Shown here: piece by piece, positions 1-42,417 of the stretch | How positions within the stretch are numbered: position 1 is the first letter of the stretch | Layout: the number at the start of each line of letters is the position of its first letter | Virus record (IMG/VR): IMGVR_UViG_3300042876_000925 | Span: 1 to 42,417 of that record | Reading direction: 5' to 3' (one strand) | Source: a virus | Length of the DNA: 42,417 nucleotides | Position numbers and translations under genes: made by a program | Notes under the pieces: model-generated | Told to the model about the DNA's origin: nothing | The model's input: only the letters and a program-made list of their open reading frames with translations | The model's database searches: none

Positions 1-251
1 GGTGCAACCGCCGAGTCGAACTCGATCACATGCCCGGCGAACTCGTTCTCGCCCCAAGCCTCAAAGAAGAACGCCCTTCCCGGCCTGGTCGCCTCGGCAT
101 CCTCAATCCACCGCCACCAACCAACCACGGCATCCACAGAACCAACGCCCGAAAGAAACACGGTCACAATTGAACCGTGGGAAGCAAGCGCATCACTCAA
201 CGCGCGCGGAGATCTAGCACCACCACGGAATGCGCAAACTAAACCCGACAC
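1..251 (-). CDS. Unrecognised protein, cut by the left edge
   Basis: An open frame of 83 codons runs off the left edge without a stop. I chose the GTG at 249-251 because a GGAGG ribosome-binding site lies about 7 bases upstream of it. That start overlaps the end of the methyltransferase gene by 13 bases, so the two are probably translated together. The visible part is rich in aromatic and acidic residues (Trp-Trp-Arg-Trp, Phe-Phe-Phe-Glu-Ala-Trp) and has no motif I know. If the sequence is circular, it could continue into the partial gene at the right edge, but the reading frames do not join directly. Confidence 0.55.
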   Translation of the reverse strand, partial: MSGLVCAFRGGARSPRALSDALASHGSIVTVFLSGVGSVDAVVGWWRWIEDAEATRPGRAFFFEAWGENEFAGHVIEFDSAVA

Positions 252-1111
252 TGAAGGGCCTCCAGAGCAGCCTCAGGAACAGCGAGACAATTTGGCCAGA
301 TCAAGACCTCTCCACCTTGCAGCGAACTTGCGTGGGCGGAATATCGAAGCGAGAAGGCACGAACGTTAGCCCACCGATACAACCGGCGAACTTCTTCCAC
401 GTCATCATAAGTCATGATCCATCGCGTAGTCTTCAATGCTTTCATCCGGGACGACAAAGCACGGTGCTCTTTGGCTTGGAAGTGATTAAGGTAAAGCTCC
501 CGGCCCTTCACAAAGTACGGAGGATCACCGTAGACAAACACTTCTTCTCCAAACTCGCCTTGCTCGATAGAATACACCAAGTCTACCCCGTTTGAGTTTG
601 TGACAATGACCCTATCTTCATAAGAGGCGATGACCTCGACTCGGCGCGCCAACTCTTGTCGGTTGAACCGAGCATCAATCTTCCACTCCCCGTCCTGCTC
701 GAGACCGCCAATTGGGCCTCCATTCATAATGATACCAGAGCGGTTGCACCGATTGAGGTAAAATGTTGCAAACCCAAGATTGAAGGCATTTTCTCGCCCG
801 CCGTTTCGGTATGTGTCCCGTTGGCGAGTCCACTCTGCAATATCCAGCGGCACCGAAAAAATCTTCTCTACGAACCGCTCAGTAGACGAAAGCATTGCAT
901 TCCACATCGAGTAGACGGCAACATCGATGTCGTTGATGACAATCCGGTCTACAACCCCATACTCAAGAAGCTTTAACCCGGCCCCTGCTCCGCCCGCGAA
1001 CGGCTCAACGTAGGTGCATCCCTCGAGGCCATTGGCACAGATAACTCGATCAAGCAAATCTGACAGAACGGCTTTTCCGCCGGGATATCTAAGAGGGCTA
1101 AGGCTTCGCAT
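239..1111 (-). CDS. D12-class N6-adenine DNA methyltransferase (Dam-like)
   Basis: This 290-residue protein has the layout of Dam/D12 methyltransferases. The opening Arg-Tyr-Pro-Gly-Gly-Lys motif is near residue 8, the SAM-binding segment EPFAGGAGAG near residue 36, an Asn-Asp-Ile-Asp motif follows, and the catalytic DPPY is at residues 196-199. Family members transfer a methyl group from SAM to adenine N6, often in GATC. Length and motif order are normal, so it should be active. Its start codon directly abuts the stop of the ParB/HEPN-like gene, so the two form one unit. Base composition is clearly more AT-rich than most of the window. It may protect phage DNA from restriction or be the modification arm of a cassette with its neighbour; the target site cannot be read from sequence. 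Confidence 0.9.
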   Translation of the reverse strand: MRSLSPLRYPGGKAVLSDLLDRVICANGLEGCTYVEPFAGGAGAGLKLLEYGVVDRIVINDIDVAVYSMWNAMLSSTERFVEKIFSVPLDIAEWTRQRDTYRNGGRENAFNLGFATFYLNRCNRSGIIMNGGPIGGLEQDGEWKIDARFNRQELARRVEVIASYEDRVIVTNSNGVDLVYSIEQGEFGEEVFVYGDPPYFVKGRELYLNHFQAKEHRALSSRMKALKTTRWIMTYDDVEEVRRLYRWANVRAFSLRYSAHASSLQGGEVLIWPNCLAVPEAALEALQCRV

Positions 1112-2557
1112 CTAGGTTCCCCTCGACATTGCTTTTTGAATAACCGGCAGCAACGGACCCCTGATCTCAGCAACCGACCTCGGAGATGCACTCCAATGCT
1201 TGTTGTGAAGGTACTGGTTTAACATGCACACGCTAAGCGGCCCGTCGCCAAGCAAATTAACAAGAGCTTTCTTTTCTTCTTGGCTTAAGCCAATATCAAA
1301 GATCACCGCCGACTTGACATCGCTTAAAAGCTTTTGAACCGGGATATCTAACAAGCCGCACTTGTGTTCTGCTTCCAACTTGCGAACACAACCCATTTCC
1401 TCGGCAGAGATCCGCAAAGCGGTTTCCAAAACAGCTCGCAAAAGTGCGGCTGAAGAATTCGGGAAATCTTCCAAGCATAGCCTCTTGCCCTCTTCGACTA
1501 GCTCATGAAGCTTAGCATTTTCAAGACCGCAAACAAGGGACTTCGGCAACAGGTATCGTAAATTGCTAGGAGACTTTTTGTTTTTGCGCGCAGTCGAACG
1601 CGCCCCGTTGGCTGATGGCAACGCAAGGAATTCCGAAGGTACAGCCTTCATTGAGACAACTTTCTTCACCTCAACTGAACCTGCATTGCTAGGCGTGTAG
1701 CCTAGCCTTCCTAAAAATACCTCTTGCCCATCGTCGTCATTAAGCTTCCTGGTGTCGATGCTCCCGCTCGCCGCTTCCTCAAGGATCTTAACAAGAACCG
1801 GAAGGAATTCACTGAGTGGTGGCACGAGAAGGTCACCGTTCTCAGAGATTACCAACCCAAGGCGCCGTCGCGTTTTAAGCGGGACAACCAACCGCTCAAC
1901 TACTGTTGAGTATGGAAACTGGTCAGGGTCTTCCAAGAGAATAGCAGCCTTCTCGCTCAACTGCGGCTTTACATGCGTGCACAAACTGAAGAATTGGCCA
2001 GCCGCGACGTGAATGAGCACCTGGTCCCGTTTGATTCCGAATTTATAAACTATTTCATCGACCGAATCACCCTGCTCAATCCGACCCGCAACAAAAGCCG
2101 CTTGCTGCAACGGCTTCCAATTGACGGTGTAGGAGTCAGAGGCATGCTTAGAGAACATGACAACTTCCGCGTGATAGCTAGAAGGAACAATATGAATCGG
2201 AACCTTCTTCGGCAGTTTCGCCTCTTTGGCTAAGCTCGCGAAGCGCTTTCTGTAATTCTCTGGCGCAAGGCTTGGGTTGTCCAAAACCTTTAGCGCGCAG
2301 AGGCGGCGATTGCCTTCGTACACGACTTTCCGAGAGCCCTCAACCACCACAAGAAGCGGCTCCCGGAAGAATCCTTTGTGGGCCATCGATTTGGCTAGGC
2401 GCTCTATTCCGGCGTTCCGGGTGCACAAAACCCTCACGAAATCACGGTCGCTTTTGCAGGTTCGGAAGTCAGGGTACCGAGGGTTCGCAGGCGAAAATCG
2501 CAACGCGCGCACGGTTGCGCTACCGGCTTTCCATTGCTCGGAATCGATAAGGGGCAT
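1112..2557 (-). CDS. ParB/Srx-fold protein with HEPN-like C-terminal region
   Basis: The start at 2557 is supported by a GGAGGAA ribosome-binding site 7 bases upstream; a longer frame to 2620 has no such site. Residues about 15-110 read as a ParB/sulfiredoxin-type domain: a predicted strand ending in PANPRYPDF, a helix, then a segment giving YEGNRRLCALKVL, which is the ParB GxxR box. The middle region (about 115-200) looks like a helical DNA-binding extension. Residues about 370-480 are helical and resemble DUF4145/HEPN-type domains (AALLRAVLETALR, then LNQYLHN). The usual RxxxxH active site is not obvious. The gene is followed immediately by an adenine methyltransferase. The pairing and low GC suggest an acquired defence or counter-defence module; that role is inference. 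Confidence 0.6.
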   Translation of the reverse strand: MPLIDSEQWKAGSATVRALRFSPANPRYPDFRTCKSDRDFVRVLCTRNAGIERLAKSMAHKGFFREPLLVVVEGSRKVVYEGNRRLCALKVLDNPSLAPENYRKRFASLAKEAKLPKKVPIHIVPSSYHAEVVMFSKHASDSYTVNWKPLQQAAFVAGRIEQGDSVDEIVYKFGIKRDQVLIHVAAGQFFSLCTHVKPQLSEKAAILLEDPDQFPYSTVVERLVVPLKTRRRLGLVISENGDLLVPPLSEFLPVLVKILEEAASGSIDTRKLNDDDGQEVFLGRLGYTPSNAGSVEVKKVVSMKAVPSEFLALPSANGARSTARKNKKSPSNLRYLLPKSLVCGLENAKLHELVEEGKRLCLEDFPNSSAALLRAVLETALRISAEEMGCVRKLEAEHKCGLLDIPVQKLLSDVKSAVIFDIGLSQEEKKALVNLLGDGPLSVCMLNQYLHNKHWSASPRSVAEIRGPLLPVIQKAMSRGT

Positions 2558-2752
2558 CGTGTGTTCCTCCGTAGGTGTCCGACGGGGTAACCTCCGGCAC
2601 TGCTCTTGTCGAGGGCGCACTGCTTTCCCTCGCCGCTCCGGTGCGGCGTCAGATTCCCGAACACGGCTCTCAAATCAGTTTGGTGTTGAGATTTCCGGAT
2701 CTCCAGGCCTTCATCAATTCGCCAAGGTTTCGTTGAGGTTTCCTCGGCACCC

Positions 2753-2785
2753 GCGGCCGGCACCGATGGGGTCGGTGCCGGCCGC
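2753..2785. terminator. Strong hairpin at the end of the early operon
   Basis: A perfect 14-base-pair stem (2753-2766 with 2772-2785) encloses a 5-base loop. It lies just past the stop of the small gene ending at 2792. On the plus strand it is followed by ACCTTTT. On the minus strand, the direction of the neighbouring genes, there is no U-tract. It probably ends or protects the early-operon transcript and separates that operon from the AT-rich cassette. Confidence 0.6.
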
Positions 2786-2791
2786 ACCTTT

Positions 2792-3034
2792 TCACCCCTG
2801 GCTCGGATCCTTCGGGTCGCGCGGCAGGAACGCCCGCCGCACCTCCTCGAGCGGTTTGCCCCAGAGCGTCGCGGCCGCCTCGGTCAGCAGCGTGAACGAC
2901 TGCGTGCCGTAGCCCAGGTACCAGCCGACGTGCGGGTTGTCGCGGATCTGCCCCAGGACGTGCGCGATCGCTCGCTTCGCCTGCTCTTCGGCGGGCACAC
3001 CCGCCATCACCGGTTTCATCAGATTCTCGCCCAT
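2792..3034 (-). CDS. Small unrecognised protein after ParB
   Basis: An 80-residue protein. I chose the ATG at 3034 because a purine-rich GGGAGGGGGAG stretch precedes it and it follows the parB stop with one base between, as expected in a coupled operon. A longer frame to 3118 would add only an Arg-rich tail read from within parB. The sequence is mainly helical (AEEQAKRAIAHVLGQI) with an aromatic Gly-Tyr-rich middle. No family is recognised. It is the last gene of the early operon before a strong hairpin. Confidence 0.55.
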   Translation of the reverse strand: MGENLMKPVMAGVPAEEQAKRAIAHVLGQIRDNPHVGWYLGYGTQSFTLLTEAAATLWGKPLEEVRRAFLPRDPKDPSQG

Positions 3035-3035
3035 C

Positions 3036-4508
3036 TCACTCCCCCTCCCCTTCGTCTCCGGACGTCTGGACGTCTCCGATCTCCGCGCCGAACCGGTCGC
3101 ACGCCGCGACGAATCCACGGTCCCACTTCCGGTTCGCGGCGAAATCGTACGGCTCCCACTTCGTCGCGATGAGCTGGACGATCAGGCCGCGGAGCTGCTT
3201 CGCGTTCAGGTCGGCCTCGCGCAGCGCGTCCGCCGCGCTCCCTTTTTTCGGGACCGCGATCTCGCGGGCCTCGGCCGCCGCCGCGAGCTTCTCGCGGTTG
3301 CAGCAACGGTCGAGGACGTAGTCCAGGACGAACCCGAGGAACTCCTTCCCCTCGCCCGCGCGTTCCACCGCCGCCACCAGCGCGCGGTTCGCCTCTTTCC
3401 ACGCCTCGCGCCGGCGCCGCGCGTGCTCGCGCTTCCGGGCCTGCGCCGCCTTGTCGTTGCCCGGCCGGTCCACCCGGAACTTTGCCCCGGCCGCCTTCGC
3501 CGCCTCGACCAGCTCGGCGCGGACGTAAACCTCGACCGGTGCCATCAGCGACGTGCGCCCCAGGACCGGGGCCGGAAGCTGCGATTTCTTGAGGAGCTTG
3601 GACCACGGCCGAACCGGCGAAACGTCGTAGCAGGTATCGGAAAGGCGCTCGTACTTCTGCCCTCCGGGATAGTCCGAATCGTACGGCCAGACCTTCGCGC
3701 ACTCCTCGTCCGTGAGAACGCGCCACCCGCTCGCCTCGAACTCCGCCCGCTTCGACGCGTACGCGATCGCGTTATGGGCTTTCCTCGCCTCGGTGCCGAC
3801 CAGCTCCTTCACCTCGCGGAACGGCAGGATTCCGGTTTCCTCGTCCCGATCCCAGTCCTCGGGGTCCATCACCGCCAACGCAACCCGCTCCTGGGCGTCG
3901 CGGTCGGGCAGGGCCGCGATCGCTTCCGCGTGGCTCGCCGGCATCTTGCCGGTCTCGACGTGCCGCTGCACCGACGGCGCCAGATCGAGCAGCTTCAGCC
4001 GCGCGTAAATCGCCGACCGGCTCCGGTTCAGTTTCTCCACGAGATCATCGACCGCCCACCCCATGTCCAGCAGCCGGCGGAACCCCCGCGCCTCGTCGAG
4101 CGGCCGCAGGTCCTCGCGCTGCAAGTTCTCCGTCAACCGGAGCTGCTCGGCCGCCCGGTCGTCCAGATCCCGCACCGTCGCGGGGATCTCGGCGAGGCCC
4201 ACTTCCCCGGCGGCGCGCCAGCGGCGCTCGCCCATCACGATCTCCCACGGCGGCAGCGCCTCCAGCCCGGGCCCGCGATGCAGCGGGCGGACCATGATCG
4301 GCTGCAACACCCCGAGCTGGCGGACGCTCGCCACCAGCTCGCGGAACTTCTCGTCGTCGAACGTGTCCCGGTTCAGCGGCGACCGCTGGATCCGGTCGAG
4401 CGGGATCATCTGGAAGATCGCCGGGCCGGAGGCCTCGGCGACGGGTGCTTCGTTCGGTTCCGGCGCGGCTTGAGCCGCGCCCCTCTTCGGTTGTCTGGCG
4501 TGTTTCAT
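3036..4508 (-). CDS. parB: ParB/Spo0J-type partition protein
   Basis: 490 residues. The ParB N-terminal domain spans about residues 34-130: IPLDRIQRSPLNR, then VRQLGVLQPIMVRP, the GERRWRAA box that binds nucleotide in ParB CTPases, and TENLQREDL. A helix-turn-helix follows (about 150-185; WAVDDLVEKLNRSRSAIYARLKLL). The rest is long, charged and unlike chromosomal ParB, ending in an acidic tail. Classical ParB proteins bind parS sites and work with ParA, but no ParA is visible here. It lies in an early operon just after the replication-initiator-like gene. It could act in partition of an episomal prophage, in replication control, or as a transcription regulator. Confidence 0.85.
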   Translation of the reverse strand: MKHARQPKRGAAQAAPEPNEAPVAEASGPAIFQMIPLDRIQRSPLNRDTFDDEKFRELVASVRQLGVLQPIMVRPLHRGPGLEALPPWEIVMGERRWRAAGEVGLAEIPATVRDLDDRAAEQLRLTENLQREDLRPLDEARGFRRLLDMGWAVDDLVEKLNRSRSAIYARLKLLDLAPSVQRHVETGKMPASHAEAIAALPDRDAQERVALAVMDPEDWDRDEETGILPFREVKELVGTEARKAHNAIAYASKRAEFEASGWRVLTDEECAKVWPYDSDYPGGQKYERLSDTCYDVSPVRPWSKLLKKSQLPAPVLGRTSLMAPVEVYVRAELVEAAKAAGAKFRVDRPGNDKAAQARKREHARRRREAWKEANRALVAAVERAGEGKEFLGFVLDYVLDRCCNREKLAAAAEAREIAVPKKGSAADALREADLNAKQLRGLIVQLIATKWEPYDFAANRKWDRGFVAACDRFGAEIGDVQTSGDEGEGE

Positions 4509-4522
4509 GTTCGTGTCTCAGG

Positions 4523-5653
4523 TCAAAGCATCCATCCGCGCACCGTCCGGCTCGCGTCGCGGAGCGCGATCCGCGTCCGGTGGAACAGGTCGTTGAGGAA
4601 CGGCCCCCAGCCGAGCCGGGGGCGGAACCCCGTCAGGCGCTTATGTTTCGCCTCGCCCACGGCGGCGCGGACGGCGGGCCAGTTGTCCAAGGCCCGCAGC
4701 ACCCACGTCTTCCGGAACCGGGGCGCATCCGGGCCGGTCCACTCGGCGATCTGGTCGAGCGCGAACCGCCGCTCGTCGTCCAGCCGCGCCTCGAGTTCCC
4801 GCATCGGCATCCATGCTCCTCCTCCCGCCGCACACGGCGCATGATCATGAGACATGCCCTCCGCAGGAGGGGGTTTTAGAACATGAACATGTTCGCGCGC
4901 GGGTGCTCGCGCGACGTGTATGGGAGCGCCCGCCACCGAGCGTAGCGAATCGCTACACTCCACCCCCAGTGAACGGGCAATCAGCTCGTTGAGCCGTAGC
5001 GAATCGCTACAGCCGTGTAGCGATTCGCTACACTCCTCTTCGTCCTCCTCCTCCGGCCGGTCGTGCGGCCCCTCCCATCTCTCGCCCCGGTCGTGCGGGG
5101 CCATCGCCGGTCCAGCGGCGGCATCACTTCCCCGGTCGTGCGGGGATTCGCCCCGGTCATGCGGGGACTCACAAAGCATTTCCCGGCTCATCCGGGCGAT
5201 ATCGTCCTGCGCGGCCTCCGCTCCCGTCGGCCGCAAGATCGCCTCCATCACACGCTGCCCGTCCGGGTCGAACCCCGGCGGCATCGAGTTCAGCCGCTCC
5301 ATCCTCGCCGCAGCGGCCGCGGCCTCCGCCCGGTCGAGCACCGTCTCCGGGGCAACCAGCGCCCCCGACGGCAAAAACCGCACCCACGTCTCGCCGCCGC
5401 CCCGCTTCACATGTGCCACGCCTTTCCGCTGCAGGGCCACCAGCGCGTTGCTCGCGTCCGGCCGGTGGACGCCCGCGAGCGTCGCCAGATCCGCGAGCGT
5501 CCCGAACACCGCCCACTCCCGGCCCCGCGCGAACGACCAATCGAGCACCACGTTCAACACCGCCCGCTCGCGCTTCGTCAGGTCGAGTTCCACCGCGACG
5601 AGCTGGCGGCAGCGGGGCACCAGCGCCGCTAGGTCTTCCGGGGCGCTACTCAT
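4523..5653 (-). CDS. Winged-helix replication-initiator-like protein
   Basis: 376 residues. Residues about 20-95 look like the winged-helix domain found at the N-terminus of phage replication proteins (TKRERAVLNVVLDWSF, then LADLATLAGVHRPDASNALVALQRKG). The middle (about 150-260) is low-complexity and contains repeated Pro-His-Asp-Arg and Cys-Ser-(Asp/Glu)-Ser-Leu units. The last 100 residues are helical and charged, with a Trp-rich stretch. The peptide repeats come from DNA palindromes and direct repeats inside the gene (4879-5166), much as the lambda origin lies inside gene O. It is followed by parB after 14 bases. No helicase or primase motif is seen, so loading of a host helicase is an inference. 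Confidence 0.5.
   Translation of the reverse strand: MSSAPEDLAALVPRCRQLVAVELDLTKRERAVLNVVLDWSFARGREWAVFGTLADLATLAGVHRPDASNALVALQRKGVAHVKRGGGETWVRFLPSGALVAPETVLDRAEAAAAAARMERLNSMPPGFDPDGQRVMEAILRPTGAEAAQDDIARMSREMLCESPHDRGESPHDRGSDAAAGPAMAPHDRGERWEGPHDRPEEEDEEECSESLHGCSDSLRLNELIARSLGVECSDSLRSVAGAPIHVARAPAREHVHVLKPPPAEGMSHDHAPCAAGGGAWMPMRELEARLDDERRFALDQIAEWTGPDAPRFRKTWVLRALDNWPAVRAAVGEAKHKRLTGFRPRLGWGPFLNDLFHRTRIALRDASRTVRGWML
4879..5031. repeat. Palindrome cluster inside the initiator-like gene
   Basis: GAACATGTTC at 4885-4894 is preceded by a direct GAACAT. The 15-base near-palindrome GTAGCGAATCGCTAC occurs at 4942-4956 and 4996-5010, and its reverse complement at 5017-5031, so the last two copies face each other. 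A one-mismatch copy lies far away at 21384-21398, inside the tape measure gene. Such clustering inside a replication gene fits binding sites for the encoded protein or an origin. Confidence 0.65.
5055..5166. repeat. Four iteron-like repeats inside the initiator-like gene
   Basis: Copies of a 16-base unit with inverted CCCCG/CGGGG ends lie at 5085-5100, 5130-5145 and 5151-5166 (CCCCGGTCGTGCGGGG, with one change in the last). A related copy with GGCC ends is at 5055-5070. Spacings of 30, 45 and 21 bases keep the reading frame and encode Pro-His-Asp-Arg. The arrangement resembles origin iterons. Confidence 0.65.
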
Positions 5654-6107
5654 CGTCGCCCCAACCCGCCGACGGCCGCTCGTCGGAGCGTCCGCTCATC
5701 CAGTCGCGCACCAGAGCCACCATGTCCTGTTCCGGCCCATCGCCTCCCCGGTCGCGCCACCGCCCCTCCAACTCCGCGATCATCGCTTCGATCATCGAGC
5801 GAGCGAGCGCGGCGTGCCGCCCCCAGGGCCGCACCGCACGGAGAGCCTCGATCTCGGCCGCGACCTCCGCGGCGCTCCGACGCGGCGGCGGCGGGGGCGG
5901 CGGGACGAACGGCTCCGCCGCGCGCCTCCTCCGGATCTCCTCCATTGCCTCGAGCCGCGCCGACTCAATCGCAGCGTGATCGGTCGACGTCAGGCAAAGG
6001 TCGATCCACCGTTCCTCCGCGCTCCCCGCGCGAGCATCCCGCTCCTCGCGGGCCTCGCGCGACCGCGCCGCCGTCATCGCCAGTTCCGGGTCCAACAGCA
6101 GGTTCAT
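5646..6107 (-). CDS. Unrecognised early protein with poly-proline linker
   Basis: 153 residues from the ATG at 6107, chosen because a GGGGGGAAC purine run precedes it; the open frame continues upstream only as Arg-rich read-through of other genes. The N-terminal half is helical and charged, a run of seven prolines sits near residue 70, and the C-terminal half is helical (ALARSMIEAMIAELEGRW) with an acidic end. The last 8 bases overlap the start of the initiator-like gene, so translation is probably coupled and it may help in replication. No known domain is recognised. Confidence 0.6.
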   Translation of the reverse strand: MNLLLDPELAMTAARSREAREERDARAGSAEERWIDLCLTSTDHAAIESARLEAMEEIRRRRAAEPFVPPPPPPPRRSAAEVAAEIEALRAVRPWGRHAALARSMIEAMIAELEGRWRDRGGDGPEQDMVALVRDWMSGRSDERPSAGWGDDE

Positions 6108-6109
6108 GG

Positions 6110-6250
6110 TCAGTTCCCCCCCGAAATTAAATTTGTCGCCCGGCCGTTCCGGACCCGCACCCACGACGGCCCCAAAAACGGCAGGTACACTTGCACCGTC
6201 CGGACGTCGGGCTGGAAGACGATCTCCAACGTGCTCGCGGGCTTGCTCAT
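6110..6250 (-). CDS. 46-residue microprotein
   Basis: A short frame from ATG at 6248-6250 to TGA at 6110-6112. It is supported by a GGAGGGG ribosome-binding site 7 bases upstream, an ATGA overlap with the gene ending at 6247, and a gap of only 2 bases before the next start. The product begins Met-Ser-Lys-Pro and has alternating hydrophobic residues typical of a small beta-sheet. The family is unknown. The palindrome-derived GTCCGGACGTCGG sequence lies inside it. Confidence 0.55.
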   Translation of the reverse strand: MSKPASTLEIVFQPDVRTVQVYLPFLGPSWVRVRNGRATNLISGGN

Positions 6251-6516
6251 CGCCACCCCTCCCCCGCGAAAGCGAGCTGCGGGTCGGGCGTCGCCTCCTC
6301 GCGCAGATGCACCGAGAAGCCCGTCGTTTCGAGCGCGTCGCGGAGCGCCGCCGCCTCGACGGGCGAGAGCGACACCGATTGCCCGGCATCCGATGGGCCG
6401 CGGAAAAACATCAGCTCCGCCGCCCCTCCCTCTTTGCGGTGCGCCACGAAGCGCAGCCGCTTGTTGAAATCCTCGGGGGCGATCCGCGCCCCCGGCACGA
6501 TCCTGCTCGCATTCAT
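6247..6516 (-). CDS. Small unrecognised early protein
   Basis: 89 residues from the ATG at 6514-6516, which overlaps the stop of the upstream gene as ATGA. The sequence shows beta-strand character (LRFVAHRKEGGAAELMFFRG) followed by a helix (SPVEAAALRDALETTGF), like a compact single-domain protein. It is the fifth gene from the end of the early operon. No function is suggested. Confidence 0.6.
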   Translation of the reverse strand: MNASRIVPGARIAPEDFNKRLRFVAHRKEGGAAELMFFRGPSDAGQSVSLSPVEAAALRDALETTGFSVHLREEATPDPQLAFAGEGWR

Positions 6517-6671
6517 TGTTTCGTCTCCCACTGGTTCGATTCCTTGCTGAAAACCTGATGCGCCGGGCACCGGCGGCAGTGGCGGTGGCACCGCCCGAAC
6601 GCCAGCGCGTACCGCCAAGCGTGAAACCCGGCGTTGCACAGCCACTTCTCGATCCGAGTCAACGCGCGCAC
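6513..6671 (-). CDS. 52-residue Cys/His-rich small protein
   Basis: The GTG at 6669-6671 is preferred because GGGAGGAG lies 5 bases upstream and the start overlaps the previous gene by 13 bases. A longer frame upstream has no ribosome-binding site. The product carries the cluster Cys-His-Arg-His-Cys-Arg-Arg-Cys-Pro, plausibly a small metal-binding knuckle, after a helical Trp-containing segment. It is one link in a chain of microgenes coupled by stop-start overlaps. The exact role is unknown. Confidence 0.5.
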   Translation of the reverse strand: MRALTRIEKWLCNAGFHAWRYALAFGRCHRHCRRCPAHQVFSKESNQWETKQ

Positions 6672-6862
6672 GTCGGCTCCTCCCGGATCACCGCCCTCAA
6701 GCGGTGCCTCACCTTCCGCAGCGCCTTCCGCTCGATCTGCTCGATCGCGCTCCGGTGGCAGCCGCACCACGCCGCGATCTCCGCGTGCGAATAGCGCACC
6801 CCCGGCGCCGCGTGGCGCTGCATCAACGCAAGCCCGAGGTCGATGCGCTCTGCCTTGCTCAC
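6659..6862 (-). CDS. Small sigma-region-4-like HTH protein
   Basis: 67 residues from the GTG at 6860-6862, which overlaps the upstream stop as GTGA. The central segment (YSHAEIAAWCGCHRSAIEQI, followed by ERKALRKVRHRL) reads as the helix-turn-helix of sigma-70 region 4 or a close relative. Region 4 contacts -35 promoter elements, so a small early phage activator or sigma-appropriation factor is plausible. It lacks other sigma domains, so it is not a complete sigma factor. Confidence 0.6.
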   Translation of the reverse strand: MSKAERIDLGLALMQRHAAPGVRYSHAEIAAWCGCHRSAIEQIERKALRKVRHRLRAVIREEPTCAR

Positions 6863-7092
6863 GCCGCCATCCCCCGCGAAACCAGAACCCCGATCTCCCG
6901 CGCCCGCCGCTCGAACACCGCGCTCGCCGCCGCCTCGTTCTCGCACCAGCGGCGCACCGTCATCCCCACCGCCTCGAACTGCTCCTCCACAACCCAACGC
7001 GTCGAGCCGGTCGCGCCCGTCCACTTTTCGAGCCGCAGCTCGCGGCCCGAAAGCGCCCGCACCGCCCGGATCACCTCGTCGCGCCGGATCAC
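6859..7092 (-). CDS. Small unrecognised protein
   Basis: 77 residues from the GTG at 7090-7092, with GGGAGGG upstream and GTGA overlaps at both the start and the end. It begins with a helical segment (RRDEVIRAVRALSG), contains two Trp residues in the middle and ends in a helix rich in Ala/Glu/Arg. It is likely a small DNA- or protein-binding factor of the early operon, but no family can be named. Confidence 0.55.
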   Translation of the reverse strand: MIRRDEVIRAVRALSGRELRLEKWTGATGSTRWVVEEQFEAVGMTVRRWCENEAAASAVFERRAREIGVLVSRGMAA

Positions 7093-7430
7093 GCCGCCGC
7101 CCTCCCGCTCAGCCGGATCTCGCCCGGCACCGCCGGCGACCGCCCCTTGAGAACCTTCTCGCGGGCCCGCGCGAGCACCTGCGACACGAAGTAGCGGGGG
7201 TTTGTCGCGCCGAAAGCCAGCGACTTGTCGAGGCCCCAATCGGCGTGCCGCTCCGCGAGCGTCTTCGGCGTCACATCCAGCAGCGCCGCCGCCGCCGCCG
7301 CGTCGACAAGCTCGAACCGCTGGCAAATGGCATCCGCCACCCGCTCCACCAACGCCTCGCCCAACAGCAAGCGTTCGGCGGCGAGCGCCACCCCGCGAAC
7401 GACCAGCTCCTCGTCGATCTCGACTTTCAT
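7089..7430 (-). CDS. Probable small DNA-binding protein
   Basis: 113 residues from the ATG at 7430. After a helical N-terminus (VERVADAICQRFELV), residues about 45-75 look like a helix-turn-helix (DAAAAAALLDVTPKTLAERHADWGL), similar to excisionase/MerR-like N-terminal domains. The C-terminal part is basic. ATGA/GTGA overlaps join it to both neighbours. It could be an excisionase or early regulator; the assignment is tentative. Confidence 0.5.
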   Translation of the reverse strand: MKVEIDEELVVRGVALAAERLLLGEALVERVADAICQRFELVDAAAAAALLDVTPKTLAERHADWGLDKSLAFGATNPRYFVSQVLARAREKVLKGRSPAVPGEIRLSGRAAA

Positions 7431-7849
7431 GGCCGCTCGGGTTGGAACTCGCGGAACCACGGCGGCGGCACCTTGAGCGTGAAAATCGACCGCCCCGACG
7501 CGGCATCCTCGGGCTTTACGTTGCAATCCCACACCGACTTGCCTCGGTTCGACAGCGTGTAGCGGAGCAGCGGCGCGATCAGTTCGGCCCAACCGCTCGG
7601 CAGGACGGTTCCATCGTATCGCTCCTTCGCCGCCGCGAGCCTGCGGAGTTTCGCTAGTGCTTGGGCGCGGAGTTCGTCCCCCATCTCGTTCCACTCGACG
7701 ACCCGCTTCCAGGAGTGCCGCCGCGCCCCCCCCGAGGCGCGGCGGCTTCCCCTCCCAACCGGCGCGCTCACTGGCGCACCGGAGATCTCGTTTGCGCGCG
7801 GGAGCGGCACCGCTCCGCGGCTGTGTCTGGCGTCAGCGACGGCCTTCAT
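7427..7849 (-). CDS. Unrecognised early protein
   Basis: 140 residues if the ATG at 7849 is used, which is one base after the upstream stop. An internal ATG at 7684 would remove a low-complexity Arg/Ser/Ala-rich N-terminus of 55 residues and leave the better ordered part (helical start, then YTLSNRGKSVWDCNVKPEDA and a Pro-Trp-Phe-rich end). The end overlaps the next gene by ATGA. The function is unknown. Confidence 0.55.
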   Translation of the reverse strand: MKAVADARHSRGAVPLPRANEISGAPVSAPVGRGSRRASGGARRHSWKRVVEWNEMGDELRAQALAKLRRLAAAKERYDGTVLPSGWAELIAPLLRYTLSNRGKSVWDCNVKPEDAASGRSIFTLKVPPPWFREFQPERP

Positions 7850-7850
7850 C

Positions 7851-8117
7851 TCACGCGGCCGCCTCGAGTTGTCCGGACGTCCGGACCGCCGCCGGGGGCG
7901 GGACCGTCGCCGCCACCATCCGCGCGTAACCGCGGAGGCCGATCCGCGTCGCCGTCGAGCCGCGCGGGAGGCGCATCCCGTGGGCTCGTGCGATCCTCAG
8001 CGCGTGCGCCTCGTCGCGGGCCTGGGCGTTGCAGACATGCGAAAGCCCGCCATTCGAGGCGGGCTTATACACCGCGAAGTAGTCGGTCGCGGCTCCGTTC
8101 GTGGTCGTCATGCTCAT
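7851..8117 (-). CDS. Small unrecognised early protein
   Basis: 88 residues. It opens Met-Ser-Met-Thr-Thr-Thr, so ATG at 8117 or 8111 are both possible. The core (YFAVYKPASNGGLSHVCNAQ, then a helix DEAHALRIARAHG) resembles compact alpha/beta phage proteins. The 16-base palindrome GTCCGGACGTCCGGAC falls near its 3' end. It is the second gene of the leftward early operon. Confidence 0.55.
   Translation of the reverse strand: MSMTTTNGAATDYFAVYKPASNGGLSHVCNAQARDEAHALRIARAHGMRLPRGSTATRIGLRGYARMVAATVPPPAAVRTSGQLEAAA
7871..7886. repeat. 16-base perfect palindrome
   Basis: GTCCGGACGTCCGGAC is its own reverse complement. An identical copy is found at 40726-40741. Degenerate copies centred on GACGTCTGGA occur at 3057-3074, 15501-15514, 18327-18341 and 29207-29222, with looser ones at 6198-6210 and 34138-34160. 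They lie in unrelated genes or gene junctions. Confidence 0.7.
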
Positions 8118-8131
8118 GGTCGGGTATCGGT

Positions 8132-8350
8132 TCAGGCTGCGCGGGGGGTCGGCCGGATCTCGCCGTTCACCACCGCGAGTTCGCCCGCCAGCAAGCCGGG
8201 CAGCGTGCTCCGGAGCGCCGCTTGCGCGATGGCCGTCTTCTTCATGCCGGTTTGCTCGGCGAACCGCTCCAGCGGCTCCGCGAGGTCTTTAGGTAGTTGG
8301 ATGGTCGCGGCGATCTGCCGGATCCGCTTCGGTTTCGTCCTCCCGCTCAT
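8132..8350 (-). CDS. Ribbon-helix-helix regulator, leftward
   Basis: 72 residues. The basic N-terminus, a strand of alternating polar and hydrophobic residues (IAATIQLPKDLAEPLERFAE), then QTGMKKTAIAQAALRSTLPGLL fit a CopG/Arc-type ribbon-helix-helix dimer. Such proteins bind short operator repeats and often repress their own promoter. It is the first gene of the leftward early operon and faces another ribbon-helix-helix gene across the control region, so the two may form the lysis-lysogeny switch. Confidence 0.7.
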   Translation of the reverse strand: MSGRTKPKRIRQIAATIQLPKDLAEPLERFAEQTGMKKTAIAQAALRSTLPGLLAGELAVVNGEIRPTPRAA

Positions 8351-8360
8351 GTGGTAGACG

Positions 8361-8387
8361 TTTTAAGACACGGTCTAGCGTCGTCAA
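8361..8387 (-). promoter_or_regulatory. Candidate leftward early promoter
   Basis: On the minus strand TTGACG (8382-8387) is followed after 15 bases by TTAAAA (8361-8366), about 11 bases before the first start codon of the early operon. The short spacer makes it a weak match. TAGAC (8355-8359) and GTCTA (8373-8377) form an inverted pair overlapping it, a possible operator. The facing rightward promoter was not identified in 8391-8449. Confidence 0.35.
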
Positions 8388-8449
8388 ACTAAAAAAGGCA
8401 TTGCCAGTCACTTTTTTTTGGCGGAACGTTTGCGCGGGACCAGACACCG

Positions 8450-8830
8450 ATGAAAAAGCCCCGCCCTCAACTCAACGTTCGCCTCTCCCCCGATCTCCGC
8501 GAACCACTCGAACGCGCTTGCGAAAAGACCGGTCTCGACGCAGCCACCGTCGCCCGCGCCTGCATCCAAGCATTCATCGAGGAAGTCGAAGCCACCGGCG
8601 AAATCCGGTTGCCTCTCTCGATCATCCCGAAATCAAAAAAGCCGCAGCCCCCCCAGACACCGGGCAGCGCCACCGCTTCTGCCAGCGATGCAGCGGGCGA
8701 CGCCACGCGCCGCAGCGCCCGGCCTTCCTCCTCAACGCCAGCACGCGGGAGCCGGATCAAACCGTCCCCTCAGTCTGGGAGTCCGTCTCGCGCCTACTCT
8801 CACACTTCTTCCCACAGCGCTGAAAGGTAG
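8450..8830 (+). CDS. Ribbon-helix-helix regulator, rightward
   Basis: 126 residues. The first 50 residues have the ribbon-helix-helix pattern: RPQLNVRLSPDLREPLERAC, then KTGLDAATVARACIQAFIEEV. The C-terminal 70 residues are a Ser/Pro/Ala-rich disordered tail. It starts a rightward operon that continues with the secreted protein and the integrase, and faces the leftward regulator at 8350. A repressor or integration-control role fits the location. No strong ribosome-binding site precedes the ATG. Confidence 0.7.
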   Translation: MKKPRPQLNVRLSPDLREPLERACEKTGLDAATVARACIQAFIEEVEATGEIRLPLSIIPKSKKPQPPQTPGSATASASDAAGDATRRSARPSSSTPARGSRIKPSPQSGSPSRAYSHTSSHSAER

Positions 8831-8833
8831 CCC

Positions 8834-9616
8834 ATGCGAGCCGTCGCCGTCGCCACCCTCTGCGCCCTCGTCTTCATCGGCCCCGCTTGCGGCCAGAACC
8901 TCGCCTACCCAAACGCGCCGTTCCCGCACAGCGTCGACGAAACACCCGCGCACTTCGCGAAACTCATCGCGGCCGCCAACCCGCCGGCCCGCGACCAGTT
9001 CGAAACCGAGGCCGAATACAAGGCGCGGACGAAGCCTCCGGCGGAACTCTTCGGCGTGCGCTACTTCGCCATCTCCGAAAAGGCCGCCTACGCCTACGAC
9101 ATCCCAACGGAGACGCTCACTGTCCAGGCTGGCGACTACGACGACGACCGCCGCGGCGAGAAGTCCGACCTCATGCGGATGCCCCAGCTCCGGCTGAGCA
9201 CCAGCATCGACGACAACGGCACCCGCAAAGCCCAGAACGGTTACGGCGCCTCGGTCACTGTCCGCGAATTCGAGTCGCGGGACTACAGCATCGCGTGTGT
9301 CTCCACCACCGTCGGCCAGCTCGCGCGGCCCCCGATCGAGCCAGACCAAGCGAAGAAGCGGCGCGGCCTCACGATGCGGATCAAACTGCCGCGCGACGCC
9401 GCCAAGGAACTCGCCCCCAACCTCAAAATGATCTGCGGGGTCAAGTTCGGGCCGCGATCGGTACAGGCCAAACACATCACCGAGCGCGTCTCGCCGACCT
9501 TCGACAACCCGATCGACGCCACCATGCAAATCTACTCCGCCGCCGGCGACGTCGTCTCCCTCCACGTCGTCGACAGCCGCACCAACACGGAAATCGCCCG
9601 GTGGGCCAAGCCGTGA
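8834..9616 (+). CDS. Secreted protein of unknown function
   Basis: 260 residues. The first 20 residues form a typical signal peptide (VAVATLCALVFIGPACG, then Gln), so the product should be exported to the periplasm. The mature part has mixed strands and helices and contains DQFETEAEYKAR, a motif seen in several periplasmic proteins of unknown function. There are two Cys in the mature protein. GAAAGG lies before the start, three bases after the regulator stop. Its stop overlaps the integrase start as GTGA. A lysogenic-conversion (moron) gene is plausible. Confidence 0.7.
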   Translation: MRAVAVATLCALVFIGPACGQNLAYPNAPFPHSVDETPAHFAKLIAAANPPARDQFETEAEYKARTKPPAELFGVRYFAISEKAAYAYDIPTETLTVQAGDYDDDRRGEKSDLMRMPQLRLSTSIDDNGTRKAQNGYGASVTVREFESRDYSIACVSTTVGQLARPPIEPDQAKKRRGLTMRIKLPRDAAKELAPNLKMICGVKFGPRSVQAKHITERVSPTFDNPIDATMQIYSAAGDVVSLHVVDSRTNTEIARWAKP

Positions 9617-10878
9617 AGGCCCCGCGGATCCGCACCAACGAAAGCCGCATCCGGATCGGCTCCATCGAGTTCCGCGTCTGGAAATTCGCCGACGGCCGCG
9701 TCGCGTTCGACTACCACGACGGCTCCAAGCGCAAGGTCGTCCGCAAAACCACCCTCGCGAAACTGCGCGCCGCCGCCGAGACCGTCGCCATCTCGCTCGC
9801 AAACGCCGAGACCGCCGCCCTCGACCTCACCGCCGAAGATCGGCGGATCTACATCGCAGCGCGCCACCACCTCCGCCCGATCGGAATCGCGGTCGACGCC
9901 ATGTGCCGCGATGCCGCCGAGGCGGCAAAGATCACCCCAGGCGTCCCGCTCGTCACCCTCGCGCGGTTCTACGCCGGCCACCATCCCGGCGTGGAGCAGA
10001 TCCCGCCCACCGGCGAACTCTTGGCCCGCATGATCGCCGACCTCACCGAATGCGGCCGCAGCGAAAAGTACCTTCGCGACCTGAGGCGCGACCTCGCGAA
10101 ATTCGCCGCCCAATGCCCGGACCTCACCGCTGCCACCGACGAAGACATCCGGGCGCATCTCCGATCGCTGCCCGTCGGCCCGCGCCGGCGCGACAACATC
10201 CGCGACGGCATCGTCCGCCTCTTCCGCTACGCCCGCGAAAAGAAGTTCTTGGCTGAGAACCGCCGCACGGTCGCCGAGGCCGTCGTCCGGCTCAAACCCG
10301 GAACCGAAGTCACCACTTACACCCCGACCGAGATCCGCGCCCTCCTCGAACACATCGAGCGGGAGTGGATCCCGTGGATGGCCATCGCAGCGTTCGCTGG
10401 TTTGCGGACCAGCGAGATATTCCGACTGCAATGGTCCTCCGTGAAGTGGGGCCAATCATGCATCGCCGTGCCCCGGAAAGTGGCGCGGAAAGTCCGCATC
10501 TCCCGGCTGGTTCCTCTCCCCGAGAACCTAGCCCGGTGGCTTGCGCCTTGGCGCGACGCCACCGGGCCGCTTTACCCTCACGAGAGCTGGAAAAAGCTCG
10601 AGTACCGCCACCTGCGGGCAATCGGAGCCGTCTGCGAGGCCACCGGCATCCAATGGCGAAACAACGCCCTGCGTCACTCCTACGGCTCGCACCGCCTCGC
10701 CGTAGTGAAAAGCTTCGCCCAGGTAGCGATGGAAATGGGGAACAGCGAAGCGAAGGTCCGCGAACACTACAACGACCCCAAGCCCGAGGCCGAAGCGCAC
10801 GATTACTTTTCGATCACCCCGCCCGATCTCGCCGCCAACGTCCTGCAACTCCCGCTCGGGATTCGATTTGGCGGGTGA
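9613..10878 (+). CDS. int: Tyrosine recombinase (phage integrase)
   Basis: 421 residues from the GTG at 9613, which overlaps the upstream stop. An upstream open frame is only read-through. The N-terminal part looks like an arm- and core-binding region (residues about 105-205). The catalytic domain shows Arg265 (AGLRTSEIF), Asn351-Ala-Leu-Arg354 followed by His-Ser, and nucleophile Tyr386 (REHYND). The usual HxxR histidine is Asn here, a variant I associate with some integrases of this type. The att-like site lies about 145 bases downstream. It should catalyse site-specific integration at a tRNA gene. Confidence 0.9.
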   Translation: MKAPRIRTNESRIRIGSIEFRVWKFADGRVAFDYHDGSKRKVVRKTTLAKLRAAAETVAISLANAETAALDLTAEDRRIYIAARHHLRPIGIAVDAMCRDAAEAAKITPGVPLVTLARFYAGHHPGVEQIPPTGELLARMIADLTECGRSEKYLRDLRRDLAKFAAQCPDLTAATDEDIRAHLRSLPVGPRRRDNIRDGIVRLFRYAREKKFLAENRRTVAEAVVRLKPGTEVTTYTPTEIRALLEHIEREWIPWMAIAAFAGLRTSEIFRLQWSSVKWGQSCIAVPRKVARKVRISRLVPLPENLARWLAPWRDATGPLYPHESWKKLEYRHLRAIGAVCEATGIQWRNNALRHSYGSHRLAVVKSFAQVAMEMGNSEAKVREHYNDPKPEAEAHDYFSITPPDLAANVLQLPLGIRFGG

Positions 10879-10915
10879 TCCGCCCCCGATCGCGGGCGGA
10901 TTCTGGTAACAAAAC

Positions 10916-11113
10916 GGCACAGTTCGCGCGCCGCTGAACGCCCTCCCGCCGGACAAACCACCCCGCGCCGTCGCCGGAACCCGGCTTGCGTCTCTGTATC
11001 TCCCCCGTTTGGCGGAAATTGAATGGTGCTCGGGGCGGGACTTGAACCCGCGTCTTTTACTCTGTTGGGAGGTGGGCGGAGGGGGCGGTGGCACAGAAAT
11101 GGCACAGTTCGCG
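10916..11113. other. Candidate phage attachment site (attP) with tRNA 3' end
   Basis: On the minus strand 11024-11052 reads as the end of a tRNA: T-arm GCGGG-TTCAAGT-CCCGC, acceptor strand CCCGAGC, then ACCA. The rest of the tRNA is absent. The 13-base direct repeat GGCACAGTTCGCG flanks it at 10916-10928 and 11101-11113, with a partial third copy (GGCACAG) at 11090-11096. This is the layout of an att core with integrase arm sites, just downstream of the integrase gene. The acceptor sequence fits a tRNA starting GCTCGGG; the amino acid is uncertain. Confidence 0.7.
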
Positions 11114-11177
11114 GAGGGAGTCTTATGACGCCCTAAACGGTGGCGTTGGCATTGCGGGGACACTATAAGGCATTGCC

Positions 11178-14000
11178 ATGCCTACCCTCCTGACTTGGAA
11201 CGAGGTCCGCAGTCGGGCGATCCGCTTCTCCAGAGATTGGGCGGAGGCCACGGACGAGGAACGGGATAAACAGTCGTTCTGGAACGATTTCTTCGATGTG
11301 TTCGGGGTGCCACGCCGAAGCGTGGCGGTTTTCGAGCACGCGGTCGCTACGGCGAAGGGGTCCTACGGGTTCCTCGACCTTTTCTGGCCCGGGGTGCTGC
11401 TCGTGGAACACAAGAGCGCGGGGGCGTCGCTGGCGAAGGCGGAGTCGCAGGCGTTCCGATACCTCGAGGATTTGGCTCGATCCGGGTCTCACGACCAGCT
11501 CCCAAGGTGGGTGATCGTTTGCGATTTCGCCCGGTTCGCGCTCTACGATCTGGAGCCGGACGATCAGCGCGATTTGCCGCTGTTCGATACGGGACGGCCG
11601 TACCGGTTGGTCGAGTTCGAGCTGCGGGAACTGCACCGCCACGCCCGCGAGTTCGCATTCATCAAGGGGGAGAAGCCGGTGCGGCTCGATCCGGAGGATC
11701 CGGCGAACCTGAAGGCGACGCAGCTCCTCGCGGATCTCCACGACGCGATTCAGACGACGGGGTACGACGGGCACGATCTCGAACGGTATCTGGTCCGCCT
11801 GCTGTTCTGCTTTTTCGCGGAGGACACGGGGATTTTCGAGCCGGGGTGTTTCACGAACCTGATCGCGCTGTCGCGGGCGGACGGGGCGGATACCGGGCTG
11901 CGACTGGCCCAGCTCTGGGACGTGCTGAACACGGACCCGGAACGACGGCAGCGGAATCTCGACGAGGATCTCGCGGCGTTCCCGTGGGTGAACGGGGGTC
12001 TTTTCGCAGAGAACCTGCGGGTGTGCCAGTTCGACAAGGGGCTGCGGAATGCTCTGGTCGCGTGCACTCAGTTCCACTGGGCGAAGATCAGCCCGGCGGT
12101 TTTCGGCAGCTTGTTCCAGGGGGTGATGGACGACCGGCAGCGGCGGCAGATCGGGGCGCACTACACGAGCGAGCGAGACATCATGAAGGTGCTGCGGTCG
12201 CTCTTTCTCGACGAGCTGCGCGCAGAGCTGGACGCCGCGCTCGCCGACCGCTCGACGAACCGGACCAAACGGCTGAGGGCGTTTCAGGCAAAACTCCGCT
12301 CGATGAAGTTCTTCGACCCCGCGTGCGGGTGCGGCAATTTCTTGATCCTCGCCTACCGGGAGCTGCGCCGCCTCGAAAACGAGGTGCTGGTCGCCATCCA
12401 CGGGACAGGAATCGCGGATATGTACGACGTCCGAAACATGGCGCTCGTGGACGTGGACCAATTCTACGGGATCGAGATCGGGGAATGGCCGGCGCGCATC
12501 GCGGAGGTGGGGCTTTGGCTAACGGACCACCAGTGCAACGTGGAGCTCGCGGAGGCGCTCGGAACGACTTGCCGCCGCCTACCGCTCAAGGCCGCGCCGA
12601 CGATCCGGATCGGGAACGCGCTGAGGGTCGATTGGCAGGAGTTTTTGCGGCCGACGGATGACGTGCTGGTTTTCGGAAACCCGCCGTTCGTGGGGGGGAA
12701 GTACCAAACGCAACCTCAACGGGATGATATGGCGGCGGTGGCCGCAGGCGTCGAGAACGCGGGCCTGCTCGATTACGTCTGCGGGTGGTACCTCAAAGCG
12801 GCCGAGTACACCCGGGGAACGCGCATCCGGTGCGCCTTCGTCTCGACCAACAGCATCACCCAGGGCGAGCAGGCGGGGGTGATTTGGAATTACCTTTTCC
12901 AGAGACACGGGATCAAAATTCACTTCGGGCACCGGACCTTCCCGTGGATGAGCGAAGCGCGTGGGCGAGCGCACGTCCACGTCGTAATCATCGGGTTCGC
13001 GGCGTTCGATCACCCCGGAAAGGTCATCTACGACTACGCCGCTGCGGGCTCCGAACCGACGGTGGTGGAGGTCTCCAACATCTCGCCTTACCTGAGCGAA
13101 GGCCCCGACAAAGCCATCACCAACCGATCGACGCCGATCTGTAGTGTGCCCGAGTTGGCGATGGGCAACCAACCCATCGACGGCGGCCACTACCTTTTCA
13201 CGCCAGATGAGAAAATGGCATTTCTGGCATCGGAACCAGCAGCCAAACCCTTTTTCATGCTTTGGCTCGGTGCAGACGAGTTCATCAACGGCATCGAACG
13301 CTGGTATCTGTGGCTCGGTTTGACTCGCCCGGAACAACTCCGGCGACTCCCACAATGCCTCAAGCGGGTCGAAGCTGTCCGTGCTTACAGGCTTGCCAGC
13401 AAACGCAAGCAGACGATCAAGCTCGCCGAGACACCGACGCGATTCCAGACTGAAAACATCCCGAGCGGCCAATACTTAGTGATCCCAGAAGTCAGTTCAG
13501 AACGCCGCCGATACATTCCGTTGGGCTTTCTCGGTCCTGAGGTGCTGTGCAGCAACAAACTGCGGATCATGAGGGACGCCACGATATTCCACTTTGGCGT
13601 TCTCACTTCCGCGATGCACATGGCATGGACCAACGCCGTAACGGGCCGCCTCAAGAGCGACTACCAATACTCTGTGAAGCTCGTTTACAACAACTTCCCT
13701 TGGCCCGCAGAAGTTTCCGAGAAAGATCGCGCCTCCGTCGAGGCATGCGCTCAGGCGGTGCTTGATGCCCGGGCTCAATTTCCCGCTTCAACCCTCGCGG
13801 ACCTGTACGACCCGCTGACCATGCCCGCCCCGCTAGTAAAGGCGCACGCTGCGCTCGATCGCGCGGTGGACCGCTGCTACCGGCCGAAGGCGTTCAACTC
13901 TGACCGAGAGCGGGTGGAGCACCTTTTTGCGATGTACGAGAAGCTGGCCGCCCCGCTGCTGCCGACGAACAAGGCGCGGCGGCAACGGCAACGGACTTGA
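11178..14000 (+). CDS. MmeI-like type IIL/IIG restriction-modification enzyme
   Basis: 940 residues, close to MmeI in length. The nuclease motif Asp67-x9-Glu77-x-Lys79 matches the MmeI D-x9-ExK active site. A helical spacer (about 170-340) follows. The methyltransferase part has motif I DPACGCGNF at 380-388 and NPPF at 501-504. The target-recognition region (about 640-860) and a C-terminal helical part complete the family order. One chain cuts DNA at a distance from its site and methylates one strand at adenine. DNA coding for the target-recognition part appears less GC-rich than the rest, as in exchanged modules. It lies just beyond attP, likely a defence cargo gene. Confidence 0.88.
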   Translation: MPTLLTWNEVRSRAIRFSRDWAEATDEERDKQSFWNDFFDVFGVPRRSVAVFEHAVATAKGSYGFLDLFWPGVLLVEHKSAGASLAKAESQAFRYLEDLARSGSHDQLPRWVIVCDFARFALYDLEPDDQRDLPLFDTGRPYRLVEFELRELHRHAREFAFIKGEKPVRLDPEDPANLKATQLLADLHDAIQTTGYDGHDLERYLVRLLFCFFAEDTGIFEPGCFTNLIALSRADGADTGLRLAQLWDVLNTDPERRQRNLDEDLAAFPWVNGGLFAENLRVCQFDKGLRNALVACTQFHWAKISPAVFGSLFQGVMDDRQRRQIGAHYTSERDIMKVLRSLFLDELRAELDAALADRSTNRTKRLRAFQAKLRSMKFFDPACGCGNFLILAYRELRRLENEVLVAIHGTGIADMYDVRNMALVDVDQFYGIEIGEWPARIAEVGLWLTDHQCNVELAEALGTTCRRLPLKAAPTIRIGNALRVDWQEFLRPTDDVLVFGNPPFVGGKYQTQPQRDDMAAVAAGVENAGLLDYVCGWYLKAAEYTRGTRIRCAFVSTNSITQGEQAGVIWNYLFQRHGIKIHFGHRTFPWMSEARGRAHVHVVIIGFAAFDHPGKVIYDYAAAGSEPTVVEVSNISPYLSEGPDKAITNRSTPICSVPELAMGNQPIDGGHYLFTPDEKMAFLASEPAAKPFFMLWLGADEFINGIERWYLWLGLTRPEQLRRLPQCLKRVEAVRAYRLASKRKQTIKLAETPTRFQTENIPSGQYLVIPEVSSERRRYIPLGFLGPEVLCSNKLRIMRDATIFHFGVLTSAMHMAWTNAVTGRLKSDYQYSVKLVYNNFPWPAEVSEKDRASVEACAQAVLDARAQFPASTLADLYDPLTMPAPLVKAHAALDRAVDRCYRPKAFNSDRERVEHLFAMYEKLAAPLLPTNKARRQRQRT

Positions 14001-14124
14001 CTTGTCGTAGGGTGTTGGCACGCTCGCGTGGTCTGTCGCCACACAACTGCCGCTTCGCTGGCTGTCGCCAACGTCGACCCTCGGCCGAAGTGAGGGCGGC
14101 GAATCATCAATCGGTTAGCTCACG

Positions 14125-14292
14125 ATGTACTTCAAAGTGTTTCAAGGTTCTAACGGCCAGTGGTACTGGTCGATTCGCGGCGGCAACCACGAACGGATGG
14201 CCACGAGCGAGGGATACAAGTCCAAGCAGTCCGCTCTCGACGCTATCGCTGTGGTGAAGCAAGGGGCGGCGAAAGCGCCAATCACGGAATAG
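14125..14292 (+). CDS. DUF1508/YegP-like small protein
   Basis: 55 residues, too short for many gene callers. The pattern Phe-Lys-Val-Phe, then Asn-Gly-Gln-Trp-Tyr-Trp, Ser-Glu-Gly-Tyr, Ser-Lys, and a final helix leading to Ala-Val-Val-Lys matches DUF1508 (UPF0339), a small fold usually present as one or two copies. The function of the family is not established. It follows the restriction-modification gene on the same strand after 124 bases and converges with the endolysin gene, 3 bases away. Confidence 0.75.
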   Translation: MYFKVFQGSNGQWYWSIRGGNHERMATSEGYKSKQSALDAIAVVKQGAAKAPITE

Positions 14293-14295
14293 CGA

Positions 14296-14979
14296 TCAGT
14301 CGCAGGCTTCTACGAGCTGCGCCTCGGCTTCGCGGCGGGCGATGAGGCCGTCGACGCCTTGGCCGCGCCAGTGGCGTTTCATGGCGCGGATCTCGGCGGC
14401 GATCGCGCGGTAGTCGGCCCGGGGGACGAGGGCGCGGATCCGGCGCATTTCGGCTCGGCGCGGGCCGGCGAGGGATGAGCCGCGGTTGAAGACGAGGGAA
14501 ACCAAGGCCCATTGCGCGGGCGGGGCGAGCCGGTCGAGGCCGGGGTAGGTGCGGCAGGCGAGGCCGTAGTACCGCGCGAGGGTGACTCGGGCGAAGACGT
14601 CTTCGGCCGCAGCCCAGGGAATGAGGATGTCGCGCAGGCGGGCGGCTTCGGCGGCGGCGGGGCGGCCGCGGATGCCGGAGACAGCGGCGAGGCGCGGGGC
14701 CGGCGGGACGGCGGCCCAGTCGGACAGGATGACGGGCGGGGAGTTGTAGCCGAGATCGTAGCCGATGCCGACGGTGACTCCGGAGGCGGCTCCGGGCCAG
14801 GTGGGGCGCGCGAGGTGCGAACGGTAGTAGCGTTCCCCTCCCCCGACTTCGTGGTCGAGGATGAGCTGGAAGCCCTGGGCGTCGGGCGGGGGCGGCGGCG
14901 GGAGGGCGACGGCGGCGCGGGACGTCAGCGGCAGAACAAGAGCCAGGAGAAGAGCAGGAGCAAGAATGCGGTGGTGCAT
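14296..14979 (-). CDS. Phage endolysin, lysozyme type, with export signal
   Basis: 227 residues. A hydrophobic N-terminus (ILAPALLLALVLPLTSRA) is a signal peptide or signal-anchor-release segment. The enzyme part starts FQLILDHEVGGGERYY and continues SGVTVGIGYDLGY, the Glu ... Gly-x-Thr-x-Gly-x-Gly arrangement of lysozyme-like muramidases, with Glu near residue 44 as the likely acid. It should cut cell-wall glycan after export. The holin-like gene overlaps its first 55 bases, and the cassette continues upstream with spanin and membrane genes. Confidence 0.75.
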   Translation of the reverse strand: MHHRILAPALLLALVLPLTSRAAVALPPPPPPDAQGFQLILDHEVGGGERYYRSHLARPTWPGAASGVTVGIGYDLGYNSPPVILSDWAAVPPAPRLAAVSGIRGRPAAAEAARLRDILIPWAAAEDVFARVTLARYYGLACRTYPGLDRLAPPAQWALVSLVFNRGSSLAGPRRAEMRRIRALVPRADYRAIAAEIRAMKRHWRGQGVDGLIARREAEAQLVEACD

Positions 14980-15308
14980 GCGTCGAAGATGTCGTCCGCG
15001 AGGCGGGGTTTGGGGGAGTAGACGCCGGAGAGGTTGTCGTCGCCGTAGTCGCCCCGGTAGCCGATGAGGTGGGTCTGGGCGATGCCGGCGAGGGCGATGA
15101 CGAGCAGGGCGCCGCCAAAGTTGTAGGCCCAGCCGGCGATGGCGCCGGGGTCGTCGATGACGGCGCGGCCGGTGAGGAGCGGGAGGAGCTGGACGACGCC
15201 GAAGATGAGGCCGGCCCCGAGGAGGGGGAAGATGTAGATTTCGCGCCAGAAGCCGAGGTGGCGGGCGATGCGGCGAAGGGCGGCGGAAAGGCGGTAGCGC
15301 GGGATCAT
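14925..15308 (-). CDS. Holin-like membrane protein
   Basis: 127 residues from the ATG at 15308, which overlaps the upstream stop as ATGA. Three likely membrane segments are visible: about 25-47 (IYIFPLLGAGLIFGVVQLL), 57-78 and 108-126. A basic N-terminus precedes the first. Size, three segments and position directly before the endolysin, with a 55-base overlap, fit a class I holin that opens the inner membrane at lysis. No sequence family is recognised, so the call rests on topology and context. Confidence 0.6.
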   Translation of the reverse strand: MIPRYRLSAALRRIARHLGFWREIYIFPLLGAGLIFGVVQLLPLLTGRAVIDDPGAIAGWAYNFGGALLVIALAGIAQTHLIGYRGDYGDDNLSGVYSPKPRLADDIFDACTTAFLLLLFSWLLFCR

Positions 15309-15916
15309 GGCACGAGAAATCCGAGGAGGAGGCCGATGGGGCGGCGGAAGATGAAGAGCAAGAGGCCGCCGGCGACGAGTATGGCGATGGTGGTGACGAG
15401 GATGAGGGTGTTGCGCTGGCGCACGACGTCGGCGATCTCGGCCCGGAGCTGGTCCACTTCGATCCGAAAGTCGTCGCGCTCGCGGGTGGCGGCCTCGAGT
15501 GCAGACGTCTGGACGGCGATCTGGCGGTCGAGATCGGCGGCGCGGGCCTCGGCCCGGGCGAGGTCGGTTTCGGCGGTGAGGAGTTTGGAGGTGAGGTCGT
15601 CGACCTGTTCGCGGGCGGCGGCGAGGGAGAGGCGGACGGTGTCGAGGGCGGGCGCGTGCTCGGGCGCGGGTACGATGGTGGCGGCGGCGGCTTCGGCCCT
15701 GCGGATGGATTCGCGCGCGGCTCCGGCGGCGCGGGTGGCGGCGCGGACGGAGACGGCGGCGGTGGCGACGGTGCCGCGGACGAAGGCGGCGGAGGGAACG
15801 GGGGCCGAGGCAGAACGGGAACGCTTGCCGCCGGCGCAACCGGTGAGGACGCAGGCCCACGCGACGTAGAGGGCGACGAGGGCGATGGCGAGGAGGCGGC
15901 GGCGGAAGAGGGTCAT
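15305..15916 (-). CDS. Lipoprotein with C-terminal membrane anchor, possible u-spanin
   Basis: 203 residues from the ATG at 15914-15916; the longer frame upstream is Pro-rich read-through. A basic hydrophobic leader ends in the lipobox Leu-Thr-Gly-Cys27. Residues about 90-165 are heptad-like and coiled-coil forming (REQVDDLTSKLLTAETDLA). The last 35 residues include a membrane segment (LILVTTIAILVAGGLLLFIF) and a basic, hydrophobic end. A lipid anchor at one end and a membrane segment at the other is the topology of a unimolecular spanin, which links both membranes to finish Gram-negative lysis. Known u-spanins are mostly beta-rich, so the long coiled coil is a difference. Confidence 0.55.
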   Translation of the reverse strand: MTLFRRRLLAIALVALYVAWACVLTGCAGGKRSRSASAPVPSAAFVRGTVATAAVSVRAATRAAGAARESIRRAEAAAATIVPAPEHAPALDTVRLSLAAAREQVDDLTSKLLTAETDLARAEARAADLDRQIAVQTSALEAATRERDDFRIEVDQLRAEIADVVRQRNTLILVTTIAILVAGGLLLFIFRRPIGLLLGFLVP

Positions 15917-15923
15917 GCGAGGG

Positions 15924-16292
15924 TCACGCTTCCTCCGGGTCTTCGGCCAGAAGGTCCATGAGTTCGTCGGCGGATTCGGGGGCGGAGGCTGCGGCGGGGG
16001 CGGCGGCGGGTGTGCCCGAGGTGCGGCCGGCGGCGAGGTCGGCCCGGAGCTGGAGCAGGCATCGCAGGAACGCTTTGTTGAACTGCTGCTGCTTCCGCCA
16101 GCGGGCGGCGTCGCTCTTGGCTTTGGCGTTCTGCCCGGCGACCCACATGGCGCCGACAACGAGCATGGTGCAACCGGTGACGACGAGGGAGAGCGTCATG
16201 GTGGTTTCGCCGTCGATGGTGGCGGTGGCTAAGGTGCTGCAACCGGAGATGGCTCCGGCGGCGGCGATGAAGTTGGTGGCTCCGGAGATCAT
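15924..16292 (-). CDS. Small membrane protein of the lysis cassette
   Basis: 122 residues from the ATG at 16292, overlapping the upstream stop as ATGA. Two hydrophobic stretches, FIAAAGAISGCSTLATATI and MTLSLVVTGCTMLVVGAMWVA, are followed by a basic region and an Ala/Pro-rich acidic tail. It may be a second holin or antiholin, given its place next to the spanin-like gene. This is inferred from topology only. Confidence 0.55.
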   Translation of the reverse strand: MISGATNFIAAAGAISGCSTLATATIDGETTMTLSLVVTGCTMLVVGAMWVAGQNAKAKSDAARWRKQQQFNKAFLRCLLQLRADLAAGRTSGTPAAAPAAASAPESADELMDLLAEDPEEA

Positions 16293-16606
16293 GCGAATAA
16301 TGCGAGGAATTGCGCACGGATGGCTTCGAAATCGACCGGGGGTATGCCGGGATAGGCGGCCGCGGGGGTGTCGGCTATGATGCCGTGGGCGGTGGCGAAG
16401 TCGCCCGCTTGGAGGGCGGCCGCGATGCCGGCCCGCATGGGTTCGAGGTAGAGGCGCTGCCACGCGGGCAGGTTCGCGTAGATGGCTCCGGCGGCGGTGT
16501 AGGCTGCCCGTTTGGCGTTGTGCGCGGCGAACTCGTCGTCGCTGACCTCGCGCCCGAGGTCGCTTTCGATCCAGTCGCCTTCGGCCGTCTCAAGGATGCG
16601 TTTCAT
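16289..16606 (-). CDS. Unrecognised protein after the tail fibre
   Basis: 105 residues. It starts on the last base of the fibre stop (TAATG) and ends overlapping the membrane protein gene. It is mainly helical with an aromatic middle (YANLPAWQRLYLEPM) and a helix-turn region (AALQAGDFATAHGIIADTP). The position after the fibre suggests a fibre-assembly chaperone or accessory protein. No family is recognised. Confidence 0.55.
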   Translation of the reverse strand: MKRILETAEGDWIESDLGREVSDDEFAAHNAKRAAYTAAGAIYANLPAWQRLYLEPMRAGIAAALQAGDFATAHGIIADTPAAAYPGIPPVDFEAIRAQFLALFA

Positions 16607-18753
16607 TACCAGGCTCCATCGAGTTCGATCGTCACGTATTGGTTCACACCGTTTTTCTGGAACAGCGCGGGGGTGATCCTCCCGGTGGTCGGGTCACGCG
16701 AGACGTAGAAAAACAGCACTTGGGATGGGGTGTTCCCCCACAAGGTGGCGGCAATGCTTTTGCCCGTCGGCGTCCCGTTGACCGATACGTTGGTGTCTGC
16801 GGTCGTGAAAATCCCGGTCACGTCGTAAAGCCACACATCGGACACCGACCCCGGCAGACCGGACCCCCGCCACACCTTTGCGGTCGCGTTCGTGACATTG
16901 CCCGTGATCGTGTCGCCCAAAGCGAAGGAGTGGGCGGACGACAGCAGTATCCAGTACGGCCCAGAGGATGCCGCCGCGCCGACAGGGGCAATGATGTTCG
17001 CGTTGCTTTGGTTTCCGCGAAGCGTCGTGATGATGTACGGAGCGGCCGTTGTCCCGCCGTCGCCCCGCCCGACCAACTCCAGCATCCCGATGATCGAGTT
17101 CGAAGACGAAATCGAGAGGCCGGGCACGGGGAAGCGGTACTCGACCCCCGCGGACATGTAGATCGCTCCCATCAGGCGCAACCGCCCGTTGTCGTAGCCC
17201 AAACCGACGCCCGTTCCGCTGAGGCCGTTCGTGGACCACGACATCTTTCGGAGGATCGGGTCGGAGATCGTAGCCGCCAATCCCGCCGGGGTTATGGCGC
17301 GGGCGGCGTCGGTGCCGGCAATCGCTTCGGCAGCCGTCGCAAGCTCGATTGAACCACGCGCCGCCTCGCTCGCCGCCGCGATGTGCGTCCCGGCTTGCTC
17401 GCCGAACATATGCCCGTCGATGTCGGATTGGGCAGCGTTGGCGTTGGTCAATGCGTTGTTGGCAGTCGAAAGAGCGGAATCGGCGGTAGATTGGGCGGTG
17501 TTCGCGTAGGCAATGGCCGCCGTCGCGTCGTTCTGCGCCGATTCGAGCTGGGCGTAGGTGACGAGGTCGCCGGAGTTGCTCCCGCCGATCGGGGGGAGGT
17601 CGGTGATGTCGGCAACGCCGTGCGTGTGTTCGGCGGCGGCTTTGCCGTCGAGGAGGGCGTCGGTCTGGGCGGCGGTGTAGTAGGAGGGAAGGGCCGTGGG
17701 GACGAGGTTGGCGAGGTCGATGACGTCGCGGACGGCGGTGACGGGGACGCGGAGGACGGTGCGGCGCGGTTCGCCGGTGAATTCGACCTCGACTTCGAGC
17801 GTGGCGGAAAGCGTGGGGCCCGCAGTGGCGGCGAAGGCCCAAAACATGGAGTAGGTGGAGAGCGCCATGGGGCCGCTCACGCCGAGGGGGACGAGGAGGC
17901 CCGCGACGTCGACGGTGATGGGGTCTTGCGCGCCGGGATCGGCCCACGCGATGTCCCAGGAGGTTTCGCCGACGGCGGTGACGCTGTAGCCGGCGCCGAG
18001 GGCGGCGGCGATGTCGGCGGCGGTGGCCCGGGCGGAGAAGGTGTAGGCGGTGCCGCCCACGACGGCGCCCCAGGTGCCGCCGTAGGGGGCGGGGTCGAGG
18101 GCGACGCGCTGGACGGAGGGGAGGGAGACGTCGCCGGCTTGGATCTCGGTGACGGTGGCCGCGGCCGCAGGCAGGGGGGTGGCGGGTTCGGCGTAGGCGT
18201 AGGGGTAGCGGACGAGGCGGACGATCTGGATTTCGCGGACGCCATCCGCGCCGGTTTGGACGCGCGAGACGTCGACGATGCTCTGGGGGGCGAGGCCTGC
18301 GGGGTTGGCGGCGATGAGGGTCTTGGGTCCGGACGTCTGGAATTCGACCTGATAGACGCCGGGGGCGAGGCGGGCGACTTCGACCGCGCCGTCGGCGGCG
18401 GCGGTGACGGCGGCGCTGAGTGGGGTCTGCAGCGCGGCGGCGGAGACGTCGAACGGGAGCTGGTCGAGGGCGGTCCCGTGCCCGTCGTAGCTGAGGGCGA
18501 AGGCGCCGGCGGTGGGGATGCCGTCGGGGGAACCGATGGCGACGCGGACGGTGGCATCGGCAGGGTCGATGTAGTCCCAGAGGCGGCCGGGGCTGGCGCT
18601 CGGTTTGACGAGGCGGACGCGGAGCTGCTCGCCGTCGTTCCGGACGAGCTGCCGCGAGGCGGTGTCGGTGCGGGTGCTGTCGGCGGCGAGGAGGAGGCCC
18701 CGCTTGCCGGGGTCGGCGATGTTGATGAGGAGGTCGAGGGTGGGCTCGGGCAT
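16606..18753 (-). CDS. Tail fibre / receptor-binding protein
   Basis: 715 residues. The N-terminal 380 residues are beta-rich domains typical of tail-tip attachment. A Tyr-Tyr-Thr-Ala-Ala-Gln-Thr-Asp-Ala-Leu-Leu segment and a coiled coil (about 410-450; Ala/Asn/Thr/Ser/Asp-rich) follow. Residues about 465-495 contain a repeat seen in phage side-tail fibres (ARGSIELATAAEAIAGTDAA). The C-terminal 210 residues are Gly/Ser/Asn-rich, likely the receptor-binding tip. The motif TTGACA lies 16 bases before the start codon. This gene likely sets host range, and its composition and repeats fit a fast-evolving adhesin. Confidence 0.75.
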   Translation of the reverse strand: MPEPTLDLLINIADPGKRGLLLAADSTRTDTASRQLVRNDGEQLRVRLVKPSASPGRLWDYIDPADATVRVAIGSPDGIPTAGAFALSYDGHGTALDQLPFDVSAAALQTPLSAAVTAAADGAVEVARLAPGVYQVEFQTSGPKTLIAANPAGLAPQSIVDVSRVQTGADGVREIQIVRLVRYPYAYAEPATPLPAAAATVTEIQAGDVSLPSVQRVALDPAPYGGTWGAVVGGTAYTFSARATAADIAAALGAGYSVTAVGETSWDIAWADPGAQDPITVDVAGLLVPLGVSGPMALSTYSMFWAFAATAGPTLSATLEVEVEFTGEPRRTVLRVPVTAVRDVIDLANLVPTALPSYYTAAQTDALLDGKAAAEHTHGVADITDLPPIGGSNSGDLVTYAQLESAQNDATAAIAYANTAQSTADSALSTANNALTNANAAQSDIDGHMFGEQAGTHIAAASEAARGSIELATAAEAIAGTDAARAITPAGLAATISDPILRKMSWSTNGLSGTGVGLGYDNGRLRLMGAIYMSAGVEYRFPVPGLSISSSNSIIGMLELVGRGDGGTTAAPYIITTLRGNQSNANIIAPVGAAASSGPYWILLSSAHSFALGDTITGNVTNATAKVWRGSGLPGSVSDVWLYDVTGIFTTADTNVSVNGTPTGKSIAATLWGNTPSQVLFFYVSRDPTTGRITPALFQKNGVNQYVTIELDGAW

Positions 18754-18779
18754 CTCGCTCTGCGCCGAATGTCAACGCC

Positions 18780-19040
18780 TCACCACATGCCTTCGGGGCA
18801 CCGGGGAAGGATGGCGTAGGATTTTTTTGCGCCGCAGGGGCAGCGGACGCTCGCGCACCGGAGGTCGCCGCCGACGTCGATGACGAGGGGGCAGCCGCGG
18901 CAGATGGCGGCGCGGCGAGCGATTTCGGCGGGCGGGGGGCGCGACGGCGCGGCAGGCTGAGGATGGGGCGCGGGAAAAGCGGCGGGGGGCGAGAGGGAGC
19001 CGAGGCGGATGTAGGTGAGGCTCAGGGGACGGGCTGCCAT
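18780..19040 (-). CDS. Small Cys-rich protein of the tail module
   Basis: 86 residues from the ATG at 19038-19040, overlapping the previous gene by 19 bases. A Pro/Ala-rich N-terminal half is followed by six Cys in the pattern C-x2-C ... C-x4-C-x-C ... C-P, ending with Glu-Gly-Met-Trp. This looks like a small zinc-binding or disulfide-linked domain often seen among phage tail genes. The function is unknown. Confidence 0.65.
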   Translation of the reverse strand: MAARPLSLTYIRLGSLSPPAAFPAPHPQPAAPSRPPPAEIARRAAICRGCPLVIDVGGDLRCASVRCPCGAKKSYAILPRCPEGMW

Positions 19041-20068
19041 GTCATGTTTGCCTCGAAGGACCATGCCTGATGGCCGTCGGGGTCGGGCGCGGCGTCGGGG
19101 GTGATGGTTTGCTGGGCGTGGCTGTTGCAGGCGGCGTCTCCGCCGGAGGGTTGAGGGCATGTTTCGCCGCCGACGACGGCGCACCCGGCTTCCTCGCGGT
19201 CGGGGTCGCCGACGTGCTCGAGGACTTGTGCGTTGTCGAGGAACCAGCCCCAGACCCAGAGGGGGCAGCCGAGGGCGGCGCTTCCCGCAAGAGGTTGTTC
19301 TTCGATCTCGGTCATGCCCGGCGGAACGGCGGGCTTGGGGTTGCCGCCGTAGTAGAATTCGTGCCACGGGCCGACGTCGGGCGGGATGTAGGCCCAGAAT
19401 CGGCCTCGGGTGAGCTCGGTTTTGTCCGCGATCTCGGCCTCGCAACCGAAATTCGTTCCGACGCTCGCGCCGGGGATGGTCGCCCCGTCGTATTCGTGCT
19501 CGGCGCAGAAGGCGGCGCGGGCGGTGCACCGGTCGCGGAAGATGGCGCATTCGACGATTTCGATCGACATGGCGCCAACGGAGGCGCTGCCGGAAATCGG
19601 GGTGGTCGACGCGGAGTTCTGAGGGTGGTCGGGGCAGTCGTAGGTCTGGGGGTCGGACGGGCAGCCGCATTGGAGGCCTGCGACGGTGTGGGTGGCTTCG
19701 CCGTCGATAGGGATCGCGCCGACGACGGTGGCGGTGGAGAGGTCGGCGACGCTGCGGCAGGCTGTGCCGATGGCGATGGTTCCGGCGGCCGTGGCGAGGC
19801 TCGGGGTGGCGGTGCCGGAGGACCATTCGGCGGTGTCGATGAGCTCGACGACACCGATGCATTCTTCGCCGGGCATGGCGACGTAGGACCAGGCGGAAAG
19901 GTTGGCGCTAAAGGTGGGGGCGGTGGCGGCGGTGTAAGAGAGGCTGACCGCAGGGCCACACGGGGCGAGGACAAGGGCGGCGAGGGCGGTGTCGGAGATT
20001 TCGGCGGGCACGAACCCGGCGCGGGTGTCGACGCAGTCGCCGCTGCACGTTCCGAAGCGGGCGGCCAT
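19022..20068 (-). CDS. Cys-rich structural protein of the tail tip
   Basis: 348 residues with about 20 Cys, unusual for a phage protein. The N-terminus reads Phe-Gly-Thr-Cys-Ser-Gly-Asp-Cys, then Thr/Ser/Ala-rich beta segments, a central CGCPSDPQTYDCPDHP cluster and a Trp-rich C-terminal third. It lies between the tape measure and the fibre, so a tail-tip or baseplate component is expected. The Cys pairs may stabilise it outside the cell or bind metal. No family is recognised. Confidence 0.6.
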   Translation of the reverse strand: MAARFGTCSGDCVDTRAGFVPAEISDTALAALVLAPCGPAVSLSYTAATAPTFSANLSAWSYVAMPGEECIGVVELIDTAEWSSGTATPSLATAAGTIAIGTACRSVADLSTATVVGAIPIDGEATHTVAGLQCGCPSDPQTYDCPDHPQNSASTTPISGSASVGAMSIEIVECAIFRDRCTARAAFCAEHEYDGATIPGASVGTNFGCEAEIADKTELTRGRFWAYIPPDVGPWHEFYYGGNPKPAVPPGMTEIEEQPLAGSAALGCPLWVWGWFLDNAQVLEHVGDPDREEAGCAVVGGETCPQPSGGDAACNSHAQQTITPDAAPDPDGHQAWSFEANMTWQPVP

Positions 20069-20071
20069 GGA

Positions 20072-20332
20072 TCACAGCGGTTCGACGTAGAACCGGCGCG
20101 TGACGGTTTGGCCGCCGACGCAGATCTCGACTTCGATGGTTTCCATGGGGCGCTCCTTGGCTTTGCCGGTGAGCTCGATGACGATGTTGCTCTCGGAGAC
20201 GCGGACGGACCCGGCGGAGGCGGGGCTGACGGTGATGCTCTCGAAACGGCGGAGGTAGCGGATGATGGCGGCGACGTGCCGCCACAGGTGGACGAGGCGG
20301 CCGCCTTTCTCGGGCATTTCGGGGAGGCTCAT
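20072..20332 (-). CDS. Small tail-module protein
   Basis: 86 residues from the ATG at 20332, overlapping the upstream stop as ATGA. It begins Met-Ser-Leu-Pro-Glu-Met, has a basic helix (WRHVAAIIRYLRRF), then beta strands (NIVIELTGKAKERPMETIEV). Its position after the 272-residue tail protein suggests a minor tail or tip assembly component. No domain is recognised. Confidence 0.55.
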   Translation of the reverse strand: MSLPEMPEKGGRLVHLWRHVAAIIRYLRRFESITVSPASAGSVRVSESNIVIELTGKAKERPMETIEVEICVGGQTVTRRFYVEPL

Positions 20333-21147
20333 TCCCCTCCCCCTTCTTCGCCCGAGGATCCGGCGAAGACGGCGGCCCCGAAGTTCAACCGGCGCGGGAC
20401 GGCGAACCGGGTGACGCGCTCCCAGATGTTGCCGCGCCACCGGGAGATGACGGAGTCTTCGACGATGACCCAGCCGGGGCCGGCTTCGATGAGGAGCGTC
20501 CGGACGGCGGGATCGACGGGGGACTCGACGATCATTTTCCCGATCTCGGAGTTTTCGATGCCGCCGAAGACGCCGCCGACGCCGGGGCCGCTCTGGACGG
20601 CGGAGTAGATGGAGCCGTTGACCTCGACCCACTTGGGGGCGAACAAAAGCGGGATGTCTTGGCCGTCGCGCCGGGAGAGGAAGTAGTCGTAGCGGAGCCG
20701 CGATCGGGTGGGCATGCTGACTTCGACGAGTTCGAGGGTGGAGCCTTCCTCGATCTGGGCGAAGCGCTCCCAAGGGGAGATCATGCGGGTGGCGCCGTCT
20801 TTGGTGACGGCGACGTACTGCGCGCCGAAGACCCATTGCTCGCCTTCGTACCGGGTGCGGGGGACTTCGGCGTATTCGCGCTCGAATTCGCAGATGCCGC
20901 CGCCGAGGTCGACGGGGTCGGTTTCGCCGACGAGGTAGGTGTCGCCTTCGCCGGGGGTGTCGAGCGGCGGGACGGGCGACGGGGTGACGCCGTAGTAGGA
21001 GTCGCGCGCGACCCAGTATTTCTGCCGGTAGGCGAAGGAGCGCTCGTCGCCGCGGTCTTTGAACGGGTACTCGACGCGGCGCGGGCCGGAGGCGGACGGG
21101 ATGCTGAAGTCGCCGTCGTAGTAGGTGCCGGCCGGGGCGGTGCTCAT
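20329..21147 (-). CDS. Tail protein downstream of the tape measure
   Basis: 272 residues, beta-rich, with many aromatic and acidic residues (YEGEQWVFGAQYVAV, RLRYDYFLSRRDGQ). It starts in an ATGA overlap with the tape measure stop. In siphophages the gene after the tape measure usually codes for a distal tail or tail-tip protein, which is the best guess here. The sequence itself matches no family I know. Confidence 0.55.
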   Translation of the reverse strand: MSTAPAGTYYDGDFSIPSASGPRRVEYPFKDRGDERSFAYRQKYWVARDSYYGVTPSPVPPLDTPGEGDTYLVGETDPVDLGGGICEFEREYAEVPRTRYEGEQWVFGAQYVAVTKDGATRMISPWERFAQIEEGSTLELVEVSMPTRSRLRYDYFLSRRDGQDIPLLFAPKWVEVNGSIYSAVQSGPGVGGVFGGIENSEIGKMIVESPVDPAVRTLLIEAGPGWVIVEDSVISRWRGNIWERVTRFAVPRRLNFGAAVFAGSSGEEGGGE

Positions 21148-23000
21148 TCGTTGGCGACGTTGAAGGCTTTTACTTCGAGGGTGACGGCGGAGATGGTGCG
21201 GACGTCGAGCTGCTGTTTGTCGGCGTCTTTGAGGGAGGGAAGGGAGGCGGCGAGTTCGGCGGCGCGATCGCGGAGTTTGGCGGCGCGATCGAGGTTCTTT
21301 TGCGAGCCGGGGGTGGGTTCGCCGTCGGGGCCGTAGCGGCCGGCGCGGCCGGCGGCGCGGCGGGATTGCTCCATGAGGCGCTCGTAGCGATCCGCTACGG
21401 CGCGGGTGCGGCCGGAGCCGTAGGCGGAGAGTTCGCCGAGGGAGAGTTTGCTCATGTCGGCCCGCTGGCTCTGGAGCTGAAGGGTCTGCGCGGAGAGGTG
21501 CTGGACTTTTTCGCGCTCGGCGGCGGCGGCTTGTGCGGCGTAATCGGAGGTGTCTTTTTCGAGCTGGGCGATGCGGGCGCGGCGCTTTTCGATTTCTTCG
21601 GCGAGGGATGCGCGGCGCTCGTCGATGGTCATGAATTCGCGGGCGATGCCAACGCGGGTTTGGTCGAGCGATTCTTCGTAGGCGGCTTGGGAGACTTCGA
21701 ATTCGTCGCGCTTGAACTTCTCGAAGGCTTCTTGCTCGCGGATGCGGCGGGCGTCGTCGATGGCGCGGATGGCTTCGAGGTTTTTGCCGAGGGCGGAGTC
21801 GAGGCCGAGGGCTTCGTCGGGGGTGGCGGTGGCGAGGCGCTCGCGGAGGCGAGCGTTTTCGGCTTCGAGCTGGGCGCGCCGCTTTTCGTCGGCGGTGGCG
21901 ATCATGCCGGCGATCTTTTTCTCGAGCTCGTACTGGAACTGGCGCTCGGCGGAGACTTTGACGGTTTGGTTGTATTCCTGCTGCGCGGCGGCGAGGGCGT
22001 TGGCGGCTTTGGCCCGGTCTTCGGCGGTCTGCGGGGCGTTATAGGCGGCGCGGGCGGCGTCGAGTTTGGCCCGGGCGGTTTCGACTTCGACGTCGCGGCC
22101 TTCGCGCTTGATCTCGAGGAGCCGGGCTTCGAGGGCGGTGGCGCGATCGGCGGCGTCGAACCGGGCGGCGGCTTCTTCGAGGGCGAGGTCGCGCTGCCGG
22201 CGGACGGCGGCGTATTCCTTGGCGTTGAGGGTGTCGCGGACGCGGCCGAGCCGCTCGGCGTATTCGACACCGATTTTCTCCATCTCGGCGGCGCGGCCGG
22301 AGATTTTGAGCCGCATCTCTTGGATGGCGGCGAGCCGCTCCTGTTTGGTGGCGGCGGCGTCGAGGGCGGTGGCCTCGGCTTTGCGGAGGGCTTCGAGGTC
22401 GCGCTGGCGCTGGGTCTCGACGGCGTCGTAGCCGCTGCCGCCGAGAAGGTGGGACGAGGAGGCGAAGTCGATGATGTGTTTGCCGAAGTCGCCGAGGGTG
22501 CCCCAGATGCCTTTGCCGGAGGAGACGTCGGAGAACTGGTTGAGCTCGGCAGCTTTGGCGCGGAGGTCGTCGAGGCGTTTGCCGATCTGGTCGAGGGTGG
22601 AGAAGTCGGCGCTCACCGAGCCGTCGAGCAGGGCGCGGATGGATTTGTGGAGGGCGTCGCTGGCTTCTTTGGCGGCGGCGAGGCGCTGGATGACGACGAC
22701 GCCGACGGTGGCGGCGACGCCGACACCCAGGGCGCTCTGCAGGGAGTTTTCGAGGGAGTCGGCGGCTTGGGCGAAGACTTCGGCGGCGCTGCCTCCCCGA
22801 AGGATGGTCTGGGCGAGGGCGGCGGCGCTGCGCTCGACCTTCTTGTCGTTCTCAAGCCAGCGGTCGGTGGCTTCTTTCTTCGCCGCGGCGGTGCGCTTGG
22901 TGGTGGCGGCGGCGCGCTGTTCGGCTTGGGCGAGGCCTTTCTGGAAGTCGCCGGAGTCGAGGCCGAGCTTGGCGATGAGGGCGGCGGCGTTGGCGCTCAC
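21144..23000 (-). CDS. Tail tape measure protein
   Basis: 618 residues from the GTG at 22998-23000. The N-terminus (ALIAKLGLDSGDFQKGLAQA) is characteristic of phage tape measure proteins. A short hydrophobic segment (ALGVGVAATVGVVVIQRLAA) near residue 100 is followed by about 400 residues of Ala/Glu/Arg-rich coiled coil. The tape measure sets tail length, commonly about 1.5 angstrom per residue, so a short tail of roughly 90 nm would follow. It is preceded by the chaperone-like gene and followed by tail-tip genes, as usual. Confidence 0.85.
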   Translation of the reverse strand: MSANAAALIAKLGLDSGDFQKGLAQAEQRAAATTKRTAAAKKEATDRWLENDKKVERSAAALAQTILRGGSAAEVFAQAADSLENSLQSALGVGVAATVGVVVIQRLAAAKEASDALHKSIRALLDGSVSADFSTLDQIGKRLDDLRAKAAELNQFSDVSSGKGIWGTLGDFGKHIIDFASSSHLLGGSGYDAVETQRQRDLEALRKAEATALDAAATKQERLAAIQEMRLKISGRAAEMEKIGVEYAERLGRVRDTLNAKEYAAVRRQRDLALEEAAARFDAADRATALEARLLEIKREGRDVEVETARAKLDAARAAYNAPQTAEDRAKAANALAAAQQEYNQTVKVSAERQFQYELEKKIAGMIATADEKRRAQLEAENARLRERLATATPDEALGLDSALGKNLEAIRAIDDARRIREQEAFEKFKRDEFEVSQAAYEESLDQTRVGIAREFMTIDERRASLAEEIEKRRARIAQLEKDTSDYAAQAAAAEREKVQHLSAQTLQLQSQRADMSKLSLGELSAYGSGRTRAVADRYERLMEQSRRAAGRAGRYGPDGEPTPGSQKNLDRAAKLRDRAAELAASLPSLKDADKQQLDVRTISAVTLEVKAFNVANE

Positions 23001-23096
23001 GGTGCGGCGGCTGGCGGTGGCTGCGGTGTAAAGGCGGCGAGACGCAAGGGGGTTTGTGTCAGGGCGCTCACGGTGCGGCTACGGGCGGAGGCTGCG
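22992..23096. repeat. Imperfect tandem duplication before the tape measure
   Basis: About 35 bases around the tape measure start (22993-23027) recur with a few changes at 23064-23098, including the shared GGCGCTCACGGTGCGGC. On the minus strand both copies give a Pro-Pro-rich end, a TGA, and an overlapping GTGAGCGCC. It looks like a duplicated stop-start junction. Confidence 0.6.
22997..23071 (-). CDS. Possible 24-residue ORF bridging two tail genes
   Basis: A frame from GTG at 23071 to TGA at 22997-22999 exactly fills the gap between the chaperone-like gene and the tape measure, with GTGA overlaps at both ends. Its end (Pro-Gln-Pro-Pro-Pro-Ala-Ala-Ala-Pro) resembles the end of the upstream protein, since both come from the duplicated junction. 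It may keep ribosomes moving to the tape measure rather than make a functional peptide. Confidence 0.25.
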   Translation of the reverse strand: MSALTQTPLRLAAFTPQPPPAAAP

Positions 23097-23697
23097 GCGC
23101 CGGTTGGGGCTCCGCGGCGGCGAGGCCGCGGAGGTAGTCGCCGCGGACGCGATCGGAGAAGCGGTTGATGAGGGGGGCGCGGGGGTTGTGCCGACGCTGG
23201 ATCAAGCGCAGGTATTGGGCGAGGCGGGGGACCGGTTTATCCAGAATGTCTTCGTCGTCCCAGCCGTATTCGGAGGCGATGTCGTCGATGACGGAGGCGA
23301 TCATGGAGACGGTCGGGACGCGAGCGGCCCCGGATCCGGAGGCGGCCGGGAGGTCGCAGAGCATTTCGTCGAGGTAGGTGTCGATGCCGACGAGCAACCC
23401 GAGGTAAGGGAGGCCGGCGACGCGGGCGATGAAGGCGTCGCGCGCGGCGCGGTCGGAGGGGTCGAAGTCGACGGAGAGAAACCAGAGGGTCTGGGCGGCC
23501 TGGGCGGGGTCGGCGATGCGCCCGTGCATGGCGGGGACGCCCATCGAGCAAAGGGTGAGCAGATCGCGCAGGGTGAGCCGGCGGACGGGGACGCCGCAGA
23601 TCTGCGCGGGCAGGTCGAGGAAGGCGGCGTCGCGCAGGTCGCGCTCGCGATCGAGGGCGGTCTGAAGGCCGGGGATTTCGTCGAGCGGTGCGCTCAT
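23068..23697 (-). CDS. Probable tail assembly chaperone
   Basis: 209 residues, alpha-helical, acidic N-terminus, Pro-rich C-terminal tail. It lies between the major-tail-like gene and the tape measure, where siphophages place tail assembly chaperones. The segments RRLTLRDLLTLCSMGVPAM and LWFLSVDFDPSDRAARDAFI resemble those proteins. No convincing slippery frameshift site with an extended second frame was found. The call is by position and style. Confidence 0.6.
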   Translation of the reverse strand: MSAPLDEIPGLQTALDRERDLRDAAFLDLPAQICGVPVRRLTLRDLLTLCSMGVPAMHGRIADPAQAAQTLWFLSVDFDPSDRAARDAFIARVAGLPYLGLLVGIDTYLDEMLCDLPAASGSGAARVPTVSMIASVIDDIASEYGWDDEDILDKPVPRLAQYLRLIQRRHNPRAPLINRFSDRVRGDYLRGLAAAEPQPAPQPPPVAAP

Positions 23698-23725
23698 CGG
23701 GTGCGTGCGCCCGAAGGAGCGCGGA

Positions 23726-24103
23726 TCAGGGCGCGGGGGCCGCGGCGAGTTTCTTGCGGAACTGGATCGGGATTTTGGTTTCGCCGGCGCTCTGGTAGCG
23801 CTGGCCGACTTGGGTGACGATGAAGGTGATGGCCGCGGCGCCGCCGACAGGGGTGATGGAAAACTCGGCGTACTTCGGCGGCGCGACGGTGGAGGCGCTG
23901 GCGAGCTGCAAGGTGGCGGAGCCGCTCGCGACGTCGTCGATGAAGACTTGGCCGTCCGGGACGCCGTTCTCGTTGGTCCGGACGATGTTCTTCGAAGGGT
24001 CGTCGAAGTCGATGTTCTCGGCGACGTAGGCGACGGAGTTGATGGTGACGACTTGGGAGCCGAAGACTACCCCGCCGTCGTTCTTGGTTCCTGCTGGGTC
24101 CAT
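23726..24103 (-). CDS. Probable major tail (tube) protein
   Basis: 125 residues, beta-rich and without Cys (VVFGSQVVTINSVAYVAENI, then IPIQFRKKLAAAPAP). It is small and sits just before the chaperone-like and tape measure genes, the standard place of the tail tube protein. TTGACA occurs 16 bases before the start codon, next to the stop of the previous gene. Confidence 0.6.
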   Translation of the reverse strand: MDPAGTKNDGGVVFGSQVVTINSVAYVAENIDFDDPSKNIVRTNENGVPDGQVFIDDVASGSATLQLASASTVAPPKYAEFSITPVGGAAAITFIVTQVGQRYQSAGETKIPIQFRKKLAAAPAP

Positions 24104-24129
24104 ACTAACCGGAGTCCGGTGTCAACGCC

Positions 24130-24603
24130 TCACCCCAGGGCGGGCCACGCGCCGGGGCGAATGCTGACGTGGACGGCGTGGGATAGCTCGGAGATGTCGT
24201 AGCCGTTTTCGTCGTCGATGTAGCGGACGAGGCCGGATTCGGCGATGGAGGTGAGGCAATGGTGCGGGAGGATGCCGACGCCGAAACGGTCGCGGAAGTA
24301 TTGGGCCTCGAGCCGGAGGCGGCCGAGGATGGGGTTTTGCGCGGCGGAGTTGCGGCCGCGGACGGTGACGACGCGCGAGATCATCTGGCCCTGCCATGCG
24401 TCGAAGCAGAATTGGCCGGGGGCGTATTCGCCCCGGTGGCCGGTGGGGGCGAGCTGGCGGACGGCGACTTCGACGCGGGGGGTGTCGAGGAGGCGGTCGC
24501 TGAATTCGTGGACGGCGGCGATGCCGTGGCCGGCGAGGATGTCGCACCAGGCTTTTTCGAGGGCGTCTTCGACGGCGAAGAGGGTTTCGAGGTCGGGTTG
24601 CAT
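24130..24603 (-). CDS. Tail completion/terminator-like protein
   Basis: 157 residues from the ATG at 24603; the longer open frame upstream is Arg-rich read-through. It starts with a helix (LETLFAVEDALEKAWCDILA), then strands (RVEVAVRQLAPTG, GQFCFDAWQGQMISRVVTV) and a conserved-looking Asp-Asp-Glu-Asn-Gly-Tyr-Asp-Ile. Size, fold pattern and position before the tail tube gene fit a tail terminator. This is inferred from gene order. Confidence 0.55.
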   Translation of the reverse strand: MQPDLETLFAVEDALEKAWCDILAGHGIAAVHEFSDRLLDTPRVEVAVRQLAPTGHRGEYAPGQFCFDAWQGQMISRVVTVRGRNSAAQNPILGRLRLEAQYFRDRFGVGILPHHCLTSIAESGLVRYIDDENGYDISELSHAVHVSIRPGAWPALG

Positions 24604-24608
24604 AATGG

Positions 24609-25427
24609 TCAGGCGGCGACGAAGACGCCGGGGTAGCGTTCGGCGCGGGTTTTGACGTCGTCGAAGACGCCTTTGGCGATCTCGATGACGAAGCGGTTGC
24701 GCTGGTTGTCGACGGCGCGCTGAAGGAGGGCGGCCCCGGCGAGGGCTCCGGGTTTGCGCGGGGAGATGACGACGCGGGAGGCGTTCGACAGGACGATGCC
24801 GGTGGACGCGGGGGCTTTTTCGCGCTGGCCGGTGCCGAGGAGGGGGATGTTGCCGGCGGCTTTGACGACGTAGCCGGCGGCGCCGATCTCGACGCCGAGG
24901 GCGGCGGCGATCTGCTGCCATGTGGCTTTCTGCAGGCCGCGGCGGTTGAGCGCGGCCCGCATGTCGGCCTCGAGCTTGGGGAGCTGCCCCTCGCGCTCGG
25001 CGAGGAGGGCGATGTAGATGGCCCACCGCCGGTCGCTCCAGATGAGCGGGCCTTGGCCGCGACCGCCGGGCCGGGTGCCCCAGGGGCCGCGCATGAGGTA
25101 GCGCTTGCGGGTGCGGGTGTCGATGAGCCAGTCGCGGCCGTCGAGGGCGGGGGCGGCTTTGGCCCGCTGGCGAGCGGTGCCTTGCATGGCGGCTTTGCCG
25201 GCGTTGCGCGAGAGGCGGTAGCGGCCGGAACCGGCTTCGGCCATGAGGGCGGCGTAGCGGGCTTTGATGGAACCGGCTTTGGTGGAGGGGCTCGCGTTCA
25301 TGGCCCCGCGCAAGACGGCGCGGGCGAGGCCGGAGAGGGCGAGATCGGTGTTGCCGCCGTGCCCGGCGAAGCGGGCGAGGTCGGCGGCCATCGAGCGGAA
25401 GCCGGTGGTGTCGATCTCGATGTTCAC
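24609..25427 (-). CDS. Minor tail / connector protein
   Basis: 272 residues from the GTG at 25425-25427. It begins IEIDTTGFRSMAADLARFAG, resembling the start of HK97 gp10-like tail-component proteins, but is longer because of a basic middle (RYRLSRNAGKAAMQGTARQR) and a helical C-terminal half. Position between head-completion and tail-terminator candidates fits a head-tail joining or minor tail function. Confidence 0.5.
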   Translation of the reverse strand: MNIEIDTTGFRSMAADLARFAGHGGNTDLALSGLARAVLRGAMNASPSTKAGSIKARYAALMAEAGSGRYRLSRNAGKAAMQGTARQRAKAAPALDGRDWLIDTRTRKRYLMRGPWGTRPGGRGQGPLIWSDRRWAIYIALLAEREGQLPKLEADMRAALNRRGLQKATWQQIAAALGVEIGAAGYVVKAAGNIPLLGTGQREKAPASTGIVLSNASRVVISPRKPGALAGAALLQRAVDNQRNRFVIEIAKGVFDDVKTRAERYPGVFVAA

Positions 25428-25457
25428 GCTACCGGGTGCCGCCGAGTCAACGGGCGG

Positions 25458-25769
25458 CTACCGCTCGGCGGTGACGTCGAGGGTGGCGACGGGGTCGGCG
25501 TCGTCGGTGCGGATGGCGATGACCCGAAGGCTGCGCCCGGAGATTTCGACGATGGATCGGTCGACGATGCCGAGGCGGGCGAGATCGGTTCCGAACATCT
25601 GGACGGAGGTGGCGAACTCGGGGAGCATGCCGTGGCTGATCTGGGCGACGCGCCCGGTGATCTCGGAGGCGACGCACCGGGCGACGAGGCCGGCGTGACG
25701 GATCTCGGTGCCGAATTCGTCGAGGCTGGCTTCGAAGCCGAGGCGGATGGCGTCCTCGAAGTCTCCCAC
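25458..25769 (-). CDS. Head-tail joining protein candidate
   Basis: 103 residues from the GTG at 25767-25769, one base after the previous stop. The N-terminal helix (DFEDAIRLGFEASLDEFG) is followed by beta strands and a conserved acidic end. Small proteins of this pattern between capsid and tail genes commonly act in head-tail joining. No stronger evidence. Confidence 0.5.
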   Translation of the reverse strand: MGDFEDAIRLGFEASLDEFGTEIRHAGLVARCVASEITGRVAQISHGMLPEFATSVQMFGTDLARLGIVDRSIVEISGRSLRVIAIRTDDADPVATLDVTAER

Positions 25770-25770
25770 G

Positions 25771-26148
25771 TCAGGAGAAGCGGACTTGGACGGCGGCCGG
25801 GACTTCGCACAAGGCGACGAGCTTGGCGGCCTTGGGCTTGGGGAGGAGGGCGGCGGCGACGTCGCGGAAGGATTTGACGGGCCGGAAGGAGGTGACGCGC
25901 TCGAAGAGTTTGCCGAAGGTTTCGCCGGCGACGGCCCGGATGGAGTCGAGCTGGTCGTCGTCGACCTTCAGCGATGCGGCGGGGGCGATGACTTTCGCCC
26001 GGGTGTCGTTGCGGCCGACGTATTCGCCGGGGGCGAGGAGGCCGAGCGCGGCTTTGATCTCGGCGAGGCGCTTGGCCTTGGCCTTGATCTCGGCGTCGAG
26101 CGCGGCCCCCTCACCGACGAGGTCGAATATGGCGTCGGGCTTCGGCAC
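25771..26148 (-). CDS. Unrecognised small virion-region protein
   Basis: 125 residues. It contains a helical, Lys/Ala-rich N-terminal third (ALDAEIKAKAKRLAEIKAAL) followed by LAPGEYVGRNDTRAKVIAPA and a helix-rich remainder. It lies between the capsid cement candidate and the joining protein, so a head-completion role is possible. The family is not recognised. Confidence 0.5.
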   Translation of the reverse strand: MPKPDAIFDLVGEGAALDAEIKAKAKRLAEIKAALGLLAPGEYVGRNDTRAKVIAPAASLKVDDDQLDSIRAVAGETFGKLFERVTSFRPVKSFRDVAAALLPKPKAAKLVALCEVPAAVQVRFS

Positions 26149-26151
26149 GGA

Positions 26152-26571
26152 TCAGAACACGAGGCTGAGGGTGGCGGCGACGGCGGTGTTGTCGCCGCCG
26201 GAGGAGGCGACGGCTTGCCCGAGGCGGATGTAGCGCCGGACGTCGGGCGGGAGTTTGACGCGCCGCGTGGCGGCAGCAGCGCCCGCGCCGCCCGCGCCGG
26301 TGACAACCAAGGTCGCCAAGGCGGGGATCGCCGCGAAGGTCGCGCCGTCCGCGCTGTCCTCGAGGGTGAGGGTGACGGTTTTGGTGTCGGCCAGGCTGGG
26401 CGTCGCGGGCAATTCCACCAAGACGTCGAATTCGTCGACGATGGGGCCGGGGTTGTCGGCGCCGAGGTCGATGGCGTCGCTGGCGTTGGCGGCTCCCGCG
26501 GCGGGAAGGGCTTTGTTGACGCTCAGCGCGGAGTCGCGCGTGAAGCGGTGGATGCGGGCGTCTTCGGACAT
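26152..26571 (-). CDS. Capsid cement / decoration protein, Bbp16-like
   Basis: 139 residues, beta-rich, with Ala/Gly/Thr-rich loops. The early segment ASDAIDLGADNPGPIVDEFD and the following strands recall the Bbp16 family of capsid cement proteins, which sit beside GP7-type major capsid genes in phages such as BPP-1. Here it directly follows the major capsid gene, as expected. Such proteins stabilise the expanded shell. Confidence 0.6.
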   Translation of the reverse strand: MSEDARIHRFTRDSALSVNKALPAAGAANASDAIDLGADNPGPIVDEFDVLVELPATPSLADTKTVTLTLEDSADGATFAAIPALATLVVTGAGGAGAAAATRRVKLPPDVRRYIRLGQAVASSGGDNTAVAATLSLVF

Positions 26572-26608
26572 GGTCGGTGTGCGGGTTGGTGGCTGGTGCT
26601 ACTGCGGA

Positions 26609-27688
26609 TCAGACGGTTTCGGCTTTGCTGATGTTGATCGAGCGGACGATGGGGATGCCGGCGAACTCGGTGACGGCGGGCGGGTTCGGCAAGAGGCTCG
26701 TGACGCGCGAGACGCGGAGCTGCTCGAAGCTGCGGCCGTTGCCGACGATGTGGGTGGGCGTGAAGCCGAGCTCGTCTTGGCACAGGTTGAGCGCGGCGTG
26801 CATGTGGGTGTCGGTGAGGGTTTTGTTGGAGGCGGTGCCGATGTTCTTGATCCGGACGGCGCGGTTGACGTTCAGCAGCCGGAGGCCCACCCACCCGACG
26901 ATCTGGTTGACCAGAGCGGTCATGCGCTTGTTGTCGTCGCCGAGGAAGACAGTCTCTTCTTTCCAGTCGTCGCCCATGGTGATCGTCTGCTCGGCGCCGA
27001 AGACGAGTTCGACCGAGCTCGGCCGGAGGTCGAGGAAGAAGACGGAGCTTTTCGCGGAGGTGCCGGTGACGTCGACGACGTGCGAGGCGTCGTCGGCCAT
27101 CTGGGCGACGAGGCCCGGGAATCCTTTGTTCGGGTCGGAGAGGAGGCCGTACCAGATCTGCGTGGCGATGTCGGCGAGGGCTTTCTCCATCTGCGGGACG
27201 GATTGCGTGACGAGCAAACGGGCTTTGTCTTTGGCCCGGGCGTAGACGCCGTCGCGGTCGACTTCGACGCGGCGGTTGACGAGGGACATGTCGAACCGCT
27301 TGTTCTCGAAGCTGGTCTTGGACGGGAGAACGCCTTCGTTCGGCCGCCGGAAGGTGCTGCCGCCGGGCAACCCTTTCTGCACGGTGACTTCGAGGGTGGT
27401 CTCGGCCTGCGTGGAGACGGGGAATAGGTTGACCTCGGCGTGCGAGTGGATGGATTCGTCGATGACGTCGTAGGCGCTGCCTTTGTCGGTTTTGGCGACG
27501 TCGAGCAGGGTCGGGAATTCGACGACGCAGAGGAGCGGCGACATGGGGACGCCGGCCGCGGCGACGGCGAAGGTGACAAAGGCGCCGGCGAGGGCGCCGT
27601 CGGTGCCGCCGATCAACAGGCCGACGGTGAGGGCGAGCGCGAGGACGAGGATCGCGCGGGCTTTGAGGAAGAACAGTTTCGGGTTCAT
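26609..27688 (-). CDS. Major capsid protein (GP7-type) with hydrophobic N-terminus
   Basis: 359 residues from the ATG at 27688. From about residue 75 it reads as a GP7-type coat protein: KGLPGGSTFRRPNEGVLPSK, then NKRFDMSLVNRRVEVDRD, and the segment with Asp-Pro-Asn-Lys-Gly-Phe-Pro-Gly-Leu. The first 50 residues hold two hydrophobic stretches (ILVLALALTVGLLIGG and LAGAFVTFAVAAAGV), unusual in a coat protein. A later ATG at 27544 would remove them and leave 311 residues; neither start has a good ribosome-binding site. It follows the scaffold-like gene. Confidence 0.75.
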   Translation of the reverse strand: MNPKLFFLKARAILVLALALTVGLLIGGTDGALAGAFVTFAVAAAGVPMSPLLCVVEFPTLLDVAKTDKGSAYDVIDESIHSHAEVNLFPVSTQAETTLEVTVQKGLPGGSTFRRPNEGVLPSKTSFENKRFDMSLVNRRVEVDRDGVYARAKDKARLLVTQSVPQMEKALADIATQIWYGLLSDPNKGFPGLVAQMADDASHVVDVTGTSAKSSVFFLDLRPSSVELVFGAEQTITMGDDWKEETVFLGDDNKRMTALVNQIVGWVGLRLLNVNRAVRIKNIGTASNKTLTDTHMHAALNLCQDELGFTPTHIVGNGRSFEQLRVSRVTSLLPNPPAVTEFAGIPIVRSINISKAETV

Positions 27689-27722
27689 GGCTGGCTGGTG
27701 GTCGGTGTGTGGTGGTCGGTGG

Positions 27723-28121
27723 TTACTTGGAGAAGTCGCGCGCCCAGGTGGTCGCGGTGCGGCCAGCGCCGGTTGCGTCGGGCTTTGTATCGCCCCCGGT
27801 GTCAACACGGCTGATGGCGGGGACGCCGGCGGCGGCGATGCGCTCGGCGACGGTGCGCTCGATGTTGGCTTTCTCGTCGGCGAGCTGCTTTTCGAGGGCG
27901 GCTTTCTCGGCGCCGAGCTTTTCGAGCTTGAGGTTGGCTTCGCCGAGGTCGGCGGCGAGCTGGGCGCGGGCGGCCTTGTGCTCGGCGTCGGCGGCGGTGA
28001 GACGCGCGATCTCGGCGTCTTTCTCGGCGAGGGTGCCGGCGGAGGCGATGAGGCCGTCGCGCTCGGCGGTGAGGGCTTCGATCTGGGTTTTCAGGTCGGC
28101 GATCTGTTTCGAGAAGAGCAT
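27723..28121 (-). CDS. Scaffold-like coiled-coil protein
   Basis: 132 residues, almost wholly coiled coil (KQIADLKTQIEALTAERDGL and so on to residue 95), with a flexible Gly/Thr-rich tail. Such proteins between the protease and the major capsid gene are usually scaffolds for procapsid assembly, later removed by the protease. Start at ATG 28121. Confidence 0.65.
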   Translation of the reverse strand: MLFSKQIADLKTQIEALTAERDGLIASAGTLAEKDAEIARLTAADAEHKAARAQLAADLGEANLKLEKLGAEKAALEKQLADEKANIERTVAERIAAAGVPAISRVDTGGDTKPDATGAGRTATTWARDFSK

Positions 28122-28266
28122 GGTGTTTGGTCGCTAGTTTGCGGGTACGACCCATCCGGGGTGTCAATTGGGACCCGCCCGGAGGATGCCGCGAGGCTGT
28201 TCGAAAATGGGCCGCTGTAGGCCGTTTCTCGAACGCGGGGTGGCCGGGATAAGGGGGCGGCTGTTA

Positions 28267-28302
28267 AACAGTTGTGTTCAAATCGGCAACTGTTGCCGAT
28301 TT
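28267..28302. promoter_or_regulatory. Two mutually exclusive hairpins between protease and scaffold genes
   Basis: AAATCGGCAA (28280-28289) pairs with TTGCCGATTT (28293-28302) around a 3-base loop. AACAGTTG (28267-28274) could instead pair with CAACTGTT (28287-28294), which overlaps the first stem. The two cannot form together. This lies in the 194-base gap before the scaffold gene and may act as a terminator, attenuator or RNA-processing site. U-tracts are poor on both strands. Confidence 0.5.
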
Positions 28303-28315
28303 CGCTCGAACGGGG

Positions 28316-29197
28316 TCACAGGAGGCCCGCGACGTATTCGTCGAGGGAGGCGGAGGTGATTTCGTCGCAGAGGCCGGCGGCGGCGGCGCGGGTGCCGCGG
28401 AAGGTCTGCCCCTGCATGGTGTCGGAGCCGACGCCGGGACGGCGGGAGGTGACGGCGCCGGTGAAGTCGCGGTAGATCTCGTCGACGGAGGCCTGCAGGA
28501 TGGCCCGCTCTTCGTCGGTCAACGGCTGGAAGGCGGCGCCCATGGCTTTCCACTTCCCGGCTTTGATCAACTGCACCTTGATGCCTTTGATCTCGAGTTC
28601 GCGCGTGCGATCGAGGACGGCGCAGTAGACGCCGATGGAGCCCAGGACGGCGCTCGGGGCGGCGGCGATGTGGTCGGCTTGGCTGGCGATGTAGTAGCCG
28701 GCGGAGGCGCACAGGGCGTCGCAGTAGGCGCGGACTTCTTTGGTCTCGGCAAGGCGGGCGACGCGGGCGGCGGTCTCGGGGACGCCGGTGACGCTGCCGC
28801 CGGGGGTGTTCATGTTGAGGACGATCCGCTCGACTTTGCGGTCGGCGGCGGCGAGGGCGAGGGCGCGGTCGACGTCGGCGAGGTCGCACCCGCCAAAGCA
28901 GGATTTCTCGAAGTCGGAGAGGTGTTTGTCGATGACGCCGGCGACGGTGACGACGGCGGTGTCGCCGACGACTTCGTAAATCTGCTCGATCCGCCAGGCG
29001 CGGTTTGTGGCGGCCATCTTTTTCCGCCATTCGATGGTGTCTTCGTCCGGACGCGGCTCGGGCTGGCCGTACGCGCGGGCCGGGGTTTCGACGCCCATGC
29101 GGGCGAGCAGCTCGGCTTCGAGGCCGATCCGGTAGGCGTCGTCGATGAGGAGCGGGGCGGCGAAGAGTTTGGCGAAGAGGTGCGGGTAGGCTTTCAT
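28316..29197 (-). CDS. S49-family head maturation protease
   Basis: 293 residues, the usual size of SppA/SohB-like phage proteases. The N-terminal third is variable. The protease part has NMNTPGGSVTG near residues 128-138, the nucleophile Ser165 in CASAGYYIASQ, and Lys217 in KAGKWKAMG as the probable general base. It should process scaffold and perhaps coat protein during head maturation. It lies between portal and scaffold genes. A GTCTGGAC direct repeat marks the short gap upstream. Confidence 0.88.
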   Translation of the reverse strand: MKAYPHLFAKLFAAPLLIDDAYRIGLEAELLARMGVETPARAYGQPEPRPDEDTIEWRKKMAATNRAWRIEQIYEVVGDTAVVTVAGVIDKHLSDFEKSCFGGCDLADVDRALALAAADRKVERIVLNMNTPGGSVTGVPETAARVARLAETKEVRAYCDALCASAGYYIASQADHIAAAPSAVLGSIGVYCAVLDRTRELEIKGIKVQLIKAGKWKAMGAAFQPLTDEERAILQASVDEIYRDFTGAVTSRRPGVGSDTMQGQTFRGTRAAAAGLCDEITSASLDEYVAGLL

Positions 29198-29222
29198 GGG
29201 CGGCGCGTCTGGACGTCTGGAC

Positions 29223-30713
29223 TCAGGCTGTGGCGGGTTGTTGCTCGGGCATGTTGACGGTGGTGACGGAGCCGGGGGTGGGCTCGATGAGTTCGCGGTA
29301 GTCGACGCCGGCGGTCTCGCACCGCTCTTTGAGCCATTTGCGGAAGGCGATCTCCTCTTCCATCTCGGCGTAGGCGTCCTGCGCCCTCTCGTCGTAGTAG
29401 CGGACGTGCGAGAGGGCGGCGTTTTTCATGAGCTTCACGGCGGCGTCGGCGCTCCGGCCGAGGTCGACGGTGAGCTTGGCGGGGCCCCGCCACGCGCAGG
29501 CCCACCACTCGGGGTCGGCGCATTCGCGGATGTCGCCGGCGCGGATGGCGGCGGCGGTGTCGTGGACGTAGTACCGCTGCGAATGGCGCTCGACGATTTT
29601 GTCCTGAACCATGTCGAAGAGCCACTGGGCGTCTTCGAGGGCGGCCCGGCCGGTGGCGCCGCCGAGGGAGGCCATGTTGTAGACGACTTCGATCGGGAGG
29701 CCGAGGGCGATGGAGATCTCGCGGTAGAGGAATTCGATGAAGGCGAGGAGGTTCTCGGAGGGGCGGTCGGAGTTGATGAGGTCGATGCCTTCGTCGGTGC
29801 CGAGGTAGGTGATGGCGGCCCCGCGCCAGAAGTTTTCATCGACGCGCGTGATCGCGCCGTCGTCGCCGAGGATTTTGGTGAGCTGGCCGGCGATGCCGGT
29901 GTTGCCGGCCTCGGCTTTCTTTTTCCGCACGGCGACGGCAAGCATGGAGTGGAGCTTGGCGGTGCCTTTGATGAGGGCGAGGGTGTCGAGGGCGTCGATG
30001 CCGTTGTTGATGCCGCTGAAGAACCACGTCAGGTCGCGGACGGCGTGGGCGCGGCGCTGCCGGAAGACGTGGATCATGGCGGCGGCGGGGACGGGCCGGA
30101 CGGTTTCTCCCATCCGCCAACCCCAGGGCTCGCGCGGGAGTTCCCGCACGCCGTAGGCGCGGGGGGCGTCGTAGCCGTCGGTCATGACGCCGTCCTGCCA
30201 GTGGCCGCCGCCGGGAAGACGGCGGCCGGGGCGGGCGTCGGCGGGGGATTCGATCTCGAAGATGTCGAGGCGCTGGGTGCGGCGCTGGCCGTCTTTCGAG
30301 ACGAGGGCCATGAAGTATTCGCCGTCGCCGACCATGGTTTCGGCGGCGAACCGCTGGTCTTCCCAGATGTCGTAGGTCTCTTCGACGGAGTAGAGAAGGG
30401 GGTTGCCCGCGCGGGCTTCGAACCGCTTGCGGTTCAATTCGTTCCACTCGCGATCGCGCGTGAGGGGCCGCGGGAAGATGCCTTTGCCGACGGCGTGCTG
30501 GCCGATCTTCCCGCAGATCCGGGCGAAGATGCCGAGGTTGGCGTCGAGGGCGCGACGCTTCCGGGCGAGTTCTTTCCGCGTGTAGGTGTTGAGCTCGCGG
30601 CGGGAGTTGGTCGGGAAGGCGAGGAAGGCGGTGCGCTGCTCGCTGCGCTGCGCGCCTTCGTAGCCGCTCTGGGAGCTGACGGGCAGGCCGGCGCTGTCGA
30701 CGATGACGCTCAT
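29223..30713 (-). CDS. Portal protein, lambda family
   Basis: 496 residues, typical for lambda gpB-type portals. The segments NTYTRKELARKRRALDANLG, ETMVGDGEYFMALV and GLPIEVVYNMASLGGATGRA are those expected in this family. The portal is a dodecamer at one vertex through which DNA is packaged and ejected. Its start overlaps the upstream stop by one base (TGATG). Order terminase, joining protein, portal, protease, scaffold, coat is classical. Confidence 0.9.
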   Translation of the reverse strand: MSVIVDSAGLPVSSQSGYEGAQRSEQRTAFLAFPTNSRRELNTYTRKELARKRRALDANLGIFARICGKIGQHAVGKGIFPRPLTRDREWNELNRKRFEARAGNPLLYSVEETYDIWEDQRFAAETMVGDGEYFMALVSKDGQRRTQRLDIFEIESPADARPGRRLPGGGHWQDGVMTDGYDAPRAYGVRELPREPWGWRMGETVRPVPAAAMIHVFRQRRAHAVRDLTWFFSGINNGIDALDTLALIKGTAKLHSMLAVAVRKKKAEAGNTGIAGQLTKILGDDGAITRVDENFWRGAAITYLGTDEGIDLINSDRPSENLLAFIEFLYREISIALGLPIEVVYNMASLGGATGRAALEDAQWLFDMVQDKIVERHSQRYYVHDTAAAIRAGDIRECADPEWWACAWRGPAKLTVDLGRSADAAVKLMKNAALSHVRYYDERAQDAYAEMEEEIAFRKWLKERCETAGVDYRELIEPTPGSVTTVNMPEQQPATA

Positions 30714-31000
30714 CAGCGCTCGAGGTTGCCGAAGGTGGCGTGGGTCATGGTGACGGGACGCGCGGCGGCGGGGACTTCGCCGAGGAGGTCGAGGGCGCCG
30801 GTGAGGACGGCGAGCTTTTCGGCGGGGGGCATGTTGATCTGGAAGCCGAACGATTTTCCGCCGGCGCCGACGGCGGTGACGGAGCGGTCGTCTTTTCCGC
30901 CGTTGAGCATGCGGGCGACGAGGGCGTCGCGCTCGGCTTTGATCTGGGCGATGCGGGCGGCGTCGCCGTGTGCCCAGGCTGCGAGGTCGTTGGCGGTCAT
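30713..31000 (-). CDS. gpW-like head-tail joining candidate
   Basis: 95 residues. The helix AARIAQIKAERDALVARMLN, the short beta part (KSFGFQINM) and the following helix (PAEKLAVLTGALDLL) resemble lambda gpW in order and gene position, between terminase and portal, although it is longer. TTGACA lies 14 bases upstream and its TGA forms the stop of the preceding gene. Confidence 0.5.
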   Translation of the reverse strand: MTANDLAAWAHGDAARIAQIKAERDALVARMLNGGKDDRSVTAVGAGGKSFGFQINMPPAEKLAVLTGALDLLGEVPAAARPVTMTHATFGNLER

Positions 31001-31016
31001 CGTTTCCCGGGAAGTG

Positions 31017-31226
31017 TCAACGGCGCCCGTCGCGCAGGTCGCGCGCGAAGCGGAGGGCGTCCGCTTTGCTCATCCCTTTCGGGCTGGCCCGCCGCAGGGT
31101 GCCGTTCGGGTCCCGGACGTAGACGCGCTCCGCTCCGAGGACGATGGTGTGTTTTGGGGCGAAGCGGTTCGCGATTCGTTTCGCGGCGGCCGCGATCGGA
31201 TGCAGGGGGCCAGTTGACTCGTCCAT
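31017..31226 (-). CDS. Small unrecognised protein after the terminase
   Basis: 69 residues, basic (IAAAAKRIANRFAPKH, then KADALRFARDLRDGRR), with a short beta segment between. TTGACA lies 13 bases before the ATG, and the gene follows a large hairpin after the terminase stop. Possibly a small DNA-binding packaging factor; no family is recognised. Confidence 0.5.
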   Translation of the reverse strand: MDESTGPLHPIAAAAKRIANRFAPKHTIVLGAERVYVRDPNGTLRRASPKGMSKADALRFARDLRDGRR

Positions 31227-31252
31227 GCGATAGGCAGGGTGTCAAAAGCGCT

Positions 31253-31286
31253 GCGGGCGGGTGACTCCCGAGGGAGGCCCGCCCGC
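31253..31286. terminator. Long hairpin downstream of the large terminase gene
   Basis: GCGGGCGGG (31253-31261) pairs with CCCGCCCGC (31278-31286), with a smaller CTCC/GGAG stem inside. It lies in the 88-base gap between the terminase stop and the next start. No U-tract follows on the minus strand, so it may be a processing or mRNA-stability element rather than a terminator. Confidence 0.4.
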
Positions 31287-31314
31287 GCTGTCGCCAGACG
31301 ATCCGGCGACGGTG

Positions 31315-33375
31315 TCAACATTCGAGCAACCGGGCGCGGGCGGCGTCCTGCTTTTCCCGGATCTTGCCGAGGACGTCGGGGGTGAGGATGAAGCCGAGGA
31401 CTTCGGCCTCTTTCTCGCAGTCGCCGAGGTGGGGGTCGATCTCGCAATGCCACTCGTCGGCGGTGCGACCGTCGGGGAGCTTGGTCTTCCGCAGGTGTTC
31501 GGCGGTGAGCTGGTCGGCGAGGGTGTCGTCGATCTGGCGCGGCAAGAAGTAGCCGGGCGGTTTTCGCTCTTTTAACACAAAGCGATACAAGTGTTCTTTC
31601 AGGATGAAGTCGTTGTAGTGGATGACGGGGATGGAGACGACGCGGCCGTCGTAGTTGAAATCGACGAGGGATTCGTGGATGGGCTTTTCCTTGCCCTGAA
31701 AGCTGCCGCCCTTCGACCCCTGCCAGCGGCCGCCCTGCTCGTGGATGAAGCGGTAGACGCCGCCGGGGCGCTTGGCTTTGTACCCGGTGTCCATGATGCC
31801 GAGGAAGGTGCTGAACTCCTCGAACCGGGCGGCAGCGGGCACCTCAAGGCCGTGGTCGTACCGCCAGATGCGGTTCGACAGGTCGACGAGTTCGGGGAAG
31901 CCGACGCAAGAGCCCCACGCGAGGAGGTAGCGGGCGCCATCGGCCGCCCACGCGCGCATGGTCCACCAGAATTCGGTCTGCTGGACGTCGACGTGGATGG
32001 TGATGACGACGGGGCGGATGGGCAGGACCAGCTTGGCGTCGGCTTCCTGCGGGTTCTGCCGGTCGTACGGCGGGCTCTGGGCTTGGATGAGTTCGATGGT
32101 TTTCTTGGTGACGCGCGTGGCGATCGGGATCCACGGGAGGCCGAGGTCGCTGTTCCAAAAGTCGTGGAGGCGGTGGGCGGCTCCCTGCGACAAGAGCCAC
32201 TTCTTGGCGAAGTATCCCCACGTCTCGAAGACGGAGTAGGCGCCCCAGTGCTGGGCGGTTTCGTGGTCGTCGGGGGCGGCCGGGTTGTGCGCTCGCCATT
32301 CGTGCCGGCGCAGCATGGCTTTGAGTTTGCGCTGGTCGAATCGGGCGGCGCAGAAGGCGCATTCGTAGAGGGTGGCGCGTTCGACGGCGTCGACGTCCCA
32401 GGCTTTTGTTCGCCGGTCCTTGAGGTTCGGCGGCCACCAGAAGCGGCCTGTGGGCGGCACTCCTTTGAGCAGCCAGCCACGGCCGTCGGGGGCGGGCTTG
32501 ATCTCGTCGAAGACTTCGCGGTCGGGGCCTTCGGGGGCGACGTCGGCGCGGATCCAGCGGTCGGGGTTGCCTTCTTCGGGGAAGAAGGTGAGGCGCTGCT
32601 TTTTCCCGCACTCGGGGCACGGGACGTAGCAGTAGAGCTGCGACCCGGCGAGGAAGTCGCCCCAGGTGAGGCCGCTTTCGAGGGTGGGGGTGGAGTTGCC
32701 GAAGATTTTGCAGGTGTTCCGGAATTGCTTGGCCCGGACGATGGCGAGCTGCTTGGGCGGGGCTTCGGCTTTGCCCTTGGGCGGGATTTTGTCCTGCTCG
32801 TTGATGATGATGAGGCCGGCCTGCCGGCCGCCGAGGTCGGCGACGCTGCCCGCCCCAACCATGCCGAAGGTGCAGGTGGTGAAGATTTTCTCGAGCGCGG
32901 TCCAGTGGGTGCGGCTCAAGATGGCACGGCGCATGACGGCGGAGCATTCGCGCATGTACGGCTCGATTTCCTGCCGCGAGAGGCGAGTAGCGGTCTTGCG
33001 CGTCGGGTCGATCCAAAGGGCGGGCATGCCTTGCTCGGCGATGTTGAAGAGGACGGGGCCGATGCCGAAGTAGAGGGTGCCGCCGATGCGAGCGCCTTTG
33101 CACAGGTCGAAGAACCGGACGCGCGGGCTGTAAATCCGGTCGAGCAAGGTGCCGAACTGGGGCATCAGGTCGGGGTTCATCTTCCCCGGGTACGGGGATC
33201 CGACGATCATCGGGATCGAGACTTCGTCCCGGTAGAAGTCGACGATGCGCCGCCGGGCCCGGGGCTGGAGCGTGCCGTCGAAGATGCGCGCGAAGATGTC
33301 CCGGCACTTCGACCCGAACGGCACGACGACCGGGGAACCGGTCTCGTGCGGATAGCGGCGCACGTCAGTCGCCAT
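31315..33375 (-). CDS. Large terminase subunit, GpA family
   Basis: 686 residues, near the size of lambda gpA. The N-terminal ATPase half includes the GpA-like WIDPTRKTATRLSRQEIEPY and INEQDKIP. A CPECGKKQRLTF zinc-knuckle-like segment sits near residue 250 and a second Cys pair (CAFCAARF) near 345. The C-terminal nuclease half has VTIHVDVQQTEFWW, the usual GpA acidic motif. It cuts concatemeric DNA and drives it into the procapsid, suggesting cos-type packaging. It overlaps the small terminase gene by 11 bases. Confidence 0.92.
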   Translation of the reverse strand: MATDVRRYPHETGSPVVVPFGSKCRDIFARIFDGTLQPRARRRIVDFYRDEVSIPMIVGSPYPGKMNPDLMPQFGTLLDRIYSPRVRFFDLCKGARIGGTLYFGIGPVLFNIAEQGMPALWIDPTRKTATRLSRQEIEPYMRECSAVMRRAILSRTHWTALEKIFTTCTFGMVGAGSVADLGGRQAGLIIINEQDKIPPKGKAEAPPKQLAIVRAKQFRNTCKIFGNSTPTLESGLTWGDFLAGSQLYCYVPCPECGKKQRLTFFPEEGNPDRWIRADVAPEGPDREVFDEIKPAPDGRGWLLKGVPPTGRFWWPPNLKDRRTKAWDVDAVERATLYECAFCAARFDQRKLKAMLRRHEWRAHNPAAPDDHETAQHWGAYSVFETWGYFAKKWLLSQGAAHRLHDFWNSDLGLPWIPIATRVTKKTIELIQAQSPPYDRQNPQEADAKLVLPIRPVVITIHVDVQQTEFWWTMRAWAADGARYLLAWGSCVGFPELVDLSNRIWRYDHGLEVPAAARFEEFSTFLGIMDTGYKAKRPGGVYRFIHEQGGRWQGSKGGSFQGKEKPIHESLVDFNYDGRVVSIPVIHYNDFILKEHLYRFVLKERKPPGYFLPRQIDDTLADQLTAEHLRKTKLPDGRTADEWHCEIDPHLGDCEKEAEVLGFILTPDVLGKIREKQDAARARLLEC

Positions 33376-34117
33376 CGTCGGAGGCGGCGAGGTAGTCGCA
33401 GCGGCGGAGGGTGGATTTCACCAGCTCGACCTCGGCGTCGATGAGCGCGACGCGAGCGTGGTAGTCGGCGAAGGCGATCTTGCGGGCTTTGATGAGCTTC
33501 TTGAGCGCGGCCAGGTCTTTCGGTTTCGCGGCGGCGATGGCTTTGAGAAGGGTGTCGCCGTCGGCCTCGTCGATGTTGCCGGCGATGCGGTGAGCGAGGG
33601 CGTCGAGCGACTGGCGGAAGGCGGCGAGCATCTGCCCCAGGGCGGCCTCGAACTGCGAGACGGGCAGCATCTCGTCGCGGGCTTTCGCGAGCTCGAACTC
33701 TTCGCGCTCGAGCTTGAGCTGCCACTGGCGAAGGCGGAGCTGGCGCTCGGAGGCGAAGTCGATCTCGGGGTTGTTGTCCCCTCGCCCGCGGATGCCCTTG
33801 GCGTCGAGGAACGCGATCCACGCGGCGATCTCGCGGCGGCCATCGGCCCGGTCGCGCGGGAGGTCGGGGTCTTTCGCGAAGCGGGTGCGGACGTTCGTGA
33901 GCGTGCGGCGGTCGACCCGGCAGGCCTCCGCCAACTCCTCCCACGTCGAGGCGAAGCCCGCCGCCGGCGGCGGGGCGGCAACGGTCGGCTCGGCCCGCTC
34001 CTGGGCGAGCAAGGCCTCTTCCCTCGCCGTCAGGGTCTTGCCGGCGTTCAGCTTGCGGATGACGTTGGCGACCTGCTTGGTGCGAAGCCGCTGCAGGTCG
34101 TCCGGGGTGAGCTTCAC
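33365..34117 (-). CDS. Small terminase subunit
   Basis: 250 residues from the GTG at 34115-34117. Residues about 60-95 contain a helix-turn-helix (WEELAEACRVDRRTLTNVRT) like that of DNA-recognition subunits of the Nu1 type, though the whole protein is longer than Nu1. A helical, Glu/Arg-rich middle and C-terminus could mediate oligomerisation. Overlap with the large subunit supports the call. The start lies inside a small hairpin. Confidence 0.75.
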   Translation of the reverse strand: MKLTPDDLQRLRTKQVANVIRKLNAGKTLTAREEALLAQERAEPTVAAPPPAAGFASTWEELAEACRVDRRTLTNVRTRFAKDPDLPRDRADGRREIAAWIAFLDAKGIRGRGDNNPEIDFASERQLRLRQWQLKLEREEFELAKARDEMLPVSQFEAALGQMLAAFRQSLDALAHRIAGNIDEADGDTLLKAIAAAKPKDLAALKKLIKARKIAFADYHARVALIDAEVELVKSTLRRCDYLAASDDGD

Positions 34118-34133
34118 ACGCCTCGCGGCGTGT
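34116..34133 (-). promoter_or_regulatory. Hairpin covering the small-terminase start
   Basis: ACACGCC (34116-34122) and GGCGTGT (34127-34133) form a 7-base-pair stem with a 4-base loop. In the mRNA the stem includes part of the GTG start, so it may lower initiation. TTGACA is directly adjacent at 34131-34136. Confidence 0.4.
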
Positions 34134-34147
34134 CAAAGTCCAGACGT

Positions 34148-34468
34148 TCAGACAGTCCGGGTGATGGTCCGGAGGTAGGCGGCACGCTCCGATGCGGTGT
34201 CCTCGCGTTTTTCCACGCGAAGCCACGCCCGATAGTCCTTGGGCTGGACGATCACCGGCACCACCTTGGCCCCCGCCTTCCGCGCGGTTCGCCCGGCCGC
34301 TTTCAACACCATCGAATGAAAGTTCAGCCCTCGCCCCGGCAAGAAAAAGGCACAGTCTTCGTCGTCGCGAAACGTGGGCAGCATCAAGAGCTTGCCGCTC
34401 AGATCCCCGGAAAACCCGGCGATCTCGGCCCACGCCTGCGCCTCACTCTTCGCATTCTGCCAAGTCAC
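34148..34468 (-). CDS. Unrecognised protein upstream of the terminase
   Basis: 106 residues from the GTG at 34466-34468. It has a helical N-terminus, a central segment with many aromatic residues (FRDDEDCAFFLPGRGLNFHS) and a beta/helix part (KVVPVIVQPKDYRAWLRVEK), compatible with a small alpha/beta enzyme-like domain. No known motif. The GTCCAGAC-type repeat begins at its 3' end. Confidence 0.5.
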   Translation of the reverse strand: MTWQNAKSEAQAWAEIAGFSGDLSGKLLMLPTFRDDEDCAFFLPGRGLNFHSMVLKAAGRTARKAGAKVVPVIVQPKDYRAWLRVEKREDTASERAAYLRTITRTV

Positions 34469-34501
34469 ACGGGGCGCAGAATGCCGGTAATGGCCGCGAG
34501 G

Positions 34502-34714
34502 TCAATCGTCCCGCGCGTCGGGGACGTAACCGAGGCCGCCGCCCAGATCCGTCCAACTATCGCGGCGGCTCTCGCCGCGATCCATCGCCAAGACGACGGT
34601 TAATCTGGATCCCGAGGCGATCACATCCGCGACACGGTCGATTTCGCCGGCACGGTAATAGCGGACCAACAACGCATCCGGAAGCTTCAACGCTTCCGCG
34701 TTCGGAGAAGGCAT
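34502..34714 (-). CDS. Small unrecognised protein
   Basis: 70 residues from the ATG at 34714. The helical start (NAEALKLPDALLVRYYRAGE) is followed by a beta segment (SGSRLTVVLAMDRG) and an acidic end. The 194-base gap upstream (34715-34908) holds only a 12-base palindrome (34754-34765) and may contain the promoter of this late-gene group; no convincing -35/-10 pair was seen. Confidence 0.5.
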   Translation of the reverse strand: MPSPNAEALKLPDALLVRYYRAGEIDRVADVIASGSRLTVVLAMDRGESRRDSWTDLGGGLGYVPDARDD

Positions 34715-34908
34715 TTTTCATGGCGACCAGTTTTTACGGGTTGGCTCTTCCCGGTTCCCGGGAACGGTCGGCCAGATCTCGCCTCAGGTCCAGATTTTAC
34801 CCGCGCCACCCCATGCGAGTTTCATGGGAATAGCGTTTTGGGACGGCTCGTAGGAATTGTCTGGAAGTCGCCTAGACTGCTTGAAGGGGAGGTCGGGAAA
34901 GAGATTCC

Positions 34909-35421
34909 TTACCGGGGGGTGCCGGAGGCCAGGCGGGCGGCCAGTTCGAGGAACGGGCGGAGCCGTTCGAGCAGGGATTGACGCTGTGGATCGTCCAAAG
35001 CCTCCACGGAAACGCGCAGCAGCGCCTTCTCGGCGCGATGCAGGTGCAGCTCCCATCCCTCGATGGCCGGCTTCCCTTGCCCGTCAGACGGTTCCGGCTC
35101 GGGCAGCAGGCCTGCGAGGACGTAAGCGGCCCGAACGGTCTGCGCGTTCTCGATGTCGGCCGCCCCGTACCGGTCCGCGAATTGCGCCAGCTTGATCCAG
35201 TTGCGGGCCGTGCGCTCGGAGATGGTGAGGTGTTCCGCAAGCCAGGGCAGCCAGCTCCCGTGCTCCAGCGATCGCCGCTTGATCTCAAGCATGCGGCCCG
35301 CTTCGACCTTGGACCTGAGCAGCATTTGGACGGATGCTTTAGCCTGATCCTCTGCGGCGAGGGCCGCTTGCACCGCGTCGAGGATTTGCGCGGTATCGGG
35401 AGGCATGACGTCAAACTCCAT
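34909..35421 (-). CDS. DUF3102-like protein
   Basis: 170 residues. The segment KVEAGRMLEIKRRSLEHGSW, then WLAEHLTISERTARNWIKLA, is the DUF3102 signature: a helix, an HG-x-W turn and a helix-turn-helix. These proteins occur in phages and mobile elements and are thought to bind DNA. The C-terminal part is helical. It overlaps the sigma-like gene by 11 bases, so they form a pair. Confidence 0.75.
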   Translation of the reverse strand: MEFDVMPPDTAQILDAVQAALAAEDQAKASVQMLLRSKVEAGRMLEIKRRSLEHGSWLPWLAEHLTISERTARNWIKLAQFADRYGAADIENAQTVRAAYVLAGLLPEPEPSDGQGKPAIEGWELHLHRAEKALLRVSVEALDDPQRQSLLERLRPFLELAARLASGTPR

Positions 35422-35995
35422 GGTACACCCCCCGGAGCAGACCGGCCCACCCCCACGCTTCCCTTTGCTTCCGCTTGCCCGTCCGGATTCTGCGGTAGGT
35501 GTCTCGCGCGTGGTCGCCCTTCATGCCGGGGACTTCCGGAAGGCCGAAGGTTTCCCTCAACGTCACGCACCGCTGGCTCACGGCCGCCCTGCCCACGCCT
35601 TCGGTCGCACCGATATCCGTTTCCGTCCGCTCGGCGGCGACCCCGAAGCCGAACACGAAGTCGATGCACTTGGCCTGCAACCGCGGGTTCTTGTCCCCGA
35701 GGATCTCGGCGAGAATCAGCTTCGACGTTTCCAGATCGGATCGGGGCGGAGTGCCCAAGTCGAACAAATCGGCCAGCGACCCGCGCGCGATCGCGTCCTT
35801 AAGGGCATCGAGCGCAACCGAGGCGATCACCGAGCGGAACTCGAGCGCGGTCTGCGGGATCCGGCCGGTCCATCGCGCGGCCGCGTTCGCGAGGATCTCC
35901 CTGAGCATATCCTCGGGAGTGTCGATCTCGGCCGCGATGTCCGGCCGGTACGATGCGGCCGACGAATCGGCTACGTCACGGAATGGGTTCCCCAT
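35411..35995 (-). CDS. Sigma-like / HTH regulator
   Basis: 194 residues. The C-terminal third has TDIGATEGVGRAAVSQRCVT, a helix-turn-helix like those of sigma region 4 or similar phage regulators, followed by a basic region (KGDHARDTYRRIRTGKRKQR). The N-terminal part is helical and acidic. With the DUF3102 protein it sits at the head of the late genes, so late-gene activation is a reasonable guess. Confidence 0.5.
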   Translation of the reverse strand: MGNPFRDVADSSAASYRPDIAAEIDTPEDMLREILANAAARWTGRIPQTALEFRSVIASVALDALKDAIARGSLADLFDLGTPPRSDLETSKLILAEILGDKNPRLQAKCIDFVFGFGVAAERTETDIGATEGVGRAAVSQRCVTLRETFGLPEVPGMKGDHARDTYRRIRTGKRKQREAWGWAGLLRGVYHGV

Positions 35996-36010
35996 GAGCG
36001 CGGGACTTTA

Positions 36011-36646
36011 TCAAGTCTCGCGCTGATCGTTTAGAAGTTCGTCGAAAAGACCCGGCTGGAAGGGCTGTAACGCCCGCTGTTCCGCACGGAAGAACTCGGC
36101 CTTGGTCCTCCCTTCCCCCTTCCCTCGGGCCGTGTGGCAGTCGTAGGCGTAATCGGGGATCGGGACGTATTCCGGCGCTGCTCGGAGGTCGTCGGCCAGA
36201 CCTTCGGGGTCGAGGCCGGCCATCTGGTCGTAGACGAAGTTTTGAAGGTGGTCGGGATCGCGGCTCTTTTTCGCGAGCGACAGCAGGATCACGGCCTTCG
36301 AGATGAAGATGCGCCCCCTCGCCTTCCGGTTGGGGACGTTGGCGTTGACGATCCCGTAGCCGTCGCACAGCGCCTTGATCTCGGCGGTGATGATCCCCCA
36401 ACAGTCCTCGGCCGAGATCGTGAGCAGCCTCCGCCAGACGTACTGGCCGAAGCCCGACGCCCACAGCTCGAGCGCCCAATAGCCCCCGAGCTGGGCGTCG
36501 CCCCTCCGGATCGCCTTCTGCATGGCGCTCGAAACCTCCCCGAAGTCGTAGCCTCTGATCGTCCGCAGTCTCATGCCCGGTGAGTCTAGCGGTCCGGACC
36601 CGGACCCCGGAGCGTTCCCGGTGGTGCAATGGGGGTGCGCCTTCAT
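36011..36646 (-). CDS. Stand-alone RarA/MgsA C-terminal-like protein
   Basis: 211 residues from the ATG at 36646, which overlaps the stop of the AAA+ gene as ATGA; an ATG at 36574 is the other option and would remove 24 residues unlike the family. The core (YDFGEVSSAMQKAIRRGDAQ, then GGYWALEL, YVWRRLLTISAEDC) resembles the C-terminal domain of RarA/MgsA recombination-associated ATPases, which forms tetramers and binds DNA. The AAA+ part is absent here but may be supplied by the next gene. It may act in replication-fork or clamp-loader work. Confidence 0.65.
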   Translation of the reverse strand: MKAHPHCTTGNAPGSGSGPLDSPGMRLRTIRGYDFGEVSSAMQKAIRRGDAQLGGYWALELWASGFGQYVWRRLLTISAEDCWGIITAEIKALCDGYGIVNANVPNRKARGRIFISKAVILLSLAKKSRDPDHLQNFVYDQMAGLDPEGLADDLRAAPEYVPIPDYAYDCHTARGKGEGRTKAEFFRAEQRALQPFQPGLFDELLNDQRET

Positions 36647-37278
36647 CGCACCGCCTCAATGTCCATGGCGCTTTCCAGATCGGCGAGCGCGGCCCGGACG
36701 CACCCCCCGCACCCGACGGCGATCTGCCGCGCGAGCGCCTTCGGTGCCTTCCAGCGGCGGACCAGCCATGCGGCGATCTCGTCCGACTCAGGCCCCGCGA
36801 TCTTCCACGCCTGAAAGCGCGTCTGAAACCGCTCCGAGAGAAGGTCGAGCTTGAGGTTGCTCGTGCCGATCAACGCCTTCCCCTCTCCCATCCGGTCGAG
36901 GTAGGTCAGCATCAGGTCTTGCGCGTCGCGCGAACACCGGTCGAGTTCGTTGACGATCCGGACCTGCCACCCTCCGCCGAACAGGCTCCCGTAGCTTAGG
37001 CGGTCGAGCCACCCGCGCACCGTGTCGACCGTGATCTCCTTCCCGTTCGCGTCATCGACAGCGAGCCGCTCGCCCGCGGTCAGCTCGGCCGCGACCATCT
37101 CCGCGATCGTTGTCTTCCCCGTGCCCGGAGGCCCGTAGAGCAACACCTTGAGCGGGCCGCTGCCGTCCCGCCTGTACCGGATCGCCTTCGCCACCAGCGC
37201 CGTGGCGGCTGCCCGCGCGTGCCCGATCAGATCGTCGGGCACGCGGGGTTTGAAAGCCGAGGGGTCAACGCGCTTCAT
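36643..37278 (-). CDS. AAA+ clamp-loader/RarA-like ATPase
   Basis: 211 residues. Walker A GPPGTGKT is at 49-56. The Walker B region reads Arg-Ile-Val-Asn-Glu-Leu-Asp-Arg-Cys, so the usual first Asp is Asn. Sensor 1 (TSN) and the arginine finger (SERFQTRF) are present. This looks like the AAA+ module of clamp loaders or of RarA, without the C-terminal domain. ATGA coupling to the RarA-C-like gene suggests a two-subunit complex. The altered Walker B may slow ATP hydrolysis. Overlap with the second AAA gene is 14 bases. Confidence 0.75.
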   Translation of the reverse strand: MKRVDPSAFKPRVPDDLIGHARAAATALVAKAIRYRRDGSGPLKVLLYGPPGTGKTTIAEMVAAELTAGERLAVDDANGKEITVDTVRGWLDRLSYGSLFGGGWQVRIVNELDRCSRDAQDLMLTYLDRMGEGKALIGTSNLKLDLLSERFQTRFQAWKIAGPESDEIAAWLVRRWKAPKALARQIAVGCGGCVRAALADLESAMDIEAVR

Positions 37279-38164
37279 CGTCGCTCCCTCCCTCGTGGGT
37301 CGCCTTCGCGACTTTGATCTTCGAGATCTCGGCGAGGAGCATCGCCTCCGTCACCCGCCAGCGGTCCGGATTCGGGTCGGCCGATGCAGCGTGCATCGCG
37401 TTGACGCAAGCGTTGAGGATGTCTCCCCCCGACAACCCGCGCGACTCGACCGAAGCCCGCCGCAGGTCGGCGGGAGTTCGATCCGCGTTCGGCAGGTGGC
37501 CGCGCAACAGCCGCTCCCGCATCGCCCGGTCGGGCAAGGCGAACCGCACATGCCGCGCGATCCGGCGGAGCATCGCCTCGTCGTAATTCCCGAAGAGGTT
37601 TGTCGTCATCACCACGACCCCGTCGAACCGGTCCAGCTCCTGCATCAGCGTGTTGCGGTTCTGGTTGATCGACGTCGAGCAGCTCTCCCCCGCCGGGACG
37701 CGGCGGGAGAGGAGGCTGTCCGCCTCGTCGAAAAACAGCACCGCGCCCGCCTCCCGCGCCTGCCTGAACGCGAGCGCGATATGCTTCGCCGTGTCGCCGA
37801 GGTACTTGCTCACGATCTGGCTGTAATCGACTTGGTAGAGCAACCGGCCCACCCGCCGAGCGATCCCGAGCGCCGCGCGCGTCTTCCCGGTGCCAGGCGG
37901 CCCGTAGAAGTTGATCACGCAGCGGTTCGCGAGCGGCTGGATCTCGCTCAGGCGCCACACCGACTCCATACGGTCCCGCATTTCGACGGAGCGGAGCGCC
38001 GCCTCGATGTCGGCCTTGGCGTCAGCGTGAAGCACGAGGTTGCGCAGGTCGTGGCGCGGCTCCGGCTCCACGATGGTCCCGACCTCCGGCGGCTCCTCCG
38101 GCCGCCGGCGGCGGCGCGGGTTCGCGTGGTCCTCGATCGGGTTCAGTTCGTCATTGTCTGGCAT
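37265..38164 (-). CDS. Cdc48/spastin/FtsH-like AAA ATPase
   Basis: 299 residues. After a Pro/Arg-rich N-terminus come Walker A GPPGTGKT at 88-95, the pore-loop-like SKYLGDTAKHI at 119-129, Walker B VLFFDEAD at 142-149, and RRIARHVRFALP as the arginine-finger region. This is the classical unfoldase/disaggregase AAA pattern. A hexameric phage remodeller of protein or DNA complexes is likely. AAAGGA precedes the start. It is clustered with another AAA+ gene and HTH-bearing proteins. Confidence 0.85.
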   Translation of the reverse strand: MPDNDELNPIEDHANPRRRRRPEEPPEVGTIVEPEPRHDLRNLVLHADAKADIEAALRSVEMRDRMESVWRLSEIQPLANRCVINFYGPPGTGKTRAALGIARRVGRLLYQVDYSQIVSKYLGDTAKHIALAFRQAREAGAVLFFDEADSLLSRRVPAGESCSTSINQNRNTLMQELDRFDGVVVMTTNLFGNYDEAMLRRIARHVRFALPDRAMRERLLRGHLPNADRTPADLRRASVESRGLSGGDILNACVNAMHAASADPNPDRWRVTEAMLLAEISKIKVAKATHEGGSDDEAR

Positions 38165-38336
38165 GTTCGGTCCTTTCTTCGGTTTGGTTGGTTTGCTGGC
38201 ACTGAAAACTCTCGATCAGATCGGCCACCGCCCGCGCCCCCTTGCGGTACACGGTCACGGCGACCAGATTTCCCTCGCGCCACACGGCCCAGAACCGGCC
38301 GCCGTAGCGCGTCACCTCCACGCGGGGCAGGCTCAT
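38151..38336 (-). CDS. Small beta-rich protein before the AAA gene
   Basis: 61 residues from the ATG at 38334-38336, overlapping the upstream stop as ATGA and the AAA gene by 14 bases. It has three short strands (RVEVTRYGGRFWAVWREGN, then LVAVTVYRKG) and a helix, then a Gln/Glu-rich tail. A small adaptor for the AAA ATPase is possible. Unknown family. Confidence 0.55.
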   Translation of the reverse strand: MSLPRVEVTRYGGRFWAVWREGNLVAVTVYRKGARAVADLIESFQCQQTNQTEERTEHARQ

Positions 38337-38902
38337 CGCCCCCACCCCCCGCGCCGGATCCGCGCCTTCAGCGTGTTGGGCGACACGTCGAACTCCGCCG
38401 CCGTCCGCTTCACGCTGCGGGTTTGCTGGTAGCGCCGGCGGATCGCCCGCCAGTCCGGGCCCGCGATCGCACGCCTTTGCGCGGGAATGGCCCGCGTGGG
38501 GCCGTCCTCGCTCGCGGCCCCTGTCCCGATATCCCCGAGAGGATCCCGCCGCGTTTGCGGCCGGTTTCCCTCGCGGGACACCCGCTCGACCTGAGCGAGC
38601 CTCCGCTCGACCTCCGCCAGAGCCGAGGCCGTCGCCCCCTGCACCGCCGAAGCCACGAGCGCGCGGAGATTCACCCGGTTTCCCCGGGGCATCACCACGC
38701 CCGCCATCTGCGTCGACACGATCTCGCGGATCACCTCCACGGGAATCTCCGTGATCGCGTAGACCACCCCCGCGAGCTTCTCCAGCCCGAGCGCCTGCTT
38801 CATCCGCTCGCGGGCCTCGCGCGGCGTCGCCGCCACGACCCGCTGGTCGAACACGATCCGCCCGCCCTTGCTGGCAAGCATCTTGAACACCCGCTCGCTC
38901 AT
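38333..38902 (-). CDS. Protein with C-terminal HTH
   Basis: 189 residues from the ATG at 38900-38902, overlapping the upstream stop as ATGA. The N-terminal half is mixed (FKMLASKGGRIVFDQRVVAA), the middle helical (SAVQGATASALAEVERRL), and the C-terminus carries a helix-turn-helix (RRYQQTRSVKRTAAEFDVSP, then NTLKARIRR). It could recruit or regulate the neighbouring ATPase or amidotransferase operon on DNA. Confidence 0.55.
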   Translation of the reverse strand: MSERVFKMLASKGGRIVFDQRVVAATPREARERMKQALGLEKLAGVVYAITEIPVEVIREIVSTQMAGVVMPRGNRVNLRALVASAVQGATASALAEVERRLAQVERVSREGNRPQTRRDPLGDIGTGAASEDGPTRAIPAQRRAIAGPDWRAIRRRYQQTRSVKRTAAEFDVSPNTLKARIRRGGWGR

Positions 38903-39537
38903 CGCGCACCCCCTTCCTCCCACAGCGCCATCTGCGGCTCCGCTCCCGCCCGCGCCGCCTTGCGGCACGGCCGCTTCGCGCGGTCCATCTCGTACAGGAA
39001 CCCGAGGTTCGAGCACCGCATCCCGCGCCACTCGCGCCAGTCGCCGAACACCCGCGTCTCGCGCGAGGAGAACAGCACCCACCGCCCCTCCACATCGCCG
39101 AGCACCTCCGGCTTCCGCAGGTGATCCACCAGCAGCGCCATCACCCGGCTGTCGGAGATCGCGCCCGCGATCGTCCGCTTCTGCTTCTGCTCGATGTGCG
39201 CGAGCGCATCGCGGTAGCCCGCCCACGTCCCGTTGTGGAAGAGCACGCGGCGCGCAGCCCCCTCCAGCTTCGTCGCGGCCGCCCGGTCCACCGGGAACGG
39301 GTGGCAGAGCCGCGGGTTCACCCCGCCGACGCTCGCCCACCGGAAGTGGACCACCGCCTCGCCCTTGGCCGTCCGGAGCGCATCCATCACACCCGCCGGA
39401 TCGAGGTTCTTCGACCAGCGGACTTCCTTCCCCTCGCGCCACGCCACACCCGCCCCGTGGGGGTTTGCGGCGTGGCAGGCCTCCACCACATCGCCGTCCG
39501 GGCGGACGCCCGGCGGACAAATCAGAATCACACACAT
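38899..39537 (-). CDS. Class II glutamine amidotransferase-like protein
   Basis: 212 residues from the ATG at 39537 with an AAAGGAAA ribosome-binding site. The residue after Met is Cys2, the nucleophile of N-terminal-nucleophile amidotransferases. The expected His-Phe-Arg-Trp-Ala-Ser near 64-69, Cys-His-Pro-Phe at 78-81 and Phe-His-Asn-Gly-Thr near 100-104 follow. Such proteins release ammonia from glutamine for a partner enzyme. An amidoligase gene lies just upstream, matching known gene pairs. Confidence 0.8.
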   Translation of the reverse strand: MCVILICPPGVRPDGDVVEACHAANPHGAGVAWREGKEVRWSKNLDPAGVMDALRTAKGEAVVHFRWASVGGVNPRLCHPFPVDRAAATKLEGAARRVLFHNGTWAGYRDALAHIEQKQKRTIAGAISDSRVMALLVDHLRKPEVLGDVEGRWVLFSSRETRVFGDWREWRGMRCSNLGFLYEMDRAKRPCRKAARAGAEPQMALWEEGGAR

Positions 39538-39620
39538 ACTCGGTTTCCTTTCGTTGGTTCGTTGGTTTGGAATCCGCCCCGCTCCCCCCGCACCCGCGGA
39601 GCTCGCGGAGCGGAAAGGGT

Positions 39621-40577
39621 TCACAGCGGCGCGTCGGGGAACCGCTCGTCGAATTGCTCGCAGAGGCGCAGCGCCTCGCGGCTGTAAGTCGGAAAGTCGG
39701 AGTGCAGCCGGCCGAACTGGCCGAGGGCGGCGGGGCGCTTGCTCCCGGTCCACCCGAGGTAATCCCAGAGGAACCGCACCGCGTCGGCGGCCGTGCGCGT
39801 CCGCGCCTGCTGCGCCTTGTTCTTGTCGAACGCCCCGAGGCACTGGACCTCGTGCGCTCGGCGGCAGAGCCCGAGCGCCGTGGCGACGTGGTGCTGCACC
39901 TTCAGCAAGTTCAGCGTCCCGGCGAACGCGCGGAACTCGACCAGCCCGGCGGAGAAGAGCTTGCGGAAGTTGATCATCCCGCGCCCGCACAGCGTCGCCG
40001 CCGTCACCTTGTGCTGCGGCTCCCGCGCCTCCGCCATCTGGCGGGCCAGCGTCGCCACCTGCGGCGCGAGCGGCGCGGCGTAGAGGTTCAGGTGCCGGCC
40101 CGTTCCCGTTTGGCCGTAGATCGCTCTCGCGTGCCAGCGGGCGATGTGCGCCAGCTTCCGCGCGAACTCCCCGCGCGCGTCCGGGTCGCTCGTGCCGATC
40201 ACGCTGTCCGCGCTCACGGTCACATGGCAGCCGCAACTGGCGTTCACGCGGGCGCCGATCGCGTTGGCCCACCCCACGAACCCGCACAGCGTCTCCACCC
40301 CCGCCTCCCCCTTGAGGATGGGCGAGACAAACTCGCAGGCGGCGTGCCCGCGCTCCGGCTGGATCGAGCTGTCGCGTTCGGCCCGCCACCACTTGCCGTT
40401 GAAGGTCGGGGCGGCGATCACGGCCCGGTTCGGGTCGAGCGCGCTCGTCACCGGGCGTCCTCCGTGGTAGCTGCCCACCGACAGGTCGGCGGCGGTTGGA
40501 ACGGTCGTTTCCAGCTCGACGCCGAAGGTGATCTCGCTGGCTTTGAGGTCGGGAATGGTCTGGCGTTTCATCCCCAT
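39621..40577 (-). CDS. Amidoligase (COOH-NH2 ligase family)
   Basis: 318 residues. The start of the domain, EITFGVELETTVP, and later EFVSPILKGEAG, ASCGCHVTVSAD, GRGMINFRKL and VEFRAFAGTLN are the family signatures of amidoligases related to glutamine synthetase and glutamate-cysteine ligase. They join an amino group to a carboxylate using ATP. Known phage versions often have an amidotransferase neighbour, as here. The substrate cannot be read from sequence: a modified base, a peptide or a protein are all possible. Confidence 0.85.
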   Translation of the reverse strand: MGMKRQTIPDLKASEITFGVELETTVPTAADLSVGSYHGGRPVTSALDPNRAVIAAPTFNGKWWRAERDSSIQPERGHAACEFVSPILKGEAGVETLCGFVGWANAIGARVNASCGCHVTVSADSVIGTSDPDARGEFARKLAHIARWHARAIYGQTGTGRHLNLYAAPLAPQVATLARQMAEAREPQHKVTAATLCGRGMINFRKLFSAGLVEFRAFAGTLNLLKVQHHVATALGLCRRAHEVQCLGAFDKNKAQQARTRTAADAVRFLWDYLGWTGSKRPAALGQFGRLHSDFPTYSREALRLCEQFDERFPDAPL

Positions 40578-40693
40578 TGTGTTGCCAGCCGCCCCCGCGT
40601 GGGGTCCATCGGTTTAGAACACCATTTTAACGGCGGTTTAACTCACCGTTGCCGCGCTTGGCGCGCGGGCTGCTCCGCGCGCGGCGGCCGCCC

Positions 40694-40718
40694 GCCTGTA
40701 ACATTTCGCGTTACAGGC
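40694..40718. repeat. Hairpin in the gap before the amidoligase
   Basis: GCCTGTAAC (40694-40702) pairs with GTTACAGGC (40710-40718) around a 7-base loop. It is followed by a 16-base palindrome and a terminator. Between it and the amidoligase start lies an A/T-rich patch (about 40610-40642) with two GTTAAA motifs, where a minus-strand promoter could lie. Confidence 0.5.
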
Positions 40719-40725
40719 CGGGCCC

Positions 40726-40741
40726 GTCCGGACGTCCGGAC
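40726..40741. repeat. 16-base palindrome, second perfect copy
   Basis: GTCCGGACGTCCGGAC, identical to 7871-7886, directly next to the terminator. In this copy the site is intergenic, so coding constraint does not explain it. Confidence 0.7.
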
Positions 40742-40742
40742 G

Positions 40743-40770
40743 CAAAAAAGGGCGGCCCGCAGGCCGCCCT
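40743..40770 (-). terminator. Rho-independent terminator after the glycosyltransferase
   Basis: AGGGCGGCC (40749-40757) and GGCCGCCCT (40762-40770) form a 9-base-pair stem with a 4-base loop. On the minus strand six T residues follow. It ends the operon of the glycosyltransferase and ParB-like genes. Confidence 0.85.
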
Positions 40771-40791
40771 CGCTTTACCTCCTTCCCCCTC

Positions 40792-41556
40792 TTACGGCGC
40801 GAGCCGCAAGCTCTGGCGGCGCTGCACGTCCACCACCACCCTGTCTTGGCTCTTGTATTGCTCGAAGCGCATGTGCGCCTTCCACTTCCCTTGTAGATAG
40901 CGTTTCTCCGCCTCGATCCGCTCCGCCGAGCGGAACAGCGAGTTCCCCCCGAGGTTCTTGTCCCGCTCCTGGGCGAAGCAGAACCGCGACTCGTGCCACA
41001 CGATCCGGTTGAGCATCAGCTCCGTCAGCGTCGCGTCGATGTCGCACTTGCACTTCAGCAGCTCGTCCCACCGCACCGCCTTCCCGATCACCCCGAGCGC
41101 CCCGCCCATCCAGTTGTGGACGCCGAACGGATCGTTTCGCTGCAAAAGCCGCGGGTCGCTCCGCTGGTGCCAGCCGAACAGCCGCGCCCCCGCCCCCATC
41201 GCGCAGCGCGCCGTGTTCTCCACCATCGCCGCCGTCTCCTCGATCGAGAGCCGGCGCACCTTCAGGCTCACCATGCACATGCAGGCCCCGAGGTCGTCGT
41301 CCAGCATCACCACGCACTCCTCGTCGAACCGGCGCACGATCCAGTTTCGCACCGCGCTGATCCCGTGGATCGCGTCCGGGATCGCCACCGTCTCAAGCCC
41401 GAACGCGGCGTAATCCCCCACCTCCGTCTCCGGCACCACCAGCGTCGCCCCCGGGAAAAGCCGGTGCGTCGTCATCTGGCGGGCCCGGCTCCGGCTCATG
41501 ATCACAGTCCGGATCGCCAGCGGCCGCAGCTCCGGCCACTCGTCAGGACGCTCCAC
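40792..41556 (-). CDS. TET-associated-type glycosyltransferase (TAGT-like)
   Basis: 254 residues. It shows VIMSRSRARQMTTHRLFPGA, a central RNWIVRRFDEECVVMLDDDL with the acidic DDD motif of GT-A-like enzymes, then GVHNWMGGALGVIG and a helical C-terminus. This layout matches the TAGT family, first described next to TET/JBP dioxygenases in phages and proposed to glycosylate 5-hydroxymethylpyrimidines. The start at 41556 overlaps the ParB gene by 14 bases; an ATG at 41499 is the alternative. No TET/JBP gene is seen in this window. Confidence 0.75.
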   Translation of the reverse strand: MERPDEWPELRPLAIRTVIMSRSRARQMTTHRLFPGATLVVPETEVGDYAAFGLETVAIPDAIHGISAVRNWIVRRFDEECVVMLDDDLGACMCMVSLKVRRLSIEETAAMVENTARCAMGAGARLFGWHQRSDPRLLQRNDPFGVHNWMGGALGVIGKAVRWDELLKCKCDIDATLTELMLNRIVWHESRFCFAQERDKNLGGNSLFRSAERIEAEKRYLQGKWKAHMRFEQYKSQDRVVVDVQRRQSLRLAP

Positions 41557-42223
41557 CGTTCCCCTCCCCGGCCGATTTCGCCTTCTGCGCCAGCTCGATC
41601 AGGCGGCGGCCGTGGAGCACCCGCCCCACGCCGAGCTTCCGCGTCTTGCGCGTGATCGAATAGTCCACCTCCCGCACCCCCATGAGCTGCAACGCCAACA
41701 TCCAGTCGCGCAGATCGTGGAACATGAACACCAGATAATCGTGGTGCTCGAACGCCTGGCACTCCATTCGCGGGATCGTCTCCAGCTCGTCGGCCGGATC
41801 CGGCTCGGCGAACAGCCGCGCGATCTCGTCCTCGGTGAACCCCGTCAGCTCCACGTCGAAATCCGGCTGGGTCTCCCGCAAGCGCGACACCAGCTTTTTG
41901 AGGTCGCCCTCGTCCAGATCGGCCAGCTCCGCCAGCCGGTTATCGGCCAGCAGATCCGCCAACTCCTCCGCCTCCGACCCGTAATCCTGCTCGTCCACCG
42001 GAACGCGCTCGCACCCCATCAGGAGCGCGGCTTCGAGCCGCCCGTGGCCGCGGACGACCAGCCCGCTCCGCTTGCTCACGGTGATCGGCGCCCGCCATCC
42101 CTGCTGCTCGATGATCGCGGCGAGAAGCTGGATTTGGTGGGCGCTGTGTCGGTTCGGGTTCGCCGGGTTCGGCTTCAGCTCCGCCGGCGGGATCAGCCGG
42201 GTGTGGGCGCAGTGAACTTCCAT
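41543..42223 (-). CDS. ParB-fold protein with extra C-terminal region
   Basis: 226 residues. The N-terminal ParB domain reads PPAELKPNPANPNRHSAHQI, ITVSKRSGLVVRGHGRLEAA, then ERVPVDEQDYGSEAEE. The C-terminal 70 residues contain HHDYLVFMFHDLRDWMLALQ and VDYSITRKTRKLG, not a standard HTH. ParB proteins with such tails occur next to modification enzymes in phages. TTGACA, 13 bases upstream, overlaps the stop of the partial gene. The protein may select sites or bind nucleotide for the glycosyltransferase. Confidence 0.8.
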   Translation of the reverse strand: MEVHCAHTRLIPPAELKPNPANPNRHSAHQIQLLAAIIEQQGWRAPITVSKRSGLVVRGHGRLEAALLMGCERVPVDEQDYGSEAEELADLLADNRLAELADLDEGDLKKLVSRLRETQPDFDVELTGFTEDEIARLFAEPDPADELETIPRMECQAFEHHDYLVFMFHDLRDWMLALQLMGVREVDYSITRKTRKLGVGRVLHGRRLIELAQKAKSAGEGNGGAS

Positions 42224-42238
42224 TCCAGCCGGGACGTG

Positions 42239-42417
42239 TCAACACCCGCGCCGGCCGGTCACATCCTCAAACACCTTCTCGACGAACGGGGTCACCCGCT
42301 CGATCTGCTCCATCCATGCCCGCCACCTTGGCTCCGCGTCCTCACGGCCCGCCTCCGCGAACGTTGTCAGGTACGCCGAGAGCGCCCCCGCACTTCGAAA
42401 CTCCACCCCCAAGTCGT
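42239..42417 (-). CDS. Unrecognised protein, C-terminus only, cut by the right edge
   Basis: 58 residues followed by TGA at 42239-42241; the N-terminus lies beyond the right edge. It is helical with Trp-rich turns (ALSAYLTTFAEAG, WRAWMEQIERVTPFVEKVF). It is immediately upstream of the ParB-like gene and likely part of that operon. If the sequence is circular it could be the end of the gene starting at 251, but two bases would be missing at the join. Confidence 0.5.
   Translation of the reverse strand, partial: DLGVEFRSAGALSAYLTTFAEAGREDAEPRWRAWMEQIERVTPFVEKVFEDVTGRRGC

Follow-up and report, generated by a model that had tools for sequence, protein, structure and literature searches.

An obligate viral gene pair, a tailed ParB-fold protein and a TAGT-family glycosyltransferase, that probably places sugars on viral DNA without the usual base-preparing enzymes

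Results

Four genes in two pairs

The stretch of DNA analysed here (42,417 nucleotides, hereafter the window) comes from a virus of Verrucomicrobia-type bacteria. Four minus-strand genes, encoding a ParB-fold protein, a TAGT-family glycosyltransferase, an amidoligase and a class II glutamine amidotransferase, were confirmed at about the positions given by an earlier sequence-only reading (Table 1). That reading had also placed a terminator near position 40743 and suspected that it divides the genes into two units. Indeed, we found a 10-pair stem with a T run after it at 40748–40771, and the suspicion was borne out, with ParB and TAGT on one side and the amidoligase and amidotransferase on the other forming separate pairs. 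As the window holds three terminator-like sites against 2.2 expected by chance, only the quality of this one is notable. The profile of the unassigned gene after the amidotransferase has further matches in L009, L011, L012, L015 and L024.

Table 1. Features of the window, with positions counted from its first letter.
Feature	Position	Strand	Details
ParB-fold partner protein	41543..42223	-	226 aa; PHROG phrog_498/620, Noc/ParB fold match
ParB N-domain, residues 1-140, exchangeable	41804..42223	-	54% identity to phage nd4 fusion N-domain
TAGT-coupled C-terminal tail of ParB, residues 148-213	41585..41782	-	TAIL profile 99 bits
TAGT-family GT-A glycosyltransferase	40792..41556	-	254 aa; PF20691 29.2 bits
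DDD motif of TAGT, residues 86-88, metal/nucleotide-sugar site	41293..41301	-	invariant, 21 relatives
Intrinsic terminator between the two gene pairs	40748..40771	-	10-bp stem + T run
Amidoligase (Amidoligase_2)	39621..40577	-	318 aa; PF12224 39.2 bits
Class II (Ntn) glutamine amidotransferase	38899..39537	-	212 aa; Cys2 + Ntn motifs
Conserved gene, function unassigned, after amidotransferase	38333..38902	-	hyp196 profile
RarA/MgsA C-terminal-like protein (phrog_16866)	36011..36646	-	frequent ParB-TAGT companion

The glycosyltransferase, earlier recognised by its LDDD motif, exceeds the PF20691 cut-off of 27.5 bits; its relatives in L001, L002 and Javan291 score 34–63 bits on the same profile, and a Microbacterium member falls below the cut-off. 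Its AlphaFold model (pLDDT 84.8, pTM 0.84) shows a GT-A fold with a DxD-type motif. The best viral structure matches of the model are TAGT and the T-even-type beta-glucosyl-HMC-alpha-glucosyltransferase. Among PDB structures its fold neighbours are MpgS/GpgS, WrtF and TarP; the resemblance extends to general GT-A enzymes with polysaccharide, teichoic acid or small-molecule substrates. A sequence search of TAGT against solved structures gave no match.

The ParB-fold protein reaches only 16.4 bits on Pfam ParB_N (cut-off 26.3) and matches the PHROG ParB families phrog_498 (E 5.8e-38) and phrog_620 (E 5e-33), and its AlphaFold model matches Noc/ParB structures, which together establish an N-domain with the fold of the ParB/Srx superfamily. 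It is not a partition ParB of the CTPase-clamp kind: a Pfam profile search found no HTH_ParB match in it, and the partition motifs are altered, with GHGR for GERR and ADNR for ENxQR. The change in the CTPase box leaves clamp-like loading unsupported. The N-domain identity of 54% extends over 137 aa of a ParB N-domain fused to an N6/N4-methyltransferase in phage nd4, and a ParB of the window type also adjoins Mom (PF25680, 188 bits). No methyltransferase domain was found in the window's own ParB chain. What follows the N-domain is a tail of about 66 residues, rightly called novel in the earlier reading and the most informative feature of the locus. A profile of this tail gave only background scores on ParB-methyltransferase, ParB-Mom and partition ParB controls. 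A sequence search of the tail against solved structures gave no match, and AlphaFold confidence over it is mixed.

ParB and TAGT form an obligate pair

Starting from TAGT, we found a ParB gene beside it in 26 of 26 viral loci; in 24 of these ParB is the gene immediately upstream, and in the other 2 a single inverted gene intervenes. We also searched with the tail, a query independent of TAGT, and limited the counts to loci with downstream room. TAGT was present in all such loci, namely in 73/73 new viral loci, in 29/29 genome loci and in 77/77 loci of a diverged tail set (76 adjacent, 1 at 790 bp); almost always it lay immediately downstream of ParB. The two genes are thus an obligate pair. 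The 208 pairs fall into 53 clusters at 70% TAGT identity and 25 at 50%. Genome-based loci come from Verrucomicrobia, Planctomycetes, Lentisphaerae, Bacillota, Chloroflexi and Bradyrhizobium, and culturable carriers include Microbacterium phages such as Quhwah and Smarties and the Streptococcus prophage Javan291. The pair often adjoins terminase genes.

Divergence of the ParB tail parallels that of TAGT, and the N-domain does not track TAGT in this way. Distances between tails correlated with distances between TAGTs (rho 0.75), as against 0.14 for the N-domain, and in partial correlations the tail retained 0.745 and the N-domain -0.11 (0 of 1000 permutations). The N-domain distances are themselves informative (split-half 0.78), and sampling matched for length gave an N-domain-TAGT correlation of 0.13. 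The pattern suggests an exchangeable ParB-fold targeting subunit whose tail may anchor it on a DNA glycosyltransferase, adjacency and joint divergence being signs of such contact rather than proof of it.

Other genes recur near the pair less regularly. Of the 44 TAGT clusters for which 4 kb or more of downstream sequence is available, 16 contain a RarA/MgsA C-terminal-like gene; among phage records, 56 of 62 phrog_16866 matches are in Microbacterium phages, the group that also gives 56 of 58 TAGT matches. In the Kitkat phage this gene occurs with another, longer glycosyltransferase and with a ParB that has no TAGT-type tail. Given the cluster count and the Kitkat context, we regard it as a companion and rejected it as a core third subunit. 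In several lineages a nucleotide-sugar dehydrogenase gene lies immediately downstream of TAGT.

The amidoligase and amidotransferase are an optional second pair

The amidoligase passes its profile cut-off (22 bits). For the class II amidotransferase, the Cys2 and Ntn motifs are conserved in six relatives (Cys2, NPHG(A/G)G, HFR/HFRxA, (H/Q)NGTW and SD), but the Pfam GATase_4 score falls short (15.1 against a cut-off of 23). The amidotransferase follows the amidoligase in 104 of 106 close-relative loci with room, and a ParB tail or TAGT is present in 107 of 109 close amidoligase loci with upstream room. All four genes are neighbours in at least seven divergent lineages (the window, L002, L024, L275, L276, L279/L282 and L281), with some 0.3–1.5 kb between TAGT and amidoligase in L276, L279, L281 and L282. 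This refutes the possibility, raised in the earlier reading, that they are never neighbours elsewhere. Elsewhere the slot before the amidoligase pair is taken by a P-loop kinase (L337, L343-L346) or a TAGT-like enzyme (L340). In gut phages, the amidoligase occurs near a gamma-glutamyl cyclotransferase gene. The two genes are a second pair, seldom seen without ParB-TAGT; as only 4 of 44 TAGT clusters contain an amidoligase, they are an optional add-on to it.

The second pair would amidate a carboxylate with ammonia derived from glutamine. There is a nearly even chance that its products have nothing to do with DNA, being peptide, cell-wall or nitrogen metabolites, and that the same viruses merely carry it, as similar cassettes elsewhere (ZRK32, LUZ24-like) have been interpreted and as the gut-phage arrangement would fit; against this stands its tight co-occurrence, in divergent viruses, with ParB-TAGT or a nucleotide-kinase-like gene. 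As the amidoligase is found again alongside ParB-TAGT in loci whose TAGT identity is as low as 26%, we did not take an outright separate passenger as the default. The idea that the amidoligase amidates a sugar acid made by the dehydrogenase was dropped, since the genes for these two enzymes, where seen, are in different loci.

Known acceptor-making enzymes were not detected

For a partner of the glycosyltransferase, the earlier reading had left two options, a gene outside the window or a different chemistry. Tet_JBP, C5-methyltransferase (PF00145) and thymidylate-synthase-type hydroxymethylase (PF00303) matches were found in 0 of 43 pair-carrying records, which include isolate genomes and many fragments; as a control, the Tet_JBP search worked on Rhodococcus phage Tonitrus. 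Neither Tet_JBP nor a PF00145 homologue was found in the window, a 42 kb record that may itself be a fragment, and no oxidase-like neighbour recurs in 53 representative loci. On the records covered, a partner of these three kinds outside the window is therefore not supported, and we prefer the second option, that the chemistry differs. The acceptor could accordingly be an unmodified base, or else the product of an unrecognised enzyme.

Of these, a hydroxylated or hydroxymethylated base, prepared by an enzyme of the phage or of its host that has diverged beyond the reach of the profiles, is a serious candidate, though at rather less than even odds. The characterised T-even TAGTs act on hydroxymethylcytosine-derived bases, and even the Tonitrus Tet_JBP, though detected, scored below its family cut-off, so that divergent dioxygenases could escape; the 43 records and 53 loci speak against such an enzyme. 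It is more doubtful, yet conceivable, that ParB-tailed TAGTs glycosylate canonical DNA bases without any hydroxylation beforehand, and that target recognition falls to an interchangeable ParB-fold domain which methyltransferases have as well; recognition and chemistry would then be swapped independently, as a modular targeting subunit and a modifying enzyme.

Discussion

We propose, with a probability of about 0.68, that ParB and TAGT make up a two-subunit phage DNA-modification enzyme. TAGT would be the catalytic GT-A subunit, on which the tail of about 66 residues would dock, and the exchangeable N-domain, of a kind otherwise fused to DNA methyltransferases, would bring the complex to viral DNA, its predicted substrate. 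The sugar would be transferred to phage DNA probably shortly before packaging, as the frequent neighbourhood of terminase genes suggests, and may shield it from host nucleases. Viral DNA is probably glycosylated by the pair without the usual base-preparing enzymes.

The sequence-only reading had described a base-hypermodification locus of all four genes. DNA modification by ParB and TAGT is well supported, given an N-domain common to DNA methyltransferases, a ParB beside Mom and a TAGT family that comprises the T-even DNA sugar enzymes; a single fixed pathway of four genes is not. Such a pathway, in which a sugar or handle placed by TAGT would be amidated by the amidoligase with ammonia from the amidotransferase, appears unlikely. 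The joint recurrence of the four genes, the ParB tail or TAGT at nearly all close amidoligase loci, the kinase or TAGT-like enzyme in the slot before the amidoligase, and the CmoX/CmoY precedent for DNA amide ligation (PMC12783734) would favour it, but most TAGT clusters lack an amidoligase, a terminator or other genes part the pairs in the window and its close relatives, and cassettes occur in phages without a reported TAGT (LUZ24-like, ZRK32). A protein, cell-wall polymer or small molecule as the target of TAGT, with ParB as a regulator, is improbable, for the PDB fold neighbours that favour it are set against the methyltransferase-type N-domain and the DNA-type phage enzymes that, with TAGT, are the closest viral structures.

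A 2026 study found "solitary" TAGTs, with no other DNA glucosyltransferase, in 288 of 753 phage genomes and considered them potential novel transferases (PMC13216743); for a large set of TAGTs beyond the T-even setting, our data supply a dedicated partner gene and a concrete architecture. The function of the ParB domain in phage DNA-modification loci was called unknown in 2025 (PMC12783734), and a possible explanation is an exchangeable module whose enzyme-specific part is the tail. If bases are indeed glycosylated without a hydroxyl handle, this would be new DNA chemistry.

Of known systems, the pathway of the T6/T2 beta-glucosyl-HMC-alpha-glucosyltransferase (PF20691) is alike in Pfam/PHROG family, GT-A fold and DDD motif, but the window pair comes without detected hydroxymethyl-dC synthesis or a known acceptor maker, and TAGTs of its type are never without a tailed ParB-fold partner. 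The phage ParB-DNA methyltransferase fusions (phrog_498) share the N-domain; here a short TAGT-coupled tail replaces the methyltransferase domain, and catalysis resides in a separate gene. In Psychrobacter phage vB_PmaS_Y8A, too, a small ParB-fold protein is encoded immediately upstream of a DNA-modifying enzyme and of terminase, although its tail differs and the enzyme is Mom instead of a glycosyltransferase. The TET/JBP - aGPT-PPlase - kinase system of Tonitrus (PMC11955845) also includes a ParB-like gene in a base-modification locus, whereas no TET/JBP or aGPT-PPlase gene was found here and the Tonitrus ParB is without the TAGT-type tail. The CmoA/CmoX/CmoY carboxymethylcytosine-amide system (PMC12783734) combines ParB-domain genes with amide ligases, of which some carry a glutamine-hydrolysing domain; our locus has no C5-methyltransferase homologue, and its ligase is an Amidoligase_2 rather than asparagine-synthetase-like. 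Lastly, the amidoligase/class II amidotransferase/ATP-grasp cassette of LUZ24-like phages, in which ParB-TAGT is unreported, has the Amidoligase_2 and Gn_AT_II pair in common with the window, where no ATP-grasp enzyme was recognised and the pair instead accompanies ParB-TAGT.

Identity and setting of the four genes

A base-hypermodification locus of four adjacent minus-strand genes had been proposed in the sequence-only reading, and all four genes are indeed present at the coordinates in the table. In profile searches, the glycosyltransferase scored above the Pfam TAGT (PF20691) cut-off and the amidoligase above the Amidoligase_2 cut-off, and the amidotransferase fell under its Pfam cut-off, with Cys2 and the class II motifs kept in all aligned relatives. 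The ParB protein consists of a ParB N-domain and then a short tail, with neither an HTH nor a methyltransferase domain. TAGT is followed by a 10-bp hairpin and T run. The record, a 42,417-base virus contig from IMG/VR with a G+C of ~0.68 across most of its length, encodes terminase (GpA) and portal genes; by the ParB tail, its closest genome-based relatives are found in Verrucomicrobia assemblies (Chthoniobacterales, Akkermansiaceae, Prosthecobacter). The PD-Lambda-5 stretch has a G+C of 0.52 vs about 0.68 in most of the remaining window, and this system is therefore probably recent cargo.

Coordinates of features in the window and in related loci (L-numbers)
Record	Position (strand)	Feature	Remarks
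Window	239-2620 (-)	PD-Lambda-5 defence system	Looks complete; D12 methyltransferase PD-Lambda-5_B, E 1.2e-100; ParB-like PD-Lambda-5_A, E 1e-37
Window	3036-4508 (-)	Second ParB, canonical	ParB_N 84.8 bits, HTH_ParB 53.9 bits; GERR and ENLQR motifs, as in plasmid-like prophage
Window	11178-14000 (+)	MmeI-like type IIL/IIG restriction-modification enzyme	Full-length, 5/5 MmeI domains; strand opposite late genes
Window	36011-37278 (-)	RarA/MgsA-like protein	Seemingly split across overlapping genes, one with the AAA clamp-loader portion, one MgsA_C-like
Window	37265-38164 (-)	AAA ATPase, phrog_3757 relative	Also resembles anti-phage ATPase IteA, below cut-off
Window	38899-39537 (-)	Class II amidotransferase	
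Window	39621-40577 (-)	Amidoligase	
Window	40792-41556 (-)	TAGT	
Window	41543-42223 (-)	ParB-fold protein	N-domain, residues 1-140; tail, residues 148-213
L008 (Psychrobacter phage vB_PmaS_Y8A)	5962-7219	ParB-fold gene directly upstream of Mom	C-terminal tail unlike TAGT-type
L121	10898-11656	Short sugar-nucleotide dehydrogenase	Directly 3' of TAGT
L129	1744-2493	Short sugar-nucleotide dehydrogenase	Directly 3' of TAGT
L137	11046-11819	Short sugar-nucleotide dehydrogenase	Directly 3' of TAGT
L337	8279-10855	P-loop nucleotide kinase 3-like gene, amidoligase, amidotransferase	Kinase-like gene replaces glycosyltransferase
L344	8265-10789	P-loop nucleotide kinase 3-like gene, amidoligase, amidotransferase	Kinase-like gene replaces glycosyltransferase

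ParB and TAGT form an obligate pair

Scanning viral contigs for TAGT yielded 26 loci, and in each a ParB-fold gene lies beside TAGT; two of them have an inverted gene resembling the RarA/MgsA C-terminus in between. To guard against circularity, an independent second search used the ParB tail alone. TAGT lay just downstream in 73 of 75 new viral loci, the other two stopping at the contig edge, and was found in 29 of 31 loci from GTDB genomes, the other two being cut off. A second, diverged tail alignment returned 78 loci with the tail (TAGT adjacent in 76, 790 bp away in one, cut off in one), all tail queries being derived from TAGT-linked proteins, such that a diverged tail having lost its partner would escape detection. 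The 208 pairs in total form 100, 53, 25 and 14 clusters at 90, 70, 50 and 40% TAGT identity, respectively. Genome-based loci come from Verrucomicrobia, Planctomycetes, Lentisphaerae, Bacillota, Acholeplasmataceae, Chloroflexi, Hydrogenedentes and Bradyrhizobium; isolates with the pair are Streptococcus phage Javan291 and Microbacterium phages, the latter accounting for 56 of 58 phage-collection matches. ParB and TAGT are thus an obligate pair, and a real, widespread two-gene phage module. We found no published description of the tailed pair in the literature searched.

The tail, not the N-domain, follows TAGT

Pairwise distances among 52 cluster representatives correlated between tail and TAGT (rho 0.75), but not between N-domain and TAGT (0.14). 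The partial correlations were 0.745 and -0.11, and none of 1000 label permutations reached the former. The weak N-domain correlation is not noise, since the odd/even split-half correlation of this domain was 0.78 and length-matched samples still gave 0.13 with TAGT. In 91 locus pairs TAGT is at least 38% identical, yet the N-domains are at most 22% identical. Judged by sequence, then, the tail goes with TAGT and the N-domain does not.

In the window, the N-domain shares 54% identity across 137 residues with the corresponding domain of a ParB-N6/N4-methyltransferase fusion from phage nd4; for Roseburia phage Shimadzu the figure is 50%. Psychrobacter phage vB_PmaS_Y8A encodes a ParB with this type of N-domain directly in front of Mom, a DNA adenine modifier of the phage Mu type. 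Against ParB-methyltransferase, ParB-Mom and partition ParB proteins, the tail profile did not score above background. We infer that the N-domain would serve as a module that targets DNA modification, and the tail as one that docks TAGT.

The amidoligase pair is an optional companion

Amidoligase loci were collected by separate searches with amidoligase and amidotransferase. Among close-relative loci with room, the two genes adjoin in 104 of 106; where upstream sequence suffices, 107 of 109 loci also hold the ParB tail or TAGT. This set is redundant, but all four genes also occur together in divergent lineages (the window, L002, L024, L275, L276, L279/L282 and L281), with TAGT identity to the window as low as 26%. 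Conversely, of the 44 TAGT clusters for which sufficient sequence was available, only 4 have the amidoligase, which makes it a recurrent but optional companion of ParB-TAGT. At L340 a TAGT-like enzyme precedes amidoligase and ParB was not recognised, and at L337 and L343-L346 a P-loop nucleotide-kinase-like gene occupies this slot. Similar amidoligase cassettes occur in LUZ24-like phages and in planctomycete phage ZRK32, for which a role in nitrogen metabolism has been put forward, so the pair may act on something other than DNA.

As a separate observation, in three gut Heliusvirales phages (L005, L006, L007) an amidoligase lies a few genes from a ParB-methyltransferase fusion; two of the three also have a gamma-glutamyl cyclotransferase gene nearby.

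A predicted targeted DNA glycosyltransferase

Profiles for Tet_JBP, C5-methyltransferase and thymidylate synthase/hydroxymethylase matched none of 43 pair-carrying records, isolate phages included, many of the records being fragments; within these bounds, the earlier remark that no TET/JBP or hydroxymethylase is visible extends to the relatives, although an enzyme of another kind may still make the sugar acceptor. As a positive control, the Tet_JBP profile detected the TET-like Tonitrus gene (Rhodococcus phage; E 7.7e-10). ParB has been reported together with a TET-like gene (PMC11955845), and carboxymethylcytosine loci contain ParB-domain genes, whose function was called unknown there (PMC12783734).

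A UDP-glucose/GDP-mannose dehydrogenase-like gene lies at most 100 bases after TAGT in L121, L129, L132, L137 and Microbacterium phages. It is short, with no match to the UDP-binding C-domain, in L121, L129 and L137, is short by length in Smarties, and has the full-length form in L132. Such a gene could be a dedicated source of sugar for TAGT, or could oxidise the sugar afterwards.

The TAGT AlphaFold model has a GT-A fold (pLDDT 84.8, pTM 0.84) and the DDD motif is invariant; the closest solved structures are GT-A sugar transferases. ParB-TAGT is most likely a targeted DNA glycosyltransferase, DNA being the predicted substrate. TAGT occurs alone in 288 of 753 genomes, for which novel transferases were suggested (PMC13216743). 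The closest viral models are TAGT proteins and a T-even-type beta-glucosyl-HMC-alpha-glucosyltransferase, and T-even TAGTs put a second sugar onto glucosylated hydroxymethylcytosine.
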